From assembly GCA_029556545.1 (NCBI GenBank), contig JAKQEQ010000023.1, positions 62,001 through 126,000 on the forward strand: a DNA stretch of 64,000 nt. The letters are read 5' to 3'. This DNA comes from Candidatus Hydrogenedentota bacterium (lineage in GTDB: Bacteria > Hydrogenedentota > Hydrogenedentia > Hydrogenedentales > JAGMZX01). The notes below the pieces were generated by a model. It made no database searches. It was not told the origin of the DNA and was given only the letters and a program-made list of their open reading frames with translations. Of the stretch, positions 1-64,000 are shown piece after piece (within the stretch, counting starts at the first letter, position 1; each line of letters starts with the position of its first letter). The translations under genes and the position numbers were made by a program.

Positions 1-903
1 AACTATCCCCTCGATGTCAACGGCGACGGCTACCTCGATATCGTGAACGGGGCATGGTGGGGCATGCGCCTCGAATGGCGCGAGAACCCGAAGGGCCAGG
101 CCGGCCTGTGGACCACGCACGAGGTGGCGAAGGTCGGGAATGTCGAGCGCAACGTATTCTGCGATTTCGACGGCGACGGCATCCCCGAGGTGTTCCCCGT
201 GACGAAGCCCGTGCATATCTTCAAGCTCGAACGGGACGCGGACGGCAAGGGAACGGGAAAGTTCCTGCAATACACCATTGACAAGGGGACGGGCGGACAT
301 GGACTGGGCACGGGCGACGTCAACGGCGACGGCAGAACCGATATCGTTCTGTCCGGTGGTTGGCTGGAATCGCCTGCGGACCCCTTTGATGTCGAGGGGT
401 GGGTCTGGCATGCGAAGTTCAACCTCGGGTCCGCGAGCGTGCCCATCCTCGTCCATGACGTGAACAACGACGGACTGAACGATCTCATCGTCGGCGAGGC
501 GCACAACTACGGCCTGTACTGGATGGAACAGGGCAGGGACGAGAACGGCGACCGCACGTGGACCAAGCACATGGTCGAGGAACATCGCTCCCAATTCCAT
601 GATCTCCAGTTGCACGACATCGACAACGACGGCGAACTCGAACTGGTCACGGGCAAACGCTACCGCGCCCACAACGGCCACGATCCGGGTGCGGACGATC
701 CCGTCGGCGTCTACTACTATGAGATCAATGGAGGCGCGTTCGACCGCGTCACCCTCGATTACGGACCGGCGGACAACGCCAGCGGCGTCGGCATCTATTT
801 CTGGGTCGCGGACGTGACCGGCAACGGCTGGAAGGACATCATAGCCCCCGGCAAAGAGGGCTTGTACCTGTTCCGCAACATGGGTCCCGCCGCGAAGGAC
901 TGA
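1..903 (+). CDS. FG-GAP/VCBS repeat protein, C-terminal part (5' end outside window)
   Basis: The frame is open from base 1 and ends in TGA at 901-903, so the window holds only the C-terminal 300 residues. It is built from calcium-binding-style FG-GAP/VCBS blades: DVNGDG, DFDGDG, DVNGDG, DVNNDG and DIDNDG recur, each followed by a short hydrophobic strand such as YLDIVNG or LNDLIVG. Such repeats form beta-propellers in exported or surface proteins. An internal GTG at 43 could be read as a start, but the repeat pattern already runs upstream of it, so it is not used. The exact role cannot be told from this fragment. The next gene is convergent, 26 bases away. Confidence 0.85.
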   Translation, partial: NYPLDVNGDGYLDIVNGAWWGMRLEWRENPKGQAGLWTTHEVAKVGNVERNVFCDFDGDGIPEVFPVTKPVHIFKLERDADGKGTGKFLQYTIDKGTGGHGLGTGDVNGDGRTDIVLSGGWLESPADPFDVEGWVWHAKFNLGSASVPILVHDVNNDGLNDLIVGEAHNYGLYWMEQGRDENGDRTWTKHMVEEHRSQFHDLQLHDIDNDGELELVTGKRYRAHNGHDPGADDPVGVYYYEINGGAFDRVTLDYGPADNASGVGIYFWVADVTGNGWKDIIAPGKEGLYLFRNMGPAAKD

Positions 904-929
904 ACGCGCACAACGATCGGTTCGACGCG

Positions 930-2093
930 TCAGATAAACTGCCGCATAATCGCGTCCAGAACGCCGCCCACATTCTCAGGCGTAATCCCGTACTGGCGAC
1001 AGGCGTTCTCCGCTATGGCGCGGCGGTCCGGGTGTTCGAGGTCGTCCAGGGACGCGAACGCGCCCATCCTGCGCCCGATCTGGAACACGGTCTGGTCCTC
1101 CGGCGACATGGCGAGAAAGCGGTCCAGGAGCGCGAACATTGCCGGTTGGTCCTCGGGCAAACGGCCTTCGAGTTCGCCGATCAGGTTCAGGATGTGATCA
1201 CTGGCAACCACGCTGCTGACGCCGTCGAGGGACGCGATGAAGAGGCGGATTTCGCGGACGGTCTCGACATCGGTGCACTTGTCGAAGCGGCCCGCTTCGT
1301 ATTCCTCGTAGAGCGGCGTATTGGCGGGGATGGCGAGCGTGCGCAGGCGGATGAAGTCGGGATTGATCCGGTTCAGGGCGTCCGCCGACTCGCGCGCGTG
1401 GACCTCGGACAGCGGCCGGCCGCCCAGCCCCGGCATGATGTATTCCGAGAGTTCCATGCCCGCCGCCTTGACCTTGCGCCCCGCGGCGACGTGTTCCGCC
1501 TGCGTCACCCCCTTCTTCATGAAAGCGAGCACCGCATCCGCGCCGGACTCCATGCCGATGTGGACGCGGTTCAGGCCCGCCGCAGCGAGGTCGCGCAGTT
1601 CCTGGTCCGACTTGCGGGCCGCCGTGTGTGCACGCGCGTACGAGGTGATTCGCTCGATCGCTGGGAATCGCGCGCGCAGATGCTCAAGAATCGCGACAAG
1701 GTCCCCGGTTCGCGCGAACAACGAATTCGCATCCTGTAGAAACACGGACCGCATCCCGCCCACCGCCACCCAGTGATAGGCCGCGCGCAGCGCGTCCCGT
1801 TCCTCCGGCGGCGTGCCGCGCGCGATCGCCACATACGCGGCGTGCCGCACATGGCCCGCGCCGTCGGCGGAAGCGCGCAACGCCTCGACGAGCCGGTGGA
1901 CAAGGTCTATATCGCGTCTCACGTGATCGACGGGACGAACGGAGAAGGCCGCGCCCTTGTAGACGGGACAGAAGAGACAACGATTCCAGGGGCAGTTGCG
2001 CGTGACACGAATCAGCAGGCTGTACGCCTCGCTCGGCGGGCGTATCGGTCCTTGCTCGAAACCCTGGTACTCACTTGGCATGGCGGTTGTCAT
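930..2093 (-). CDS. radical SAM protein with a CX4CX2C cluster motif
   Basis: 387 residues. The cluster motif is NCPWNRCLFCPVYKG, with Cys34, Cys39 and Cys42, so the first spacing is four residues rather than the canonical three (CxxxCxxC). A SAM-binding region follows, with the segment HIGMESGADAVLAFMKKG and a glycine-rich MPGLGG. Elp3/B12-independent HemN-like radical SAM proteins have this overall order. The open frame extends upstream to 2369, but the ATG at 2093 (MTTAMPSEY) is chosen because the upstream extension is arginine-rich shadow sequence overlapping the next gene. The gene lies 14 bases downstream of the small gene 2108-2632 and is last in a three-gene minus-strand operon. The substrate is unknown. 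Confidence 0.85.
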   Translation of the reverse strand: MTTAMPSEYQGFEQGPIRPPSEAYSLLIRVTRNCPWNRCLFCPVYKGAAFSVRPVDHVRRDIDLVHRLVEALRASADGAGHVRHAAYVAIARGTPPEERDALRAAYHWVAVGGMRSVFLQDANSLFARTGDLVAILEHLRARFPAIERITSYARAHTAARKSDQELRDLAAAGLNRVHIGMESGADAVLAFMKKGVTQAEHVAAGRKVKAAGMELSEYIMPGLGGRPLSEVHARESADALNRINPDFIRLRTLAIPANTPLYEEYEAGRFDKCTDVETVREIRLFIASLDGVSSVVASDHILNLIGELEGRLPEDQPAMFALLDRFLAMSPEDQTVFQIGRRMGAFASLDDLEHPDRRAIAENACRQYGITPENVGGVLDAIMRQFI

Positions 2094-2107
2094 CGCACGG
2101 GCCGGGA

Positions 2108-2632
2108 TTAGAGATACCCGAGCCCCATCAGGCGGTCGCGCAAGGCCGCCGCGTCCTCCTCGCTGAGTCCGGCCTCTTTCGGTGTGAACAACGCGGCCAC
2201 GGCGTCGTCGCCGGGCGGCGTTTCGCCCACGCACACGTAGCACGCGCCGCTCGAGCCCAGCTTCGCGTCGATCCGGCGCAGCCACGTTTCGAGCGTATCC
2301 GCGTCCACGGGCGCGTCCAGACGGACGTAAGCGAAGTCGGGCCGCTGCGCGTCGAGAAGCGCCTCGCATAACGCCAGCGCCGCCGCCGCATCAGCCGGGC
2401 GGGCTTCCGCGGGCTCCTCCCCCATACCGACGGTTACGCACACGTTGCCTCTCGCGCGTAGGCGCTCCCACGGGCGCGCGTGCGCGTCCCCCGGCGTGAG
2501 GCCCGCATCCCGGGCCGCGTCGCGGGCGCGCCGCAGCAGAGGCCGGCGCTCCGCTGTCAGCGCGGCCTCGATCCGCGCCCACAGGGCCGCCGGGATGCCA
2601 ATCACCACCACGTTATGTAAGGCGTTCGTCAT
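2108..2632 (-). CDS. small protein of unknown function, possibly a reduced AlkP-fold relative
   Basis: 174 residues. The start at 2632 is supported by a perfect AGGAGG just upstream. No catalytic motif is visible. The N-terminus (VVVIGIPAALWARIEAAL) and the C-terminus (LSEEDAAALRDRLMGLGYL) resemble the first strand and the usual ending of bacterial AlkP-superfamily phosphodiesterases, which often start VVVIGLDGATW and end in RALGYL. The protein is far too short for that family and lacks the Asp/Ser/Thr metal site, so if related it is a shrunken, non-catalytic version. That relation is inference from pattern resemblance. The gene sits between two radical SAM genes with short gaps (14 and 53 bases), so it probably works with them. 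Confidence 0.7.
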   Translation of the reverse strand: MTNALHNVVVIGIPAALWARIEAALTAERRPLLRRARDAARDAGLTPGDAHARPWERLRARGNVCVTVGMGEEPAEARPADAAAALALCEALLDAQRPDFAYVRLDAPVDADTLETWLRRIDAKLGSSGACYVCVGETPPGDDAVAALFTPKEAGLSEEDAAALRDRLMGLGYL

Positions 2633-2685
2633 TTCCCTCCTGCGTCCCCTTTCGCTATCTCGTGGCGACGCGTCCGTGCCCGCCG

Positions 2686-3945
2686 TCAGCGCGTGCGCAA
2701 CTGAACCCACTCGCGCGCGCGCGCCAGCGTCTGCTTCACCCCTTGTTCGCGAAGGCTCGATACGGTCCGGCCAAGCAACCGCCTCGCAAGGGAGTGGGTC
2801 GCGACGTGCCGCAGCGGATTGTATTCGGTCCGGTACTTGTACGCCACCTGCTCCATGAGTCCCGGAATGTAGGAAGGACAATCCTTGCAGTAGTGGAGTT
2901 CCTTCCCCGCGCCCAGGACCTCGCGCGCATGCTGCATGTACGGCCCCGTCCAAATCTCCTTCAGGGTCTTGTCGCGGATATTCTCGGCGTGCTCGTCATA
3001 GAACACGCAACACGGGCCCGCCTTCCCATCGACAAGGATGAACAGGCTCAACCAGGCCTCGTAGCAGGTGCTGTTCAGAATCGATTCCGGCTGATTTGTC
3101 GGGCGCGGCGGCGGGTTGCCCTGTTCCGCCCGGAGATAGAAATCCGCGTTCGTCACCACGCCCAGCGCGTCCGCCCGCTCCTTGGCCCGCCGCAAGTGCT
3201 CCGGCAACGCCGCCCGCTGTTCCGCGTTTAATTCGAGTTCGTGCACGCCGTCGAAGTCCCCGATCAAGTGAGAGAATCCGACGGTGCTCGCGCCGAACGA
3301 ATGGGCCAACGCGACGATCTGGTCCAGCTTGTCAAAATTCAGATTGGACATTACGGGGTGGACGGTGAGTTCCGGATAAGCAACACCCCTTCTGTCGCGG
3401 ACGGATTTGAGCGCGCGGAGACATTCCATGGTGCGGTTGAAGGCGCCGCGCGAGCGCATCGCGTCATTGACGCCGATGTCCGCGCCGTCCAGACTCACCT
3501 TGATGCGGTCCCAGCCAATATCGACCAACTCCTCGAAATGCCGTTCCTTGAACAGGGTCGCGTTCGTGTGCAGGATGCCGAACATGCCCAGTTCCTTGAT
3601 CCGCCGGCACATCGCCATCGCCGTCTTCCCGCGGACCATCACCTCGCCGGCCCCCATCACCGTCCACTCGCGAACCCCGAGTTCCGCGCTCTCGTCCACC
3701 AGCAGCAAGAGCCGCTCGTCGTCCACTTCGAACTTCTTGTCGTATATCCCCATCCCGAATTCTTTTTCCGCCCACCGCTCCCAACACATCACGCATTTCA
3801 AGTTGCAGCGGTTGGTGATGTAGATGCTCATCTCCCACGGACCGGGCGTTTCGCCGGCCTGCCACCGCAGGAGACGGCTCCACTTGGTATCCGGGAGGTT
3901 CTTGTATTTCAGGCCAGGCATAATCCGCATTCCAGCCGTATCCAC
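2686..3945 (-). CDS. radical SAM/SPASM domain protein
   Basis: 419 residues. The N-terminal radical SAM core has NRCNLKCVMC (Cys47, 51, 54). The C-terminal part has the cysteine-rich SPASM pattern (TCYEAW, GPCCVFYD, HYCKDCPSY) that binds auxiliary Fe-S clusters. The segment ENIRDKTLKEIW is the typical SPASM link. Relatives modify peptides or act as anaerobic maturases; no precursor peptide is seen here. The start is taken as GTG at 3945 because AAGGAG lies 9 bases upstream; the next ATG at 3930 is too far from it. First gene of the minus-strand operon. Confidence 0.88.
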   Translation of the reverse strand: MDTAGMRIMPGLKYKNLPDTKWSRLLRWQAGETPGPWEMSIYITNRCNLKCVMCWERWAEKEFGMGIYDKKFEVDDERLLLLVDESAELGVREWTVMGAGEVMVRGKTAMAMCRRIKELGMFGILHTNATLFKERHFEELVDIGWDRIKVSLDGADIGVNDAMRSRGAFNRTMECLRALKSVRDRRGVAYPELTVHPVMSNLNFDKLDQIVALAHSFGASTVGFSHLIGDFDGVHELELNAEQRAALPEHLRRAKERADALGVVTNADFYLRAEQGNPPPRPTNQPESILNSTCYEAWLSLFILVDGKAGPCCVFYDEHAENIRDKTLKEIWTGPYMQHAREVLGAGKELHYCKDCPSYIPGLMEQVAYKYRTEYNPLRHVATHSLARRLLGRTVSSLREQGVKQTLARAREWVQLRTR

Positions 3946-4096
3946 ACGCCTCGACTCCTTGCATACCCCGCCATAAAGTGAAACAAGCCGCTTTCCGTCG
4001 ATGTTCCGTCCTTTGACGGAGGGCGGTTATTGTCGCGCCGGACGCGGGCGAGGGAACAGGCTACCGGCCACTCAGTGTACACGGGGACGAACGAGA

Positions 4097-4143
4097 TTCC
4101 AAGGGAACCTGCTGGCGCGCCGACACCGGCCGTAATCTTGGAA
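4097..4143. promoter_or_regulatory. inverted repeat in divergent intergenic region
   Basis: The 263-base gap between the divergent radical SAM operon and the flavoprotein gene holds TTCCAAG and its exact complement CTTGGAA 33 bases apart. This could be an operator shared by the two units, but a seven-base arm is weak evidence. No convincing -35/-10 pair was found in the gap. Confidence 0.2.
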
Positions 4144-4208
4144 CGCTGGACCAATCAAGGTATCATTGGACAATTCATCTTGGCGCGTGTCGAACAGGAG
4201 CAGTATTC

Positions 4209-5891
4209 ATGGGAACCAGTAGGCGTGTTGTAGTCATCGGGGGGGTGGCCGCGGGCACGAAGGCGGCGTCGCGCGTAGCGCGGCTTGATCCCGCGGCGCA
4301 GGTGATGGTCATCGAGAAGGGCGCGCATTTCTCCTATGCGGGGTGCGGCTTGCCGTATTACGTGATGGACCTCGTGCGCGATCAGAAGGACTTGTTGAGC
4401 ACGCCCGCGGGCGTGGTGCGCGACGCGGCGTTCTTTGCGAAGGTGAAGAACGTAAACGTGCGCAGTCGCACCGAAGCGCTCGAAATCGACCGCGACCGGC
4501 GGCGTGTGCGCGTCCGGGACCTGGCCGGCGGCGAGGAGACGTGGGTCGAGTACGACGCCCTGGTGATCGCGACGGGCGCGCGGCCGGTCGTCCCGCCGAT
4601 TCCCGGCATCGACCTGGCCAACGTCACGCCCGTGCACACCGTGCCCGAGGCGGAACGCATCAAGGCGCTCGTGGCGTCCGGCGGCGGCCGCAACGCGGTG
4701 ATCATCGGCGGCGGCCTCATCGGCGTCGAGATGGCGGAGGCGCTCGCGGCGCGCGGTTGCCGCGTCACCATGATCGAGATGCTCCCGCAAGTGCTGAATA
4801 TCCTCGATTGGGACATGGCGAAGCTGGTCGAACAACACATGATCGCGAAGGGCGTGCGCGTCCTGACGGGCGTGCGCGTGACGGCCCTGCGCGGCGAGGA
4901 CCAGGTATCCGCCGTCGCGACGGACGCGGGCGAATTGCCCGCGGACCTCGTGATTGTCGCGGTCGGCGTGCGGCCCAACGCCGATCTCGCGCGAAAGGCG
5001 GGGCTGGCCGTCGGGGACCTCGGCGGCATTACGGTCGATGCCCGCATGCGGACCAGCGACCCGAACATCTACGCCGCGGGCGACTGCGTCGAGAATACGC
5101 ACTTGATTACGGGCGGCCCCTGCTTCGTGCCGCTCGGTTCCACGGCGAACAAACAGGGGCGCGTCGCGGCGAACGCACTGTGCGGCGTCGAGGACGCCTT
5201 CCCCGGCGTGCTCGGCAGCGCCGTGTGCAAGGTCTTCGACTTCTGCGTCGCGCGTACCGGCTTGACCGAGTCCCAGGCGAAGGCCGATGGCCGCGACGTC
5301 GTCAGCGTCATCGCGCCGGGGCCCGACCGGCCGCACTACATGCCCTCGGCGAAGTCGCTTCTCCTTAAGCTCGTCGTGGACCGGTGCACGCGCAAGCTGA
5401 TCGGCGCGCAGGCCGTCGGGCCGGGCGCGGGCGACAAGCGGATCGACGTGGCCGCCATGGCGATCACGGCGGACATGACCGTGGACCAGTTGGCGAAGGC
5501 CGACCTCTGTTACGCGCCGCCGTTTTCCCCCGCGATGGACAACATCATCACCGCCGCGGACGTAGCGCGGAACAAGCTTGACGGCGTATTCGAGGGTATC
5601 TCCGCGCGGGAAGTGAAAGAGAAACTGGACCGGGGCGACCGCCTCGTGCTGCTTGACGCGCGGAGCCCCGCCGAATTCGAGGAAATGCGCCTGCCTCGTA
5701 GCGTGAACATCCCCCTCGGGGCGCTGCGGGCCCGGCACGATGAACTAAATAAGGACGCCGAAATTGTTGCCTTCTGCAAGGTTTCGCTGCGCGGCTACGA
5801 GGCCGCGTTGATCTTGAAGGCCGCAGGCTTCCGCAACGTCCGCGTCCTGGACGGCGGAATCGCCGCGTGGCCTTACGAAAAGGAAACATGA
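4209..5891 (+). CDS. CoA-disulfide reductase/NADH oxidase family flavoprotein fused to rhodanese
   Basis: 560 residues. Residues 7-16 (VVVIGGVAAG) form the FAD-binding Rossmann fold. SYAGCGLPYY holds the single redox Cys46 typical of CoA-disulfide reductase and NADH/persulfide reductases. AVIIGGGLIGVE is the NAD(P)H site, and YAAGDC is the second FAD motif. From about residue 465 a rhodanese domain follows, with VLLDARSPAEF and the active-site loop FCKVSLRG (Cys523). CoADR-rhodanese fusions reduce CoA disulfide, polysulfide or persulfide with NAD(P)H; which substrate is used here cannot be read from sequence. AGGAG lies 8 bases before the ATG. Confidence 0.9.
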   Translation: MGTSRRVVVIGGVAAGTKAASRVARLDPAAQVMVIEKGAHFSYAGCGLPYYVMDLVRDQKDLLSTPAGVVRDAAFFAKVKNVNVRSRTEALEIDRDRRRVRVRDLAGGEETWVEYDALVIATGARPVVPPIPGIDLANVTPVHTVPEAERIKALVASGGGRNAVIIGGGLIGVEMAEALAARGCRVTMIEMLPQVLNILDWDMAKLVEQHMIAKGVRVLTGVRVTALRGEDQVSAVATDAGELPADLVIVAVGVRPNADLARKAGLAVGDLGGITVDARMRTSDPNIYAAGDCVENTHLITGGPCFVPLGSTANKQGRVAANALCGVEDAFPGVLGSAVCKVFDFCVARTGLTESQAKADGRDVVSVIAPGPDRPHYMPSAKSLLLKLVVDRCTRKLIGAQAVGPGAGDKRIDVAAMAITADMTVDQLAKADLCYAPPFSPAMDNIITAADVARNKLDGVFEGISAREVKEKLDRGDRLVLLDARSPAEFEEMRLPRSVNIPLGALRARHDELNKDAEIVAFCKVSLRGYEAALILKAAGFRNVRVLDGGIAAWPYEKET

Positions 5892-5916
5892 ATTAGCAAT
5901 GACAAGGAGCCGCCCC

Positions 5917-7215
5917 ATGAGATGCTTGGTGATCCTGACAGGCTGTATGTTTCTCGCCGTTACCGCGTGCAAGGCGCCGCAACCCGCGTCTACTCCGCAA
6001 CCGGAATCCGCCGCGCCGGAACCCGCGGCCCCCGAGCCGCCAGCGCTGCGCGTGGGCGCCGCCTCCGGCACGGTCAACCCGTCCGAAGGCGTGTTTCTGG
6101 GCGGCTACGGTTATGGCCGGCGCTGCACCGGCGTACACGACAACCTCTACGCGAAGGCGGTGGTCTTCGACGATGGCAAGACCCCGTTGGCGCTCGTCGT
6201 CGTCGACGCGCTCAGCCTGCAATACGCGACCGTCCAGGCCATCCGAGAGGCGGCCTCGAAACGGACCGGCGACCTCGCCATCCCGCCGGAGCGCATCATC
6301 GCGCAGGCCACCCACTCCCATTGCGCCCCCGACACCATCGGTATCTATGGAGCGGACCCCGCGACCTCCGGCGTGGACCCGGCCTATTTGGAACAACTGG
6401 CGATTGTGACGGCGATACAGGTCGAGCGCGCCGTTGCGGCGCTGCGCCCCGCGCGGCTGGTCTGGGCCGAAGCGGAGTGCGTCGGGTGGGCCGTCAACGA
6501 CAGCGAGCCGGACGTGCTCGATAATTCGGTCACCGTCATACAGTGCTTGGACGGATCGGGCGCGAACATCGCGACCTTGACCAATTTCGCCTGCCATCCC
6601 ACGGTGCTCGACGAGGACACCACGCTCGCGGGCGCGGACTGGGTGGGCGCGTTCTACAAGGCCATGGCCCGCGCGCTGCCGGGCGAACACCTGTTCCTCC
6701 AGGGCGCCATCGGGGCGTGGATTCAGCCCCTCACGCCCGAACGCACCTTCGAACTCGCCGATCGTTACGGGCGCGACCTCGCCGAGAAGACGCTTGCGGC
6801 GCTGCGGACGTCCCGGTCCCTCGAAGGAACCGCGATTCGTTTCGCGCGCGAGGTCTTCGATATGCCCCTGCATAACGAATTACTGCGCCAGATGATCGAG
6901 ACGAAGCTCGTCGCACGCGAAATGAGCGACGGCGCCGTCCGGACCGAGGTCGCCTGGTTCGCCGTTGGCGACGCGCAATTCGCGACCCACCCCGGCGAGA
7001 CAGCCCCCATGTTCGCGACGGAAACGCGGGAACTCATGGACAGCGGCCCGAAATGCGTGCTCGGGCTGGCCCTCGATCACGGCGGCTACATCTGCCCGCC
7101 CCACTACTTCGACGACCCCGAGGCAATTCCCCACGCGCCGTACCTGACCAGCATGTCCCCCGGCCGCGACGCCGGCCCTGTCATGATGGCCGCCCTCAAG
7201 GAGATCATTCCTTGA
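5917..7215 (+). CDS. neutral/alkaline ceramidase-like lipoprotein
   Basis: 432 residues from the chosen start. A hydrophobic segment ends in the lipobox VTAC, followed by a Pro/Ala/Glu-rich linker, so the protein is probably an exported lipoprotein. The body resembles the N-terminal domain of neutral/alkaline non-lysosomal ceramidase: an early GGYGYG, then ATHSHCAPD, which corresponds to the family's zinc-binding THTHS motif, and FACHPT later. The activity on ceramide is not certain; many bacterial members act on unknown amides. An ATG at 5899 is in frame, but the second ATG at 5917 has AAGGAG 7 bases upstream and is preferred. The gene follows the flavoprotein by 25 bases. Confidence 0.75.
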   Translation: MRCLVILTGCMFLAVTACKAPQPASTPQPESAAPEPAAPEPPALRVGAASGTVNPSEGVFLGGYGYGRRCTGVHDNLYAKAVVFDDGKTPLALVVVDALSLQYATVQAIREAASKRTGDLAIPPERIIAQATHSHCAPDTIGIYGADPATSGVDPAYLEQLAIVTAIQVERAVAALRPARLVWAEAECVGWAVNDSEPDVLDNSVTVIQCLDGSGANIATLTNFACHPTVLDEDTTLAGADWVGAFYKAMARALPGEHLFLQGAIGAWIQPLTPERTFELADRYGRDLAEKTLAALRTSRSLEGTAIRFAREVFDMPLHNELLRQMIETKLVAREMSDGAVRTEVAWFAVGDAQFATHPGETAPMFATETRELMDSGPKCVLGLALDHGGYICPPHYFDDPEAIPHAPYLTSMSPGRDAGPVMMAALKEIIP

Positions 7216-7236
7216 GAAATGCGAAAGACTTACGAA

Positions 7237-7270
7237 GTCGCCCGCGGGTACACCATAACCGCCGGGCGAC
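7237..7270. terminator. hairpin between convergent genes
   Basis: GTCGCCCG at 7237 pairs perfectly with CGGGCGAC at 7263 across an 18-base loop, between the end of the ceramidase-like gene and the convergent hicB. There is no U-tract, so it is either a bidirectional terminator of the non-canonical kind or an RNA-stabilising hairpin. Confidence 0.35.
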
Positions 7271-7296
7271 CTCCTCTGTTGCGGCCTCGCGCCGCG

Positions 7297-7515
7297 TCAG
7301 GCCGGCACGCTCACGCTCCCCGCGGCGTGTCGAGGTTGCGGGATGGGTTCACCGCTCGCGCGCAGTTCCTCGATATACAGTTCGATGGCCTCGCGGATGT
7401 TCGCGCGCACTTCCTCGAACGTGTCCCCGATACTCACACAGCCCGGCAGATCGGGCACGATTGCGCCCCAGTTGCTGTCGCCTTGCTCGTAGATAACGGT
7501 ATATTCGATATTCAT
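7297..7515 (-). CDS. hicB: HicB-family antitoxin
   Basis: 72 residues, beginning MNIEYTVIYEQ. It has the HicB partial RNase-H-like fold signature: WGAIVPDLPGCVSIGDTFEEVRANIREAIELY. The start ATGA overlaps the stop of hicA by four bases, which is the usual coupled order. There is no added DNA-binding domain at the C-terminus, so repression of its own promoter would need another element. Known role of the family: it neutralises the HicA mRNA interferase. Confidence 0.9.
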   Translation of the reverse strand: MNIEYTVIYEQGDSNWGAIVPDLPGCVSIGDTFEEVRANIREAIELYIEELRASGEPIPQPRHAAGSVSVPA

Positions 7516-7706
7516 GACCGACGTCGCAATCCCGCTTGCTTCAGTATCGCGCTCAGCGTACCCGGCGGCACGTCGTCCGACGGCTTCCCCGGCACAACCA
7601 CAATCCCGGGCTTGCCTGAGTGCCGAAAGATGCGGTGACTCCCACGCGTCCGCGTGATGCGCCACCCATCCTCATACAATAGCTGCAAGACATCTCGCAC
7701 CTTCAT
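7512..7706 (-). CDS. hicA: HicA-family mRNA interferase toxin
   Basis: 64 residues, MKVRDVLQLLYEDGW at the N-terminus, with the catalytic histidine in TRGSHRIFRH and the C-terminal VPGKPSDDVPPGTL typical of HicA double-stranded-RNA-binding-like toxins. The start at 7706 matches the family length; a GTG further up at 7766 would add residues not seen in relatives. It overlaps hicB by four bases. The family cleaves mRNA independently of ribosomes. Confidence 0.92.
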   Translation of the reverse strand: MKVRDVLQLLYEDGWRITRTRGSHRIFRHSGKPGIVVVPGKPSDDVPPGTLSAILKQAGLRRRS

Positions 7707-7946
7707 TATAACATCCCCGCCAGGGAACGACCACGACGTAATAATTGCGACTGCCTCTCTCGCCACACGCGAACGTCATATCCGCCCCGTTCTCCGTCAT
7801 TTTCGTCGACTCGTTCGCCGTGTTGTACGGGAACGCCGCCGTGAACCCATCGACTGCCGCCGCGCCCGCCGCGAGGAGCACCGCCGGGGCCTCGCCTAAT
7901 TCCAAACTCTGTCCGAAAACAGCCAACTGTCCCGTATTGTTGTTCT
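7707..7946 (-). other. intergenic stretch with a possible gene remnant
   Basis: No intact gene. On the minus strand one frame stays open through the whole stretch and reads like ordinary protein (AVFGQSLELGEAPAV, PYNTANESTKMTENGADM), but it has no good start and runs out at the hicA start. It may be the relic of a gene, or chance coding in GC-rich DNA. Confidence 0.25.
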
Positions 7947-10900
7947 CTACCGGCGGATCGCGAGGACTTCGAGGGCGGTGGCGCAGCGCTTCACATATTC
8001 GTCCTGCGTCCTGGTTACCGTGATAAACGGCAGCGGCGGATCGCTCGACGTGCGTTGCCCCGCGCCGGCTTCCCAGGCGGCGCGCGCATCGTCGATGCGC
8101 CCGATCGCGGCTAGCGCCTTCCCGAGCCAGTATCGGACTTCGGCGTCGGTAAGGACGTACCGCGCGCCGACCGCGATGTTCTCCGGGTAGGTCAGGGCCG
8201 TCTCGAAGTCGCGGATCGCGTCCTCGTAGCGGTCCTGCGCAAAGGCCGTCTTGCCGCGACTTAGCAGCGCGGCGACGAAGAGGTCGTGCGGGCGCGAGTG
8301 GCCTTCCCAGTTCGAGAATCGCGCCGTCGAGAGCAGGTCGATGCAGTCGTCGAAGCGGTCCTCCGCGAGATAGGCTTCGGCGAGCCACAGCACGGCGTCG
8401 TAGCGCGGGTCGCGCGTGCGCGGCATGTTCGCGATCAGGTGGATGCCCTCGAGACGGCGGTCCTGCGCGGCGAGCGCCTCGGCCAGGTCGAGGTGGAGCA
8501 CCTGATCGTCGGGCCGATGTTCGAGCGCCCTCCGGAAACAGGTCTCCGCCCGCGCCACGTCCTTCTGCTTCTTGTTCGCGTACACGCCGATCAGCCGCCA
8601 GCCCACGCTCAGCGCGGGATCGAGCGCGACGGCCTGCTCCCAATGCGGGACGGCCTCGTCCAGTCGGTGCAGTCCGGCGAGCAGGTGCCCCATCAGCAAA
8701 TGGGCGTTCGCGTCGTCGGACCGCGCGCCGACCGCGTAACGGAACACCGCGATCGTCTCCGCGCCGGAAGGCAGCGCGAAATCGCTCGGCAGGGCCGCCG
8801 CGCGCTCGAGCAGCCGCGCCGCTTCCGCCTCGTTGCCGGCCTTGTGTGTCCAGTACGCGAGGTGATACAGCGACAGCGCGGACGCGGGCGCCGCGGGCGT
8901 CTCCCCGTCCATGGTCGCGCGAAACAGACGCGCGGCGTCGCCGTACAGCCCCATGCCCGCCAGGAACGTCACGGCATCGATCGCGATGAACGCCTTCTCG
9001 CCGCCGGAATCCCGCAACCGCTCGAGGAATGCGTCCATCGCCGCGTCACTGCCGAGCGCGTTCACCGCAAGCAGGATGAAATCCAGCGGGTCCCCGCGCA
9101 ACTTGTCCGCGACTTCCGGCGGGGCTTCCTCCCCGAGCGCGTGTCTCGCAGCGGCGAGCCGTGCCCATGTCGCCGGGTCGCCGGGCCGCTCGGCAACCGC
9201 GCGCGCGAACGCCTCGACCGCGCCCGCGTAATCGCCCTCGATCATGCGGGCGCGCCCGACCAGTTCATAGCCGAGCGCCACGGTATCGAGACAACGCGCG
9301 GCCTTGTAGCCGCAGGCGAGCGCTTCGCGCGCGTCGCCCGACTGAAGCCGCGCCGCGCCGAGCAGGAACCACGCAAGACCCGACTCGGGCTCCCGCGAGA
9401 CCGCCGCGCGCGCGCGGGCCTCGCAATCCTGGAAGCGTCCCGATTCGAGGTCGAGCGTGGCGAGGCCGATCAACGAAGGCACGTGCAGCGGGTCGATCCC
9501 GAGCGCGGCCTCGTAGCCGCTCCGCGCGCCCGCGTAATTCAACTGACTGTCCAAGACGCGCGCCTCCCGGTACTTCTCGTCCGCCGTGGGCGCGCCGTCG
9601 GGCCGCGCCGGTGTGACCGTCAGGTCCGGCGGCGCGACTTCGGGGATGTCGAGCGGCGTCTCGTAATCGAGCAGCACGCCGCCTTCGGCGTCCGTCAACA
9701 GCACGCGGACGGCCCCTTCCGGCGGGTTCGGCAGCCCCACGATCACGGGCTGCGCCGGCGAAAGGTCGCACGGCTGCGCGTGAAGCGTGGCAGCCCCCTG
9801 CCGCAATTCGAGCGTCGCGCCTGGAAACGCGCCCGTGGCGATTGCGCGGACCTCGAGCGTCTCCCCGTCCCGGCGCGTCTGGACCGCGGCGTCGCGCGTG
9901 GCGAACTCGAAGCCGTCGCCGAGGCCGTGGACCGGATACCAGTACTCCCGCCACTCGACCGCCTGCCGCGGTTCGAGGAGACCGTAATCCGCCTGGGTGA
10001 GCAGCGGTCCGCTCTGCACCTCGATGTATTGCGCGTGTATCGGCCCGGCGTCCGACAGCGCCATCTGGCTCACGACGCCGAAATCATCCTTGCCCCAGGT
10101 CCACGCCTTCTTGCCCTTGAGTTCGTGGTGGTTCGCGAACGACACGAGGCCGCGGTCCAGGTCCATGTCATAGGACCCGAAGAAATCGAAGACGCAGTCA
10201 TACGCGAAGATGGAACTCATCGTGTCGTAATTCTTCAGCCACGACAGGTCCTTCCCCTCGTGGACCGGCCACGAGAAAAAGGTCGTGCCGTTGTGGTCGC
10301 AGCCGAGCGTCATCGGATAGATGAAGCGCGTCCCCGGCAGGTTCGGAAAGGCGGTGCAGTTCCAGAAGTAATACGGATGCGTCCCGTCGGTCGGGTTGTA
10401 CATGCGAATCCGCTCCTCGAGGAACGCCTTGCCGGGATATAGCGTCAGCCACACGGTCCAGCGCGTCTTGAACATCATCTCCGTATTCGCGACCACTAGC
10501 GTCGCCGATCCGTCCGCGTGCTCGACGACCGCCGCGTCGACCGGCGAGACGACCGTGACCGTATGGCCCTGCGGGCCCGCGTTCCACTCGATGCCCCCCG
10601 AAATCCACGCGCCGCGCATCGCGATAAGCGCCGGTTTCACTTCGTCATTCCGGTGGAACATCTCCTCGCCAGTCGTCTTGTCCAGGACCGAAAAGATGCG
10701 CCCGCCCAGTTCCGGGATACACGTCACCTTCAGGTATTCATTCTCGAGGTAGATCGCGCGATATACCCGGTCCGCCTTCGTCTTGCCGATGTGGTCCTGC
10801 CGCGTGTACGGATAGTAGACCGACCCGTGCAGCTCCGGGAACACCGGATGCACGTCGTCATACCACGGGTACGTCGGCAGCGTCAGCTCCCCCTCCCACG

Positions 10901-11021
10901 TCGCGACCGCGCCGGGTTCGGCGGCATGGACTGCCGCGGTAAACACCGCGACGAACAGAACGAAAAGCGCCACGCGCAACTTCATAAACGGCCGTACGTG
11001 CATGACCTGTCCCTTTCGCAT
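7947..11021 (-). CDS. exported DUF5107 and TPR repeat protein
   Basis: 1024 residues. A signal peptide is visible (MKLRVALFVLFVAVFTAAVHAAEPG). Residues of about 40-380 match the DUF5107 pattern seen in bacterial galactose-mutarotase-like proteins: an early TYPWYDDVHPVFPEL, then VTCIPELGGRIFSV and GGIEWNAGPQGH. From about residue 480 onward there are at least eight tetratricopeptide repeats (for example YEAALGIDPLHVPSLIGLATL and WEQAVALDPALSVGWRLIG). DUF5107-TPR proteins are common near glycan-degradation genes, so a carbohydrate-binding or sugar-processing role is likely but not shown. ATGs at 11003 and 10985 are alternative starts; 11021 has GGGGAG upstream. Confidence 0.85.
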   Translation of the reverse strand: MRKGQVMHVRPFMKLRVALFVLFVAVFTAAVHAAEPGAVATWEGELTLPTYPWYDDVHPVFPELHGSVYYPYTRQDHIGKTKADRVYRAIYLENEYLKVTCIPELGGRIFSVLDKTTGEEMFHRNDEVKPALIAMRGAWISGGIEWNAGPQGHTVTVVSPVDAAVVEHADGSATLVVANTEMMFKTRWTVWLTLYPGKAFLEERIRMYNPTDGTHPYYFWNCTAFPNLPGTRFIYPMTLGCDHNGTTFFSWPVHEGKDLSWLKNYDTMSSIFAYDCVFDFFGSYDMDLDRGLVSFANHHELKGKKAWTWGKDDFGVVSQMALSDAGPIHAQYIEVQSGPLLTQADYGLLEPRQAVEWREYWYPVHGLGDGFEFATRDAAVQTRRDGETLEVRAIATGAFPGATLELRQGAATLHAQPCDLSPAQPVIVGLPNPPEGAVRVLLTDAEGGVLLDYETPLDIPEVAPPDLTVTPARPDGAPTADEKYREARVLDSQLNYAGARSGYEAALGIDPLHVPSLIGLATLDLESGRFQDCEARARAAVSREPESGLAWFLLGAARLQSGDAREALACGYKAARCLDTVALGYELVGRARMIEGDYAGAVEAFARAVAERPGDPATWARLAAARHALGEEAPPEVADKLRGDPLDFILLAVNALGSDAAMDAFLERLRDSGGEKAFIAIDAVTFLAGMGLYGDAARLFRATMDGETPAAPASALSLYHLAYWTHKAGNEAEAARLLERAAALPSDFALPSGAETIAVFRYAVGARSDDANAHLLMGHLLAGLHRLDEAVPHWEQAVALDPALSVGWRLIGVYANKKQKDVARAETCFRRALEHRPDDQVLHLDLAEALAAQDRRLEGIHLIANMPRTRDPRYDAVLWLAEAYLAEDRFDDCIDLLSTARFSNWEGHSRPHDLFVAALLSRGKTAFAQDRYEDAIRDFETALTYPENIAVGARYVLTDAEVRYWLGKALAAIGRIDDARAAWEAGAGQRTSSDPPLPFITVTRTQDEYVKRCATALEVLAIRR

Positions 11022-11302
11022 TCCGTCTCCCCAGGCATGGGAGAGTTCCCGCGCCCGAGTATAGCGCCTCTCGCGTCCCGGGCATAGTCCCTCGCTCCGG
11101 GCGCGGGCTTGCCGGATACAACCGGGGACGCCCAGTCTGGTAATGGCCGCCTAAACCTTGCATTACCCGCCGTTTATGTGGTAACGTTCCCGTTCGGTCC
11201 GGGGCCTTCTTTCCCACAAACGGCCCCCATTTCCGAAGAATAACCACGGACGCGGCCCGTTTGTCCGGGGGGCGGCGTCCGTAGCGCGACAAGTGTATAC
11301 GC

Positions 11303-12643
11303 ATGTTTGAATCGCTGACACAAAAACTCGAGCGCGCCTTCAAGCATATTCGCGGTCAGGGTTACCTGACCGAGGCGAATATGGAGGAGGGACTGGAGCA
11401 GATCCGTCTCGCGTTGCTCGAAGCCGACGTGAATTACAGGGTCGTCAAGAAGTTCATCAGCGACGTGCAGGAGGAAGCGGCCGGGCAGCGAGTGCTCGAC
11501 AAGGTCAACCCGACGCAGCAGCTTATCAAGATCGTCCATGAGGAAATGGTCAAGATCATGGGCGAGAAGCACGAGCCGCTGCGCAAGGCGGCGAACCCGC
11601 CCACGACGATCATGATGGTCGGCCTCCAGGGCCAGGGCAAGACGACGACCGCCGGCAAGCTGGCCGTCATGCTCAAGCGCACCGGCCATGCGCCGCTGCT
11701 CGTGGCGGCGGACGTCTACCGCCCCGCGGCGGTGCGGCAGCTCGAGGTGGTGGCGGAGAAGGCGGGCGTCGAGTGTTTCAGCCTCGGGACGACGGCGAAC
11801 CCGGTGGATATCTGCCTCATGGCCCGCGGCGAGGCCCAGATGCGCGGCTGCGACCACATCATCCTTGACACGGCGGGCCGCCTCCACGTCGATGAACAGA
11901 TGATGGCCGAAGTGCGCGCCATCGCGAACCAGACGCACCCGGATGAAATCCTCTTCGTCGCGAACGCACAGACCGGACAGGATGCCGTCCGCTCGGCGAA
12001 GGAATTCCACGACAACCTCCCGCTGACGGGCGTTATCCTCACGCAGATGGACGGCGACGCGCGGGGCGGCGCGGCGATCAGCCTTATCGAGGTGACGGGC
12101 TGCCCAATCAAGTTCGTGGGCACGGGCGAACGACTCGAGGCGCTCGAGGCCTTTCACCCCCGGCGCATGGCCGACCAGGTGCTCGGCATGGGCGACGTGG
12201 TGTCGCTGGTCGAGAAGGCGCAGGCGGTGGCGGACCGCGACCAGGCGGTGAAGCTGCAAGAGCGCATCCGCAAGGAAAAATACGATCTCGAAGATTTCCT
12301 CTCCCATCTCCAGCAAATGAAGAAGATGGGGAGCATGGGCGACCTGCTCAAGAAGATTCCCGGCATCAGCAAGATGATGCCCGCGGGCATGGAGGAGGAG
12401 GCCGGCGACGAGGTGAAGTACGTCGAAGCCATCATCTTCTCGATGACGCCGCACGAGCGGCGCAACCCGAAACTCTTGAACGGCAGCCGCCGCCGGCGCA
12501 TCGCGTCCGGCAGCGGCACCTCCGTCCAGGAAGTGAACGCGCTGCTCCGCGATTTCGAGAAGATGAAGAAGATGATGAAACAGATGATGAAAGGACCGAA
12601 GGGGCGCGGGCCGAAGGGCATGCGGATGCCCCTTTTCGGATAA
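11303..12643 (+). CDS. ffh: signal recognition particle protein Ffh (SRP54)
   Basis: 446 residues, the usual length. N-domain helices come first, then the G-domain with GLQGQGKTTTAGKLA (P-loop, near residue 107), DTAGRLHVD and the TGERLEALEAFHPRR closing loop, then the methionine-rich M-domain ending RIASGSGTSVQEVNALLRDFEKMKKMMKQM. It binds SRP RNA and targets nascent membrane proteins to FtsY. It heads the cluster that continues with rpsP. The gap to the divergent DUF5107 gene is 281 bases and should hold both promoters; I found no clear one. Confidence 0.98.
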   Translation: MFESLTQKLERAFKHIRGQGYLTEANMEEGLEQIRLALLEADVNYRVVKKFISDVQEEAAGQRVLDKVNPTQQLIKIVHEEMVKIMGEKHEPLRKAANPPTTIMMVGLQGQGKTTTAGKLAVMLKRTGHAPLLVAADVYRPAAVRQLEVVAEKAGVECFSLGTTANPVDICLMARGEAQMRGCDHIILDTAGRLHVDEQMMAEVRAIANQTHPDEILFVANAQTGQDAVRSAKEFHDNLPLTGVILTQMDGDARGGAAISLIEVTGCPIKFVGTGERLEALEAFHPRRMADQVLGMGDVVSLVEKAQAVADRDQAVKLQERIRKEKYDLEDFLSHLQQMKKMGSMGDLLKKIPGISKMMPAGMEEEAGDEVKYVEAIIFSMTPHERRNPKLLNGSRRRRIASGSGTSVQEVNALLRDFEKMKKMMKQMMKGPKGRGPKGMRMPLFG

Positions 12644-12650
12644 CGCGACA

Positions 12651-12707
12651 CGTGGCGCGGGCATCTTGCCCGTGATGAAAGGCCATGGGCGGGACGCCCA
12701 TGCCACG
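12651..12707. repeat. dispersed double-hairpin repeat (copy 1)
   Basis: A 57-base unit beginning CGTGGC and ending GCCACG. It contains two small palindromes, GGGCATCTTGCCC and GGGCGGGACGCCC. Copies or half-copies occur at 28059, 46843, 50570 and 59799. Here it fills the ffh-rpsP gap. Confidence 0.75.
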
Positions 12708-12729
12708 CTGAAGAAAGGGACCTGAACCA

Positions 12730-13128
12730 ATGCCAACTGTCATTCGTTGCAAGCGCGGCGGACGCACGCACAGCCCGTACTACCGGCTCGTGGTCATGGA
12801 CTCGCGCACGCGCCGCAGCGGCAAAGAGGTGGACTCGCTCGGGGTCTACCACCCTTGCGCGCGGCCCGAGCCCATCAGCCGAGTCGATGCGCGCAAGGCA
12901 CTCGACTGGCTTCGCCACGGCGCGCAAATGTCCGACACGGCCCGCAGCATCCTCTCGCGGCTCGGCGTGATCCAGCACCTCAAAGCCGGCACCGCGCCGG
13001 AAGAGGCCGTGGCCGAGCACAAGGGCGAGGCGGTGGTGGACAAGGGCTACAACGCGCCCCCGCCGCCAACGGAAAAGAGCGACGCCGCCCCGGCCGCCGA
13101 GACCGCGGACGAAGAGGCTTCGGAATAA
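12730..13128 (+). CDS. rpsP: 30S ribosomal protein S16
   Basis: 132 residues. The N-terminus MPTVIRCKRGGRTHSPYYRLVVMDSR and the GVIQHLKAG segment are typical of bS16. The C-terminal 40 residues are an acidic Ala/Glu-rich tail longer than in E. coli S16 (82 residues), as in many other phyla. It is followed after 3 bases by khpA. Confidence 0.98.
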   Translation: MPTVIRCKRGGRTHSPYYRLVVMDSRTRRSGKEVDSLGVYHPCARPEPISRVDARKALDWLRHGAQMSDTARSILSRLGVIQHLKAGTAPEEAVAEHKGEAVVDKGYNAPPPPTEKSDAAPAAETADEEASE

Positions 13129-13131
13129 CCC

Positions 13132-13362
13132 GTGAAAGAATTAGTCGAGTTTATCGCGAAGAAGCTCGTCGAGCACCCGGAGGACGTCCAGGTGCGCTGC
13201 ATCGACGCGGAAGACGGGCAGCATTACGAACTGCGCGTGCACGCCGAAGACATGGGCCGCATCATCGGCAAGGACGGCCACACCGCGAAAGCGCTGCGGA
13301 CGCTCGTCGGCGCCGCCGCTGCGAAGGCCGACGTCCGCGCGGTCCTCGATATCGTCGAGTAA
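13132..13362 (+). CDS. khpA: KhpA, KH-domain RNA-binding protein
   Basis: 76 residues, GTG start. The KH-domain GxxG loop is IIGKDGHTAKALRTL. Known members pair with KhpB (EloR/Jag) to bind RNA and affect cell elongation. The place between rpsP and rimM is conserved in many bacteria. Confidence 0.95.
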   Translation: MKELVEFIAKKLVEHPEDVQVRCIDAEDGQHYELRVHAEDMGRIIGKDGHTAKALRTLVGAAAAKADVRAVLDIVE

Positions 13363-13371
13363 GCAGCCGCC

Positions 13372-13890
13372 GTGGCCGCGGACCGCGTCGTGATCGGCAC
13401 TGTGCGCTCCGTTGCGCCGGGTCGCCGCGAAGTGCGCATCCGGCCCGCGCCCGGCTACGAGCGGGCCTTCGATACCGCGTGGCTGCGGATCGCGCCGCCG
13501 GGCGCGCCGGAACTGCGGTGTCGCGTCGAAACGATGCGGCGGCACGGCGAGGAAGTCATCGCGGTGCTGACGGCGGGCGTCCCCCGCGAAAGCATCGCGC
13601 GGATGCGGGGTGCGGCGGTGGTGGCCGCGCCGGGCGAGCGACCCGAGGCGTCCGAGGGCGACGTGCCGGTGGCGGCGCTCATCGGGTTGCATGTCATCGG
13701 GCCCGACGGCGCGGCGTTCGGCGAAGTGGTCGAAGTGTACGAGACGTCCGCGAACGCCGCCTTCGCGGTGCGGCGCACCGACGGCACGCGGCTGCTGCTG
13801 CCGGCCATACAGGAGGTGGTGACGGAGATCGATTTGGAGAAGGAGACGTTGCGGCTCGGGGACATCGGGCCGTATGCGGTCGAAGCATGA
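13372..13890 (+). CDS. rimM: ribosome maturation factor RimM
   Basis: 172 residues, GTG start. The N-terminal beta-barrel (VVIGTVRSVAPGRREVRI) and the PRC-barrel (LIGLHVIGPDGAAFGEVVEVYETSANAAFAV) are both present, and the C-terminal RLLLPAIQEVVTEIDLEKETL is characteristic. It assists 16S rRNA 3' processing through S19. The stop overlaps the trmD start by four bases. Confidence 0.95.
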   Translation: MAADRVVIGTVRSVAPGRREVRIRPAPGYERAFDTAWLRIAPPGAPELRCRVETMRRHGEEVIAVLTAGVPRESIARMRGAAVVAAPGERPEASEGDVPVAALIGLHVIGPDGAAFGEVVEVYETSANAAFAVRRTDGTRLLLPAIQEVVTEIDLEKETLRLGDIGPYAVEA

Positions 13891-14639
13891 GGATCGACGT
13901 CCTCACATTGTTTCCCGAGATGTTCGAGGGCCCGCTGCGGGCGAGCCTGCTCGGCAAGGCCGTCGAAGAGGGCCTTATCGAAGTGGCCCTGACGAATATT
14001 CGGGACTTCGCGACGGACCGGCACAAGTCGGTCGACGACGCGCCCTACGGCGGCGGCGCCGGCATGGTGATGCGATGCGAACCGCTGTTCGCGGCGGTGG
14101 AAAGTTTAAGAGGAAGGAACTCGCTCGAACGGGTCATCCTGCTGTCGCCGCGCGGGCGGCGTCTCGAACAAGGGACCGTGCGCGAACTGGCGCGCGCGCC
14201 CGACGCAGTGCTGATTTGCGCACGCTACGAAGGCGTGGACGAGCGCGTCTCGCAGGCCCTGGTCACCGACGAAATCTCGATCGGCGACTACGTGCTGAGC
14301 GGCGGCGAACTGCCCGCCATGGTCCTCATCGAGGCGATCAGCCGGATGCTCCCGGGCGTGGTCGGCGACTGGGAGTCGGTCGAGACCGATTCCTTTTACC
14401 GGGGCGTGCTGGGCGCGCCCCAATATACGCGCCCGCCCGTTTTTCGCGGGCTCGAAGCGCCGGCGGTGCTCCGCGAGGGCAACCACGCGGCCATCCGCCG
14501 GTGGCGCAGAAAAGAGGCGCTGCGCGTAACGCGTGCGCGGCGTCCGGAGTTATTGCAGTACTGTACTGAGGAAGATCAACCGCTGCTGGCCGAGATCGAA
14601 CGCGAGACGTCGGCCGCGGAAAGGGAGAACGAACCGTGA
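13887..14639 (+). CDS. trmD: tRNA (guanine37-N1)-methyltransferase TrmD
   Basis: 250 residues. The start [15 protein letters not shown], the knot region [35 protein letters not shown] and PQYTRPP are all diagnostic of TrmD, a SAM-dependent SPOUT enzyme. ATG overlaps the rimM stop (ATGA) and the stop overlaps the rplS start, so translation is coupled in this stretch. A long frame that starts upstream in rpsP includes this gene, but the real start is fixed by the conserved N-terminus. Confidence 0.97.
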
Positions 14640-15043
14640 ACCCGATGATTCAAGCACTCAACGCGAAACAGATGAAACAGGATTTGCCCCAGTTCCGCGT
14701 GGGCGACACCGTCCGTGTCCATTTCCGCGTCGTCGAAGGCGAAAAGGAGCGCATCCAGGTCTTCGAGGGCGTCTGCATCGGACGCAAAGGCGGCGAAGGC
14801 CCAAATGCCACCTTCACCGTCCGGCGCGTCGCCTTCGGCGAAGGCGTCGAGCGGGTGTTCCCCCTGCACTCGCCCCGCGTCGAAAAGGTCGAAGTCACCC
14901 GCGAAGGCAAAGTCCGCCGCGCCAAGCTCTACTTCCTCCGCGAGCGCGTCGGCAAGTCCGCCCGCGTCAAGGCAAAGCAACTCGGCGTACGCGGACTCGC
15001 CCAAGCCGCGGCCACCGCGGAAGACGAATCCGCCGCCGAATAA
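14636..15043 (+). CDS. rplS: 50S ribosomal protein L19
   Basis: 135 residues, GTG start overlapping trmD. The L19 signatures [25 protein letters not shown] and [29 protein letters not shown] are present. A short acidic tail follows residue 118. Last gene of the ffh-rplS cluster; no clear terminator is seen after it. Confidence 0.98.
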
Positions 15044-15352
15044 CGCATCTGCGGCATCGCCGCCTGGAATGGACCGGCGCCTTGGGGCTCCCGTAGTGGG
15101 CGTCGATCATTCGCCTGCTGCCTGAGCGTCGCGCGCCGCGCGTGCTGAGGCAAGCGGCATACCCGCCGTTGCGCGATCATTGATAGACGGCTAACCGGCT
15201 TCGCCGCCCAAACTCCCCGCCTCCCGTTAGACTGCGCGTCACCCCCCACGCTTTCGTCTGACGCTACATCCCCGCCGTTGCCGTACCGCGCTGCGACGTC
15301 AGAAAACTTTCCCAACTCAACCAGTCTTTATAAGATACAGTATCCCAAGGAC

Positions 15353-15549
15353 TTACGCAATTTTAGCATCAATTTGTAAGCTCGTCAATTCGCTTATCAT
15401 AGTCAATTTTGGCCCGTAAATTGCAGCGAAAAACGCCGTAACTCTAATTACAGCAATTACTTCTGACATCCGTACTTTTTACGGGGTATCCCGATTAGAT
15501 TACGGCATTTTCCCCGATGACGTAAGACCTGTCGCACCCTATAGTTACT
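15353..15549. promoter_or_regulatory. phased array of TTACG/CGTAA sites upstream of sucC
   Basis: Six exact TTACG or CGTAA pentamers are centred at 15355, 15417, 15439, 15481, 15502 and 15523. The gaps are 62, 22, 42, 21 and 21, close to multiples of 21 bases, two turns of DNA. Weaker cores (TGTAA, TTATC, TTACT) sit near the missing places at 15377, 15396 and 15459. Four of the six exact sites extend to TTACGG. This looks like a multi-site operator for the sucCD-kor operon; the regulator is unknown. Confidence 0.45.
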
Positions 15550-15660
15550 AGTGAAATGGGGCGGTGCTGGGCAGTTTCCGGGTCGCGCCGCCATCAGGAT
15601 GTGGACGCATTATGCGACAAACGGCTTCCGACGAGAGACCATGCGCTTCAGCGCAAGCAG

Positions 15661-15690
15661 TGCTCCCGGGTAGATGCCTGGCCGGGAGCA
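15661..15690 (+). promoter_or_regulatory. leader hairpin before sucC
   Basis: TGCTCCCGG pairs perfectly with CCGGGAGCA across a 12-base loop. A run of seven G follows directly and ends 6 bases before the sucC ATG, so the hairpin stacks against the putative ribosome-binding site. It could control translation or simply stabilise the leader. Confidence 0.45.
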
Positions 15691-15703
15691 GGGGGGGCAC
15701 GGC

Positions 15704-16849
15704 ATGAAACTTCACGAATACCAGGCCCGCCGGCTTCTGGCGGACGCTGGTATACCCGTGCCCGAAGGGGACGTGGCGGCGACGCCCGCGGAGGCCGAGG
15801 CAATTGCCCGGCGGCTTGGACGCCCGGTGATGGTAAAGGCACAGGTCCACGTCGGCGGACGCGGCAAGGCGGGCGGAGTCAAGTGCGCCGAGAACCCGGC
15901 GGCGGCCAAGATGCTTGCCCGAGCCATCCTCGCCATGGAACTCAAGGGCTTGGCCGTCCGGAGAGTCTTGGTCACCGCGGCGGAACAAGTCGTTGCTGAA
16001 TCTTATGTCGGCATCATCCTGGACCGCGCCACGAAGAAGCCGGTCATCATGGTGTCGCCCGCGGGCGGGGTCGAGATCGAGGAAGTCGCGGCCAAGACCC
16101 CGGAGCAGATTCACAAGCTTCATGTTGACCCCGTGGTTGGGCTCCGTCCCTATCAGGCGCGCAACCTGGCGTACAAGCTCTATCGCGATCCGGGGCAGGC
16201 GCGGCAGGCGGCGGACGTGATCGCCAAGTTGTACGACGTCTTCTGGAACGCCGATGCGTCTCTCGCGGAGATCAACCCGCTCATCGCCAACGCACAGGGC
16301 GAGGTAATCGCCCTCGACGCCAAGATCGATATCGACGACAACGGACTCTACCGCCGCCCGCACATAGCCGCCCTGCGCGACCTCGAAGCGGAAGCGCCCA
16401 CAGAGGCGGAAGCCCGCGCGGCGGACCTGTCCTACGTCAAGCTCGACGGCGCCATCGGGTGTATTGTCAACGGCGCCGGGCTGGCGATGGCCACCATGGA
16501 CCTCGTCAAGCGCTACGGCGGCGAACCCGCGAACTTCCTCGACATCGGCGGCTCGTCCAGCCCCGCGAAAGTGGTCTCGGCGATGAAGATCATCCTGTCG
16601 GACCCGAACGTGCAGTCGGTGCTGATCAACATCTTCGGCGGCATCACCCGCTGCGACGACGTGGCCAAGGGCATCGTTGACGCCTTCGAGCGGTTCGATC
16701 CGACGGTCCCCGTCGTAATTCGCCTTACCGGGACCAACGAGCGGGAGGCGGCGGCTATCCTCGCGACAATGGACCTGCCCTGCGCCGAGACGCTTGACGA
16801 CGCGGTGAAGAAGGCGATTGCACTGGCGCAAACGCCGGTTGCGGTGTAG
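15704..16849 (+). CDS. sucC: succinyl-CoA synthetase (ADP-forming) beta subunit
   Basis: 381 residues. The ATP-grasp domain starts [39 protein letters not shown] is the nucleotide-binding part. The CoA/phosphate region includes [28 protein letters not shown] and [17 protein letters not shown]. An ATG at 15674 would add ten residues absent from relatives, so 15704 is chosen. With SucD it interconverts succinyl-CoA and succinate with ATP formation. Confidence 0.96.
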
Positions 16850-16874
16850 GAAGTCAGAAAGAGGGCGGCACGGC

Positions 16875-17765
16875 ATGTCCATATTTATTAATTGCGAAAC
16901 GCGAGTCGTGGTTCAAGGCATTACCGGCCGCGACGGTTCCTTCCACGCGCAACAGATGAAAGCCTACGGCGCCGCGGTCGTGGCCGGCGTCACCCCCGGC
17001 AAAGGCGGCGCCGACGTCGCCGGCATCCCCGTGTTCAACAGCGTCGAGGAAGCGGTGGCGGCGTCCGGGGCCGATACCTCGGTCATCTATGTGCCGCCCG
17101 CCTTCGCGGTGGACGCCATCTATGAGGCGGCCGACGCGGGTATCGCCCTGATTGTCTGCATCACCGAAGGCATCCCCGCGAACGAGATGATCAAGGTGCT
17201 TCCCCACCTTCACGCCGCGGGCGCGCGCCTTATCGGCCCGAACTGCCCCGGCCTCATCTCGCCGGGCGAGTCCAAGGTCGGCATCATGCCGGGCGCGATC
17301 GTGAAACCGGGGCCCGTGGGCGTCGTCTCGCGCTCGGGTACGCTGACCTACGAGGCCATCTGGGCGCTGACACGCGCGGGCTTCGGCCAGAGCACCTGCA
17401 TCGGCATCGGCGGCGACCCCGTAATCGGCACGAGCTTCATTGACTGCCTCGAAGCCTTCGAGAACGATCCCGGGACCGAAGCGGTGGTGCTCATCGGCGA
17501 GATCGGCGGCGCGGACGAAGAAGCGGCGGCGGCGTTCATCCGGCAACACATGTCGAAGCCGGTCGTGGCGTTTATCGCCGGCCAGACCGCCCCGCCGGGC
17601 AAGCGGATGGGGCACGCGGGCGCGATTATTCAAGGCGGCGCCGGTACGGCGGCGGACAAGATAGCGGCCCTCTATAAAGCCGGCGCGCCGGTGGCCGGTT
17701 CGCCGACCGAGTTGCCGGAACTCTTGCGGCAGGTAATGGGAGAGCGAGCGATGGCGGCCGTCTAG
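16875..17765 (+). CDS. sucD: succinyl-CoA synthetase alpha subunit
   Basis: 296 residues. The CoA-binding Rossmann domain ([22 protein letters not shown]) is at the N-terminus. [20 protein letters not shown] and the phospho-histidine loop ([11 protein letters not shown]) are conserved. The start at 16875 is preceded by the same GGCACGGC as sucC. Spacing to sucC is 25 bases, so the two are co-transcribed. Confidence 0.97.
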
Positions 17766-17851
17766 ACCACCGAGCGCGGCTTCATGAAATACAAGGACTT
17801 CGGAACCATAGCGCGGACCGGACGAACAGGATAGAAGGAGTGAAACAACCC

Positions 17852-18115
17852 ATGAGCACAATGCAGGCAGTTGCGGAACCCACGTCGGCACGGGCGAAGA
17901 AGAGCAAGTTCGATTACTCCCAGGGGCCGCCGCCGGTGCGGATCAACTTGACTTGGTGCAAGACGTGCAACATCTGCATCGCGCTCTGCCCGAAGAAGGT
18001 CTTCGACGCGGATCAGGACGGAAAACCGGTTGTGTCGCACCCCGACGCCTGCACGCAGTGCGCCATGTGCTGGATGCACTGCCCCGACTTCGCCATTACC
18101 TCGAACTACAGATAG
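17852..18115 (+). CDS. korD: 2-oxoacid:ferredoxin oxidoreductase, ferredoxin-like delta subunit
   Basis: 87 residues from the ATG with GAAGGAG upstream. Two [4Fe-4S] motifs are seen: CKTCNICIALCP and CTQCAMCWMHCP. Such small subunits pass electrons from the TPP-bound intermediate to ferredoxin. It sits between sucD and korA in the same direction, which suggests the 2-oxoglutarate enzyme rather than pyruvate oxidoreductase. Confidence 0.9.
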   Translation: MSTMQAVAEPTSARAKKSKFDYSQGPPPVRINLTWCKTCNICIALCPKKVFDADQDGKPVVSHPDACTQCAMCWMHCPDFAITSNYR

Positions 18116-18146
18116 GACGCCCCAACGCGCCCTGAAGGGAGTGGCG

Positions 18147-19286
18147 ATGTCTCGCCCGAAACGACAGTTGATGATGGGCAATCAGGCTTGCGTCCAGGGG
18201 GCTCTCCGCGCCGGCCTGCGTTTCTACGCGGGTTACCCGATAACCCCCTCCACCGAAGTCACCGAAGGATGTGCCCGCGAGTTGCCCAAGACCGGCGGAC
18301 GCTTCCTGCAAATGGAAGATGAGATCGGCGCGATCAGCGCCGTGGTCGGCGCGTCCGTCGCCGGCGTCAAGGCCATGACGGCCACCTCCGGGCCCGGCTA
18401 TTCGCTCATGGTCGAGAACATCGGCTACGCCTACATGATCGAGGCGCCCTGCGTCATCGTGAACGTGCAGCGCGGCGGCCCCTCGACCGGCCTGCCAACC
18501 AAGACGAGCCAGTCCGACACGATGCAGACCCGTTGGGGGCCGCACGGCGATTACACGGCGATTGCGGTGGCCCCATCGACCGTCGCCGATACCGTCACGG
18601 AGACCATCCGCGCGTTCAACCTCGCCGAGCGGTTTCGCACGCCCGTGACCATTCTCCTGGATGAAGTGATCGGCCACATGCAGGAAATGATATCGCTGCC
18701 GGAACCCGGCGAGTATCAAGTAGTGGACCGCGTGAAGCCAACGTGCCCGCCTGAAGAATACGAACCCTACGGTTCGACCGACAACTTCGTGAATCCGATG
18801 CCGGCTTACGGCGACGGCTATCGGTGGTACGCCACCGGGCTTACCCATGACGCCATGGGCTTTCCGACGAATCGCCCCGACGAAATCGTCGTGAATCTGG
18901 ACAAATTGCGGCGCAAGATCGAGGACTTCCGGGACGAAATCTGCAAGGTGCGCGCGGACTGGATGGACGACGCCGAGTTTGCGCTGGTTTCCTACGGGTC
19001 GGTGTCGCGCACCGCGCTACTGGCGACGAAGCTCGCCCGCGAAGCCGGCGTTAAGGTCGGCTGCCTCCAACTGCAGACCGTCTGGCCGTTCCCGCTCGCC
19101 CAGTTACGGGAGTTATTGCAGGACTGCACGGCCGTGATCGTCGCCGAGTTGAACATGGGGCAGATTGTGCGCGAGGTCGAGCGTGTCGCCCCCCCACAGG
19201 CCCGCGTCCACTCACTGCTCCGCTACGACGGCGAGATTCTCACCCCGATACAGTTCTTGGAGAAAATCGAGGAGGTCCGGTCATGA
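18147..19286 (+). CDS. korA: 2-oxoglutarate:ferredoxin oxidoreductase alpha subunit
   Basis: 379 residues. RFYAGYPITPSTEVTEGCARELP is the typical start of the pyrimidine-binding domain. TATSGPGYSLMVENIGYAYMIEAPCVIVNVQRGGPSTGLPTKTSQSD is the family hallmark in order (GPGYSLM, QRGGPSTGLPT). DNA before ATG 18147 belongs to another frame. With KorB it oxidises 2-oxoglutarate to succinyl-CoA, giving reduced ferredoxin; the reverse is possible in a reductive TCA cycle. Confidence 0.93.
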   Translation: MSRPKRQLMMGNQACVQGALRAGLRFYAGYPITPSTEVTEGCARELPKTGGRFLQMEDEIGAISAVVGASVAGVKAMTATSGPGYSLMVENIGYAYMIEAPCVIVNVQRGGPSTGLPTKTSQSDTMQTRWGPHGDYTAIAVAPSTVADTVTETIRAFNLAERFRTPVTILLDEVIGHMQEMISLPEPGEYQVVDRVKPTCPPEEYEPYGSTDNFVNPMPAYGDGYRWYATGLTHDAMGFPTNRPDEIVVNLDKLRRKIEDFRDEICKVRADWMDDAEFALVSYGSVSRTALLATKLAREAGVKVGCLQLQTVWPFPLAQLRELLQDCTAVIVAELNMGQIVREVERVAPPQARVHSLLRYDGEILTPIQFLEKIEEVRS

Positions 19287-20137
19287 CGACCACCGCCGAG
19301 AGCGTCGCAGAGCAGCGGCGCTCCGATGTCCACCTGAGTTACCTGCGGCCACACAAGAAGTTTCCCAACCTCTGGTGCCCAGGCTGCGGCAACGGCATCG
19401 TCATGAGTTCCCTCGTGCGGGCCATCGACAAGCTCGGGCTGCCCAGGGACGAAGTGGCCCTGGTCTCGGGTATCGGCTGCAGCAGCCGTATGCCGGTCTA
19501 CCTGGACTTTCAGGCGCTCCACACGACCCACGGCAGGGCGTTGGCCTTCGCCACGGGCGTCAAGTTCGCCCGGCCCGATCTCAAGGTCATCGTGATCACC
19601 GGCGACGGCGACGCCCTCTCGATCGGGGGCAACCACCTGATTCATGCGTGCCGTCGCAACATCGACATCACGACCATACTCATCAACAACTACATATACG
19701 GCATGACAGGCGGGCAGGTATCGCCGACGACACCCTCGGGGGCCTACGCCACCACGACGCCTTTCGGCAACACGGAAAAACATTTCGAACCGTGCGATCT
19801 GGCCAAGGGCGCGGGGGCGACGTTCGTCGCGCGCACGACCGTCTATCACACGCCCCAGATGGACCGCGTCCTCGCGGACGCCATTGCGCACCACGGTTTC
19901 TCGTTTGTCGAGGTGCTCTCGAACTGCCACACGTACTTCGGACGCCTCAACCGCCTCGGCAGCGCCACCGCACTGCTGCAAATGTTCAAGGAGAAGACAA
20001 CGTCGGTGGGCAAGACCGAGGAAAGCGCGAACGGGAAGATTCCCATCGGCGTCCTGCATCGCGACCTCGAAACCACCGAACTTTGCGACGAATATCAGAA
20101 GATAGTCGACAGCTTATCGAAAGGGAAACAGGGATGA
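19283..20137 (+). CDS. korB: 2-oxoglutarate:ferredoxin oxidoreductase beta subunit
   Basis: 284 residues. WCPGCGNGIVMSSL (residues 31-44) and the TPP motif GDGDALSIGGNH (from residue 107) with NNYIYGMTGGQ are diagnostic. The start overlaps the korA stop by four bases and the stop overlaps korC. It binds thiamine diphosphate; CPGCG is conserved in the Kor and Ior/Por beta subunits. Confidence 0.94.
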   Translation: MTTTAESVAEQRRSDVHLSYLRPHKKFPNLWCPGCGNGIVMSSLVRAIDKLGLPRDEVALVSGIGCSSRMPVYLDFQALHTTHGRALAFATGVKFARPDLKVIVITGDGDALSIGGNHLIHACRRNIDITTILINNYIYGMTGGQVSPTTPSGAYATTTPFGNTEKHFEPCDLAKGAGATFVARTTVYHTPQMDRVLADAIAHHGFSFVEVLSNCHTYFGRLNRLGSATALLQMFKEKTTSVGKTEESANGKIPIGVLHRDLETTELCDEYQKIVDSLSKGKQG

Positions 20138-20814
20138 GCAAAGGTTCGTTGCTTCGCCTGCAATTGTCCGAGGACCGATACGAGATGCGATTGTCCGGCT
20201 CCGGCGGGCAGGGGATGATGCTTGCGGCGACGATTCTGGCGGAGGCAATTGGTGCGGACCCGGCCAAGCGGGTCATCCAGACTAAATCCTATGGCCCGGA
20301 AGCGCGCGGCGGCGCGTCCAAAGCCGATATCGTAGTCTCCTCAAGCGAAATTTATTATCCCAAAGCCCTTCAACTCGACCTGTTGCTCGCCATGACCCAG
20401 GAATCGCTGGACAAGTATTATTCCGACCTGAAAGCGGGGGGCACGCTTATCCTGGACGAGTCGCTGGTTCACAACCCGCCCCCCGACGATTTCTACGGCG
20501 TGCCGTTCACGCGGCTGGCGCGGGAAGAGGCCGGCAACGTCATGGTGGCCAACATGATTGCGCTGGGCGCGATTGCCGCCATCAGCGGCGTCGTGCCCAC
20601 GGAGGCGCTTACCGAGGCCGTGCTGGCGCGCGCGCCCCGCGGCACGGAAGACACCAACAAGCGCGCCGTGGAAATCGGCGTTCGCGAAGGCGAAGCCGTG
20701 AAAGCGCGCCGCCTGCAAGGCGCGCCGAACATGACGCAAACGCCCTCCGCACCGGAAGAAGCCCCTATCGAAGTCCCCGGCATCGTATTCCCGCGCTGCC
20801 AATTCGAGCACTGA
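20134..20814 (+). CDS. korC: 2-oxoglutarate:ferredoxin oxidoreductase gamma subunit
   Basis: 226 residues. The gamma-subunit core runs from RLSGSGGQGMMLAATILAEA through KSYGPEARGGASKADIVVSS. GNVMVANMIALGAI follows. The last 25 residues are a Pro/Glu-rich extension. Last gene of the sucCD-korDABC operon. The 2-oxoglutarate specificity is inferred from linkage to sucCD. Confidence 0.92.
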   Translation: MSKGSLLRLQLSEDRYEMRLSGSGGQGMMLAATILAEAIGADPAKRVIQTKSYGPEARGGASKADIVVSSSEIYYPKALQLDLLLAMTQESLDKYYSDLKAGGTLILDESLVHNPPPDDFYGVPFTRLAREEAGNVMVANMIALGAIAAISGVVPTEALTEAVLARAPRGTEDTNKRAVEIGVREGEAVKARRLQGAPNMTQTPSAPEEAPIEVPGIVFPRCQFEH

Positions 20815-20828
20815 GCCTCGCGGCCGCG

Positions 20829-20999
20829 CTATGGACGTCCCGCCAATGTCTTGATTACGTTGCCGATCCCCGTGAGAAAGTCGCCCAATTGCCGCGCGGT
20901 ATCCGCGTCGGGCAACGGTATGCACCAGTGCGGGGGTGTGTCTGCAAAACGCGAGAGCGAGTGCAAGCACGAGTGCGCGTACGAAACGGGTAGTGCGGG
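20829..20999 (-). other. open frame directly after the DUF4203-like gene's stop codon
   Basis: After the TAG that ends the next gene on this strand, the same frame stays open for 56 more codons to a second stop at 20829. It reads RFADTPPHWCIPLPDADTAR and then QLGDFLTGIGNVIKTLAGRP. It could be an interrupted C-terminal extension, a gene relic, or chance. No start codon with a ribosome-binding site is seen. Confidence 0.2.
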
Positions 21000-21731
21000 C
21001 TACTCCTCCTTCGCGGCCTGCTCTTTTTTCGGCTTTGGCGGTCGCGCCGTGACCGTGTATTGCACGGCCACACCGAGGAGAGTGAGCGCCAGCGCGCCGA
21101 GCGCCATCAAGTAGAACGAGGTCGCGCTGAAGGCGCGGCTCAGTCCCTCGCTGAGTTCCGGGCTCAGGGCGAATCCCGAGCGGAACGCCTCATCAGGCCC
21201 CTTCTCGCTGATTTCGCCCGCGATCGCGGCGTACAAGCCGGTGAGCAATGGGGCGAGCGTCGCGCGCTTGACGTAATAAAAGATCCCGAGCACGAGGAAG
21301 ACGGAACCCTTGGCCGACGAGGTGAGCACGATAATAAAGCGTTGCAGGACCAGCGCGAGGATGCCGCCAAGCAGCGCCGCCACCAGGATCGCGACCACCG
21401 ACACCGTGGTCAAAGCAGTCCCCGTGTATATGCAGACGAAGTATCCGATGACCCCCGCCGTCACGGCCCCGATGGTGAACAACACGGCGAAGTACAGCAG
21501 GATCATCAGCACCGCGCCGATGAAACCGCCCAGCACGGCCGATAGGATGGCGATGGTTTGGTCTTCGGAAATGCTCAGGCCGGCCAGGCCCGCCGCCACG
21601 GCCCCGACGACCAGCCCGCCCACCGCAAGTAGCAAGAGAAACACGCGATAGCCGAGGAAACACAAGACAGCGCCCGTCGCCAGCACGCCCATCGCGCACA
21701 TATTCAAGACGTCTTCGGTGAGTTCCGGCAT
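21000..21731 (-). CDS. polytopic membrane protein, DUF4203-like
   Basis: 243 residues. Some seven hydrophobic segments rich in Gly and Ala span residues 12-140 and another lies at 200-225, with a Lys-rich cytoplasmic tail (RPPKPKKEQAAKEE). The small-residue pattern (FLGYRVFLLLLAVGGLVVGAV, AVLGGFIGAVLMILLYFAVLF) resembles the DUF4203/TMEM198 family, of unknown bacterial function. The start at 21731 has GGAGG five bases upstream. It is convergent with the kor operon and divergent from the PKD protein. Confidence 0.75.
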   Translation of the reverse strand: MPELTEDVLNMCAMGVLATGAVLCFLGYRVFLLLLAVGGLVVGAVAAGLAGLSISEDQTIAILSAVLGGFIGAVLMILLYFAVLFTIGAVTAGVIGYFVCIYTGTALTTVSVVAILVAALLGGILALVLQRFIIVLTSSAKGSVFLVLGIFYYVKRATLAPLLTGLYAAIAGEISEKGPDEAFRSGFALSPELSEGLSRAFSATSFYLMALGALALTLLGVAVQYTVTARPPKPKKEQAAKEE

Positions 21732-21938
21732 AAATACCTCCCCATTATGCTCGTGCTCGCACGCGAAACTGAGTCTAATCACATCCCCGGCGCGTTGTCA
21801 AAGCATGTTCACGAGGTGGCGCCCGGCCCCCGCGAAAGGAACTTTCCGCCATTTTGCTGGATTTTTCCTGAGGCTTCGCGTATGGTTTACGTGATTCGAT
21901 TCGGACAAACGTACCCTTACACGAAGGACTCAGGCATC

Positions 21939-23912
21939 ATGCACTTTCGAGGCCGTTTCTGGGCGATCGTCGCCGGGGCGACGTTGTGCGCGCTCTTGGC
22001 GGGCTGCCCGCTGTTCGTATTCAAGAACCCGCCCACGGCGCGGTTCACCGCTGATGTCACCGAGGGCTACGCCCCCCTAACCGTCCGGTTCACCGACCAG
22101 TCCCTGAACGGCACCGCGCCCATCACGGTCTGGCGCTGGGTCGTCGGCATCACGGAAACATCCACTGATCCGAGTTTCGATTATACCTTCCCGTTCCCCG
22201 GAACCTTTTCGGTGACCCTCACGGTCACTTCCGCCGACGGCACGGACGACGAAGTCAAGAAGGACTATATCCAGGTGCTGGCGACGGCGCCGCCGGTCGC
22301 CGCGTTCAGCGCAGACGTCACCAGCGGATTCGTGCCCTTGACCGTGAACTTCACGAACGAGTCCACCCTCGGCACGGGCACGGAGGAACTGTCCTGGTTG
22401 TGGGAATTCGGCGACGGAACCACGAGCGATGAGGAACACCCGGTCCACGCGTACCAAACCGGCCGCAAGTACACGGTATCGCTGACCGTAACCACCGAAC
22501 ACGGAAAAGCAACGGAGACCAAAGGCAACTTCATCGACGCGCAACCCCTTACGCCGCCCGCGCCGGAGTTCTCCGCCGCGCCCACGTCCGGTCACGACCC
22601 GCTCACGGTGCAGTTCACGGACCAGACGGAACCGGGCACGGGAACGGAACTCGCGTGGTCCTGGGATTTCGGCGACGGCACCACAAGCACCGCGCAGAGC
22701 CCTTCGCACACGTATACGAAACTCGGGGCGTTCAACGTGTCGTTGACGGCGACCTCGGAGCACGGGGCCGCCACGAAGACCAAGCCAGCGCTCGTAAGTG
22801 TTTGGAACACCGCGCGTTACTTCGGCGGCGCGGCGGCGGACCGCGCCCATGCGCTGGTCGAAGCCCCCGACGGCGGCTATGTCCTCGCTGGGGAGACGCA
22901 GTCCTCCGGCGCGGGCCAGCGCGACATTTACCTCGTCCACGCGGGGCCGGACGGCAATATGGTCTGGAGCCGCACCTTCGGCGGCCCGAGGGACGATTTC
23001 GCCAACGCGCTCGCGGCGATGCCCGGCGGCGGTTACGTATTGGCGGGCGGCACGACGAACGAGGCGGGCGATACGGACGTCTTTCTGGTGCGCACGGACC
23101 CCGCGGGCAATCGCCTCTGGGACCGCACTTATGGCGGTGAAGCCAACGACTACGCCGCCGCGTTGACTGTAACCCGCGACGGCGGACTCCTGATCGCGGG
23201 CGTCACGCAGCCTTCGGCGGACGCAAACTTCGACGTCTACCTGCTGCGCACGGACGCCGAGGGCGACGTCGTTTGGAGCCGCGTCATCGGGGGCCCGGAC
23301 CTCGAACAGGCGAACGCGGTCATCGAGACGGCGAACGGCGGCTTCGCCATTGCCGGGGCCACGACTAGTCTCGGCAACCGCGACGCCATGCTGCTCTGGA
23401 TAGACGCGTTCGGAATCAATTCGTGGGCACGAACCTACGGCGGCGCGGGGAGCGATACCGCGCGGGCGCTCGTCCAGACCGACGACGCCGGATTCCTGCT
23501 GGCGGGCGGCACAAGCAGTTTCGGCGAAGGCTCGATGGACGTCTACCTGGTCCGCACGGACGCCGCCGGGAACGAAGTCTGGAGCCGCGCCTTTGGCGGC
23601 GTTGCCGAGGAACGCGCCAACGCCATCGTCGCGACCGCGAACGGCGATTACGTCCTGGCCGGATACACGGCATCCTTCGGCGCGGGCGCGTATGACGCGT
23701 TCCTGTTGAAGACCGACGCTGCAGGCGAGCCGCTCTGGGAAAACGTGTTCCTGACTTACGGCGGGGCCGCCGCCGACAGCGCCAACGCCGTCATCGAGAC
23801 CACCGCGGGCGGCTTGGCGCTCGCGGGCGAGAGCGCCTCGGTGGGAGCGGGCGGATTTGATGCCTACCTTCTGCGCACGGACGCCGATGGCGCCGTTGTG
23901 CAGTTCCCGTAG
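21939..23912 (+). CDS. lipoprotein with three PKD domains and beta-propeller repeats
   Basis: 657 residues from ATG 21939. The signal ends in the lipobox LLAGC. Three PKD domains follow (PTARFTADVTEGYAPLTVRFTD, then two with WLWEFGDGTTSDEEHPVHAY-type cores). From about residue 290 come seven or eight propeller-like repeats of about 50 residues with the pattern GGYVLAG...DIYLVRTDxxGNxxWSRTFGG. These repeats are common in exported proteins of unknown function. PKD domains often sit in proteins that bind polysaccharide or other surface polymers. An earlier start at 21747 was rejected because it puts a non-signal sequence before the lipobox. Confidence 0.85.
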   Translation: MHFRGRFWAIVAGATLCALLAGCPLFVFKNPPTARFTADVTEGYAPLTVRFTDQSLNGTAPITVWRWVVGITETSTDPSFDYTFPFPGTFSVTLTVTSADGTDDEVKKDYIQVLATAPPVAAFSADVTSGFVPLTVNFTNESTLGTGTEELSWLWEFGDGTTSDEEHPVHAYQTGRKYTVSLTVTTEHGKATETKGNFIDAQPLTPPAPEFSAAPTSGHDPLTVQFTDQTEPGTGTELAWSWDFGDGTTSTAQSPSHTYTKLGAFNVSLTATSEHGAATKTKPALVSVWNTARYFGGAAADRAHALVEAPDGGYVLAGETQSSGAGQRDIYLVHAGPDGNMVWSRTFGGPRDDFANALAAMPGGGYVLAGGTTNEAGDTDVFLVRTDPAGNRLWDRTYGGEANDYAAALTVTRDGGLLIAGVTQPSADANFDVYLLRTDAEGDVVWSRVIGGPDLEQANAVIETANGGFAIAGATTSLGNRDAMLLWIDAFGINSWARTYGGAGSDTARALVQTDDAGFLLAGGTSSFGEGSMDVYLVRTDAAGNEVWSRAFGGVAEERANAIVATANGDYVLAGYTASFGAGAYDAFLLKTDAAGEPLWENVFLTYGGAAADSANAVIETTAGGLALAGESASVGAGGFDAYLLRTDADGAVVQFP

Positions 23913-23928
23913 GGCACGGACAGGCATG

Positions 23929-23983
23929 GACGAACACGGACGAACGTCGATGGCTGACTTGCTTGGGTTTTTCCGTGTTCGTC
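23929..23983. terminator. inverted repeat between convergent genes
   Basis: GACGAACACGGA (23929) and its exact complement TCCGTGTTCGTC (23972) flank a 31-base loop in the 96-base gap between two convergent genes. It could act as a bidirectional terminator. The CACGGACG-like words also resemble common dispersed repeats of such genomes. Confidence 0.35.
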
Positions 23984-24008
23984 TGGGTTACGCGGGCCGG
24001 TTCTTTGC

Positions 24009-26417
24009 CTACTCTTCGATGAATTGATGCACCACCGCGGAAAATGGCGGGACCGGAAGCGACACCGTCCGCGCCATGCCTTCCGCCTCGGATTCCTCGA
24101 TTGCGATGCGCATTTCCTCCTCGTTGTGGTCCGTGATCGCGCCCCCGCCCAGCAGGACGCGCTTGGCGGTCGCGCGTGGCGTGAAGGGCAGCGTCACTGT
24201 CGGGTGCTGCCACTGGGAAAGATGACGGTTGATCAACAGCAGGTTCAGTCGTCGTTTGCCCGTGGCGGCGTCGCGGCTCAGGAACGCATAGGCGTGCAGA
24301 CAGGGCACGGCCTTCATGGCGGGAACGCTCCCGTTTTCGACTTGGTCCCACGTGGCCCCGCCGGTAACTTCGACGGCCGTCATGTCGCCCTCGATCAGGA
24401 ACCCATTGGCCAGGCGCAGCCCCTCCCACACGGGCCGCGGCCGCAGCGCGCCGGACCGGTCGCGCACAAAGGTGCCCCACAGACCGACGCGCCCGTTGTA
24501 CACCCGTTGCAGCGCGGTAAAGTAACTGATGGGACTCGCGCCCATGTCGCGCATTAACGCCATCGCTTGGTCAAGCACCGCGACGCCCGCCCCGAGGCTC
24601 GGGCATATCGCGGACGCGGCCTCGGGCGGCGCGGCCCCGCCCGTGACGTGCGTGTTCAGTTCATAGGCCGCCAACTTCGTGCCCTTGCTGTTCGCGCGGA
24701 GACCGTCGATCGTCCGCGGACCGAGGTGCCGCGCATAGGCGTCCACGTCGGCGAACAGCGCGGCGAACTGTTCCTCGATCGAGGCCCACTGATTGAGTTC
24801 GTGCAGCAGGTACGGCGCGATGGACAGGATGACGGGGCCCTCGACGGTCTTGTCCAAGCGCGTGTTCCAATGATGCGCGTTGATGGCCCAGCCGCCCACG
24901 ACGATCACGATCTTGGACGGGTCGAAGTGGGGATGCGCGCGGACGCGCGCGAGGACCGTGTTGCAGAGTTCGCCGTATTTCTCCGCGACGTGCGTGTGAA
25001 ACGGGCGGAATATCCGGTTCCACCACTCGTTGCCTATCTCGAGGTAGATGGTCGAAAAGCGGTCCGTCCACGGCCCGCCGAACCCGTGCGCGGCGCGGCG
25101 TGCCGCATGCTCGTCGAAGGTCGCGGGCGCCGCCAGATACGAGATCAGCGCGTGCCAATCGTCCGGCATATTGCCGCCGCCCACGGTGATCCATGGGGCC
25201 GCGCCGACCTCCTCGCTCAACCGCATCCATTCGTCGAGCACCGCGCTCGTGGTGGCGAAGCGATAAAACGCGCCGAGCCCGAGAAAACTCCAGGACGCCT
25301 CCGTCGCGTTCGCCGCGGTGAACGACTCGACGAGGCTCCCGAGCCCCGCGCTGCCGTAAAACCGCAGGACGCCGCAACGCGCCTCTTTCAGGCGTTCGAC
25401 AAGCAGGCGGTTGAACCCCGATGAGGAAGCGAGCATGCCGTCCTCCAAGGCGATGGAATCGATGTAGACCGCGCCGCCTTCCGATCCCGCAGGCACGGCT
25501 ACGCCGATCAGGCACTCGGAAAATTTCTCGCCGATGCGCGGGTCGCTCGTCGTTAACCCGGAAAACACGTAGTCGCGCCACTCCGGCCCGAGTTCCGGCG
25601 CGCCACACGTCATGGCGGTTGTCGCGCCCGCTTCCGTGTGTTCGAACGCGTAATTCTTAAACAGGATGCCGAGCCGCGCGCCGGGAATCTCGCCGCGCGC
25701 CCGGATATGCACCCGGTACGCCGTGTCCGGCGTCGCGCGCAGGTAGTGCTTCACGCCGCCGCTGATCCGTTCGTCGGTCGCGGGAAACCGCAACCGCATA
25801 TGCTGATCGCCCGCGCGCGCGTCCGAGGGCACAAAATCCAGTGTCACGCCCGGCCCGACCGCGCGGCGAAAGTCGCCGATGCCGATGCCCGGCTCCCCTT
25901 CTTTCGGGTCTGGCGTCGCCCGGGAAACCACCGGCCCGTGCAGCCACACCAGTTCTTCCTCCTCGAGCGGCACGCCCGCATGCTCCAGCGTGAACCGCCC
26001 GGCCTCCAGGTCGTGCGCGACGATGGTCCCCGTTTCCCCCGCCCGCGCGCCCGTGGCGATGCAATACCTGCCGCCCGCGAAGGACTCGACAATGCGGTCC
26101 GGATCATCCGGCAAGTGCGAGGTGTCCGTCACCGTGTCGGCGGTGGCCTGGGTGACGCGAATCACGAGCACCTGCCGTCCCATGGCGAAACCGCCGTGCG
26201 AGAAAGGATTAGCCGCCAACTGCTGATCGTTGTAATACGTGCTCGCGCCGATGTTGACGCCCAACCGCGCCGGTTGCTCGGCGATCACCCGCTCCGTCAC
26301 CTGCACGACGGCGTCGCGCGGCGACGATCCGCCGCACTGGGCCAGCACCACCGTCGCGCAGCCCGCCACGAGCTTCGCCGCGCGCCGCCACCTGGATCGA
26401 AATATCTTGCTTGCCAC
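24009..26417 (-). CDS. putative clan-A (GH39/GH51-like) glycoside hydrolase, exported
   Basis: About 802 residues from GTG 26417; an upstream GTG at 26468 is possible but has no ribosome-binding site, whereas 26417 has AAAGG 11 bases upstream. The N-terminus is hydrophobic and has VAGC and LAQC, either of which may be a lipobox. Residues of about 100-320 look like a carbohydrate-binding jelly roll (TAYRVHIRARGEIPGARLGILF). The (beta/alpha)8 part has YLEIGNEWWN, with the acid/base Glu expected at the end of strand 4, and LAAYELNTHVTG, where the nucleophile Glu is expected. The C-terminal beta domain is LLLINRHLSQWQHPTVTL. Substrate is unknown; alpha-L-arabinofuranosidase-like or xylosidase-like activity is possible. 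Confidence 0.7.
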   Translation of the reverse strand: MASKIFRSRWRRAAKLVAGCATVVLAQCGGSSPRDAVVQVTERVIAEQPARLGVNIGASTYYNDQQLAANPFSHGGFAMGRQVLVIRVTQATADTVTDTSHLPDDPDRIVESFAGGRYCIATGARAGETGTIVAHDLEAGRFTLEHAGVPLEEEELVWLHGPVVSRATPDPKEGEPGIGIGDFRRAVGPGVTLDFVPSDARAGDQHMRLRFPATDERISGGVKHYLRATPDTAYRVHIRARGEIPGARLGILFKNYAFEHTEAGATTAMTCGAPELGPEWRDYVFSGLTTSDPRIGEKFSECLIGVAVPAGSEGGAVYIDSIALEDGMLASSSGFNRLLVERLKEARCGVLRFYGSAGLGSLVESFTAANATEASWSFLGLGAFYRFATTSAVLDEWMRLSEEVGAAPWITVGGGNMPDDWHALISYLAAPATFDEHAARRAAHGFGGPWTDRFSTIYLEIGNEWWNRIFRPFHTHVAEKYGELCNTVLARVRAHPHFDPSKIVIVVGGWAINAHHWNTRLDKTVEGPVILSIAPYLLHELNQWASIEEQFAALFADVDAYARHLGPRTIDGLRANSKGTKLAAYELNTHVTGGAAPPEAASAICPSLGAGVAVLDQAMALMRDMGASPISYFTALQRVYNGRVGLWGTFVRDRSGALRPRPVWEGLRLANGFLIEGDMTAVEVTGGATWDQVENGSVPAMKAVPCLHAYAFLSRDAATGKRRLNLLLINRHLSQWQHPTVTLPFTPRATAKRVLLGGGAITDHNEEEMRIAIEESEAEGMARTVSLPVPPFSAVVHQFIEE

Positions 26418-26644
26418 GTTTCCGAGTGCCTTTCTTTGCCGGTTCACAAGCCGACGGCTCCGCCTCACTTTCGGGCTTACTATACACGTCTTGGCTCAGA
26501 CGCGCGAGCGGCGCGGTCGGGGAAGCATCCAGAACAGGGGAACCCACACCGCCCTCGGCGCGCTGCCCTTCCCTGCTTCTATGCGGGTGGCGGAACCGGC
26601 TGCGGGAAGCGCGGAAAGTGCGCATGCATGCGCGAGGCATGCCG

Positions 26645-26674
26645 TTGATTTGTTCGCGCGACGGCCCCTATAAT
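26645..26674 (+). promoter_or_regulatory. sigma-70 promoter of the tRNA-Ser gene
   Basis: TTGATT at 26645-26650, an 18-base spacer and a perfect TATAAT at 26669-26674. It lies 12 bases before the mature 5' end of the tRNA. Confidence 0.7.
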
Positions 26675-26686
26675 TCTTATCATTCC

Positions 26687-26777
<91 letters not shown>

Positions 26778-26866
26778 TATCACTCGCCGGCGGACGCGCG
26801 CGGCGCGGTTGTGTTTCGCTGGGACTCCTGCTAAACTATGTTCCAGCAATGGTTTAACGCGACAAC

Positions 26867-27934
26867 ATGCTGAACGGCGTCCCGCGCATTCTAATTATTC
26901 GTCTGAGCGCCATTGGCGACGTTGTGCGCGTATTGCCCGCCCTGTCCACGTTGCGTCGCCACTTTCCCGCCGCCCAAATCGACTGGGCCGTCGAGTCAAA
27001 GGCCGCCGCCGTGGTCGACGATCACCCGGACCTTGACCGTTGCCTCGTTTTCGAGCGGTCGCGGCGTGGGGAGGGCCGTGTCGATGGCTTCTTCGCATTC
27101 CTGCGGTCCGTGCGCGCGGGCCGGTATGACATCTCCGCGGATTTCCACGGGATATTGAAAAGCGGGCTGATAAGCCTGGCGTCCCGGGCGCCGCAGCGAT
27201 TCGGGTTCGCGTGGCCGCGGGCGCGCGAATGCAGCAACGTCTTCTACACGCGCCGTGTGCCGTTGCCGTCGCAGCGGTTGAACCGCGTGGACGAAAACCT
27301 CCGGCTGTGCGAGGCGCTGGGCGCGCCAAATCACGAACCGCATGAGACGCCGCTATTCGTGCCCGAAACGGCGCAGCCGGAGGTGGACGCCTATTTTGAC
27401 GGCGCCCTGGACGGCAATAAGCGGGTCATCGCGGTCCATCCGGCCGTCGACCGGCCCTCGAAGCAGTGGCCGGTCGCGTCGTACGCGGCGCTGGCGGACA
27501 TGCTGCTGGCCGACGGCCGCTTCGAGGTCTTGATCACGTGGGGACCGGGCCAGCGCTGCGTCGCCGAGGCGGTTGCGGTTCAGGCGAAACGCAAACCGCT
27601 TATCGCGCCCGAGACGCCGGACCTCAAGCAGTACGCTTGGCTCATTCATCGTTGCGCACTCTACGTCGGCGGCGATACGGGGCCCATGCATATTGCTGCG
27701 GCGATGGGCACGCCCACGGTGGCGATTTTCGGCGGGACGGACCCGGCGAAGCACGCGCCGGTCGGCGCGCCTGCTCGGGTGCTGTACGCGGGTCCGGAAC
27801 CGCCGCCCCGGCGCGTCTCCACGCGCGCGGCGCAAGACGCCTTCGCGCGCATCACGCCGGATGACGTCTATGACGCCTGCATCAGTCTGCTGACCCAGTC
27901 CCCTGCGCACCCGGCGCGGCCTGAGGCGTGGTAG
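26867..27934 (+). CDS. glycosyltransferase family 9 (heptosyltransferase-like)
   Basis: 355 residues. It starts RILIIRLSAIGDVVRVLPALSTLRRHFP, the typical N-terminus of lipopolysaccharide heptosyltransferases, and has the acceptor and donor motifs FHGILKSGLISL, HPAVDRPSKQWP and GGDTGPMHIAAAMGTPTVAIFGGTDP. These soluble enzymes add ADP-heptose or similar sugars to lipid A core at the inner membrane. It suggests an outer membrane with LPS, but the exact sugar is not known. No other LPS genes are next to it. Confidence 0.9.
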   Translation: MLNGVPRILIIRLSAIGDVVRVLPALSTLRRHFPAAQIDWAVESKAAAVVDDHPDLDRCLVFERSRRGEGRVDGFFAFLRSVRAGRYDISADFHGILKSGLISLASRAPQRFGFAWPRARECSNVFYTRRVPLPSQRLNRVDENLRLCEALGAPNHEPHETPLFVPETAQPEVDAYFDGALDGNKRVIAVHPAVDRPSKQWPVASYAALADMLLADGRFEVLITWGPGQRCVAEAVAVQAKRKPLIAPETPDLKQYAWLIHRCALYVGGDTGPMHIAAAMGTPTVAIFGGTDPAKHAPVGAPARVLYAGPEPPPRRVSTRAAQDAFARITPDDVYDACISLLTQSPAHPARPEAW

Positions 27935-27991
27935 GGCGTCCCGCCCCACACCAAGTCCGCTCTCTCTATGGGAGAGGGACAGCGCGGCCGC

Positions 27992-28018
27992 GATCCGTCC
28001 GATCCGTCCGATCCGTCC
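27992..28018. repeat. tandem 9-base repeat GATCCGTCC x3
   Basis: Three exact tandem copies in the 288-base gap after the glycosyltransferase gene. The same gap also carries pieces of two dispersed repeats: CTCTCTCTATGGGAGAGGG near 27960 and the GGGGGCAAGATGCCCCC element at 28059. Confidence 0.8.
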
Positions 28019-28058
28019 CCTTCTTCCTGTGGGAGCGGGCCAGGGTGAGAGTTCCATC

Positions 28059-28075
28059 GGGGGCAAGATGCCCCC
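28059..28075. repeat. dispersed hairpin repeat, variant half-copy (copy 2)
   Basis: GGGGGCAAGATGCCCCC is the GGGCAAGATGCCC palindrome of the family seen at 12651, 46843, 50570 and 59799, here with longer G/C arms. It lies upstream of the dehydrogenase gene. Confidence 0.6.
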
Positions 28076-28222
28076 GCTCCTATGCGCCCGCGGAAAACGG
28101 ATCGATTGCGATTAACGAGTACGAACCACTTGGCCCGTTCGGGCGGGGACTCGGGAGTGCGGGCGCGTTCGCGCGCGTGGTATTCTGCCTCGCGGCCCGG
28201 GAGGTCGGGCGTCGAGGGTCTG

Positions 28223-29269
28223 ATGAAAGCTTGTGTCTTACATGCGGTCGGTGACTTGCGGTGCGAAGATGTGCCAACGCCTTTTCCTGTCGCCGGGGAG
28301 GTATTGGTGCGCGTCGCCGCATGCGGCGTGTGCGGCTCGGACCTCCCGCGCGTCTTCTCGAAGGGAACGTATCGCTTCCCGCTCATTCCGGGCCACGAAC
28401 TGGCGGGGACGGTCGAGGCCGTCGGCGCGGAGGTCGATTCCTCCTGGGTCGGACGGCGGGTCGCGGTGTTTCCGCTGATCCCGTGCCGCCGCTGCGCCGC
28501 CTGCGAGAGCGGGGCTTACGCGCAGTGCGCGGATTACGACTACCTGGGATCCCGGCGCGACGGTGGCTTTGCGGAGTTCACATGCATGCCCGCGTGGAAT
28601 CTGCTGCCCGTGCCGGACGGACTCCCGTTACACGAGGCGGCGATGCTCGAACCGGCCGCGGTGGCGCTGCACGCGCTGCGTCGGGCACGACTCGATGCGG
28701 GGGACAGCGTATTGATCATGGGCGCGGGGCCCATCGGGCTGTTGCTGGCGATGTGGGCGCGCGTGTTCGGCGCCGGGAAGATTCTGATTGCGGACATTAA
28801 TATCGAGCGGCTGAGGTTCGCGCGCACGCTGAAATTCGACCATCTTCACGATGCCGGCTCCGGCGACACGGCCGCGTGGGCGCGGCGCAAGACCGCCGAA
28901 CGCGGGGCGGACGTGGTAATCGAGGCCACGGGCGCTTCCGCGGCCTTGGAACAATGCGTGCTGGCCGCGTGCGCATTCGGGCGTGTAGTGTTACTGGGCA
29001 ATCCGGCGGGCGCGATGACCCTGTCGCAGGCCGCCTACTGGGCGGTGCTGCGCCGGGAACTGCGGATGATCGGATCCTGGAACTCATCGTATAGCGAATT
29101 GCCGCGCAACGAGTGGCGACTGGCCCTCGAGTGCATGGCCGATGGCCGGATCGAGGTCGGCCCCCTGGTGACGCATCAGGTTCCGCTCGAGAACCTGCGC
29201 GGGCGCATCGAGATGCTGCGCTACCGTAAGGGCTTCGCGTGCAAGGTGATGTGCGTGCCCCGCGGTTGA
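28223..29269 (+). CDS. zinc-dependent alcohol dehydrogenase (galactitol-1-phosphate dehydrogenase-like)
   Basis: 348 residues, MDR superfamily. Catalytic zinc ligands are seen in CGVCGSDLPRVF (Cys37) and PGHELAG (His58, Glu59). The structural zinc is bound by Cys88, 91, 94 and 102 (CRRCAACESGAYAQC). The NAD-binding motif is VLIMGAGPIGLLLAMWA. SDLPRVF and the FPLIPGHE region resemble GatD. The nearby Gfo/Idh/MocA oxidoreductase also suggests sugar or polyol metabolism. The start at 28223 matches the family; 28082 would add repeat sequence. Confidence 0.88.
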   Translation: MKACVLHAVGDLRCEDVPTPFPVAGEVLVRVAACGVCGSDLPRVFSKGTYRFPLIPGHELAGTVEAVGAEVDSSWVGRRVAVFPLIPCRRCAACESGAYAQCADYDYLGSRRDGGFAEFTCMPAWNLLPVPDGLPLHEAAMLEPAAVALHALRRARLDAGDSVLIMGAGPIGLLLAMWARVFGAGKILIADINIERLRFARTLKFDHLHDAGSGDTAAWARRKTAERGADVVIEATGASAALEQCVLAACAFGRVVLLGNPAGAMTLSQAAYWAVLRRELRMIGSWNSSYSELPRNEWRLALECMADGRIEVGPLVTHQVPLENLRGRIEMLRYRKGFACKVMCVPRG

Positions 29270-29366
29270 GCCTTCGGGAAGACGCCCCGGGCCGCCGTGT
29301 GTTCTACCCTGAGTATCGGGGTTGTTGAGCCGTGGTTGCCGCGGCAATCGCCTGGAGAACTGCAAG

Positions 29367-30173
29367 ATGTCCCAAGAGCAAGCCGATCCGATATGGGCCG
29401 CGATCCGCGCCGAAGCCGTTGAGGACGCGCGCATCGAGCCCATGCTCGCCAGCTTCCTGCACAGCGTCGTCCTGAATCATAAGACGCTCGAGGACGCGCT
29501 CAGCTTTCAACTGGCGGGCAAGCTCGAAAGCCACACGCTGACCGCGGTCACGCTGCGCGACCTTATCGACGAGGCCATCCAGAACGATGCGGGCATCCGC
29601 GAGGCGTTTCGCGCGGATATCCTCGCGGTGCTCGAACGCGACCCGGCCTGCACCAAGTACTCGACGCCGCTTCTCTACTTAAAAGGCTTTCACGCGCTCC
29701 AGGGCTATCGCGTGGCGCACTATTACTGGAACCACGACCGCAAGCCTCTCGCCCGGTTTCTCCAGAGCCGTATCTCCGAGGTCTTCGGCGTCGATATTCA
29801 CCCCGCCGCGCGCGTCGGCAAGGGCATCCTCATCGACCACGCCACGAGCGTCGTCATCGGCGAAACGGCGGTCGTGGCCGATAACGTGTCCATGCTTCAC
29901 GAGGTGACCCTCGGCGGCACGGGCAAAGAGAGCGGCGACCGCCACCCGAAGATCGGCGAGGGCGTGCTCATCTCGTCCGGCGCGAAGATACTGGGCAACG
30001 TCACAGTGGGCGAGGGCGCGAAGATCGGCTCGTGCGCCGTGGTGTTGATGGACGTCGAACCCCATACGACCGTCGTGGGCGTGCCGGCCAAGCCTATCGG
30101 CGGCGTCCTTCACGGCCAGCCGGCTCTGGAAATGGACCACCGCATCTGGCTGAATTCCGAAAACAAGGAATAA
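29367..30173 (+). CDS. cysE: serine O-acetyltransferase
   Basis: 268 residues. The N-terminal helical domain (EARIEPMLASFL-type) leads to the left-handed beta-helix with hexapeptide repeats: DIHPAARVGKGILIDHATSVVIGETAVVADNVSMLHEVTLGGTG, and then DRHPKIGEGVLISSGAKILGNVTVG. The His-Asp in DIHP and HATS-type loops are the catalytic residues of CysE. It makes O-acetyl-L-serine for cysteine synthesis and is usually inhibited by cysteine. GGAG precedes the ATG at 29367; an ATG at 29322 is less likely. Confidence 0.95.
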   Translation: MSQEQADPIWAAIRAEAVEDARIEPMLASFLHSVVLNHKTLEDALSFQLAGKLESHTLTAVTLRDLIDEAIQNDAGIREAFRADILAVLERDPACTKYSTPLLYLKGFHALQGYRVAHYYWNHDRKPLARFLQSRISEVFGVDIHPAARVGKGILIDHATSVVIGETAVVADNVSMLHEVTLGGTGKESGDRHPKIGEGVLISSGAKILGNVTVGEGAKIGSCAVVLMDVEPHTTVVGVPAKPIGGVLHGQPALEMDHRIWLNSENKE

Positions 30174-30266
30174 TCGGGGCCGCCTTCGCTAAGCGGGACA
30201 GCGAGTTTCCGACACGCTGCCTCTTGGATTACCATTAGCGGCGTCATCCAAACGGGAGACCCGCCT

Positions 30267-31358
30267 ATGCTATCTAAAGTCGGCGTGGGACTAATCGGCT
30301 CGCAATTCATTTCCTCGATTCACGCGCGCGCGCTGCGGCATTGTCCCGAGGCGCGCGTGCTTGCCGTGGCTTCACCGACGCCGGGCCACGCGGCGCGCTT
30401 CGCGGAAACGCATGCCATACCGCGGCATTACACGGACTACCGCAAGATGCTGAAGGATCCGGTCATTGATCTCGTGGTCATCGGCGCGCCGAACCGGTGG
30501 CATTGCCCCATCACGCTGGACGCCGCCTCGGCGGGCAAGCACGTCGTGGTCGAGAAGCCCATGGCCATGAACCTGGACGAGGCCGACCGCATGATTGCCG
30601 CGTGCGGTAACGCCGGGGTGCGGCTCATGTACGCGGAGGAACTCTGTTTCGCGCCGAAGTACGTGCGCCTGAAGCAACTCCTCGACGAGGGCGCGCTTGG
30701 CACGCCGACGCTCATCAAGCAATCGGAAAAGCACGATGGCCCCCACGCGGACCATTTCTGGGACGTGGCGCAGAGCGGCGGCGGCGTGACGATGGACATG
30801 GGGTGCCACGCCATAGCGTTCTTTCGCTGGATGCTCGGCGGCGCGCCCATCGCGTCGGTCTACGCGCAGATGAACACGCAGGTGCATGGTGACCGCACGC
30901 ACGGCGACGACAACGCATTGCTTATCCTCGAATTCGAGAACGGCGTCATCGCGATGGCCGAGGAAAGTTGGACGAAGAAGGGCGGCATGGACGACCGCGC
31001 CGAGGTGTACGGAAGCGACGGCATGGCCTATGCAAACCTGCTACAGGGCAACTCGATTCTCACCTACAGCGATTGCGGTTACGGCTACGCTGTCGAGAAG
31101 GCGGGCGGCACGCGCGGCTGGTCCTTTGCGATATACGAAGAAGAATGGAACTACGGGTTTCCTCAAGAGATGGCTCATTTCGTCGGTTGTGTCGCCCAGG
31201 ATCAGACGCCGCTGGTGACCGGCGAGGACGGGCGTGCCGTGCTCGAGGCGGTGTTCGCGGCCTACCAGTCCGCCGGGACCGGCGCCAAGGTGCCGCTGCC
31301 CTTCCGAACAACCGCGGAGAAACCCTGGGACCTCTGGCGGGGCGGCGCTACACGCTGA
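30267..31358 (+). CDS. Gfo/Idh/MocA family oxidoreductase
   Basis: 363 residues. The N-terminal Rossmann domain (VGVGLIGSQFISSIHARAL) binds NAD(P). VVVEKPMAMN holds the conserved EKP lysine used in the family. The C-terminal alpha/beta domain (MDMGCHAIAFFRWMLGG) carries the DxGxHxxDxxRWLLG-like motif. These enzymes reduce or oxidise sugars or inositols; substrate unknown. Its stop overlaps the end of the convergent phosphofructokinase gene by 11 bases. Confidence 0.93.
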   Translation: MLSKVGVGLIGSQFISSIHARALRHCPEARVLAVASPTPGHAARFAETHAIPRHYTDYRKMLKDPVIDLVVIGAPNRWHCPITLDAASAGKHVVVEKPMAMNLDEADRMIAACGNAGVRLMYAEELCFAPKYVRLKQLLDEGALGTPTLIKQSEKHDGPHADHFWDVAQSGGGVTMDMGCHAIAFFRWMLGGAPIASVYAQMNTQVHGDRTHGDDNALLILEFENGVIAMAEESWTKKGGMDDRAEVYGSDGMAYANLLQGNSILTYSDCGYGYAVEKAGGTRGWSFAIYEEEWNYGFPQEMAHFVGCVAQDQTPLVTGEDGRAVLEAVFAAYQSAGTGAKVPLPFRTTAEKPWDLWRGGATR

Positions 31359-32319
31359 GGACACGCGCGATCCGCGAGTACTCGGGGTCGAAGCGCCCGC
31401 GCTGTTCCCAGGCGTCGGACAAGGGGGCCAACACAAGCTCCAGCCCCCGCACGCCTACCATCTTGCCGGCCTCGCCCGCAAGCAGCGCTTCGACCGCGCG
31501 CACGCCCATGCGACCGGCCAGCACTCGGTCGAACGCGGTCGGGCTCCCGCCTCGCTGGAGATGGCCGATAACCGCGACCCGTGTGTCCGTGAACTCGGAA
31601 ACTTCGGCCACCCGCTTTGCGACCTGGAGCGCGTTGCCCGCGTCGTCTCCCTCAGCGACCACAACGATCATGGACCTCTTCCCGTTGTCGCGGCTTCGCC
31701 GCAAGGCGGCAACGAGCGCGGGGATATCCGTCGGCTCCTCGGGCGTCAGGACTTCCTCCGCGCCGCCAGCCAGCCCGCACATCATGGCGATGTAACCGCT
31801 GTGCCGGCCCATGACCTCGACGAAGAAGATACGATCATGCGAGGCCGCTGTGTCACGCACGCGGTCGATGGCCTCGACCGCCACATTGATGGCCGTGTCA
31901 AACCCGATGGTATAGTCCGTGCCGCCGATGTCGTTATCGATCGTGCCGGGCAGGCCGATGCAGGCCACGCCGTGCTCCGCATGCAGGGCCTGCGCGCCAC
32001 GATAGGATCCGTCACCGCCGATGACGACAAGCCCCTCGATACTAAGTTCCCGCAATTGGGCCGCGGCCCGGGCGCGTCCTTCCGCGTCGTGAAACGCCTG
32101 GCAACGGGCGGTTTGCAGCATCGTGCCGCCCCGGTTGATGATGCCGCTTACGGACCGCGCGTTCATCGGTTCGATGGCCCCCTCGATAAGCCCTTGGTAA
32201 CCCCGCCGTATCCCAAAGACGCCGACTCCGCGCGCGACCACGGCGCGCACGACCGCGCGGATCGCCGCGTTCATCCCCGGCGCGTCGCCCCCGCTCGTCA
32301 GCACGCCAATCCGTTCCAC
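31348..32319 (-). CDS. pfkA: ATP-dependent 6-phosphofructokinase
   Basis: 323 residues, GTG start with AAAGGGGG upstream. The ATP-type motifs are present: GGDGSYRGAQAL in the nucleotide loop and PGTIDNDIGGTDYTIGFDTA, with Gly rather than Lys before TIDND. VEVMGRHSGYIA and VIGHLQRGGSPTAFDR are also typical. It makes fructose-1,6-bisphosphate from fructose-6-phosphate. A longer frame goes up to 32640 but lies inside the LysM gene. Last in a three-gene minus-strand operon. Confidence 0.96.
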   Translation of the reverse strand: MERIGVLTSGGDAPGMNAAIRAVVRAVVARGVGVFGIRRGYQGLIEGAIEPMNARSVSGIINRGGTMLQTARCQAFHDAEGRARAAAQLRELSIEGLVVIGGDGSYRGAQALHAEHGVACIGLPGTIDNDIGGTDYTIGFDTAINVAVEAIDRVRDTAASHDRIFFVEVMGRHSGYIAMMCGLAGGAEEVLTPEEPTDIPALVAALRRSRDNGKRSMIVVVAEGDDAGNALQVAKRVAEVSEFTDTRVAVIGHLQRGGSPTAFDRVLAGRMGVRAVEALLAGEAGKMVGVRGLELVLAPLSDAWEQRGRFDPEYSRIARVLSV

Positions 32320-32339
32320 AGGGCCGCCCCCTTTCGCGC

Positions 32340-34604
32340 TCAGCGCGACTTCTCTTCGACGTAGACGACATATTTCTCGCCGATGTGCAGCACGGACCGC
32401 TTCGTCAGATTGTTCCATTTCAGGAAATCGTCCGTGGAAACGCCGTACTTGTTCGCGATGACGCTCGGATTGTCGCCACGCTGCACCGTGTGCGTGATCT
32501 TTCGTGGTTCCTTCTTCGCGGGGCCTGCGGGCGCGACTTCCTCCATCGCGGGGGAGGGCGGCGCTTCCGGCGCGCCGGAGAGATAAACGATCAACTCGTC
32601 GCCAATGCGCAGTGTGGACCGGCGCGTCAGGTTGTTCCACCGCAACAGGTCATCGGTGGTCACGCCGTACTTGTCCGCGATGACGCTCGGGTTTTCGCCC
32701 GCGGCCACCTTGTGCGTGACCATCTCGGGCGCGGGCGGCGGCTCAGGTGCTCGGGGCGACGGTTCCGGCGTACTTGGCGCGGCAGGCAGAATATCCGGCG
32801 TGGCGGGCGCCTCCGGCAGGTGTTCCGCGGTCGGCTCGACAAGCGGCGGCGCTTTCGCGGCGTAGTCGAGGGTGCGCGCCCGCCATTCGGCAATACTGGC
32901 CACGGCGTTCGCCTCGATGGCGCGGCCCGCGTCCGCCAGCGCCTCGGCCTCGTTCATGAGCCGTAGCACTTCCTCGAGAAGCCATTCCCCGCGTTCGCGC
33001 GCCTCCGACCCTGTCAGGTATAGCGCCCGGTATTCCGCACATTTTTCGAGCTGGTTCGCGAGCGGGGCGACAAACGGCTCCTTCGTATCTTCCTGCAGAA
33101 TACTTAGCGTGCGGAGCAGGTCGGCGAGCCCGCCGAGCGCGGGCGCGGCTACGTCCTTCGGCAGGCCGCCATCGTGCCATGCCTCCTCAATATACGGAAA
33201 CGCGCGCAGGAGAAACAGAAAATTCGCGCGCCCCGTGGCGTCCTTCTTTTCCGCGGCGATCTCCCCGATGCGCTGCATGAGCGGCTGGGGCAGGCGCTCC
33301 TTGAACGCGGGCCGTGCCGCAAACGCGCGTGCCTGGCGCACCACATGGTTGCGCGCCGCCGCGCTGATCACGATTCCCCCGCTTCCCCGCAGGTAAACGG
33401 GCTGTGTCGCGAGCGCAATCGCGACGTGGCCGTCCTTGATCGCGGGGACCGGCAGGTCGTTGTGATACGTGTCCAGCAGGCGCAGGTCCCGCGCCGCGCC
33501 AACGGGTACCCGGACCTCCGCGTCCCGGTCCGCGCGCAGCACGATCAGCCATCGGTCGCAGTTGCGAAACACAAGGCCCTGAACCCCCTGCGCCAAGGAT
33601 AACGGACCCACCGGATCGCGGGCCTCGAGTTCGCTGGCCAGGCCGCTGAGGGCGGCAAAATCCTCTCCCGGACGACCGTTGTACGCTCGCTCGATAGCGA
33701 AGCCCACACCGCTATATCCCACCGCCATGTGAGCCAACAGTTCGAACGCCAGCGGCAGCGGTTCGGGACCGGACGGCGCGGCGTGAAGACGCCAACGCTC
33801 ATGACCGGTTCGCCGCGCCGCATACGTGATCTCCTGCACCTGCTCCCATGAGGCAGCGCCGCCGTCCACCACCATTTCGCGGATATGAACCGCCGTGTTT
33901 GGCGATAACAGGCTTGCCGCGTTATCCGCCCGCACGACCGCCGCGATGGGCGCGGCGCTGCCGGCCTTGCGCAACGCATCGGCAAAGGCCGCGAGCGCTT
34001 CCGCGCTCGGGGCGCGCACTTCCCACCGGACCGGTGTGATTGCGCCGGATTGCTTGAAGAATTCCGCCGCGTCCGGGACGGCTTGCGTGTCCACCGCCGC
34101 GATAACGCCCAAACCCTGCGCTATTGCAGCGGCGGCCTGTTCCACGAAATCGGCCTGCGAGGCGTCCAGCCGCAAAGCGTTTACGCCGATGCTCTTGAGC
34201 GCCAGTAACTCATGGGGGTCCGCCGTGTCCGCCTGCGCCCAGAGCGGCAGGGACAGCGCACCCCCCCGGTCCACGCGACAGAAGTGTTGCCGCGCCTCGA
34301 CGGGCCCGCTGGGCGTCTCGACGAGTATATCCACGGCGTAGAAACCCCGTTCTGCGGGCAGGTCCGGCGCCGCCCACCAGTACACGCCGTGCGCCGGCAG
34401 CCGGACCGGTCCCACAGCGGCGGTCGTCCCGGTATCCCGGTCCGCGCGCCGGGCGGTGAGTTGAACCGTCGCCTCGACGTCCGTGTCGGAGCGCAGTTCA
34501 ACGATGAGGGGGTCGTCCACGTAGACAAAATGGAGCGGCTGATCCGGCGCGAGGTCCACCTCGACCGACACGGCCAGCGCAAGCAGCAGCAGACCCCCGA
34601 GCAT
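32340..34604 (-). CDS. exported protein with two C-terminal LysM domains
   Basis: 754 residues. A signal peptide (MLGGLLLLALAVSVEVDL) leads to a beta-rich N-terminal domain and a middle domain that looks like a (beta/alpha)-barrel but has no catalytic motif I recognise. A Pro-rich linker (about residues 600-640) precedes two LysM domains: THKVAAGENPSVIADKYGV and THTVQRGDNPSVIANKYGV, each ending WNNLT-R/K-RS-L-IG. LysM binds peptidoglycan or chitin, so the protein probably sits at the cell wall. The ATG is 2 bases after the MBL hydrolase stop, so translation is coupled. Confidence 0.85.
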   Translation of the reverse strand: MLGGLLLLALAVSVEVDLAPDQPLHFVYVDDPLIVELRSDTDVEATVQLTARRADRDTGTTAAVGPVRLPAHGVYWWAAPDLPAERGFYAVDILVETPSGPVEARQHFCRVDRGGALSLPLWAQADTADPHELLALKSIGVNALRLDASQADFVEQAAAAIAQGLGVIAAVDTQAVPDAAEFFKQSGAITPVRWEVRAPSAEALAAFADALRKAGSAAPIAAVVRADNAASLLSPNTAVHIREMVVDGGAASWEQVQEITYAARRTGHERWRLHAAPSGPEPLPLAFELLAHMAVGYSGVGFAIERAYNGRPGEDFAALSGLASELEARDPVGPLSLAQGVQGLVFRNCDRWLIVLRADRDAEVRVPVGAARDLRLLDTYHNDLPVPAIKDGHVAIALATQPVYLRGSGGIVISAAARNHVVRQARAFAARPAFKERLPQPLMQRIGEIAAEKKDATGRANFLFLLRAFPYIEEAWHDGGLPKDVAAPALGGLADLLRTLSILQEDTKEPFVAPLANQLEKCAEYRALYLTGSEARERGEWLLEEVLRLMNEAEALADAGRAIEANAVASIAEWRARTLDYAAKAPPLVEPTAEHLPEAPATPDILPAAPSTPEPSPRAPEPPPAPEMVTHKVAAGENPSVIADKYGVTTDDLLRWNNLTRRSTLRIGDELIVYLSGAPEAPPSPAMEEVAPAGPAKKEPRKITHTVQRGDNPSVIANKYGVSTDDFLKWNNLTKRSVLHIGEKYVVYVEEKSR

Positions 34605-34606
34605 GG

Positions 34607-35221
34607 CTAAGCCCCCACAAGAAACGGGTTCGAGCGGCGCTCCCGGCCAATGGTGGTCGCGGGGCCGTGGCCGCTGTAGACCGTCGTGTGATCCGGCAAG
34701 GGAAGAAGCTTGGACCGGATGGACGCGATTAACGTCCCGTAATCGCCGCCCCACAGGTCCGTGCGGCCAATAGAGCCCGCAAAGAGCACGTCCCCGTCGA
34801 ACACCACACCGTCCGTGGCCAAGGAAATATGCCCCGGCGAATGCCCCGGCGTAAACAAGACCTTCAGCGTTACCGACCCGACCGTGACCTCGTCGCCCTC
34901 GTCGAGAAACCGGGCCGGGTCCGGCGAGGCCGGAAACGGTACGCCGAACATCATGCCCTGCTGCTCAAGGGATTGGAGCAACGGCAGTTCGGCCGGATGA
35001 CACGCCAGCGGCGCGCCGGTTATCCGGACCATTTCCGCGTTACCGCCGCAGTGGTCGCAGTGACAGTGCGTATTGATGACCATCTTGACCTTTACGTCCG
35101 CCACCGCCGACTGGAGCTGCGGGGCCGCATCGCCCGGATCGATGATCAGCGCCTCGCCGCCGTCCTTCAGCACGTAACAATTGGTCAGGAAAGGCGTTAA
35201 CTCGAACGTCAGTATCTCCAA
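34607..35221 (-). CDS. MBL-fold metallo-hydrolase (glyoxalase II-like)
   Basis: 204 residues from the chosen TTG. The zinc motif is NTHCHCDHCGGN (His52, His54, Asp56, His57); GHSPGHIS and DGDVLFAGSIGRTD give the third histidine and bridging Asp. It belongs to the glyoxalase II/YcbL group that cleaves thioesters or related compounds. The start: ATG 35245 has no good ribosome-binding site, whereas TTG 35221 has AGGAGG six bases upstream and starts EILTFELTPFLTNCYVL like relatives. First gene of the MBL-LysM-pfkA operon. Confidence 0.9.
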   Translation of the reverse strand: MEILTFELTPFLTNCYVLKDGGEALIIDPGDAAPQLQSAVADVKVKMVINTHCHCDHCGGNAEMVRITGAPLACHPAELPLLQSLEQQGMMFGVPFPASPDPARFLDEGDEVTVGSVTLKVLFTPGHSPGHISLATDGVVFDGDVLFAGSIGRTDLWGGDYGTLIASIRSKLLPLPDHTTVYSGHGPATTIGRERRSNPFLVGA

Positions 35222-35360
35222 CGCTTGCCTCCTCGTGCCCGTCATGCTACCTACCGAGGCAAAAACGTGTCAAGGCCGCCGCCGATGGTCTTGGATCCCG
35301 CGCCACGGCGCGATTGGCCTCCATTCGCGCAGGCGCGCCTCGATATAGGAAATGCCGCGC

Positions 35361-37589
35361 TCAGGCCGGGCCTGGGCAGAAACCGTCTTCCGTGCCTTGG
35401 CCGGGGCAGGGGTGATAGCCGCCGGAATTGTAGAACTGGATGAGCCGCAGCAGTTCCGTCAAGCTTATCGTCCAGTCCGGGCCGGAAGGAGCGTAGTCGC
35501 TTGCGTGGGGGGCGCAGGAATGATTCTCGCCGGGACCGGGGGCGAAGCCATCCTCTGTATCGCCGGGATTTGCCGCACAGTGGAAACCGCCCGAGTTGTA
35601 GAATTGGATAACCCGGAGCAGTTCCGTCAACTCGATCAGCCCGTTATCGTTCTGGTCCGCCGTGTGGCTCGCGGGTTCGCCCTCGCCTTCGCCCTCGCCT
35701 TCGCCCTCGCCCTCGCCCTCGCCCTCACCCTCGCCCTCGCCTTCGCCCTCGCCTTCGCCGGGCTGCACAAATACCGCTGTCACGGACTTGTCCGCGTTCA
35801 TCAGAATGGTCGCGGGATTTGCAGCGCCGGACAGGTCGCCTTCCCAGTGGTCGAAGGCCCACGCTTCCGCCGGGAGGGCCGTGACCTCGACTTCGCTGCC
35901 GGAAAGATAGGGGTGCACGCCCGGTTCGGGCAGTACGGTTCCTTCACCGATCACCGCCACGGTCAAGGTATAGACGGGAATCTCGGTGAAGACGGCGGTG
36001 ATAGACTTGTCGGCATCCATAACGATGCTGGTTGGGTTCTGGGACCCGGACAGGTCGCCTTCCCAGTGGTCGAAGGCCCACCCTTCCGCCGGGGCGGCGC
36101 TGAGCGCGACCTCGGCCCCCTCGAGATAGGTATGATCGCCGGACTCAGGCGATACGGCTCCGTTGCCGATTACGGCCATAGTCAAGGTATACGTGGGAAT
36201 CTCAGAAAAGACGGCAACGACCGTAATATCGGCGTTCATGGCGACGCCGGTCGGGTTTTCGGTACCTCCAAGGTCGCCTTCCCAGTGGTCGAACAGCCAC
36301 CCTTCGGCCGGCATGGCCGTAATCTCCACGAGGGTCCCGACGACATAGACGTGCGCGCCCGGCTCCGGCGTGATTGTGCCCTCTCCGATTACCGACGTGG
36401 TCAAGGTAAAGGTCTTCTCGACGAAGACGGCGGTCACGGTCTTGTCGCTGTCCATGAAGACGGTCTTCGGATTCTGGGACCCCGAGAAATCGCCCTCCCA
36501 ATGGTCGAATAACCAAGCGGGGTCGGACGTTGCGCCGACGGAAACGAAAGCGCCCTCTTGGTACTGATGCGCGCCGGGCGCCGGTGCAGTCGTTCCATTG
36601 CCGACGACGTTGATCGTCAGAGTAACCGCGCCCAGCTCGACGAAAACCCCCGTCACGCTCTTGTCCGAGTCCATCAGCACTTCACCGTAGGGCTCTGTCC
36701 CCGTAAGGTCGCCCTCCCAATGATCGAAACGCCAGCCGGTGGCCGGACTCGCGGAAAGGGACGCCACCGCGCCATCGGCGTAGTAATGCGTCCCCGCCGC
36801 GGGAATGGTGAACCCTTCCCCGACGACCGCAATCGTGAGGGTATAGTCGCCCTCGACGAATACGGCGGTCACCGTCTTGTCCGAGTCCATCTCGATACTG
36901 CGTATCGACTCCGTCCCCGTGAGGTCGCCCTCCCAGTGGTCGAACGCCCAGCCCGGATCGGGAAATGCCTGCAAGAGCACGAAGGCCCCTTCCACGAAGT
37001 CATGCGTACCCGCGAGTGGGTCGGTCGTCCCATCGCCGACGACGATAATGGTCAACGTATGGGTGGGCGTCTCGGAAAACACGGCGGTGACGGTCTTGTC
37101 CCCGTCCATCAAGACTTCGCCCATGGGGACTGTGCCGCTCAGATCGCCTTCCCAATGATCAAAGGACCACCCGGAATCGGGGACGGCGGATATCGAGGCG
37201 GTCCGCCCTTCGACGTAGTGGTACGTTCCCGGCGGCGGGTCGGTCGTGCCGCCGCCGACCACGGCAATCGAGAGCGTCGGGCCGCCCTCAGAGAACACGG
37301 CGGTCACCGTCGTATCTGAATTCAGATACGTGGCCACGACTGGATAAGTGCCGGTCAAGCCGCCCTCCCAATGATCGAAGGCCCAATCGGGGTCCGGCGT
37401 CGCCCGAAAGGTGATTACCTGCCCCTCATCATAGACGTGCACGCCCGCGGGCGGGTCGGTCACGCCGTTGCCGATAACGTTCATTGTCAGGGTGAACGGG
37501 GCCTTCGGGCCCGCGTCGGCCGGCTGCGCGGCGACACTTAGTGTTCCGCATAGAAGCGAGAGGGCAAAGCCAATCTGATGCACTCGCAT
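35361..37589 (-). CDS. secreted protein with eight InlB-type repeats, Gly-Glu linker and dockerin-like C-terminus
   Basis: 742 residues. Signal peptide MRVHQIGFALSLLCGTLSVAAQPADA. Eight repeats of about 75 residues follow, each with a W-x-FDHWEGxLxG core and KTVTAVF end (Listeria-Bacteroides/Flg_new_2 type, found on surface proteins). A (Gly-Glu)n linker then leads to a module starting [28 protein letters not shown] and ending in a second [14 protein letters not shown] unit. The first half has a D-x-N-D-N-G-x-I-x-x-x-E pattern like a dockerin or EF-hand loop. The same module ends the SGNH gene at 43123. The module is probably a surface-attachment or sorting tag (inference). ATG 37589 has AAGGGG upstream. 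Confidence 0.85.
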   Translation of the reverse strand: MRVHQIGFALSLLCGTLSVAAQPADAGPKAPFTLTMNVIGNGVTDPPAGVHVYDEGQVITFRATPDPDWAFDHWEGGLTGTYPVVATYLNSDTTVTAVFSEGGPTLSIAVVGGGTTDPPPGTYHYVEGRTASISAVPDSGWSFDHWEGDLSGTVPMGEVLMDGDKTVTAVFSETPTHTLTIIVVGDGTTDPLAGTHDFVEGAFVLLQAFPDPGWAFDHWEGDLTGTESIRSIEMDSDKTVTAVFVEGDYTLTIAVVGEGFTIPAAGTHYYADGAVASLSASPATGWRFDHWEGDLTGTEPYGEVLMDSDKSVTGVFVELGAVTLTINVVGNGTTAPAPGAHQYQEGAFVSVGATSDPAWLFDHWEGDFSGSQNPKTVFMDSDKTVTAVFVEKTFTLTTSVIGEGTITPEPGAHVYVVGTLVEITAMPAEGWLFDHWEGDLGGTENPTGVAMNADITVVAVFSEIPTYTLTMAVIGNGAVSPESGDHTYLEGAEVALSAAPAEGWAFDHWEGDLSGSQNPTSIVMDADKSITAVFTEIPVYTLTVAVIGEGTVLPEPGVHPYLSGSEVEVTALPAEAWAFDHWEGDLSGAANPATILMNADKSVTAVFVQPGEGEGEGEGEGEGEGEGEGEGEGEGEGEPASHTADQNDNGLIELTELLRVIQFYNSGGFHCAANPGDTEDGFAPGPGENHSCAPHASDYAPSGPDWTISLTELLRLIQFYNSGGYHPCPGQGTEDGFCPGPA
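35676..35760. repeat. hexanucleotide repeat encoding (Gly-Glu)n
   Basis: About 14 copies of CTCGCC-type hexamers (CCTCGC, with CTTCGC and CTCACC variants) code for the Gly-Glu linker on the minus strand. Such tracts can change length by slippage in steps of two residues without frame loss. Confidence 0.85.
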
Positions 37590-37705
37590 AGTCAATTCCC
37601 CTTTCTTTGGTTGCTGGGTGGACGTTCCCTCGCCCGACCAAGCCAAGGCGTTGAAGTCCTGGGGCAAACAAGCACAAGCTGCACCCGGACGCAGCGTTTG
37701 TCAAC

Positions 37706-39286
37706 CTAGTACTTGTCAATGACAACCATGGTATAGACCTCCTCAACTCCCCAAGCACTGGTTGTGGAGACGCCCAAACCGTAGGTTCCGTACGCACCTT
37801 GTATGTAGTGAAGTATGCGGAACGTGGCGGGCGCCGACAGGTTCAAGCGGCCCTCCAGAAAAGAACGCGTCTGCGTCTGGTCGACGCCAGGATTCGACCA
37901 TTCGACGGTCCCGATGATTGCATAGGAACTTGACGTCACATTATACAGCGCGACCTTATGGCCGTACATCATGAACGCCGGCGCGCTGGCGGTAACCTTA
38001 TACCGACCCGCGGGTAGTGTGAAATCTTTGTTGGACAAGGAAGCGCCCGCGATGTTCGTATTCAAGTGGTTTAGGTCCCGGTGGTTCCAGCCGGCCGAGG
38101 AATTTCCGGCAGGCGTGCCGGCTGGCTTCACTTCGCGGATGATGGCATAGCCACCGATGGCCCGCCAATCGCCGCCGTCCCACGTGAGCGCGTGACCGAC
38201 GCCCGGCGAAGCCGCGTTGACGTCGCTCAGGTCGTTCAGCGCATGGGAATGCGCCGCGCCGGCGAAGGCGGAGGCGTGCTGGCCGTCCACGGTGTCGGCG
38301 TCAAGACCGCCGCCGGAGCCCGTGTTCAAGCGGGCATTGTCTATCTTCCCCGACGTAATCCGCGCGCCGTCCAGCGCGATGTTCGCATGGGCCGAGGCGT
38401 CCGTGTCGTGGGCGGTGAAGGCGGCCCCGTGAGCCGAGGCGTCCGTGTCATGCGCGGCGAGGTCCGCGTCGATCTTGTCCCGAATATCCTGGTGGGCCGT
38501 TGGGCTCGCCCCGTGGGTCGTATCCACATACGCCTGGATGCTGCTCAGATGCGACCCGTCCAGCGTGTCCGCGTCGATCCCGCCGCCAGAACCCATGCTC
38601 AGGCGTTCATTGTCAATCTTGCCGGACGTAATCCGCGCGGCGTCGATTTCGAGCCCCGGGTGCGCGCCGGTATCGGCGTCGTGGGCGGCGATATCCGCGC
38701 CGATTTGCGCGCGGATGTCGCTATGGGCCGCGCCGCTTACATCATGGGCGGCAATGTCCGCGCCGATCTGCGTGCGGATGTCGCTGTGGGCCGTGCCGCT
38801 TGCGTCGTGCGTGCTCACCGCCGCGCTGATGTCGGACGCAATGTCCGCGGCGTGTTTGCCGTCCAGCGTGTCGGCATCACCCGCTTGCGTTGCATGGAAG
38901 GCATAAGGCGCGCGCGTAAGCGGCACACGCGGCGCATACGCCTGCATCCCCGCGCCGACGTCCGCCGATACTTCGAGCCAGAGCGACGCCTCCGCATTAT
39001 CGGCAAACAGCGTGCCCAGTGGGGTCACCGCGCCCAATTGGACGGAGAACGCCCCGTCCAGGGTAGTCACCGTCTGCGGTTCCGTCCACAGCGCCGCACC
39101 GCCCGTTTCCGCCGCGAATACCCCGAAACTCATCGGGTACGCGCCGTCCGCGACGGGGCCGCCAGCGCTGTCACGAATCACGCCCTGGTACGTCACGGTG
39201 TTCGCCTGTGCCACGACGAGACCGCTTGCCAATACCAAGGCCGCCGCGCCGCCCCATGCCCGCAACCTGTCGCTCTTTGCAAACAT
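37706..39286 (-). CDS. secreted tail-fibre-like repeat protein, paralogue A
   Basis: 526 residues. Signal peptide MFAKSDRLRAWGGAAALVLASGLVVAQA. A conserved N-terminal beta domain (NTVTYQGVIRDSAGGPVADGAYPMSFGVF) is followed by DADTLDGKHAADI and by a run of short repeats of about 14 residues with HD-x(4-6)-AH, for example IAAHDVSGAAHSDIRAQIGAD. TLDG-x-H words recur as in phage tail-fibre and some bacterial surface proteins. A C-terminal domain ends VEEVYTMVVIDKY. First of three tandem paralogues (others at 39522 and 41281). Probably an extracellular fibre. Function unknown. Confidence 0.8.
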   Translation of the reverse strand: MFAKSDRLRAWGGAAALVLASGLVVAQANTVTYQGVIRDSAGGPVADGAYPMSFGVFAAETGGAALWTEPQTVTTLDGAFSVQLGAVTPLGTLFADNAEASLWLEVSADVGAGMQAYAPRVPLTRAPYAFHATQAGDADTLDGKHAADIASDISAAVSTHDASGTAHSDIRTQIGADIAAHDVSGAAHSDIRAQIGADIAAHDADTGAHPGLEIDAARITSGKIDNERLSMGSGGGIDADTLDGSHLSSIQAYVDTTHGASPTAHQDIRDKIDADLAAHDTDASAHGAAFTAHDTDASAHANIALDGARITSGKIDNARLNTGSGGGLDADTVDGQHASAFAGAAHSHALNDLSDVNAASPGVGHALTWDGGDWRAIGGYAIIREVKPAGTPAGNSSAGWNHRDLNHLNTNIAGASLSNKDFTLPAGRYKVTASAPAFMMYGHKVALYNVTSSSYAIIGTVEWSNPGVDQTQTRSFLEGRLNLSAPATFRILHYIQGAYGTYGLGVSTTSAWGVEEVYTMVVIDKY

Positions 39287-39382
39287 TGCCCTGTCCTCCT
39301 GTCACACGACCGCGCCGCGTCTAGGAAGCGACGATTATCGCTTCAATCATTGCCCGCACATCCCGCCGTCGGCCGCTGAGTC

Positions 39383-39388
39383 ATTATA
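39383..39388 (-). promoter_or_regulatory. -10 element upstream of paralogue A
   Basis: TATAAT on the minus strand, about 95 bases before the ATG of the gene at 37706. The same element and about 40 bases around it recur before the second paralogue at 41196, so the promoter was copied with the gene. No good -35 is seen. Confidence 0.5.
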
Positions 39389-39521
39389 CTCTGTGTTCGG
39401 CGCTCTCACGCCCTCAGGAAAGCAACTGGGGCCAAGCTCCTTACCACGTCATATCGTCCGGCCTCTGAGCCCACTGACGGTGTGAGAAGACGCGATTCTT
39501 CGCATGACCGCACCCGTTTCC

Positions 39522-41099
39522 TCAGTACTTCTCGATAACAACGATCGCGTACCGCTCCGGCTGGCCGCTTCCGGCGTAAACGCCGAGTCCGTTGGGGGAT
39601 TGTGCGTTTGTTATGTAATGGCGCAGGTGGTACGTGGTCGGCACCGCAACATTCAAGGTTCCTTCGACGTAGGAGCGTGTCTGGGACCCGTAGCTGGTTG
39701 GGTTGTATTCAGAGGTGCCCGGGATGACAGTCGCACCGGTTGCAACATTGTTCAGCAGGAGTTGGTGCCGGAAACTAATTACTGATGGGGCACTCGCAGA
39801 GATTCTGTACCGGCCCGGAGGAAGCGTGAACGCGTTGGACACCAGTGTCACTCCGGGAATATTGGTGTCAACTCGGTTGAGCGTCCTTGTTTGCAGACCC
39901 ACGAAAGAGGCACCCCCGTCAGTGCCGTTCGGTTTCTCGTCCCAAAATATCGCATACCCGCCTGAAGGTCGCCACTCGCTCGCCGATTGAACCCACGAAA
40001 GCGTCTGGCCGTCAGCCGGTCCGGCGGCGTTGACGTCGCTCAGGTCGTTCAGCGCGTGGGAATGCGCCGCACCGGCGAAGGCCGAGGCATGCTGCCCGTC
40101 CACGGTGTCCGCGTCGAGACCGCCGCTGGGACCGGTATTCAAGTGCGCATTGGCGATCTTCCCCGACGTGATCCGCGCGCCGTCCAGCGCGATGTTCGCA
40201 TGGGCCGAGGCGTCCGTGTCGTGGGCGGTGAAGGCGGCCCCGTGAGCCGCGGCGTCCGTGTCATGCGCGGCAACGTCCGCGTCGATCTTGTCCCGAATGT
40301 CCGGGTGCGCCGCCGGACTCGTGCCGTGGGTCGTGTCGACGTAGGCTTGGATGCTGCTCAGATGCGCGCCGTCCAGCGTGTCCGCGTCCAGACCGCCGCC
40401 GGGTCCGGTGTTCAGCCGGTCGTTGCTAATCCTACCGGACGTAATCCGTGTGGCGTCGATCTCGATCCCCGGATGCGCGCCGATATCGGCGTCGTGCGCG
40501 GCGATATCCGTGCCGATCTGCGCGCGGATGTCGCTATGGGCCGCACCGCTTACATCATGGGCGGCAATGTCCGCGCCGATCTGGGTTCGAATGTCGGCAT
40601 GGGCCGCGCCGCTCGCGTCATGGGTGGTCACTGCCGTGCTGATGTCCGCGGCAATATCCGCCGCGTGCTTACCGTCCAGCGTGTCGGCATCACCGGCCCG
40701 CGTCGCGTGGAAAGCGTAGGGTGCGCGCGTAAGCGGCACACGCGGCGCATACGCCTGCATCCCCGCGCCGACGTCCGCCGAGACTTCGAGCCAGAGCGAC
40801 GCGCCCGCATTTTCGGCAAACAGCGTACCCAGTGGAGTCACCGCGCCCAATTCGACGGAGAACGCCCCGTCCAGGGTGGTCACCGTCTGCGGTTCTGTCC
40901 ACAGCGCCGCACCGCCCGTCTCCGCCGCGAATACCCCGAAACTCATCGGGTACGCCCCGTCCGTGACGGGATTCCCGGCGGTGTCGCGCAGCACGCCCTG
41001 GTAAGTCACCGTGTTCGCTTGGGCCACGACGAGACCGCTTGCTAGTACTAAGGCCGCCACGCCGCCCCATGCCCTCAATCTGTCGCTCTTTGCAAACAT
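39522..41099 (-). CDS. secreted tail-fibre-like repeat protein, paralogue B
   Basis: 525 residues from ATG 41099, with GAGGACAG upstream as in paralogue A. The first 180 residues are nearly identical to paralogue A, including the signal peptide and the SVELGAVTPLGTLFAENAG segment. The middle repeats (HDADIGAHPGIEIDATRI, HDTDAAAHGAAFTAHD) differ in number and order. The C-terminal domain is divergent and ends PERYAIVVIEKY. The near-identical DNA in the N-terminal parts suggests recent duplication or gene conversion. Confidence 0.8.
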   Translation of the reverse strand: MFAKSDRLRAWGGVAALVLASGLVVAQANTVTYQGVLRDTAGNPVTDGAYPMSFGVFAAETGGAALWTEPQTVTTLDGAFSVELGAVTPLGTLFAENAGASLWLEVSADVGAGMQAYAPRVPLTRAPYAFHATRAGDADTLDGKHAADIAADISTAVTTHDASGAAHADIRTQIGADIAAHDVSGAAHSDIRAQIGTDIAAHDADIGAHPGIEIDATRITSGRISNDRLNTGPGGGLDADTLDGAHLSSIQAYVDTTHGTSPAAHPDIRDKIDADVAAHDTDAAAHGAAFTAHDTDASAHANIALDGARITSGKIANAHLNTGPSGGLDADTVDGQHASAFAGAAHSHALNDLSDVNAAGPADGQTLSWVQSASEWRPSGGYAIFWDEKPNGTDGGASFVGLQTRTLNRVDTNIPGVTLVSNAFTLPPGRYRISASAPSVISFRHQLLLNNVATGATVIPGTSEYNPTSYGSQTRSYVEGTLNVAVPTTYHLRHYITNAQSPNGLGVYAGSGQPERYAIVVIEKY

Positions 41100-41195
41100 T
41101 GCCCTGTCCTCCTGCTGGACGGCTGCGCAGTGTCTTGCAAGCGACAATCACCGCTTCCTTCATTACCTGCGCATCCTGCCGTCGACCGATCGGTC

Positions 41196-41201
41196 ATTAT
41201 A
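41196..41201 (-). promoter_or_regulatory. -10 element upstream of paralogue B
   Basis: TATAAT on the minus strand, about 97 bases before ATG 41099. Flanking DNA closely matches that before paralogue A. Confidence 0.5.
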
Positions 41202-41280
41202 CTCCGTCTTCGGCGTTCTCACGCCCTCAGGAAAGCGCCGCGGGCCAAGCTCCGTACCACATCTTATCAGGCCGAGTGCG

Positions 41281-42804
41281 CTAGTACTTTTCGATCACGA
41301 CGACGGTGTAAACCTCTTGAATTCCGGCGCCGGGGGCCGCGAGCCCCAAGCCCCATGTTCCACGTGCCGTCGGCGTGTAATGTCGTATCTGGAACACTGT
41401 GCTGGCCGAGAGGTTCAAATAACCGTCAATGAAAGACCGTGACTCGGCGCTGTCAGCTCCCGCATTGGTGTATCCGTTAGCCCCAATGATTTGGTGTGCA
41501 CCCGATGAGACGTTGTAGAGCGTGGCTTTGTGTCGCCCTGCCATGAATGACGGCGCGCTAGCTGAAATCCTGTATCGCCCCGGCGGCAACGTCAAATTAG
41601 TATTCCCGGACAGCGACACCCCAGGAATATTGGTATCCAGAGAATTCAGCGTGCGGATTTGCCAGCCCGATATAGAAGCGCCGCCCTCCGTACCGGCCGC
41701 CCTTACGTCTCGAAGAACCGCGTAGCCGCCGACGGCTTGCCACTGCGAGGCACCGGGCTCCCACGTAAGGGCTTGGCCCGCGCTCGGGCTGGCTGCGCTG
41801 ACGTCGCTCAGGTCGTTCAGCGCGTGGGAATGCGCCGCCCCCGCGAAGGCCGAGGCATGCTGCCCGTCCACCATGTCCGCGTCGAGACCGCCGCCGGGAC
41901 CGGTATTCAAGTGCGCATTGGCGATCTTGCCCGACGTGATCCGCGCGCCGTCCAGCGCGATGTTCGCATGGGCCGCGGCGTCACTGTCGTGCGCGCCGAT
42001 CGCGGAGCCATGGGCGGCCGCATCGGCGTCGTGCGCCGCGAGGTCCGTGTCAATCTTGTTGCGGATGTCCTGGTGTGCCGCCGGACTCGTGCCGTGGGTC
42101 GTATCCACATACGCCTGAATGCTGCTCAGATGCGCGCCGTCCAGCGTGTCCGCGTCGAGACCGCCGCCGGGTCCCGTGTTCAGCCGGTCGTTGCTAATCT
42201 TACCGGACGTAATCCGCGCGGCGTCGATCTCGATCCCCGGGTGGGCCGCCGGGTCGGTGTCATGTGCGGCGATATCCGCGCCGATTTGCGCGCGGATGTC
42301 GCTATGGGCCGCGCCGCTCGTGCTGTGCGCGCCGACGGCGCTGCTGATGTCCGTGGCGATATCCGCGGCGTGCTTGCCGTCCAGGGTGTCGGCATCACCG
42401 GCCCGCGTCGCGTGGAAAGCGTAGGGTGCGCGCGTAAGCGGCACACGCGGCGCATAGGCCTGCATCCCCGCGCCGACGTCCGCCGATACTTCGAGCCAGA
42501 GCGACGCGCCCGCATTTTCGGCAAACAGCGTACCCAGTGGAGTCACCGCGCCCAATTGGACGGAGAACGCCCCGTCCAGGGTGGTCACCGTCTGCGGTTC
42601 CGTCCACAGCGCCGCACCGCCCGTCTCCGCCGCGAATATCCCGAAACTCATCGGATACGCGCCGTCCGCAACGGGATTCCCGGCGCTATCCCGCAGCACG
42701 CCCTGATACGTCACTGTATTTGTCTGAGCCGGGACACCGCCGCCCACAAGAATCAGCACCGACAGCAGGCCCCACATCGTGATAACGGAATTCTTTCGAG
42801 TCAT
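41281..42804 (-). CDS. secreted tail-fibre-like repeat protein, paralogue C
   Basis: 507 residues. The signal peptide differs (MTRKNSVITMWGLLSVLILVGGGVPAQ), but from NTVTYQGVLRDSAGNPVADGAYPMSFG onward it matches paralogues A and B. The repeat part has HDTDPAAHPGIEIDAARI and HDADAAAHGSAIGAHD. The C-terminal domain ends GIQEVYTVVVIEKY. AGGAGG lies just upstream of the ATG. Being shorter, with its own signal peptide and upstream DNA, it is the most diverged of the three. Confidence 0.8.
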   Translation of the reverse strand: MTRKNSVITMWGLLSVLILVGGGVPAQTNTVTYQGVLRDSAGNPVADGAYPMSFGIFAAETGGAALWTEPQTVTTLDGAFSVQLGAVTPLGTLFAENAGASLWLEVSADVGAGMQAYAPRVPLTRAPYAFHATRAGDADTLDGKHAADIATDISSAVGAHSTSGAAHSDIRAQIGADIAAHDTDPAAHPGIEIDAARITSGKISNDRLNTGPGGGLDADTLDGAHLSSIQAYVDTTHGTSPAAHQDIRNKIDTDLAAHDADAAAHGSAIGAHDSDAAAHANIALDGARITSGKIANAHLNTGPGGGLDADMVDGQHASAFAGAAHSHALNDLSDVSAASPSAGQALTWEPGASQWQAVGGYAVLRDVRAAGTEGGASISGWQIRTLNSLDTNIPGVSLSGNTNLTLPPGRYRISASAPSFMAGRHKATLYNVSSGAHQIIGANGYTNAGADSAESRSFIDGYLNLSASTVFQIRHYTPTARGTWGLGLAAPGAGIQEVYTVVVIEKY

Positions 42805-43122
42805 TGCTGTACCTCCTACCTGGGTCTTGGCCCTTGCTTTTCGCCTCGAATTACAGAATATGCCGACTGCCGCAGCCAGTCTTCAACGCTGCCCCCGCCA
42901 AAACTGAGAAGTATACTAAAATCTAACGACGCATGGAAGTGGCAGCAAGGAATCCCCGAGAGGCGGAACGAGGACCGCGTCACGCTTGCGCCCGACCCCT
43001 ATTAGTCACGCCCCGCATCCTCGCCAATCTTCTTAAAGTTCGCCACTCCATTCACTGAGCGCGGCATAGGTGTCGTGCCCATCATGCGTCATGGGCAAAA
43101 CGCCGCTATAATACGTAAGCGC
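42805..43122. other. intergenic region, 318 bases
   Basis: No gene is seen. It holds the leader of paralogue C. On the minus strand a possible promoter reads TTGAAG, 18 bases, CATATT about 50 bases from the ATG. Near 43108 there is a TATAAT on the plus strand with no gene behind it. Confidence 0.5.
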
Positions 43123-44946
<1,824 letters not shown>

Positions 44947-45030
44947 AGATTCAGACCCCGGATTTCGCCTCGCAACAACAACCTGATTGTACTCGGGAAT
45001 TGCCGTGAAAAACCAAAATCGTCCGTTGGT

Positions 45031-45060
45031 TTGACACCCGGCGGAACGCCGTGAGAAAAT
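45031..45060 (+). promoter_or_regulatory. probable promoter of PPi-type phosphofructokinase
   Basis: A perfect TTGACA at 45031, an 18-base spacer and GAAAAT at 45055. The spacer contains the palindrome CGGCGGAACGCCG (45039-45051), which could be an operator. It lies about 70 bases before the ATG at 45128. Confidence 0.45.
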
Positions 45061-45127
45061 AACGCGCCTTTTCGGCAACCCCTCATGGCCCCCCAATGTA
45101 TTTCCAGGCCCGATAAGGAGAAGTTGT

Positions 45128-46339
45128 ATGTCGGCATTACAAGGCAAGGTGTTGGTGGCCCAAGGCGGCGGTCCAACGGCGGTGATCAATCAGAGCGTGG
45201 TCGGCGTTGTCCTCGAATCCCGCAAGTATCCGCAGGCGACTCACGTTTACGGCGCGCTGCACGGCGTGCGCGGCATCAAGAACGAGGAATTCCTCGATCT
45301 GACCGAAGCGACGACGCACAACCTCGAGGCGGTGGCGCGCACACCGTCTTCGGGACTCTTGTCCACGCGCGACAAACCGGACGCCGCCTACTGCCACGAG
45401 ATCTTCGAGGTCTGCCGCAAGTATGACATTCGGTATTTCTTCTATGTCGGCGGGAACGATAGCGCGGATACCTGCAATATCGTAAACAAGGAAGCCAAGA
45501 AGGCAGGCTATGAACTGCGGGTCATTCACGTCCCGAAGACGATCGACAACGACTTGCTCGAGACGGACCACTGCCCCGGCTTCGGATCGGCGGCGAAGTT
45601 CGTGGCCCAGGCGTTCGCGGGCGTGAACCTGGACAACCGGGCCCTGCCGGGCGTCTACATCGGCGTCGTCATGGGCCGGCACGCCGGCTTTCTTACCGCA
45701 TCCTCGGTCCTGGCGAAGAAATACCCGGACGACGGCCCCCACCTCATCTATGTTCCCGAGCGGCCCCTTTCGCGCGATCAGTTCATCGCGGACGTGAAGC
45801 GGGTCTACGCCGAACACGGGCGCTGCGTCGTGGCGGCGTCCGAGGGCGTGGCGGACGCGAGCGGCAAGGCGATTGCCGAGCAATTCACCAACGGCGAGAA
45901 GGACGCGCACGGCAACGTCCAGCTTTCCGGCACCGGCGCGCTGGGCGACCTGCTGAGCCGTTGGGTGAAGGAGGACACGGAAATCGAACGCGTTCGCGCG
46001 GACACGCTCGGCTACTTGCAGCGCAGTTTCCTGGGCTGCGTGAGCGAGGTCGACCAGTCCGAGGCCCGCGAGGTCGGCGAGAAGGCCGCGCAGTATGCCA
46101 TATGGCACAACCTCGACGGGTCGGTGGCCATCCGGCGCATCGGCGACTACGCCGTCGAGTATTTCCTGACGCCCCTCGAAAGCGTCGCCCGAAAGGCCCG
46201 GTCGATGCCGGACGAGTTCATCAACGCGGACGGCAACGGCGTCACGGAAGCGTTCATCAAGTACTGCCGCCCGCTCGTGGGCGCCATGCCGGTGCTCGAG
46301 CGCATAGCGGCGCCCAGGGCGGCCAAGGTGCGGGCGTAA
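45128..46339 (+). CDS. 6-phosphofructokinase, pyrophosphate-dependent type
   Basis: 403 residues. GGNDSADT replaces the ATP-type GGDGS, and VPKTIDNDL has Lys before TIDND; both are marks of PPi-dependent enzymes. [13 protein letters not shown] and [10 protein letters not shown] follow the family order. It would catalyse the reversible conversion of fructose-6-phosphate with PPi. AAGGAG lies 7 bases before the ATG. The thioesterase gene begins 3 bases after its stop. Confidence 0.9.
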
Positions 46340-46341
46340 TC

Positions 46342-46791
46342 GTGCGCGCCCCCGAGGACGAACTCTACGCAAAGCTGCGGGGCCGCGTCGGCGACGACGG
46401 CGGCCTCACCATACCGCCGGTGATCGTCGCGGAGTTGCGTCCTCGGTTGCTCGACCATACGCCGGGAGAATCGATACGTTGCGCGTTTCCCGCCCAGGAG
46501 CGGTTCGCGAACCCGATGGGCATGCTCCAGGGCGGGATTATTGCCGCCGCCTTCGATTTCGTGTTCGGTATGCTTGCTTTCCTGACGCTCGAGCGCCCGT
46601 GCGCGAGTGTTACAATGAACCTCACGTATCTTCGCCCGCTGCCCGCGGACGGGGCCGAGTTCACGGTCGAGGTCTGCATGCGCGCCGCCATGCGCTCGTT
46701 GGCGTTCCTCGAAGGCTCGGTCTGCGACGGAAACGGAAAGACCATCGCCACGGCCACGACAACCATGAACGTGCCGCGTCAGGAGACGTAG
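46342..46791 (+). CDS. PaaI-family (hotdog fold) thioesterase
   Basis: 149 residues from GTG 46342, two bases after the previous stop. NPMGMLQGGIIAAAFDFVFGMLAF has the hotdog helix with the HGG-like glycine pair, here QGG. ASVTMNLTYLRPLPADG and SVCDGNGKTIATATTTM complete the fold. Such enzymes hydrolyse acyl-CoA thioesters. Substrate unknown. Confidence 0.85.
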   Translation: MRAPEDELYAKLRGRVGDDGGLTIPPVIVAELRPRLLDHTPGESIRCAFPAQERFANPMGMLQGGIIAAAFDFVFGMLAFLTLERPCASVTMNLTYLRPLPADGAEFTVEVCMRAAMRSLAFLEGSVCDGNGKTIATATTTMNVPRQET

Positions 46792-46842
46792 CGGCTATGT
46801 ACGGAAAGACACGAAAAGACACGGACAAATCCGCCGAACGCG

Positions 46843-46896
46843 CATGGGCATCTTGCCCATGGTTTTCAGGAACACGGGCGAGACGCCCGTGCCACG
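46843..46896. repeat. dispersed double-hairpin repeat (copy 3)
   Basis: CATGGGCATCTTGCCCATG and ACGGGCGAGACGCCCGT followed by GCCACG, the same two-hairpin order as the unit at 12651. It sits 7 bases before the helicase start. Bases 46800-46832 just upstream (ACGGAAAGACACGAAAAGAC) are a second dispersed-repeat type. Confidence 0.75.
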
Positions 46897-46903
46897 GCGC
46901 GCC

Positions 46904-48139
46904 ATGACCTTCACGGACTTCGATCTCGAGCCCCGATGCCTGCGCGTACTCGATGCGATGGGCATCGAGACCCCGACGCCCATCCAGGAGCAGGCCATCC
47001 CGCTCGCCCTCGAGGGCCGGGACCTCATCGCGACAGCCCAAACCGGCACGGGCAAGACGTTGGGGTTCGCGCTCCCGGCGTTGACGCGGCTTGCGGGCGG
47101 GCCGTCGCGCAAGTGTCGCATGCTCGTGCTCGTGCCGACGCGCGAACTGGCCGTGCAGGTGCATGAGGTGGTCAAGGTCGTAGGCAAGGCGCTGCACCTG
47201 AAAACGGCGCTGCTCTATGGCGGCGTCGGCTTCGAGCCCCAGACGGCGGCGTTGCGCGCGGGGGCGGACATCGTCGTGGCGACGCCGGGGCGACTGCTGG
47301 ACCACATGGGACGCGGCGCGATGCGCTTCAAGGACCTCGAAATCCTCGTGCTGGACGAGGCGGACCGCATGCTCGATATGGGGTTTCTGCCGGACATCCA
47401 GCGCATCCTGCGCCAGTTGCCGCGGGACCGGCAAACAATGCTGTTTTCCGCGACGTTCCCGGATGAATTGCGGCGCATTGCGGCGGAAATGACGCGGGAT
47501 CCGCAGCGCATCAGCGTGGGCGCGGTGCGTATGCCCGTCGAGAGCGTACGCCAACTCCTGTACCCCGTGCGGCAGGAAGACAAGTCCCGCCTGCTTATAG
47601 AACTGCTCCGGGATGAAAAGGTCGACAGCGCCATCGTGTTTCTGCGCACGAAGAGCCGCACCCACCGCCTCGGTCTCGCACTGCGCAAGGCCGGCCTCAA
47701 ACCCGCCGTCATTCACGGCGACCTGTCGCAGGCGCAACGGCAACAGGCGCTCGACGGGTTCCGGAACGGGAAATATCGCATCCTGGTCGCCACGGACGTG
47801 GCGGCCCGCGGACTCGATATCGAGGACGTGAGCCACGTCATCAACTACGACATCCCGACGAACGCCGACGACTACATCCACCGCATCGGACGTACCGCGC
47901 GCGCGGAACGCGAGGGAGACGCGATCACCTTCGTGTGCCCGAACGAACACCCCGAGTTGGACAACATCGAGCGCGCACTTGGGCAAAACCTCCCCCGTTA
48001 CGAGTATGAGGGCGCGCCCCCTGTCCTCTCGACGTGGCAAGCCCCGACGGCACGGACCCCAGAGCAAGAGGAAGCACGGGGAACGAAACGCCGCGGCGCC
48101 ACGGTACGGCGCGCGCGCGGCTTCTTCCGCCGCCATTGA
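46904..48139 (+). CDS. DEAD-box RNA helicase, RhlE-like
   Basis: 411 residues from ATG 46904. Motifs in order: Q motif (PTPIQEQAIPLAL), AQTGTGKT, PTRELAVQV, TPGRLLDHM, VLDEADRMLDMG, SATFP, then DVAARGLDIEDVSHVINYD and HRIGRTARAEREGD. The C-terminal tail is short and basic. An in-frame ATG at 46844 lies in the repeat element and gives the peptide MGILPMVFRNTGETPVPRR; this is not part of relatives, so 46904 is preferred. It may act in ribosome assembly or RNA decay. Confidence 0.94.
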   Translation: MTFTDFDLEPRCLRVLDAMGIETPTPIQEQAIPLALEGRDLIATAQTGTGKTLGFALPALTRLAGGPSRKCRMLVLVPTRELAVQVHEVVKVVGKALHLKTALLYGGVGFEPQTAALRAGADIVVATPGRLLDHMGRGAMRFKDLEILVLDEADRMLDMGFLPDIQRILRQLPRDRQTMLFSATFPDELRRIAAEMTRDPQRISVGAVRMPVESVRQLLYPVRQEDKSRLLIELLRDEKVDSAIVFLRTKSRTHRLGLALRKAGLKPAVIHGDLSQAQRQQALDGFRNGKYRILVATDVAARGLDIEDVSHVINYDIPTNADDYIHRIGRTARAEREGDAITFVCPNEHPELDNIERALGQNLPRYEYEGAPPVLSTWQAPTARTPEQEEARGTKRRGATVRRARGFFRRH

Positions 48140-48235
48140 GCGAGGGAATTCACGATATACTTCCTCGCGTCTTGCGTTTCGCGCGCCAGCTCCCCATACT
48201 CACGCGGTGCTGTGTCAATAACGAGAACACGCTTG

Positions 48236-51200
48236 ATGTCCCGAGCCTGCATCTTCACGCTTGCGATGATTCCGGCAATCGCGGCGGCGACAACCGTCGA
48301 GTCGGTCATCCTCGCCGTCGAGGATCTGACCGCCGCGTTTCGGGAGCAATACGAGGAGGGACCGGCGTATCGTGATCGATTGCGCGCCATCGACCCGTCT
48401 TCGCCGGCGGGGGCCACAGCGTTCGAGGCGCTTGCGCGTGAGGCGTTGACGGCTAACCCGTTGCTGGATTTCGATGCGTTGTTAGTGATTAAACGGTCTG
48501 TAAGGCACTTGGGGCTGGTGCAGAATTGGGAAAGCAACTCGAGTCTGCCCAGGCGAGGCTTCGACAACGAAATCGCCGTACTCTCGATTGCGGGCGGCGC
48601 GGCCTCGCCGACGACGCTGTACCGGCCCTCTTCGGATGTATTTGTCGGCGACGTGGACCTCGATTTCGACGGATCGCGGCTTTTGTTCTCGATGCCGGGC
48701 GCGAACGGACGCTGGCAGGTGCATGAGATAAACGCGGACGGCTCGGAATTGCGCGAGCTGCCGCTGATAGTCGAGTCGGACGTGGACAACTACGACGCCT
48801 GTTATCTCCCCGACGGCAACCTCATCTTCAGTTCGACCGCGCCGATTGTCGGGGTGCCCTGCGTCACGGGGAGTTCCCATGTGTCGAACCTGTACCGTTG
48901 GGACCGCGCCACGGGCCATATCCGGCGGCTGACCTTCGAGCAGGACCACGATTGGTGCCCCGAGGTGCTCGAGGACGGGCGCGTTTTGTACCTGCGTTGG
49001 GAGTATTCGGATATTCCCCACTTCGTGTCGCGTATTCTGTTTTCGATGAACCCGGACGGCACGACGCAGCGCGAGTGGTACGGCAGCAACTCCTACTGGC
49101 CGAACGCGATGTTCTACGCGCGGCCCGTGCCGGGGCGTCCGACCCAATTCGTGGCGATCGTCGGCGGGCACCATGACGTGCCGCGCATGGGCGAACTGGT
49201 GTTGTTCGACACGGCGCGGGGCCGGCGCGAGGCCGACGGCGTGGTGCAGCGGATTCCGGGGCGGGGCAAGCGCGTCGAGCCGATCATCCTTGACGGCCTG
49301 GTCCAGGAATCCTGGCCGAAATTTCTGCACCCGTATCCCTTGAGCGACAAGTACTTTCTCGTGTCGGCCAAACCGACGGCGGAAGCGCTCTGGGGCATCT
49401 ATCTCGTGGATGTCTTTGACAACATGACACTGCTCAAGGAATTGGACGGCTACGCGCTGTTCGAGCCGTTCCCGCTGCGGTCCCGCCCGCGGCCGCCGAT
49501 CATCCCGCCCGCGTCGCGGCCGAACACGCAGACCGCGACCGTGTATATGCAGGACGTGTACGTGGGACCGGGCCTCGAGGGCGTGCCGCGGGGCGCGGTG
49601 AAGGCGCTGCGGCTATTCACCTATCACTTCGCCTATCACGGCATGGGCGGCCAGATAAACCGGGTCGGCCTCGACGGGCCATGGGACGTGAAGCGCATCG
49701 TGGGGACCGTGCCGGTCGAACTGGACGGCTCGGCGCTGTTCACGGTCCCGGCGAATACGCCGCTGTCGCTGCAGCCGCTTGATGACCAGGGCCAGGCGCT
49801 CCAACTGATGCGCAGTTGGATGACGGCCATGCCGGGGGAAACGCTTTCCTGCGTGGGCTGCCACGAACCGCAGAACAGCGCGCCGCCCTCAAAGCCCAGT
49901 CTCGCGGCGCGGCGCGCGCCGTCGCCTATCCGGCCCTGGTACGGGCCGACGCGCGGCTTTTCCTTCGATCGCGAGGTCCAGCCCGTGCTCGACAGGCATT
50001 GCGTCGCGTGCCACGACGGGCGCGACGGCGGCCCCGGACCTGACTTTCGCCGCGCGCCGCCGGTGCATCCGCCCGCGCCCGCGGACGCCTATCGCAAGGG
50101 TACGAAGTTCCCGCCGTCTTACCTCGCGCTCCGGCGTTACGTGCGCACGCCGACGATGGAGGGCGACATGCACCTGTTGCCACCGCTCGATTTCCACGCC
50201 AACACGACGCATCTGGTGCAGGTGCTGCGAAAGGGGCACCACGACGTCGCGCTCGACGCCGAGTCCTGGGACCGCCTCATCACGTGGATCGACCTGAACA
50301 CGCCCGCGCACGGTACGTGGCGCGAGATTGTCGGCGACGACCTGGTGCTGCCGCAGCGGGACCGGCGCCGTGAACTGCTCGCGCGCTATGCGCCCGGCGC
50401 GGACGACGACCCCGAGGAAATCCCGGCGGCGGAATCGGAGGTAGCGCGTGACGCAGGCGTCCCAAACTCCCTCTCCCCGAGGGAGAGGGGCGGGGTGAGG
50501 GTTGATAGAGACATGATGAACCTCGGGCCGCCCCCCGCGATAATGCATGCCGCCTCCGTGATTCACGATCATGGGCAAGATGCCCATGCCACGGGTCTCC
50601 GCGAGATCAGCCTCGGCGACGGCGTGACCATGACGCTGCGCCGAATTCCGGCGGGCGCGTTCGTAATGGGAAACGACGAGGGGCACGCGGATGAACGCCC
50701 CGCGCGCGTTGTCGAGATCGGCGCGCCGTTCTGGATGGGCGCCTGCGAAGTAACCAACGCCCAGTATGCCCGCTTCGACCCCGCGCACGACAGCCGGCTC
50801 GAAAACGGGGATTTCCTCCAGTTCAGCGTCGAGGAACGAGGCTATCCCCTGAATGCGCCGGAGCAGCCGGCGGCGCGCGTCAGTTGGCGCGATGCGATGG
50901 CGTTCTGCGACTGGTTGAACGCCTTGACCGGAGACGACTTCACGCTGCCCACGGAGGCGGAGTGGGAATATGCCTGTCGCGCGGGTACGGACACGCCGCT
51001 CTACTTCGGCGACTGCGACGCGAATTTCGCCGCCCATGCGAACCTCGCGGACAGGTCGCTCGCGCGGGTGGACCTGTTCGCGGCCTGGGGCCTGCCTTTC
51101 GGGGCGATACACCCGTGGCGGCCCGCCGTAAACAAGGTCGACGACGGATACCGCGTCTCCGCGCCCGTCGGGCGTCTTGCGCCCAATGCCTGGGGTCTTT

Positions 51201-51427
51201 ACGACATGCACGGCAATGTGGCGGAGTGGACAAGCTCGGACTACGAACACAACGGCGTGGGGAACTTGAAAGCGGTGCGGGGCGGCTCCTGGTATGACCG
51301 GCCCGAACGCGCGACTGCCGCGTATCGGCTCGGCTATGCGCCGTGGCAGCGGGTCTACAACGTCGGATTCCGCGTGGTCTGCCGGGGGCGTGCAACGGTC
51401 GCGGTTCGACACGAACAAGTAAAATAG
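48236..51427 (+). CDS. HzsA-related di-haem protein fused to SUMF1/FGE domain (first copy)
   Basis: 1063 residues from ATG 48236 (GTG 48212 is an alternative). Signal peptide MSRACIFTLAMIPAIAAA. The body has PD40/propeller-like blades (GDVDLDFDGSRLLFSMPG, DVDNYDACYLPDGNL, NSYWPNAMFYARPVPG) known from HzsA-related planctomycete proteins, and two haem c motifs: CVGCH at residue 539 and CVACH at 589. From about 790 a SUMF1/formylglycine-generating-type domain follows (PAGAFVMGNDEGHADERPAR, LPTEAEWEYACRAGT, MHGNVAEWTS, GGSWYDRPERA). The linker 740-785 is made of two dispersed repeats read in frame. 68 bases before the second copy. Periplasmic electron transfer is likely; substrate unknown. Confidence 0.85.
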   Translation: MSRACIFTLAMIPAIAAATTVESVILAVEDLTAAFREQYEEGPAYRDRLRAIDPSSPAGATAFEALAREALTANPLLDFDALLVIKRSVRHLGLVQNWESNSSLPRRGFDNEIAVLSIAGGAASPTTLYRPSSDVFVGDVDLDFDGSRLLFSMPGANGRWQVHEINADGSELRELPLIVESDVDNYDACYLPDGNLIFSSTAPIVGVPCVTGSSHVSNLYRWDRATGHIRRLTFEQDHDWCPEVLEDGRVLYLRWEYSDIPHFVSRILFSMNPDGTTQREWYGSNSYWPNAMFYARPVPGRPTQFVAIVGGHHDVPRMGELVLFDTARGRREADGVVQRIPGRGKRVEPIILDGLVQESWPKFLHPYPLSDKYFLVSAKPTAEALWGIYLVDVFDNMTLLKELDGYALFEPFPLRSRPRPPIIPPASRPNTQTATVYMQDVYVGPGLEGVPRGAVKALRLFTYHFAYHGMGGQINRVGLDGPWDVKRIVGTVPVELDGSALFTVPANTPLSLQPLDDQGQALQLMRSWMTAMPGETLSCVGCHEPQNSAPPSKPSLAARRAPSPIRPWYGPTRGFSFDREVQPVLDRHCVACHDGRDGGPGPDFRRAPPVHPPAPADAYRKGTKFPPSYLALRRYVRTPTMEGDMHLLPPLDFHANTTHLVQVLRKGHHDVALDAESWDRLITWIDLNTPAHGTWREIVGDDLVLPQRDRRRELLARYAPGADDDPEEIPAAESEVARDAGVPNSLSPRERGGVRVDRDMMNLGPPPAIMHAASVIHDHGQDAHATGLREISLGDGVTMTLRRIPAGAFVMGNDEGHADERPARVVEIGAPFWMGACEVTNAQYARFDPAHDSRLENGDFLQFSVEERGYPLNAPEQPAARVSWRDAMAFCDWLNALTGDDFTLPTEAEWEYACRAGTDTPLYFGDCDANFAAHANLADRSLARVDLFAAWGLPFGAIHPWRPAVNKVDDGYRVSAPVGRLAPNAWGLYDMHGNVAEWTSSDYEHNGVGNLKAVRGGSWYDRPERATAAYRLGYAPWQRVYNVGFRVVCRGRATVAVRHEQVK
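50469..50501. repeat. dispersed hairpin repeat inside the coding region
   Basis: CCCTCTCCCCGAGGGAGAGG and the following GGCGGGGTGAGGG form a palindromic unit common as an intergenic repeat in many bacteria. Here it is translated as SLSPRERGGVRV in the linker of the first HzsA-related protein. Confidence 0.75.
50570..50593. repeat. dispersed hairpin repeat (copy 4), translated
   Basis: CATGGGCAAGATGCCCATG plus CCACG, the half-unit of the family at 12651, read in frame as HGQDAHATG inside the HzsA-related gene. It lies 69 bases after the other translated repeat. Confidence 0.8.
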
Positions 51428-51495
51428 CGCTGGGTTGTCTCTCGATGCGTCACGGTCTATCTTGGTTGCGGTCTGGAAAGCGGAGTGTGTTGACA

Positions 51496-54400
51496 ATGCC
51501 GCCTTCTCGCGTGTGTCTCACCGGCGTTCTGCTCGCCGTAATCGCTTCGAGCTTCTCCTGCGCGGACGGCCTCCATCAGGCTATCGTCACGCAGGCGGCG
51601 CTGAGCGCTGGGGCGCGCCAGAATCACCTTGAGACGATAAGGCGCCTGGACCGCGTGAGTCCGCCGGCGCTGCGCCGGGCCATCGAGGACCTCAGCCGCG
51701 ATTACCCCGACACGTATGGTCCGGTAAGCGCCCGCCTCGCCCAATTGGAGGTTATCGAAACCCGCCTCGAAGCCGTGCGCGAAGCCGTCGGGCGCGGCGA
51801 AGCGGAGGCGCTGGCGGAGGCCGAGGCGATACTCGCGTTCCAGCGCGCCGCGCTGCTCGATAATCCCTTGCTCGATTTTGATCACCTATTGATTGTGCGG
51901 CGGAGCGATCAGAGCCCCGTGCTCGGGCTGCCGCAAAACTGGCAAGGCAATTGCAGCCTGCCGCCCGGCGACTATAACAACGAGATCGCCATCATCCCGC
52001 TGCGCGGCGGGGACGACGCCGACCGGGTGGCGTATCGGCCTGCAGACGGGCGATTCCTCGGCGACGTGGACCTGCATTTCGACGCCGGAAAGATGCTGTT
52101 CTCGATGCCGGATGATCGCGGCAGGCACCAGATTTGGGAAGTGTGCGTGGACGGATCGGGACTGCGGCAAGTCACGCCGGGCGAGGAACCGGACGTCGAC
52201 AACTATGACGCCTGTTACCTGCCCGACGAGCGCATCGTCTACGGGTCCACCGCGTGTTACCACGGGATTCCCTGTGTGTTCGGCGGCGACGCGGTGGCGA
52301 ACCTCCACATCATGAACCCGGACGGGAGCGGTAGTCGCCAACTCTGCGTGGACCAGGATCACAACTGGTGCCCGACGCTGCTGCACAGCGGGCGGGTCCT
52401 GTACCTGCGGTGGGAATACGCGGACCTGCCGCACTCGAACAGCCGCATCCTGTTCCACATGAACCCGGACGGCACGGGCCAGATGGAGTATTACGGCAGC
52501 AATTCGTATTGGCCGAACGGCGTCTTCTTCGCCCGGGCCGTCCCGGACCACCCGACGATGGTCGTCGGCATCGTCACCGGGCATCATGGCGTCCGGCGTA
52601 TGGGCGAACTCGTGCTTTTCGACCCGAAACGGGGCCGGAGCGAGGCGGACGGCGTCGTGCAGCGCATCCCCGGCTATGGGCAGCCGGTCGCGCCGATTAT
52701 CCGGGACCGCCTGGTGGACGACTCGTGGCCGAAATTCCTCCATCCCTATCCGTTGAGCAGCAAGTATTTCCTGACGGCGGCGCAACCCACCCCTGAAGAC
52801 CGATGGGGCATCTATCTGGTGGACGTGTTCGACAACATGCTGCTGCTGCGTGAGGAGGCGGGGCGCGTCCTCTTCGAGCCGATCCCGCTCCGCAAGACAG
52901 CCCGCCCCCCGATCATCGCCGACCGCGTGAACACGACGCGCGACGATGCTCTCGTCTTTCTCGTGGATGTCTATCGCGGCGACGGACTCGCGGGCATCCC
53001 GCGCGGCGTCGTGAAGGCGTTGCGGGTGTACGCCTACGTCTTCAGTTATCGTGGCATGGGGGGGCTGCTGGGCATGGTTGGCATGGACGGCCCCTGGGAT
53101 GTCAGACAAATACTCGGCACCGTGCCCGTCGAGGACGATGGATCGGCCTTGTTCCGCGTGCCCGCGAATACGCCCCTCGCCGTGCAGCCGCTCGATGCCG
53201 ATGGCAAGGCGCTGCAACTCATGCGAAGCTGGTTTACGGCGATGCCGGGCGAGACCCTGTCGTGCGTGGGCTGTCACGAGCGCCAGAACATGACGCCGCC
53301 GCAAACCATGCCGCTCGCGGCGCGTCGCGCCCCGTCGGTAATTGCGCCGTGGTACGGTCCCCCGCGCGGGTTCAGCTTCGTGCGCGAGGTGCAACCCGTG
53401 CTGGATCGTCACTGCGTGTCGTGTCATGACGGGACAACGCTGCCGGACCTGCGCGGCGGCGAGATGGTCTCGGACTGGACCTCCGGCATCGCCGGCCACG
53501 CCGATCCACAGGTAGGCGGCAGATTCTCAAAGGCGTATGCGGAATTGCATCGGTACGTGCGCCGTCCCGGCATCGAGAGCGACATGCATCTTTTGTCCCC
53601 CATGGATTTTCACGCGGACACGACGGAACTTGTGCAAGTCCTCCGCAAAGCGCCTTGCGGCGCGACGCTTGATCCGGAATCCTGGGACCGCATCATCACG
53701 TGGATCGACCTCAACGCCCCGTATCATGGTTCGTGGACGGAGATGCTCGGGAAAGATCGGGTTGCGCCGGTGGCCGATCGGCGGCGCGCACTGCGAATGA
53801 AATACTGCGGCATGGACGAGGACCCCGAGACGTTGCCGCCGCTGCCGGGGCCTATCGAGGCCGCGCCGATGCGCAAGGCCGACGTCTCGGGCGCCCAGGA
53901 ACCGCCCCCGTCGCCGCCGGAATGGCCGCTGACACCCGAGGAGGCGCGCCGCCGACAAGCGGTGTCGGGCGAGACTGACCGCGTCGTGCCGCTCGGGCAG
54001 GGAGTGGACCTGCACCTGGTCTTCGTGCCGGCGGGCGCGTTCCTCCTGGGATGCCCGGACGGCGAACCGGATGCGCAGCCGGTTGCCGCCGTGAACATCG
54101 CCGATCCGTTCTGGATGAGCGTTCTCGAAATCACCAACGCACAGTACGCGCTATTCGATCCCGCCCACGACAGCCACGTCGAGTCGAAACACGGCTATCA
54201 ATTCGGCGTTCATGGCTACCCGCTCAGTGAACCGAATCAGCCGGTCGTACGCGTGTCCTGGGAACAGGCCATTGCCTTTTGCGACTGGCTCAGCAATCAG
54301 ACGGGCGAGACCTTCGACCTGCCGACGGAAGCCCAGTGGGAATATGCCTGCCGCGCGGGGTCGGCGACGTCGTTTCATTTCGGCGATGTCGAGACGGATT

Positions 54401-54858
54401 TCGCGCCGTACGCCAACTTGGGCGATGTCGAGTTGGCTCGGCTCGCGAGCAATCCCTACCTGCTGGATGAAGAGCCGCTGCAACACCCGAATCGATACGA
54501 TGACTGGGTCCCTCGGGATACCCGTTTCAGTGACGGCTCGCTCGTGTCCGCGGCGTCCGGCGAGCGCGGGCCCAATACCTGGGGGCTGCACGACATGCAC
54601 GGCAATGTCTGGGAGTGGACGCGGAGTCTATATCGCGGTTACCCTTATGAGGAGGGAGGCGGCCGGAACGCGCGAAGCGCCGAAGGACGGCGCGTGGTGC
54701 GGGGCGGCTCCTGGTATGACCGGCCCAAACGGGCGACTGCGGCGTATCGGCTCGCGTATGCGCCGTGGCAGCGGGTGTTTAACGTGGGTTTTCGGGTAAT
54801 CTGTGTCGATAAGGATGCGACGGTGCGGACCGTCACACTGCGGGGAGAAATCGAGTGA
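51496..54858 (+). CDS. HzsA-related di-haem protein fused to SUMF1/FGE domain (second copy)
   Basis: 1120 residues from ATG 51496 (ATG 51445 possible). The signal segment is CLTGVLLAVIASSFSC. A helical stretch (residues 40-130) is longer than in the first copy. The propeller-like part (NPLLDFDHLLIVRRSD, LPQNWQGNCSLPPGDYNNEI, QDHNWCPTLLHSGRVLYLRWEY) matches the first copy over most of its length. Haem motifs are CVGCH (590) and CVSCH (640). The SUMF1-type domain runs from about 836 with LPTEAQWEYACRAGS and MHGNVWEWTRS. The linker here is ordinary Pro-rich sequence with no dispersed repeats. The stop overlaps the next start. Confidence 0.86.
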   Translation: MPPSRVCLTGVLLAVIASSFSCADGLHQAIVTQAALSAGARQNHLETIRRLDRVSPPALRRAIEDLSRDYPDTYGPVSARLAQLEVIETRLEAVREAVGRGEAEALAEAEAILAFQRAALLDNPLLDFDHLLIVRRSDQSPVLGLPQNWQGNCSLPPGDYNNEIAIIPLRGGDDADRVAYRPADGRFLGDVDLHFDAGKMLFSMPDDRGRHQIWEVCVDGSGLRQVTPGEEPDVDNYDACYLPDERIVYGSTACYHGIPCVFGGDAVANLHIMNPDGSGSRQLCVDQDHNWCPTLLHSGRVLYLRWEYADLPHSNSRILFHMNPDGTGQMEYYGSNSYWPNGVFFARAVPDHPTMVVGIVTGHHGVRRMGELVLFDPKRGRSEADGVVQRIPGYGQPVAPIIRDRLVDDSWPKFLHPYPLSSKYFLTAAQPTPEDRWGIYLVDVFDNMLLLREEAGRVLFEPIPLRKTARPPIIADRVNTTRDDALVFLVDVYRGDGLAGIPRGVVKALRVYAYVFSYRGMGGLLGMVGMDGPWDVRQILGTVPVEDDGSALFRVPANTPLAVQPLDADGKALQLMRSWFTAMPGETLSCVGCHERQNMTPPQTMPLAARRAPSVIAPWYGPPRGFSFVREVQPVLDRHCVSCHDGTTLPDLRGGEMVSDWTSGIAGHADPQVGGRFSKAYAELHRYVRRPGIESDMHLLSPMDFHADTTELVQVLRKAPCGATLDPESWDRIITWIDLNAPYHGSWTEMLGKDRVAPVADRRRALRMKYCGMDEDPETLPPLPGPIEAAPMRKADVSGAQEPPPSPPEWPLTPEEARRRQAVSGETDRVVPLGQGVDLHLVFVPAGAFLLGCPDGEPDAQPVAAVNIADPFWMSVLEITNAQYALFDPAHDSHVESKHGYQFGVHGYPLSEPNQPVVRVSWEQAIAFCDWLSNQTGETFDLPTEAQWEYACRAGSATSFHFGDVETDFAPYANLGDVELARLASNPYLLDEEPLQHPNRYDDWVPRDTRFSDGSLVSAASGERGPNTWGLHDMHGNVWEWTRSLYRGYPYEEGGGRNARSAEGRRVVRGGSWYDRPKRATAAYRLAYAPWQRVFNVGFRVICVDKDATVRTVTLRGEIE

Positions 54859-56693
54859 AACACGGATGCGTTAGCGGAATCTTGCTGGTGATTATGGCCG
54901 CGTTCGGCGCGCCAGCGCAGGAAACCGCGGCGACCTATCGGTCGCCTGTGGCGATCGTGGCGGACCCGACGGGAGCGGTCTCGTATGTGGCGGAGCACAC
55001 GGGCGGCAGGGTGACGGTGTTGGTTCCTGCTTCGGGCGCCGTCACGCGGGAGATCCCGGTGCCGGCGCCGGTGAGCGGACTGGCGCTCACGCCCGACGGC
55101 GCGCGCCTCTACGTCACGTGCGGCGAAGCGGAGGGCGTCCTGGCGGTCGTAAACGTCGGTGACGGGAACGTGGATCGCACAATCGGCGTGGGCCACACGC
55201 CGACCGGCGGCGCGCCGCATCCGGACGGCAAGACGTTCTACGTGTGCAACCGATTCGACAACACTATCGGCGTGGTGGACTTGGTCGAGGGTCGCCAGAC
55301 GGCGCGCATCGACGTGGCGCGCGAGCCGGTCGCGGCGGCGATAACGCCCGACGGACAGTGGCTTGTCGTGGCGAATCATCTGCCGGCGGGGCCGTCCGAC
55401 GGCGAGTACACGGCGGCGGCGGTGTCGATCATCGACGTTGCGCGACAGGCGGAGGAGACGCGCGTTAATTTGCCGAATGGGAGCACGGGGTTGCGCGGGC
55501 TGTGCCTGTCGCCGGACGGGAAGTTCGCCTACGTGACGCATATTCTCGGGCGGTACCACCTGCCGACGACGCAATTGGAACGGGGGTGGATGAACACGAA
55601 CGCGTTGAGCGTGATCGACGTGGCCGGAAAGCGGCTGGTGAACACGGTGCTGCTCGACAGCGTCGACCTCGGCGCCGCGAACCCGTGGGGCGTGGTGTGC
55701 GCGGACGGGGGCCGGTTCCTGTGCGTGGCCCACGCGGGCACGCACGAGATCAGCGTGATCGACCTGCCCGCGCTGCACGCGAAGCTGGACCGGGTAGCCG
55801 CGGGCGAGCGCGTGTCCGAGGTGTCGCGCGCGCCCGAGGACGTGCCGAACGATCTGGCGTTCCTGGTGGACCTGCGGCGGCGTATCAAGCTCGCGGGCAA
55901 CGGGCCGCGAGGCATCGCCGCCGTCGGCACAACGGTGTATGCGGCGGAATATTTCACCGACTCGATAGGGGTGGCGGCCATTGCGCCGGACTCGCGCGCA
56001 AAAGCCGCTTCGTTGCCGCTCGGACCGGAACAGTCCATCAGCGTCGTCCGCAAGGGCGAGATGTTCTTCAACGACGCGGCGCTCTGTTTCCAGCACTGGC
56101 AGAGTTGCGCGAGTTGCCACCCCGACGGCCGTGTCGACGGGCTGAATTGGGACCTGATGAACGACGGGCTCGGGAATCCCAAGAACACGAAGAACATGCT
56201 GCTCGCGCATGCTACCCCGCCCGCGATGTCGCTCGGCGTGCGGGACGCCGCCGAGACGGCCGTGCGCGCGGGTATCCGCTTCATCCAGTTCGCGGTGCGG
56301 CCCGAGGAAGACGCCGTCGCAATTGATGAATACTTGAAAGCGCTCCGGCCGGTCCCCAGTCCTCACGCACGAGACGCGGCATCCCGCGAGGCGGCGGACC
56401 GCGGCGCGAAGGTGTTCGATCGCGCGGGTTGCGCGGCATGTCATCCGGCCCCGCTCTACACGGACCTCCAACCTTACGACGTCGGCACGGCGAAGGGTAT
56501 GGACGAAGGAAGTCCCGTCGATACGCCGACGCTGATCGAGGCTTGGCGGACGGCGCCCTACCTGCACGACGGGCGCGCGGCCACGATGCTGGAGGTGCTG
56601 ACGACGTTCAATCCCAATGACCGACACGGCGCAACCTCGAATCTCACGCAAGACGAAATCGAGGATTTGGCCGCGTTTGTGTTGTCGAAGTAG
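54855..56693 (+). CDS. YVTN-type propeller fused to di-haem cytochrome c
   Basis: 612 residues, GTG start overlapping the previous stop (GTGA) with GGGGAG upstream. Signal peptide ends GAPAQ. Six or seven YVTN propeller blades follow (ARLYVTCGEAEGVLAVVNVGDG, GKTFYVCNRFDNTIGVVDL, GKFAYVTHILGRYH). Haem motifs are CASCH (residue 418) and CAACH (526) in a MauG/cytochrome c peroxidase-like domain, with SVDTPTLIEAWRTAPYLHDGRA near the end. Translational coupling with the HzsA-related gene argues for a shared complex or pathway. Confidence 0.88.
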   Translation: MKHGCVSGILLVIMAAFGAPAQETAATYRSPVAIVADPTGAVSYVAEHTGGRVTVLVPASGAVTREIPVPAPVSGLALTPDGARLYVTCGEAEGVLAVVNVGDGNVDRTIGVGHTPTGGAPHPDGKTFYVCNRFDNTIGVVDLVEGRQTARIDVAREPVAAAITPDGQWLVVANHLPAGPSDGEYTAAAVSIIDVARQAEETRVNLPNGSTGLRGLCLSPDGKFAYVTHILGRYHLPTTQLERGWMNTNALSVIDVAGKRLVNTVLLDSVDLGAANPWGVVCADGGRFLCVAHAGTHEISVIDLPALHAKLDRVAAGERVSEVSRAPEDVPNDLAFLVDLRRRIKLAGNGPRGIAAVGTTVYAAEYFTDSIGVAAIAPDSRAKAASLPLGPEQSISVVRKGEMFFNDAALCFQHWQSCASCHPDGRVDGLNWDLMNDGLGNPKNTKNMLLAHATPPAMSLGVRDAAETAVRAGIRFIQFAVRPEEDAVAIDEYLKALRPVPSPHARDAASREAADRGAKVFDRAGCAACHPAPLYTDLQPYDVGTAKGMDEGSPVDTPTLIEAWRTAPYLHDGRAATMLEVLTTFNPNDRHGATSNLTQDEIEDLAAFVLSK

Positions 56694-56738
56694 TATCGAA
56701 GGACAGGCAACGACGGTGTTCGTGAAGAGGGCGTTATC

Positions 56739-57866
56739 GTGTCGGGTATCCGGAATGTAGCGCGCGTCGCGCGGCTGACCTCGCACGCAGAGTTGTTCCT
56801 GAGCAGTGCGGCGGATGAGTCCGTCGCCCCCGAGGATTTCCTCACGGCGTTGGGCGACTCGGCGCGGGCGCTCGGCGTCGAGATCGTCGCGCTCGACGTA
56901 TTCGGCGCGCTGCCGGCGGGCGGCCTCATGAACCATGTTCGCTCGGAGTGGCCGATAACGTGGGTCGGCGAAGCGGCACGATCGGGGAAATCGAATGCTA
57001 TCACCACAGAGGCGGCCCGAAACCCGAAACCCGTTTCTGCCAGCGCCGCGCAGGTGTGGGGCGTGCGCGGGTGCGCGGTGCGCCGGATCGCGATCGAGGG
57101 CCGCGTCGTGGGCAGTGTCATCGAGGACGATGCCGCGCGCTATTGCCGCTGCGGCGGCCTGCTCCCGCGCGATATCGAGGCGTCGCCGTCCGGGCAGACC
57201 TCGCAGGTGTTCGATCGCATGGAGGCGGCGCTAGCTCAGGCGGACATGGATTTCAGCCACGTGGTGCGCACCTGGTTCTTCAACCGCGATATCACCTCGT
57301 GGTATCGCGAATTCAACGACGCGCGCGACGAATTCTTCTATGCCCGCGGCGTCTTCGACGGTATCGTGCCGGCAAGCACCGGCATGGGCGGCGAGAACAC
57401 GGCCGGCGCCGCGCTGATCGGGGGCTGCCTCGCGATTATGCCGAAAACCGACGCCGTGGCGGTGCGCCGGGTGTCTTCTCCGTTGCAGTGCCCCGCGTTC
57501 GACTACGGCAGTTCGTTCAGTCGCGCGGTCGAGATAGCCGCGCCGGACTGTCGCCGGCTGCTGGTGTCCGGCACCGCCAGCATTGCCCCGGAAGGCCACA
57601 CGCTGTATCCGGGCGACGCATCGGCGCAGATGGATCAGACCCTGCGCGTGGTCGAGGCAATCCTCGAATCGCGCGGCATGGGTTGGGAACACGCGACGCG
57701 GGCCGTCATGTATTACAAACATGCCGAGTACCTGGCGGAGTTCGCGCGACAAGCGGCGGCGTTGCCGGACCTTCCGGTAGTATATGTTCACAACGACGTA
57801 TGTCGGGACGACCTGCTGTTTGAAATGGAGTTGGACGCCATCGAGGCGAACATGGGAGACGCATAG
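56739..57866 (+). CDS. RidA/YjgF-like double-domain protein (chorismatase-type architecture)
   Basis: 375 residues, GTG start. The C-terminal half has a RidA-like pattern (LLVSGTASIAPEGHTLYPGDASAQMDQTLRVVEAIL). The middle (SQVFDRMEAALAQADMDFSHVVRTWFFNRDI) reads like a second YjgF unit, as in FkbO/Hyg5 chorismatases and their relatives. Whether it is active on chorismate or is a RidA deaminase or binding protein cannot be told. It has no signal peptide and so differs from its neighbours, and lies 45 bases after the cytochrome gene. Confidence 0.75.
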   Translation: MSGIRNVARVARLTSHAELFLSSAADESVAPEDFLTALGDSARALGVEIVALDVFGALPAGGLMNHVRSEWPITWVGEAARSGKSNAITTEAARNPKPVSASAAQVWGVRGCAVRRIAIEGRVVGSVIEDDAARYCRCGGLLPRDIEASPSGQTSQVFDRMEAALAQADMDFSHVVRTWFFNRDITSWYREFNDARDEFFYARGVFDGIVPASTGMGGENTAGAALIGGCLAIMPKTDAVAVRRVSSPLQCPAFDYGSSFSRAVEIAAPDCRRLLVSGTASIAPEGHTLYPGDASAQMDQTLRVVEAILESRGMGWEHATRAVMYYKHAEYLAEFARQAAALPDLPVVYVHNDVCRDDLLFEMELDAIEANMGDA

Positions 57867-57869
57867 GCC

Positions 57870-58772
57870 ATGAAAAAATGCTTGGTTGCGCTGGTTTTGG
57901 CCGCTTTGGCGGCGGCGTGGCCCGGGCACGGGCGACGATATGCGGTGTGGGGACAGGCGGACCCCGCGGTCTGGACGGCGAAGGAGGTCCGCGTTGTCGA
58001 AGGCTTCAACGTGCCCGAATGCGTGTTTCCGGATATTGCCGGCGGCGCGGTATACGTGTCCAATATCGACGCGGAGGAGGGCGCGTATTGGAGCAACGAC
58101 CGGAAGGGCCACATTGCGCGGCTGACCCCGGAAGGCGACGTCACGGACGCGCGTTGGCTCGACAGCGGCCCGGCCGCGCCGATCAATTCGCCGAAGGGGA
58201 TGTGCCGTCTCGGCGATTACCTGTATTTCACGGATAACACGCGGCTGATGCGCGTCTCCCTGAAGGAGTCCGGCGCCGCGCCGGAGGAGATACGGCTGCC
58301 CGAGGCGCGCATGTTGAATGACCTGGCAAGCGACGGGAAATGCGTGTACGTGTCCGATACCAGCCTGGGCCGCGCATACCGAGTGGATGAGGCGGGTCTT
58401 GCGACGCACTTTTCGGCGATTCCAAGCGTCAATGGCCTGACCTGTCACGACGGGCGCGTGTATGCCGTGAGTTGGGACGGCCACGAGGTGTATGAACTGG
58501 ACCCGGAAGGCCGGGAACCCGCGAAGCCCTTCGGCTTGGCAAAACACTTCTCGAATCTGGACGGCATCGAGGCCCTCGAAGACGGCTCGTTCCTCGTCTC
58601 CGATTTCACAGGCAACAAGGTCTGTCATATCGCCGCGGACCGGAAGACGGTCGCCACGCTCGTCGAGATCGAATCGCCCGCGGACATCGGCCTCGACCAA
58701 GGGCGCGGCCTGCTCTATGTGCCGCAGTTCATGAAGGACCGCGTAAGCATTTATCGGTTGGCACGTCAATGA
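57870..58772 (+). CDS. exported SMP-30/gluconolactonase-like propeller
   Basis: 300 residues. Signal peptide MKKCLVALVLAALAAAWPGHG. Blades such as VPECVFPDIAGGAVYVSNIDAEEG, INSPKGMCRLGDYLYFTDNTRL and VNGLTCHDGRVYAVSWDGH have the SMP-30 style. The metal-binding Asp/Asn of true lactonases are not all evident, so it may only bind. 3 bases after the RidA-like gene, last in the operon. Confidence 0.75.
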   Translation: MKKCLVALVLAALAAAWPGHGRRYAVWGQADPAVWTAKEVRVVEGFNVPECVFPDIAGGAVYVSNIDAEEGAYWSNDRKGHIARLTPEGDVTDARWLDSGPAAPINSPKGMCRLGDYLYFTDNTRLMRVSLKESGAAPEEIRLPEARMLNDLASDGKCVYVSDTSLGRAYRVDEAGLATHFSAIPSVNGLTCHDGRVYAVSWDGHEVYELDPEGREPAKPFGLAKHFSNLDGIEALEDGSFLVSDFTGNKVCHIAADRKTVATLVEIESPADIGLDQGRGLLYVPQFMKDRVSIYRLARQ

Positions 58773-58802
58773 GATTGGCGGCGTGCTTCGCGCGCGGCGG
58801 AC

Positions 58803-59648
58803 TTACGCCCTGATCGGGTCGAGTCGGTCCCCGGCCAAGGGCGGCGACGCACTGTAGCACGCATCGAGATCGACCACGTGAACGCCCGCGCCGGTCCCAC
58901 GGTAGACGCCCTTTACCTGATACGCGATCGCGTCGCGCGTGATGACGGCCACGGCCATCTCCACGCCGGCGGGCGCGCGCTCCAGCCAGACGTCGGCGCG
59001 CGGATCGGAGAACAGCAGCCGTTGCCCGCCCGCGGCCACGCACGGCATAACGACAAACGCCCTCGGAAAACCGTCGTCGGCGCCTTCGCGAAACGCAACC
59101 GCCCGCACCGCGCCGAGACGCCGGAACTTCTCCCGCACGCGCACGGGCATCACGGGAACGGGACCATCCTGCCCCCGATTAACAGCGGCACCCCGGCCCG
59201 CATACCAGGGAGACAGCGCGCGCGCGAACGCGTATCGAGCAATCATCCGCGTCTTTGAGAGACGCTGCATCGGGCCGATCTCCACGACGCGAATGGTCCC
59301 GGCGGCCCGCACGCTCGTGTATGCGTTATAGCGGAACATGGGAGAGCGGTTGATCGCGTCGATGCGGGGCCCCTTCGTCTCCCAGCCCTCGAAGCGGCCC
59401 AGGATGCTCCAGCTCTCGAAGGCCTCGTTCTGGACCGCAATGCAGACCTCCGGACGCGCATCGAGGTTCACGCGCGTCTTGTTCATCAGAAACTCGCCGA
59501 AGATGACGGTCGCGTCATCATATGGCGTGATCGAGATCACCGGCACGCAGTTGGGCCGGCCCCGCGCGTCGAGCGTCGCCAGGAACTTCGGCGTGAACGC
59601 CCCGGCCAGCGCCGCCCGCACGCCTCCCTCGATAATCGCGTTGCCCAC
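58803..59648 (-). CDS. pyridoxamine 5'-phosphate oxidase-family protein
   Basis: 281 residues. N-terminal FMN-binding split barrel: FLATLDARGRPNCVPVISITPYDDATVIFGEF, with NKTRVNLDARPEVCIAV. The C-terminal 130 residues are less typical. The family binds FMN, F420 or haem; true PNPOx activity is not implied. It is convergent with the SMP-30-like gene. Confidence 0.8.
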   Translation of the reverse strand: MGNAIIEGGVRAALAGAFTPKFLATLDARGRPNCVPVISITPYDDATVIFGEFLMNKTRVNLDARPEVCIAVQNEAFESWSILGRFEGWETKGPRIDAINRSPMFRYNAYTSVRAAGTIRVVEIGPMQRLSKTRMIARYAFARALSPWYAGRGAAVNRGQDGPVPVMPVRVREKFRRLGAVRAVAFREGADDGFPRAFVVMPCVAAGGQRLLFSDPRADVWLERAPAGVEMAVAVITRDAIAYQVKGVYRGTGAGVHVVDLDACYSASPPLAGDRLDPIRA

Positions 59649-59798
59649 AGCCGTCCCTCCGTGTAGCGCCAGACGCGGCGCGCTCCCTGCGCGCCCTCCC
59701 CCGTGCTTGTCTCGTCCTCGTACTCGCCCGCCAGTGTACCACGATCACACCAGCGCTTGAACGCGGCCACGCGTCATCCACAGGAACGGCCTTCTTCC

Positions 59799-59822
59799 CG
59801 TGGCATGGGCATCTTGCCCATG
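59799..59822. repeat. dispersed hairpin repeat (copy 5)
   Basis: CGTGGCATGGGCATCTTGCCCATG, a half-unit of the family at 12651, in the gap upstream of the vapBC-type pair. Confidence 0.75.
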
Positions 59823-59875
59823 TCCGTAGCGGGCGGACTCAATCAGGAAATCAGCCACAAGAACTTGCTGTCTAC

Positions 59876-59926
59876 ACATCATGATGTCAACGCATCTTGA
59901 CATCAATTGTGAACACAGGGTATATT
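59876..59926 (+). promoter_or_regulatory. promoter and operator of the vapBC-type pair
   Basis: TTGACA (59897-59902), an 18-base spacer and TATATT (59921-59926) form a strong sigma-70 promoter. TGATGTCAA (59882) and TTGACATCA (59897) are perfect inverted repeats 6 bases apart; the second overlaps the -35. ACATCATGATGT (59876-59887) adds a further half-site. This is the expected layout for antitoxin autorepression. The predicted start of transcription is at or one base from the ATG 59933, so the mRNA may be leaderless. Confidence 0.8.
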
Positions 59927-59932
59927 TCAGGC

Positions 59933-60160
59933 ATGAGGACGACGGTGACCATCGACGACGACCTGCTGGCGGCGGCCAAGAGTCTTGCGCGCGCGCGCTC
60001 AGAATCTCTGGGACGCGTGCTTTCGGACTTGGCGCGACGCGGCCTGCACGCAACCCCGCGCGTAGTCGCGGCGACGGGCGGCTTCCCGTTGTTTCGCGTC
60101 CCGCGGGATGCCCATCCCATCACGTTGCAGGATGTCAGGAAGCAGGACGACGAACCGTGA
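59933..60160 (+). CDS. VapB-like antitoxin
   Basis: 75 residues, start MRTTVTIDDDLLAAAKSLARARSESLGRVLSDLARRGL, a ribbon-helix-helix-type DNA-binding domain of the CopG/VapB kind. The C-terminal FPLFRVPRDAHPITLQDVRKQDDE would bind the toxin. GTG of the toxin overlaps its stop (GTGA). ATG follows the -10 at the distance expected for a leaderless mRNA. Confidence 0.88.
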   Translation: MRTTVTIDDDLLAAAKSLARARSESLGRVLSDLARRGLHATPRVVAATGGFPLFRVPRDAHPITLQDVRKQDDEP

Positions 60161-60597
60161 GCGTCGGGCTGCTTGATGTAAATATGCTCATTGCCTTGGC
60201 GTGGCCGTCGCATGTCCACCATCGCGAGGCGCACACGTGGTTTGCGGCCAACCGCGCTTCGGGTTGGGCGACGAGTCCATTGACCCAGTGCGCCTTCGTG
60301 CGCATCTCGTCAAACCCGAAGATCATCCACGAAGCGGTCACGCCGATGGAGGCGCTTACGCTGTTGAAAGCGATGACCTCCCTTGAAGGCCACGTTTTCT
60401 GGCCGGATGACGTCCCGCTTTTTGGAGAGCCGGTCCCGACCGATCTGCTGGTCGGTCAACACCAAGTCACCGATGCCTACCTGCTGGGGCTGGCCATTCG
60501 GCACAAGGGCAGGCTGGTCACGCTTGATCGCGGCGTGGCGGCGCTTCTGCCGCCCCACAGCGCGCATCGCGCCGCGCTCGAGGTTGTGGCCGTCTGA
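60157..60597 (+). CDS. VapC-like PIN-domain toxin
   Basis: 146 residues, GTG start. The PIN domain has GLLDVNMLIALAWPSHVHHREAHTWF with the first catalytic Asp (Asp7), then TSPLTQCAFVRISSNP, HQVTDAYLLGLAIRHKGRLVTLDRGVAAL with the later acidic residues. Such toxins are ribonucleases held by the VapB partner. Confidence 0.92.
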   Translation: MSVGLLDVNMLIALAWPSHVHHREAHTWFAANRASGWATSPLTQCAFVRISSNPKIIHEAVTPMEALTLLKAMTSLEGHVFWPDDVPLFGEPVPTDLLVGQHQVTDAYLLGLAIRHKGRLVTLDRGVAALLPPHSAHRAALEVVAV

Positions 60598-60682
60598 GAC
60601 GGAAGGGGGCAAGCGGGGTCGCCAATAATGTAGAAGGGGCGCCCGAAATGGGCAGCGCCCGCGCTCACAGCATCCGAGCGCG

Positions 60683-60901
60683 TCACTTGGCGTCGCCGTC
60701 GCCGGGGACTTCCGTCAAATGCGCCATCGCGCGCCGGGAAAGTTCCTCGACGGTCATATCCTCCCAGAGCGACTGGCGCCAGAGGGTATAGTCGAACCGC
60801 TCCCGCTTTAGGAGAAGGATAAACCGTTCCACCTCGACGGCGTCCATCTTCTCAAACAGCGCCCGAAAACCCTCGGACTTGATTACCGCATCCGTTCTCA
60901 C
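60683..60901 (-). CDS. small putative antitoxin of a PIN pair
   Basis: 72 residues, GTG start overlapping the stop of the PIN gene by four bases (GTGA). MRTDAVIKSEGFRALFEKMDAVEVERFILLLKRERFDYT and LWEDMTVEELSRRAMAHL resemble the small proteins that accompany PIN proteins in cyanobacteria and others. Its gene comes after, not before, the PIN gene. Antitoxin role is inferred. Confidence 0.7.
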   Translation of the reverse strand: MRTDAVIKSEGFRALFEKMDAVEVERFILLLKRERFDYTLWRQSLWEDMTVEELSRRAMAHLTEVPGDGDAK

Positions 60902-61328
60902 GACTCGTCACTTTCGATAAGGATGAATTCAACGGGATTCACGACCCGTATGCCTTGGATTATATCACGCTTCCTGAGAATGCCGTTGTCCGTGGTAATG
61001 AAGAAGTCGGCTCCGGCGTCAACGGCGCACGCGATATGAAGGGAATCCTTGACCCCAACCCAAGATGCCGCAATTTCCGCGCTTCTCGGACGATGTTCTC
61101 ATTCTCAGAGCGACACGGCCCGCTCGCTTTTCTTTTCCACTCGGCAATAGACGTCATTACTTCCAAGTCAGGGTTGGCGGCGTTTTCGTATTCCAACATA
61201 TACGACCATACGAGACGTATCTCGCCACTTTGCACCATCTCCTGGATGAGCAGTTTTGCCTCCGTCTCGAGCAGAATCCGCTTCTGACTTTGATCATCGA
61301 AGGGACGATTGAAGCAGCACAAGTCCAT
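60898..61328 (-). pseudogene. PIN-domain protein gene with a single-base frameshift
   Basis: ATG 61328 starts MDLCCFNRPFDDQSQKRILLE, a typical PIN toxin N-terminus, and runs to ARKLRHLGLG. After the C4 run at 61053-61056 (G4 in the mRNA) the other frame continues as VKDSLHIACAVDAGADFFITTDNGIL and then RKRDIIQGIRVVNPVEFILI to a TGA at 60898. One more G in the run would give an intact protein. The lesion is at a homopolymer, so an assembly or sequencing error is possible. The downstream partner gene is intact. Confidence 0.85.
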
Positions 61329-61423
61329 GTATATCAGCGCCCACCCGCAAGGACTCAAGAACCGCCTCGCGCGTGCGCTCCTGCGCGTTGACCCCGGGCA
61401 GGTCCACAAGCCAGCCTGCGTGA

Positions 61424-62905
61424 TCATTCAAGCGCTACCGTGGGCTCGGCCGCGGCGGTGTCGTCGTTATCCCAAGCCGTGGCCGCGCCCACTTCCGGAG
61501 CCAAGACCTCGATGGTATTCGTCAGCACCCAGGGGGCCATGCCGATCGCGGCGCCGTCGCCGGTGTAGGTGATCTCGCCGGGCATGGGGAGCGCGGCTTC
61601 GATGCGGTACTTGCCCGGCTGCGACACGGCGAACTCGAAGGTGTCGCCGTCGTGGGAGGCGATGGATTTCCCGTTGCGGAGGAGGGTGAATTGGCAGGGC
61701 AGCGGCGACGCGGCGCGCAGCGTGAGTTCGGGTGAAAGGGCGATGCGCTCGCCCAAGGTCACCTGTGTCGCGCCGTCTTCGGCGACGAAGATGAATCCCT
61801 CGGCGTCAGCAATGAGGTTGAACGCGATGAAAGACCTGCCCGCGCGCAGGGCGTCGAGCAGGGCGGGTTCGCTCAACTCCTCGGCCAGTAGATGGGTATT
61901 GACGAACCGCGACGAGCGTTCGTAAGGGTCGAGGTCGATGCGAAAGAGTTGTTTATCCGGCGTCAGTTTGCCGAAAAGGAGGCGAAGCGGCAGCCGCGTG
62001 AGAAAGTTGAGCCGGAACTCGCGGATTTTCTTCTCGGGGTCGTTGTGGCCGGTGTCCAGGATCAGCAGCGTGTCTTGCGCGGTGTAGACGGCGCGCACGC
62101 CGACGTTCTGGTGGCAGTCGTTGGCCGCGATTGGGGTAAGTTTCCGGTACGTGCTGAGTACGTCCCATTTCTGTGTGAGCGTGCGAAGCGTCCACACGTC
62201 GAACATGCCGCGGAACGCCTGCTCGGGATATGCGAAGGAATTGATGACGAGGTCTTTCACCGTCTCGATACGACTGTTCTTGACTACCATGTTGAAGATC
62301 ATGTCGGTGTGGATGTTGTAGATTTCCATCGCATCGATCTCGGGAATGTCCCATGGGCGCGGGGCTTCGGTGTGGCCGAGGGCAAGCACGCCGCCCAATT
62401 CCCGGATTCTCCGGGCCAGCTCCGCCGGGTCGTCGTCTTGCGAAAAGACGGTGTCGTCCGGCAGTCCCCAGGGCATGAATCCCTCCTGCATCTCGAAGCC
62501 GCGCACAAAGAGGATGCCGTCGTGAATGCCTTTCCACCCGAGGGAGTAGTCGGCCTTGCCGTCCACCACATGGTCGGTCATGAAGATGAACTGGCACTTG
62601 GCTTTGTGGAGCGCTTCGACAATCTCGGGAAACTGCACCTCCGAGTCGTGGGAAATGTGCGAGTGGCTGTGCATCACGCCGCGGTATTCGGTCCATTCCG
62701 TCTTCAGGCTGACTGGTTGCCGAGTTTCCGCATATTCCCGCCAAACCGCCGCCTGGCGCGGGTACAGCCAGAAGCGGTAGTAGAGCTGCGGCGCGAACGC
62801 GCCGATGAAAAGCCCAATGATGACCAGCGCGGCGGCCACCATGACAAGACACCCGCAGCCCGCCGCGCGGCGCAGCCGACCCTTGCGTGGCTTTTGCTCT
62901 TCCAT
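61424..62905 (-). CDS. membrane-anchored CehA/McbA-type PHP metallohydrolase
   Basis: 493 residues from ATG 62905. One membrane anchor (residues 16-38: GCGCLVMVAAALVIIGLFIG). The PHP metal motifs are MHSHSHISHD (His79, 81, 83, 86), FMTDHV, GHTEAP and ANDCHQN. A C-terminal beta domain of about 110 residues follows. CehA/McbA members hydrolyse phosphoesters or carbamates; here the active site probably faces the periplasm. Confidence 0.85.
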   Translation of the reverse strand: MEEQKPRKGRLRRAAGCGCLVMVAAALVIIGLFIGAFAPQLYYRFWLYPRQAAVWREYAETRQPVSLKTEWTEYRGVMHSHSHISHDSEVQFPEIVEALHKAKCQFIFMTDHVVDGKADYSLGWKGIHDGILFVRGFEMQEGFMPWGLPDDTVFSQDDDPAELARRIRELGGVLALGHTEAPRPWDIPEIDAMEIYNIHTDMIFNMVVKNSRIETVKDLVINSFAYPEQAFRGMFDVWTLRTLTQKWDVLSTYRKLTPIAANDCHQNVGVRAVYTAQDTLLILDTGHNDPEKKIREFRLNFLTRLPLRLLFGKLTPDKQLFRIDLDPYERSSRFVNTHLLAEELSEPALLDALRAGRSFIAFNLIADAEGFIFVAEDGATQVTLGERIALSPELTLRAASPLPCQFTLLRNGKSIASHDGDTFEFAVSQPGKYRIEAALPMPGEITYTGDGAAIGMAPWVLTNTIEVLAPEVGAATAWDNDDTAAAEPTVALE

Positions 62906-62997
62906 GACGCGCCGTCCCTCCGATATTCGGCGCATGGTAGGGGCGGCGACGCGGCGCGATCAACTTCCCGGAGAACCGTGGTGCGGCCAATGAATCG

Positions 62998-63627
62998 TCA
63001 TTCGTCCGCGTCCTGTTTCTTCTGATCTTCGAGGTACTTCTTCATGGACTTGACGACGGTTGGAAGGTCTTTATTGAACACGATGTTCTCGATGAACTTG
63101 GGGAAGACGGTCCCGCTGTCCACGGCAATGGTATACATGACGATGCAGCGGTCCTCGCCATGCGGGCGGATGACCCAGCTTCCCCGCGTGTCGCGAATGC
63201 TGTTCTCCCGCGACTTGTCGAGTCGCCACGTAATCACGCCGGCCTCTTCGTCATACGTCTCGATGATGTGGTAGGTGAAGGTCTTGAACGCGACGCGGAC
63301 GGTTTCCTTGAGTCCCTCTTGTCCGTCCTCGGTCTTGTAGCGCGCGACCGCCACCAGATGCGGTTGGTAGTTGAGGTGCTCCTCGGCGTGGCTGAGAAGC
63401 CGCCAGATATCTTGCTTTGGTCGGTTGATAATGGTGAGGACGCGCCCGAACGCCTGAGCGGACCCGTCGGCGTCCTTCGCGCCCATCTTATAGACGACCA
63501 GTTCGTTCTTCTCGATCCGCTCGAGGTTCTCTTGAGTAAGGCACTTGTCCAGTTCCTCGACGGGCCCGGCCAGGGTCGTCATCGAGAAAGATATCAATAC
63601 CGGCAAGAGCCGCATCATAGATCGCAT
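62998..63627 (-). CDS. exported SRPBCC/START-like protein
   Basis: 209 residues from ATG 63627, where a signal peptide begins (MRSMMRLLPVLISFSMTTLAG). ATG 63654 is another possible start. The body has the START/Bet v1-like order of strands and helix (AFGRVLTIINRPKQDIWRLLSHAEEHLNYQPHLVAVARY, and GSWVIRPHGEDRCIVMYTIAVDSG). Such cavities bind lipids or other hydrophobic ligands. No catalytic residues. Confidence 0.75.
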   Translation of the reverse strand: MRSMMRLLPVLISFSMTTLAGPVEELDKCLTQENLERIEKNELVVYKMGAKDADGSAQAFGRVLTIINRPKQDIWRLLSHAEEHLNYQPHLVAVARYKTEDGQEGLKETVRVAFKTFTYHIIETYDEEAGVITWRLDKSRENSIRDTRGSWVIRPHGEDRCIVMYTIAVDSGTVFPKFIENIVFNKDLPTVVKSMKKYLEDQKKQDADE

Positions 63628-63798
63628 TTCCAGTCGTGTACGGTTGAGGCGCATGGCATTTGGTCTACTGGATTCCCGCACGAGCCAAGACATGTGGCTC
63701 ACGGGCCGACCTCGATGGTTACACGATACCGCATCATCCGCGACTCCAACTCGCGATCTGCACGATCCAGTCTACCACAAACCGCGGGAGGATGGCGC

Positions 63799-64000
63799 TC
63801 AGCTTGCGGCGGCCTGCTCGGCGGCGGCGGGCTCCGGTTCGCCCATGAGGTAGCGGTGGATGGACGCGGCGGCGGTGCGGCCTTGGCCCATGGCGCTGAT
63901 GACCGTGGCCGCGCCGGACACGATATCGCCGGCGGCGTAGACGCCGGGCACGGAGGTGGCCATAGTCTCGGCATCCACTTCGACGGTACCCCACTTGGAC
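63799..64000 (-). CDS. glutamate synthase small subunit-like FAD/NAD(P) oxidoreductase, C-terminal end
   Basis: The open frame enters from beyond base 64000 and stops at TGA 63799. VPGVYAAGDIVSGAATVISAMGQGRTAAASIHRYL is the closing FAD motif of GltD-type small subunits and related NADPH:ferredoxin-like oxidoreductases. An Ala/Glu-rich tail of 15 residues follows. The rest lies outside the window, so the exact enzyme is not settled. Confidence 0.75.
   Translation of the reverse strand, partial: SKWGTVEVDAETMATSVPGVYAAGDIVSGAATVISAMGQGRTAAASIHRYLMGEPEPAAAEQAAAS

Follow-up and report, generated by a model that had tools for sequence, protein, structure and literature searches.

A hydrazine synthase-like operon with SUMF1-fused alpha subunits and a fused beta-gamma subunit in a Hydrogenedentota genome

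A five-gene operon in a Hydrogenedentota genome (6.1 Mb assembly, 96% complete) encodes an entire hydrazine synthase (HZS)-like alpha/beta-gamma set, made up of two HzsA homologues and one fused homologue of the beta and gamma subunits. The proteins are related to HZS in sequence and fold, carry haem motifs, are encoded by linked genes and have lost HZS catalytic residues. We consider it probable, at roughly four chances in five, that they form a periplasmic HZS-like complex, with two SUMF1-fused alphas and a fused beta-gamma, whose chemistry is other than hydrazine synthesis. The genes lie on the + strand of the window (the whole stretch of DNA that was analysed, 64,000 nucleotides) with intergenic gaps of 68, −4, 45 and 3 bases, and the products of genes 1 to 3 contain two CXXCH motifs each, six in total. 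An earlier note on this DNA had given these five genes and motifs, and re-reading the window bore out their coordinates, strand and gaps; its proposal that they belong together as an exported multi-haem redox system is supported by the results below.

Gene 3 (54855..56693, 612 aa), to which the earlier note had given the label of a YVTN di-haem cytochrome, is homologous to the beta and gamma subunits of hydrazine synthase in fused form: an exported HzsB-like seven-bladed propeller is joined to an HzsC/MauG-like di-haem domain. Its best NCBIfam match was the HzsBC fusion model (NF052342, 8.2e-51), and it also matched HzsB (NF052340, 1.6e-33) and HzsC (NF052341, 1.4e-26). When the sequence was compared with the PDB, the N-terminal half matched HZS beta (5C2V-B, 1.6e-29) and the C-terminal half HZS gamma (5C2V-C, 1.8e-26), and a profile built from 33 beta-gamma sequences matched the same two subunits at 1.1e-52 and 2.7e-37. 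With this profile an archaeal surface-layer propeller outscored HZS for the beta half alone; HZS was the sole solved complex that matched both halves at that level. The family profile also found the full-length fused anammox HzsBC of the Scalindua type (4.5e-88), and for the AlphaFold model of the protein (mean pLDDT 86) the top match in the PDB was 5C2V-B (E 8.9e-27, TM 0.85 on target). Pfam assigned the gamma domain to the CcP/MauG fold. The statement that HzsB and HzsC are absent was thus wrong, and a lack of these subunits fails as a reason to exclude HZS, since both are present as a fusion.

We then compared residues with published roles in HZS (PMC12607021, PMC12758564) by alignment. Gamma residues gHis144, gCys165 and gAsp168, which belong to haem gammaI, were identical in 6 anammox sequences and replaced in the 115 family sequences: the gHis144 column is variable, mainly Ser, Ile, Ala or Val with no His among the residues listed, the column of gCys165, which provides the third thioether in HZS, is Gly in 112 of 115, and gAsp168 is replaced. 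The gamma haem I region (LCFQxWQSCASCH, 56082..56120) instead contains a Cys411 (112/115) and a Trp415 (115/115) that are specific to the family. At gamma haem II (CXXCH at 56430..56444), bis-His candidates were kept, with His530 (the His229 equivalent) in all 115 sequences and His591 (the equivalent of the distal His332) in 104. The CcP/MauG catalytic Trp position is not conserved in the beta-gamma family; this Trp, mostly lost in the main family, is kept in one deep-branching relative (G017; L099:9535-11349). In the beta part, the loop RYHLPTTQLERGWMNTN (55551..55601) is near-invariant across the family and occupies the position of the HZS tunnel loop, which acts as a gate to the channel linking the two active haems (PMC12607021); it contains QLERG, and in 107 of 115 sequences its Glu lined up with a Glu in the anammox loop. 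In the alphas, Tyr591, the proximal ligand of haem alphaI, is gone (CVGCHERQN, compared with CSGCHDGSY in anammox), and a Cys260 is found in 90 of 90 family members where anammox proteins mostly have Phe or Leu. The column of His772, the distal His of haem alphaII, is His in the first alpha and Cys in the second, while the sister genome, most relatives and anammox keep His; the second alpha may therefore be redox-altered.

Both alphas are exported di-haem proteins that fuse an HzsA-related body to a C-terminal SUMF1/FGE domain, as the earlier note had proposed, with Pfam matches far over the cut-offs. Alpha1 (48236..51427, 1063 aa) matched the HZS_alpha middle domain (PF18582) at 3e-32, the FGE-sulfatase (SUMF1) domain (PF03781) at 2.1e-43 and the NCBIfam hydrazine_alpha model NF052339 at 6.5e-11, and its haem motifs CVGCH and CVACH lie at 49850-49864 and 50000-50014. 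Alpha2 (51496..54858, 1120 aa) matched PF18582 at 1.3e-31 and PF03781 at 1.3e-42, with haem motifs at 53263-53277 and 53413-53427. The AlphaFold model of alpha2 (pLDDT 81) had its top PDB match in 5C2V-A (E 1e-25, TM 0.61 and 786 columns); PvdO and FGE came next, both matched by the C-terminal domain. In a tree, alpha2 was the orthologue of the alpha that adjoins beta-gamma in the sister genome, and alpha1 grouped with another alpha of the same genome, so a recent tandem duplication of alpha1 into alpha2 was not supported. Over 108 nt (51274-51381 and 54696-54803), the sequences that encode the two SUMF1 domains are 87% identical, although identity between the proteins is about 55%; this could reflect gene conversion. 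A 20-nt palindromic dispersed repeat (CATGGGCAAGATGCCCATG type) has three copies (46842-46861, 50569-50588 and 59803-59822), the middle one of which is read in frame within alpha1, in the linker that joins its HzsA-like body to its SUMF1 domain; this copy is adjoined by a second palindrome-like element (about 50466-50503). Repeats were also seen upstream of the operon, where a GDSL-like protein with EF-hand motifs (43123-45189, − strand) contains long (EG)n repeats derived from a 12-nt tandem repeat.

The SUMF1-fused alphas formed one clade (26 rows, support 100) that spans several phyla, and the fusion therefore probably arose once. Among the loci examined, members of this clade were mostly beside beta-gamma, a fraction biased by the fact that most alphas in the tree came from neighbourhoods fetched around beta-gamma; an unbiased search found many SUMF1-fused alphas away from it. 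Alphas that lack the SUMF1 domain also adjoin beta-gamma, and several loci have a pair of alphas, unlike in type, ahead of it. The host genome has 8 PF18582 genes and its relatives up to 21, in contrast to beta-gamma, which is nearly always a single gene per genome.

Gene 4 (56739..57866, 375 aa) encodes a tandem Rid-fold protein (PF01042, 4.6e-16), so the earlier description of it as RidA-like was right as to the fold; however, its nearest relatives are the FkbO/Hyg5 chorismatases and not classical RidA. A profile of the gene 4 family matched Hyg5 (5AG3, 9.2e-19) and FkbO (4BPS, 7.7e-18) ahead of any RidA in the PDB. In chorismatases, Glu334 and the CH-II Cys327 have described roles (PMC7170507), and their equivalents E362 (catalytic Glu) and C355 (Hyg5-type), within the motif at 57801-57830, were invariant in 30 family sequences. 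Gene 4 shares with FkbO/Hyg5 the tandem Rid-like fold, the catalytic Glu, the Hyg5-type Cys and the VSGTAS motif, but differs in its N-terminus, in the replacement of the YVRR Arg pair and in its genomic context, which is new. Because its match to the TIGR04444 chorismatase model (2.9e-13) was well under the cut-off (49.8 compared with 325 bits), we treat the predicted chorismatase activity as a lead and not as a conclusion. The retention of chorismatase signature residues weakens the suggestion, drawn from RidA, of a reactive small-molecule product or substrate. The protein has no obvious signal peptide, and a direct role in the periplasm is therefore improbable.

Gene 5 (57870..58772) encodes an exported propeller-like protein; the SMP-30-like label given to it rests on weak evidence, as we obtained no Pfam match and a weak NCBIfam match to ScyD/ScyE. 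The gene 5 protein is also encoded beside the set in a few other Hydrogenedentota loci. In two further genomes a gene 5 homologue is fused to the N-terminus of an HzsA-like protein (L086:6709-10029, with L142 the same contig, and L089:11225-14851), and both fusion genes are next to a beta-gamma gene on the other strand.

Co-occurrence of these genes in other genomes had been set as a test that could refute the system claim, and the claim survived it. Of 68 Hydrogenedentota genomes, 40 had beta-gamma, as a single gene per genome (in a few cases split over contig ends), 40 had alpha (query alpha2, E≤1e-60) and 37 had the Rid-fold gene. Beta-gamma and alpha were both present in 37 genomes and both missing in 25, with three genomes having only the one and three only the other (Fisher p 3e-12); beta-gamma and Rid were both present in 36 and both missing in 27, with four having only beta-gamma and one only Rid (p 1e-13). 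Because genomes share ancestry, these counts are not fully independent, and we added genus-level counts, for which the p-values were 4e-8 and 4e-9. At one beta-gamma without Rid (G041), the locus ends at a contig edge. Among the fetched Hydrogenedentota neighbourhoods, 21 of 33 had an alpha no more than 300 bases upstream of beta-gamma, and 29 of the 34 testable for Rid had it no more than 350 bases downstream. A wider search gave 80 loci from Planctomycetota, Verrucomicrobiota, Lentisphaerota, Kiritimatiellota, Omnitrophota and others, partly on the same Hydrogenedentota contigs. All 80 beta-gammas had exactly two CXXCH motifs, so that motif conservation, the other such test, was also found. 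In this set alpha was directly upstream in 27 of 73 loci and Rid directly downstream in 29 of 78; Rid was often missing outside Hydrogenedentota and adjoined beta-gamma in 3 of 34 Planctomycetota loci. Across 98 distinct loci, the only widely recurring neighbours were alpha (56) and Rid (35). A sulfatase-like cluster was near 12 of the 98 loci, to which we gave no weight because sulfatases are very abundant in the phyla concerned. One Phycisphaerae MAG has a tandem of three beta-gamma genes (L177:6965-12758).

One explanation for a complete subunit set is that the operon encodes a genuine hydrazine synthase and that its host is an unrecognised anammox organism. All three subunits are represented in one operon, alpha and gamma each have two c-type haem motifs, and a similar proposal has been made for Phycisphaerae MAGs (PMC10732223). 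The set resembles anammox HzsABC (Kuenenia 5C2V; the Scalindua-type fused HzsBC) in its three-part architecture, the domain order of the fused beta-gamma, haem count, propeller loop, bis-His candidates at gamma haem II and the alpha middle domain. In contrast, its alpha is upstream of beta-gamma, there are two SUMF1-fused alphas and a chorismatase-like partner, gHis144, gCys165, gAsp168 and aTyr591 are replaced, and Cys411 and Trp415 of beta-gamma and Cys260 of alpha are specific to the family. NCBIfam equivalog models were matched far below their cut-offs (HzsBC, 173 compared with 1250 bits; HzsA, 40.8 and 58 compared with 800), and no match to PF13447 (HAO/HDH-type) was found in the 96% complete host genome, compared with 15 and 14 in two anammox control genomes. 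Because the active-site residues are replaced and HAO/HDH-type proteins are absent, we regard the set as HZS-like and not as HZS; anammox membership is rejected on the same two grounds, and true hydrazine synthesis, which was rejected for other clades by Hagglund et al. 2025 (PMC12758564), is extremely improbable here. The earlier view that neither anammox nor sulfatase maturation explains the genes is supported, the case against HZS resting on these different grounds.

It is also conceivable, though unlikely, that beta-gamma alone is a YVTN-tethered di-haem peroxidase in a generic periplasmic peroxidase or MauG-type module, with the alphas merely adjoining surface-related cytochromes. The CcP/MauG fold of gamma, the excess of alphas over beta-gamma and the frequent beta-gammas with no adjoining alpha (alpha is directly upstream in the 27 of 73 wider loci) are consistent with such a module, but the near-perfect genome-level co-occurrence of alpha with beta-gamma and the poor conservation of the CcP/MauG catalytic Trp position argue against it, as does the placement of a whole alpha clade mostly beside beta-gamma, which is partly a sampling effect. 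Less likely still, the SUMF1-fold domain could be the catalytic oxidase, with an FGE- or EgtB-like metal site acting on a peptide or small molecule and the haem parts only supplying electrons. The fold is clear, and the nearest solved relative in both sequence and structure is PvdO, a pyoverdine maturation protein; here the domain is fused to a di-haem HzsA body. However, the structural proteins GldK/PorK match the domain nearly as well, and alphas without it also adjoin beta-gamma. Where FGE has 'YMCHRSYC' the alphas have 'WYDRP', with no copper Cys pair; on the missing cysteines we reject an FGE copper enzyme, and the SUMF1-type copper site of the earlier note is unlikely. We conclude that the operon most likely encodes a conserved periplasmic multi-haem complex of HZS architecture, predicted to carry out a reaction different from that of HZS.

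HZS-like sets outside anammox that have lost key residues were published in 2023 and 2025 (PMC10732223, PMC12758564), as hzsABC-like genes in Oslofjord tunnel MAGs (PMC10732223) and as alpha/beta-gamma gene pairs of clades I-IV (Hagglund et al. 2025, PMC12758564). Like these, our set pairs an HZS_alpha protein with a fused beta-gamma encoded nearby, which has two haem motifs in its C-terminal part, and catalytic residues are replaced. It is unlike clade I: ten-haem beta-gammas of the clade I kind (eight extra N-terminal motifs) were found in Thermoguttaceae and Phycisphaerales genomes that also have the two-haem type (L185, L186), and in a beta-gamma tree the present family, with two motifs, is separate from both these and anammox. 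By published description alone clade IV is closest, as our set has no CRTAC1/FG-GAP gene and no eight extra haems. Unlike clades I-IV, alpha paralogues are expanded here beside a single beta-gamma, and the main text of PMC12758564 does not mention Hydrogenedentota, a SUMF1 fusion or a Rid/chorismatase-like partner for those clades. New here are thus the single SUMF1-fused alpha clade, the Rid-fold chorismatase-like neighbour in 29 of 34 loci, the alpha-SMP fusion elsewhere, the near-perfect phylum-wide co-occurrence and the ratio of one beta-gamma to several alphas per genome.

In the complex that we favour, the HZS scaffold is kept, with two alpha haems, a propeller whose conserved loop sits at the channel-gating place and a di-haem gamma of the CcP/MauG kind, whose entry haem is probably bis-His. 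Electrons would enter at gamma haem II and a small molecule would be activated at gamma haem I; the product would travel through the beta channel, passing the loop, and on reaching alpha haem I would react with a second substrate that alpha or its SUMF1-fold domain holds or recognises. One beta-gamma may exchange different alphas, and the many alphas away from beta-gamma, several per genome compared with one beta-gamma, suggest that some may work alone. Conceivably, an aromatic or enol-pyruvyl compound of the pathway may be provided or converted by the chorismatase-like protein. A broader and doubtful extension is that these proteins belong to a widespread, unnamed class of two-site haem enzymes that employ the channel architecture of HZS in a different bond-forming reaction, with small reactive molecules as reactants, and in which one beta-gamma activator would serve interchangeable alphas (SUMF1-fused, SMP-fused or three-haem) and the linked chorismatase-like protein would provide a chorismate-derived aromatic.

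To our knowledge, hydrazine synthase was for a long time regarded as an enzyme without relatives. An HZS-like set with altered residues, present across much of one phylum and the PVC group, provides a non-hydrazine comparison enzyme for the origin of HZS, and the family shows which residues to swap for testing what enabled anammox chemistry. Searches for anammox that use HZS markers will match such genes and must filter on residues. The linked Rid/chorismatase-like gene offers a concrete starting point for finding the substrate on which these complexes act.
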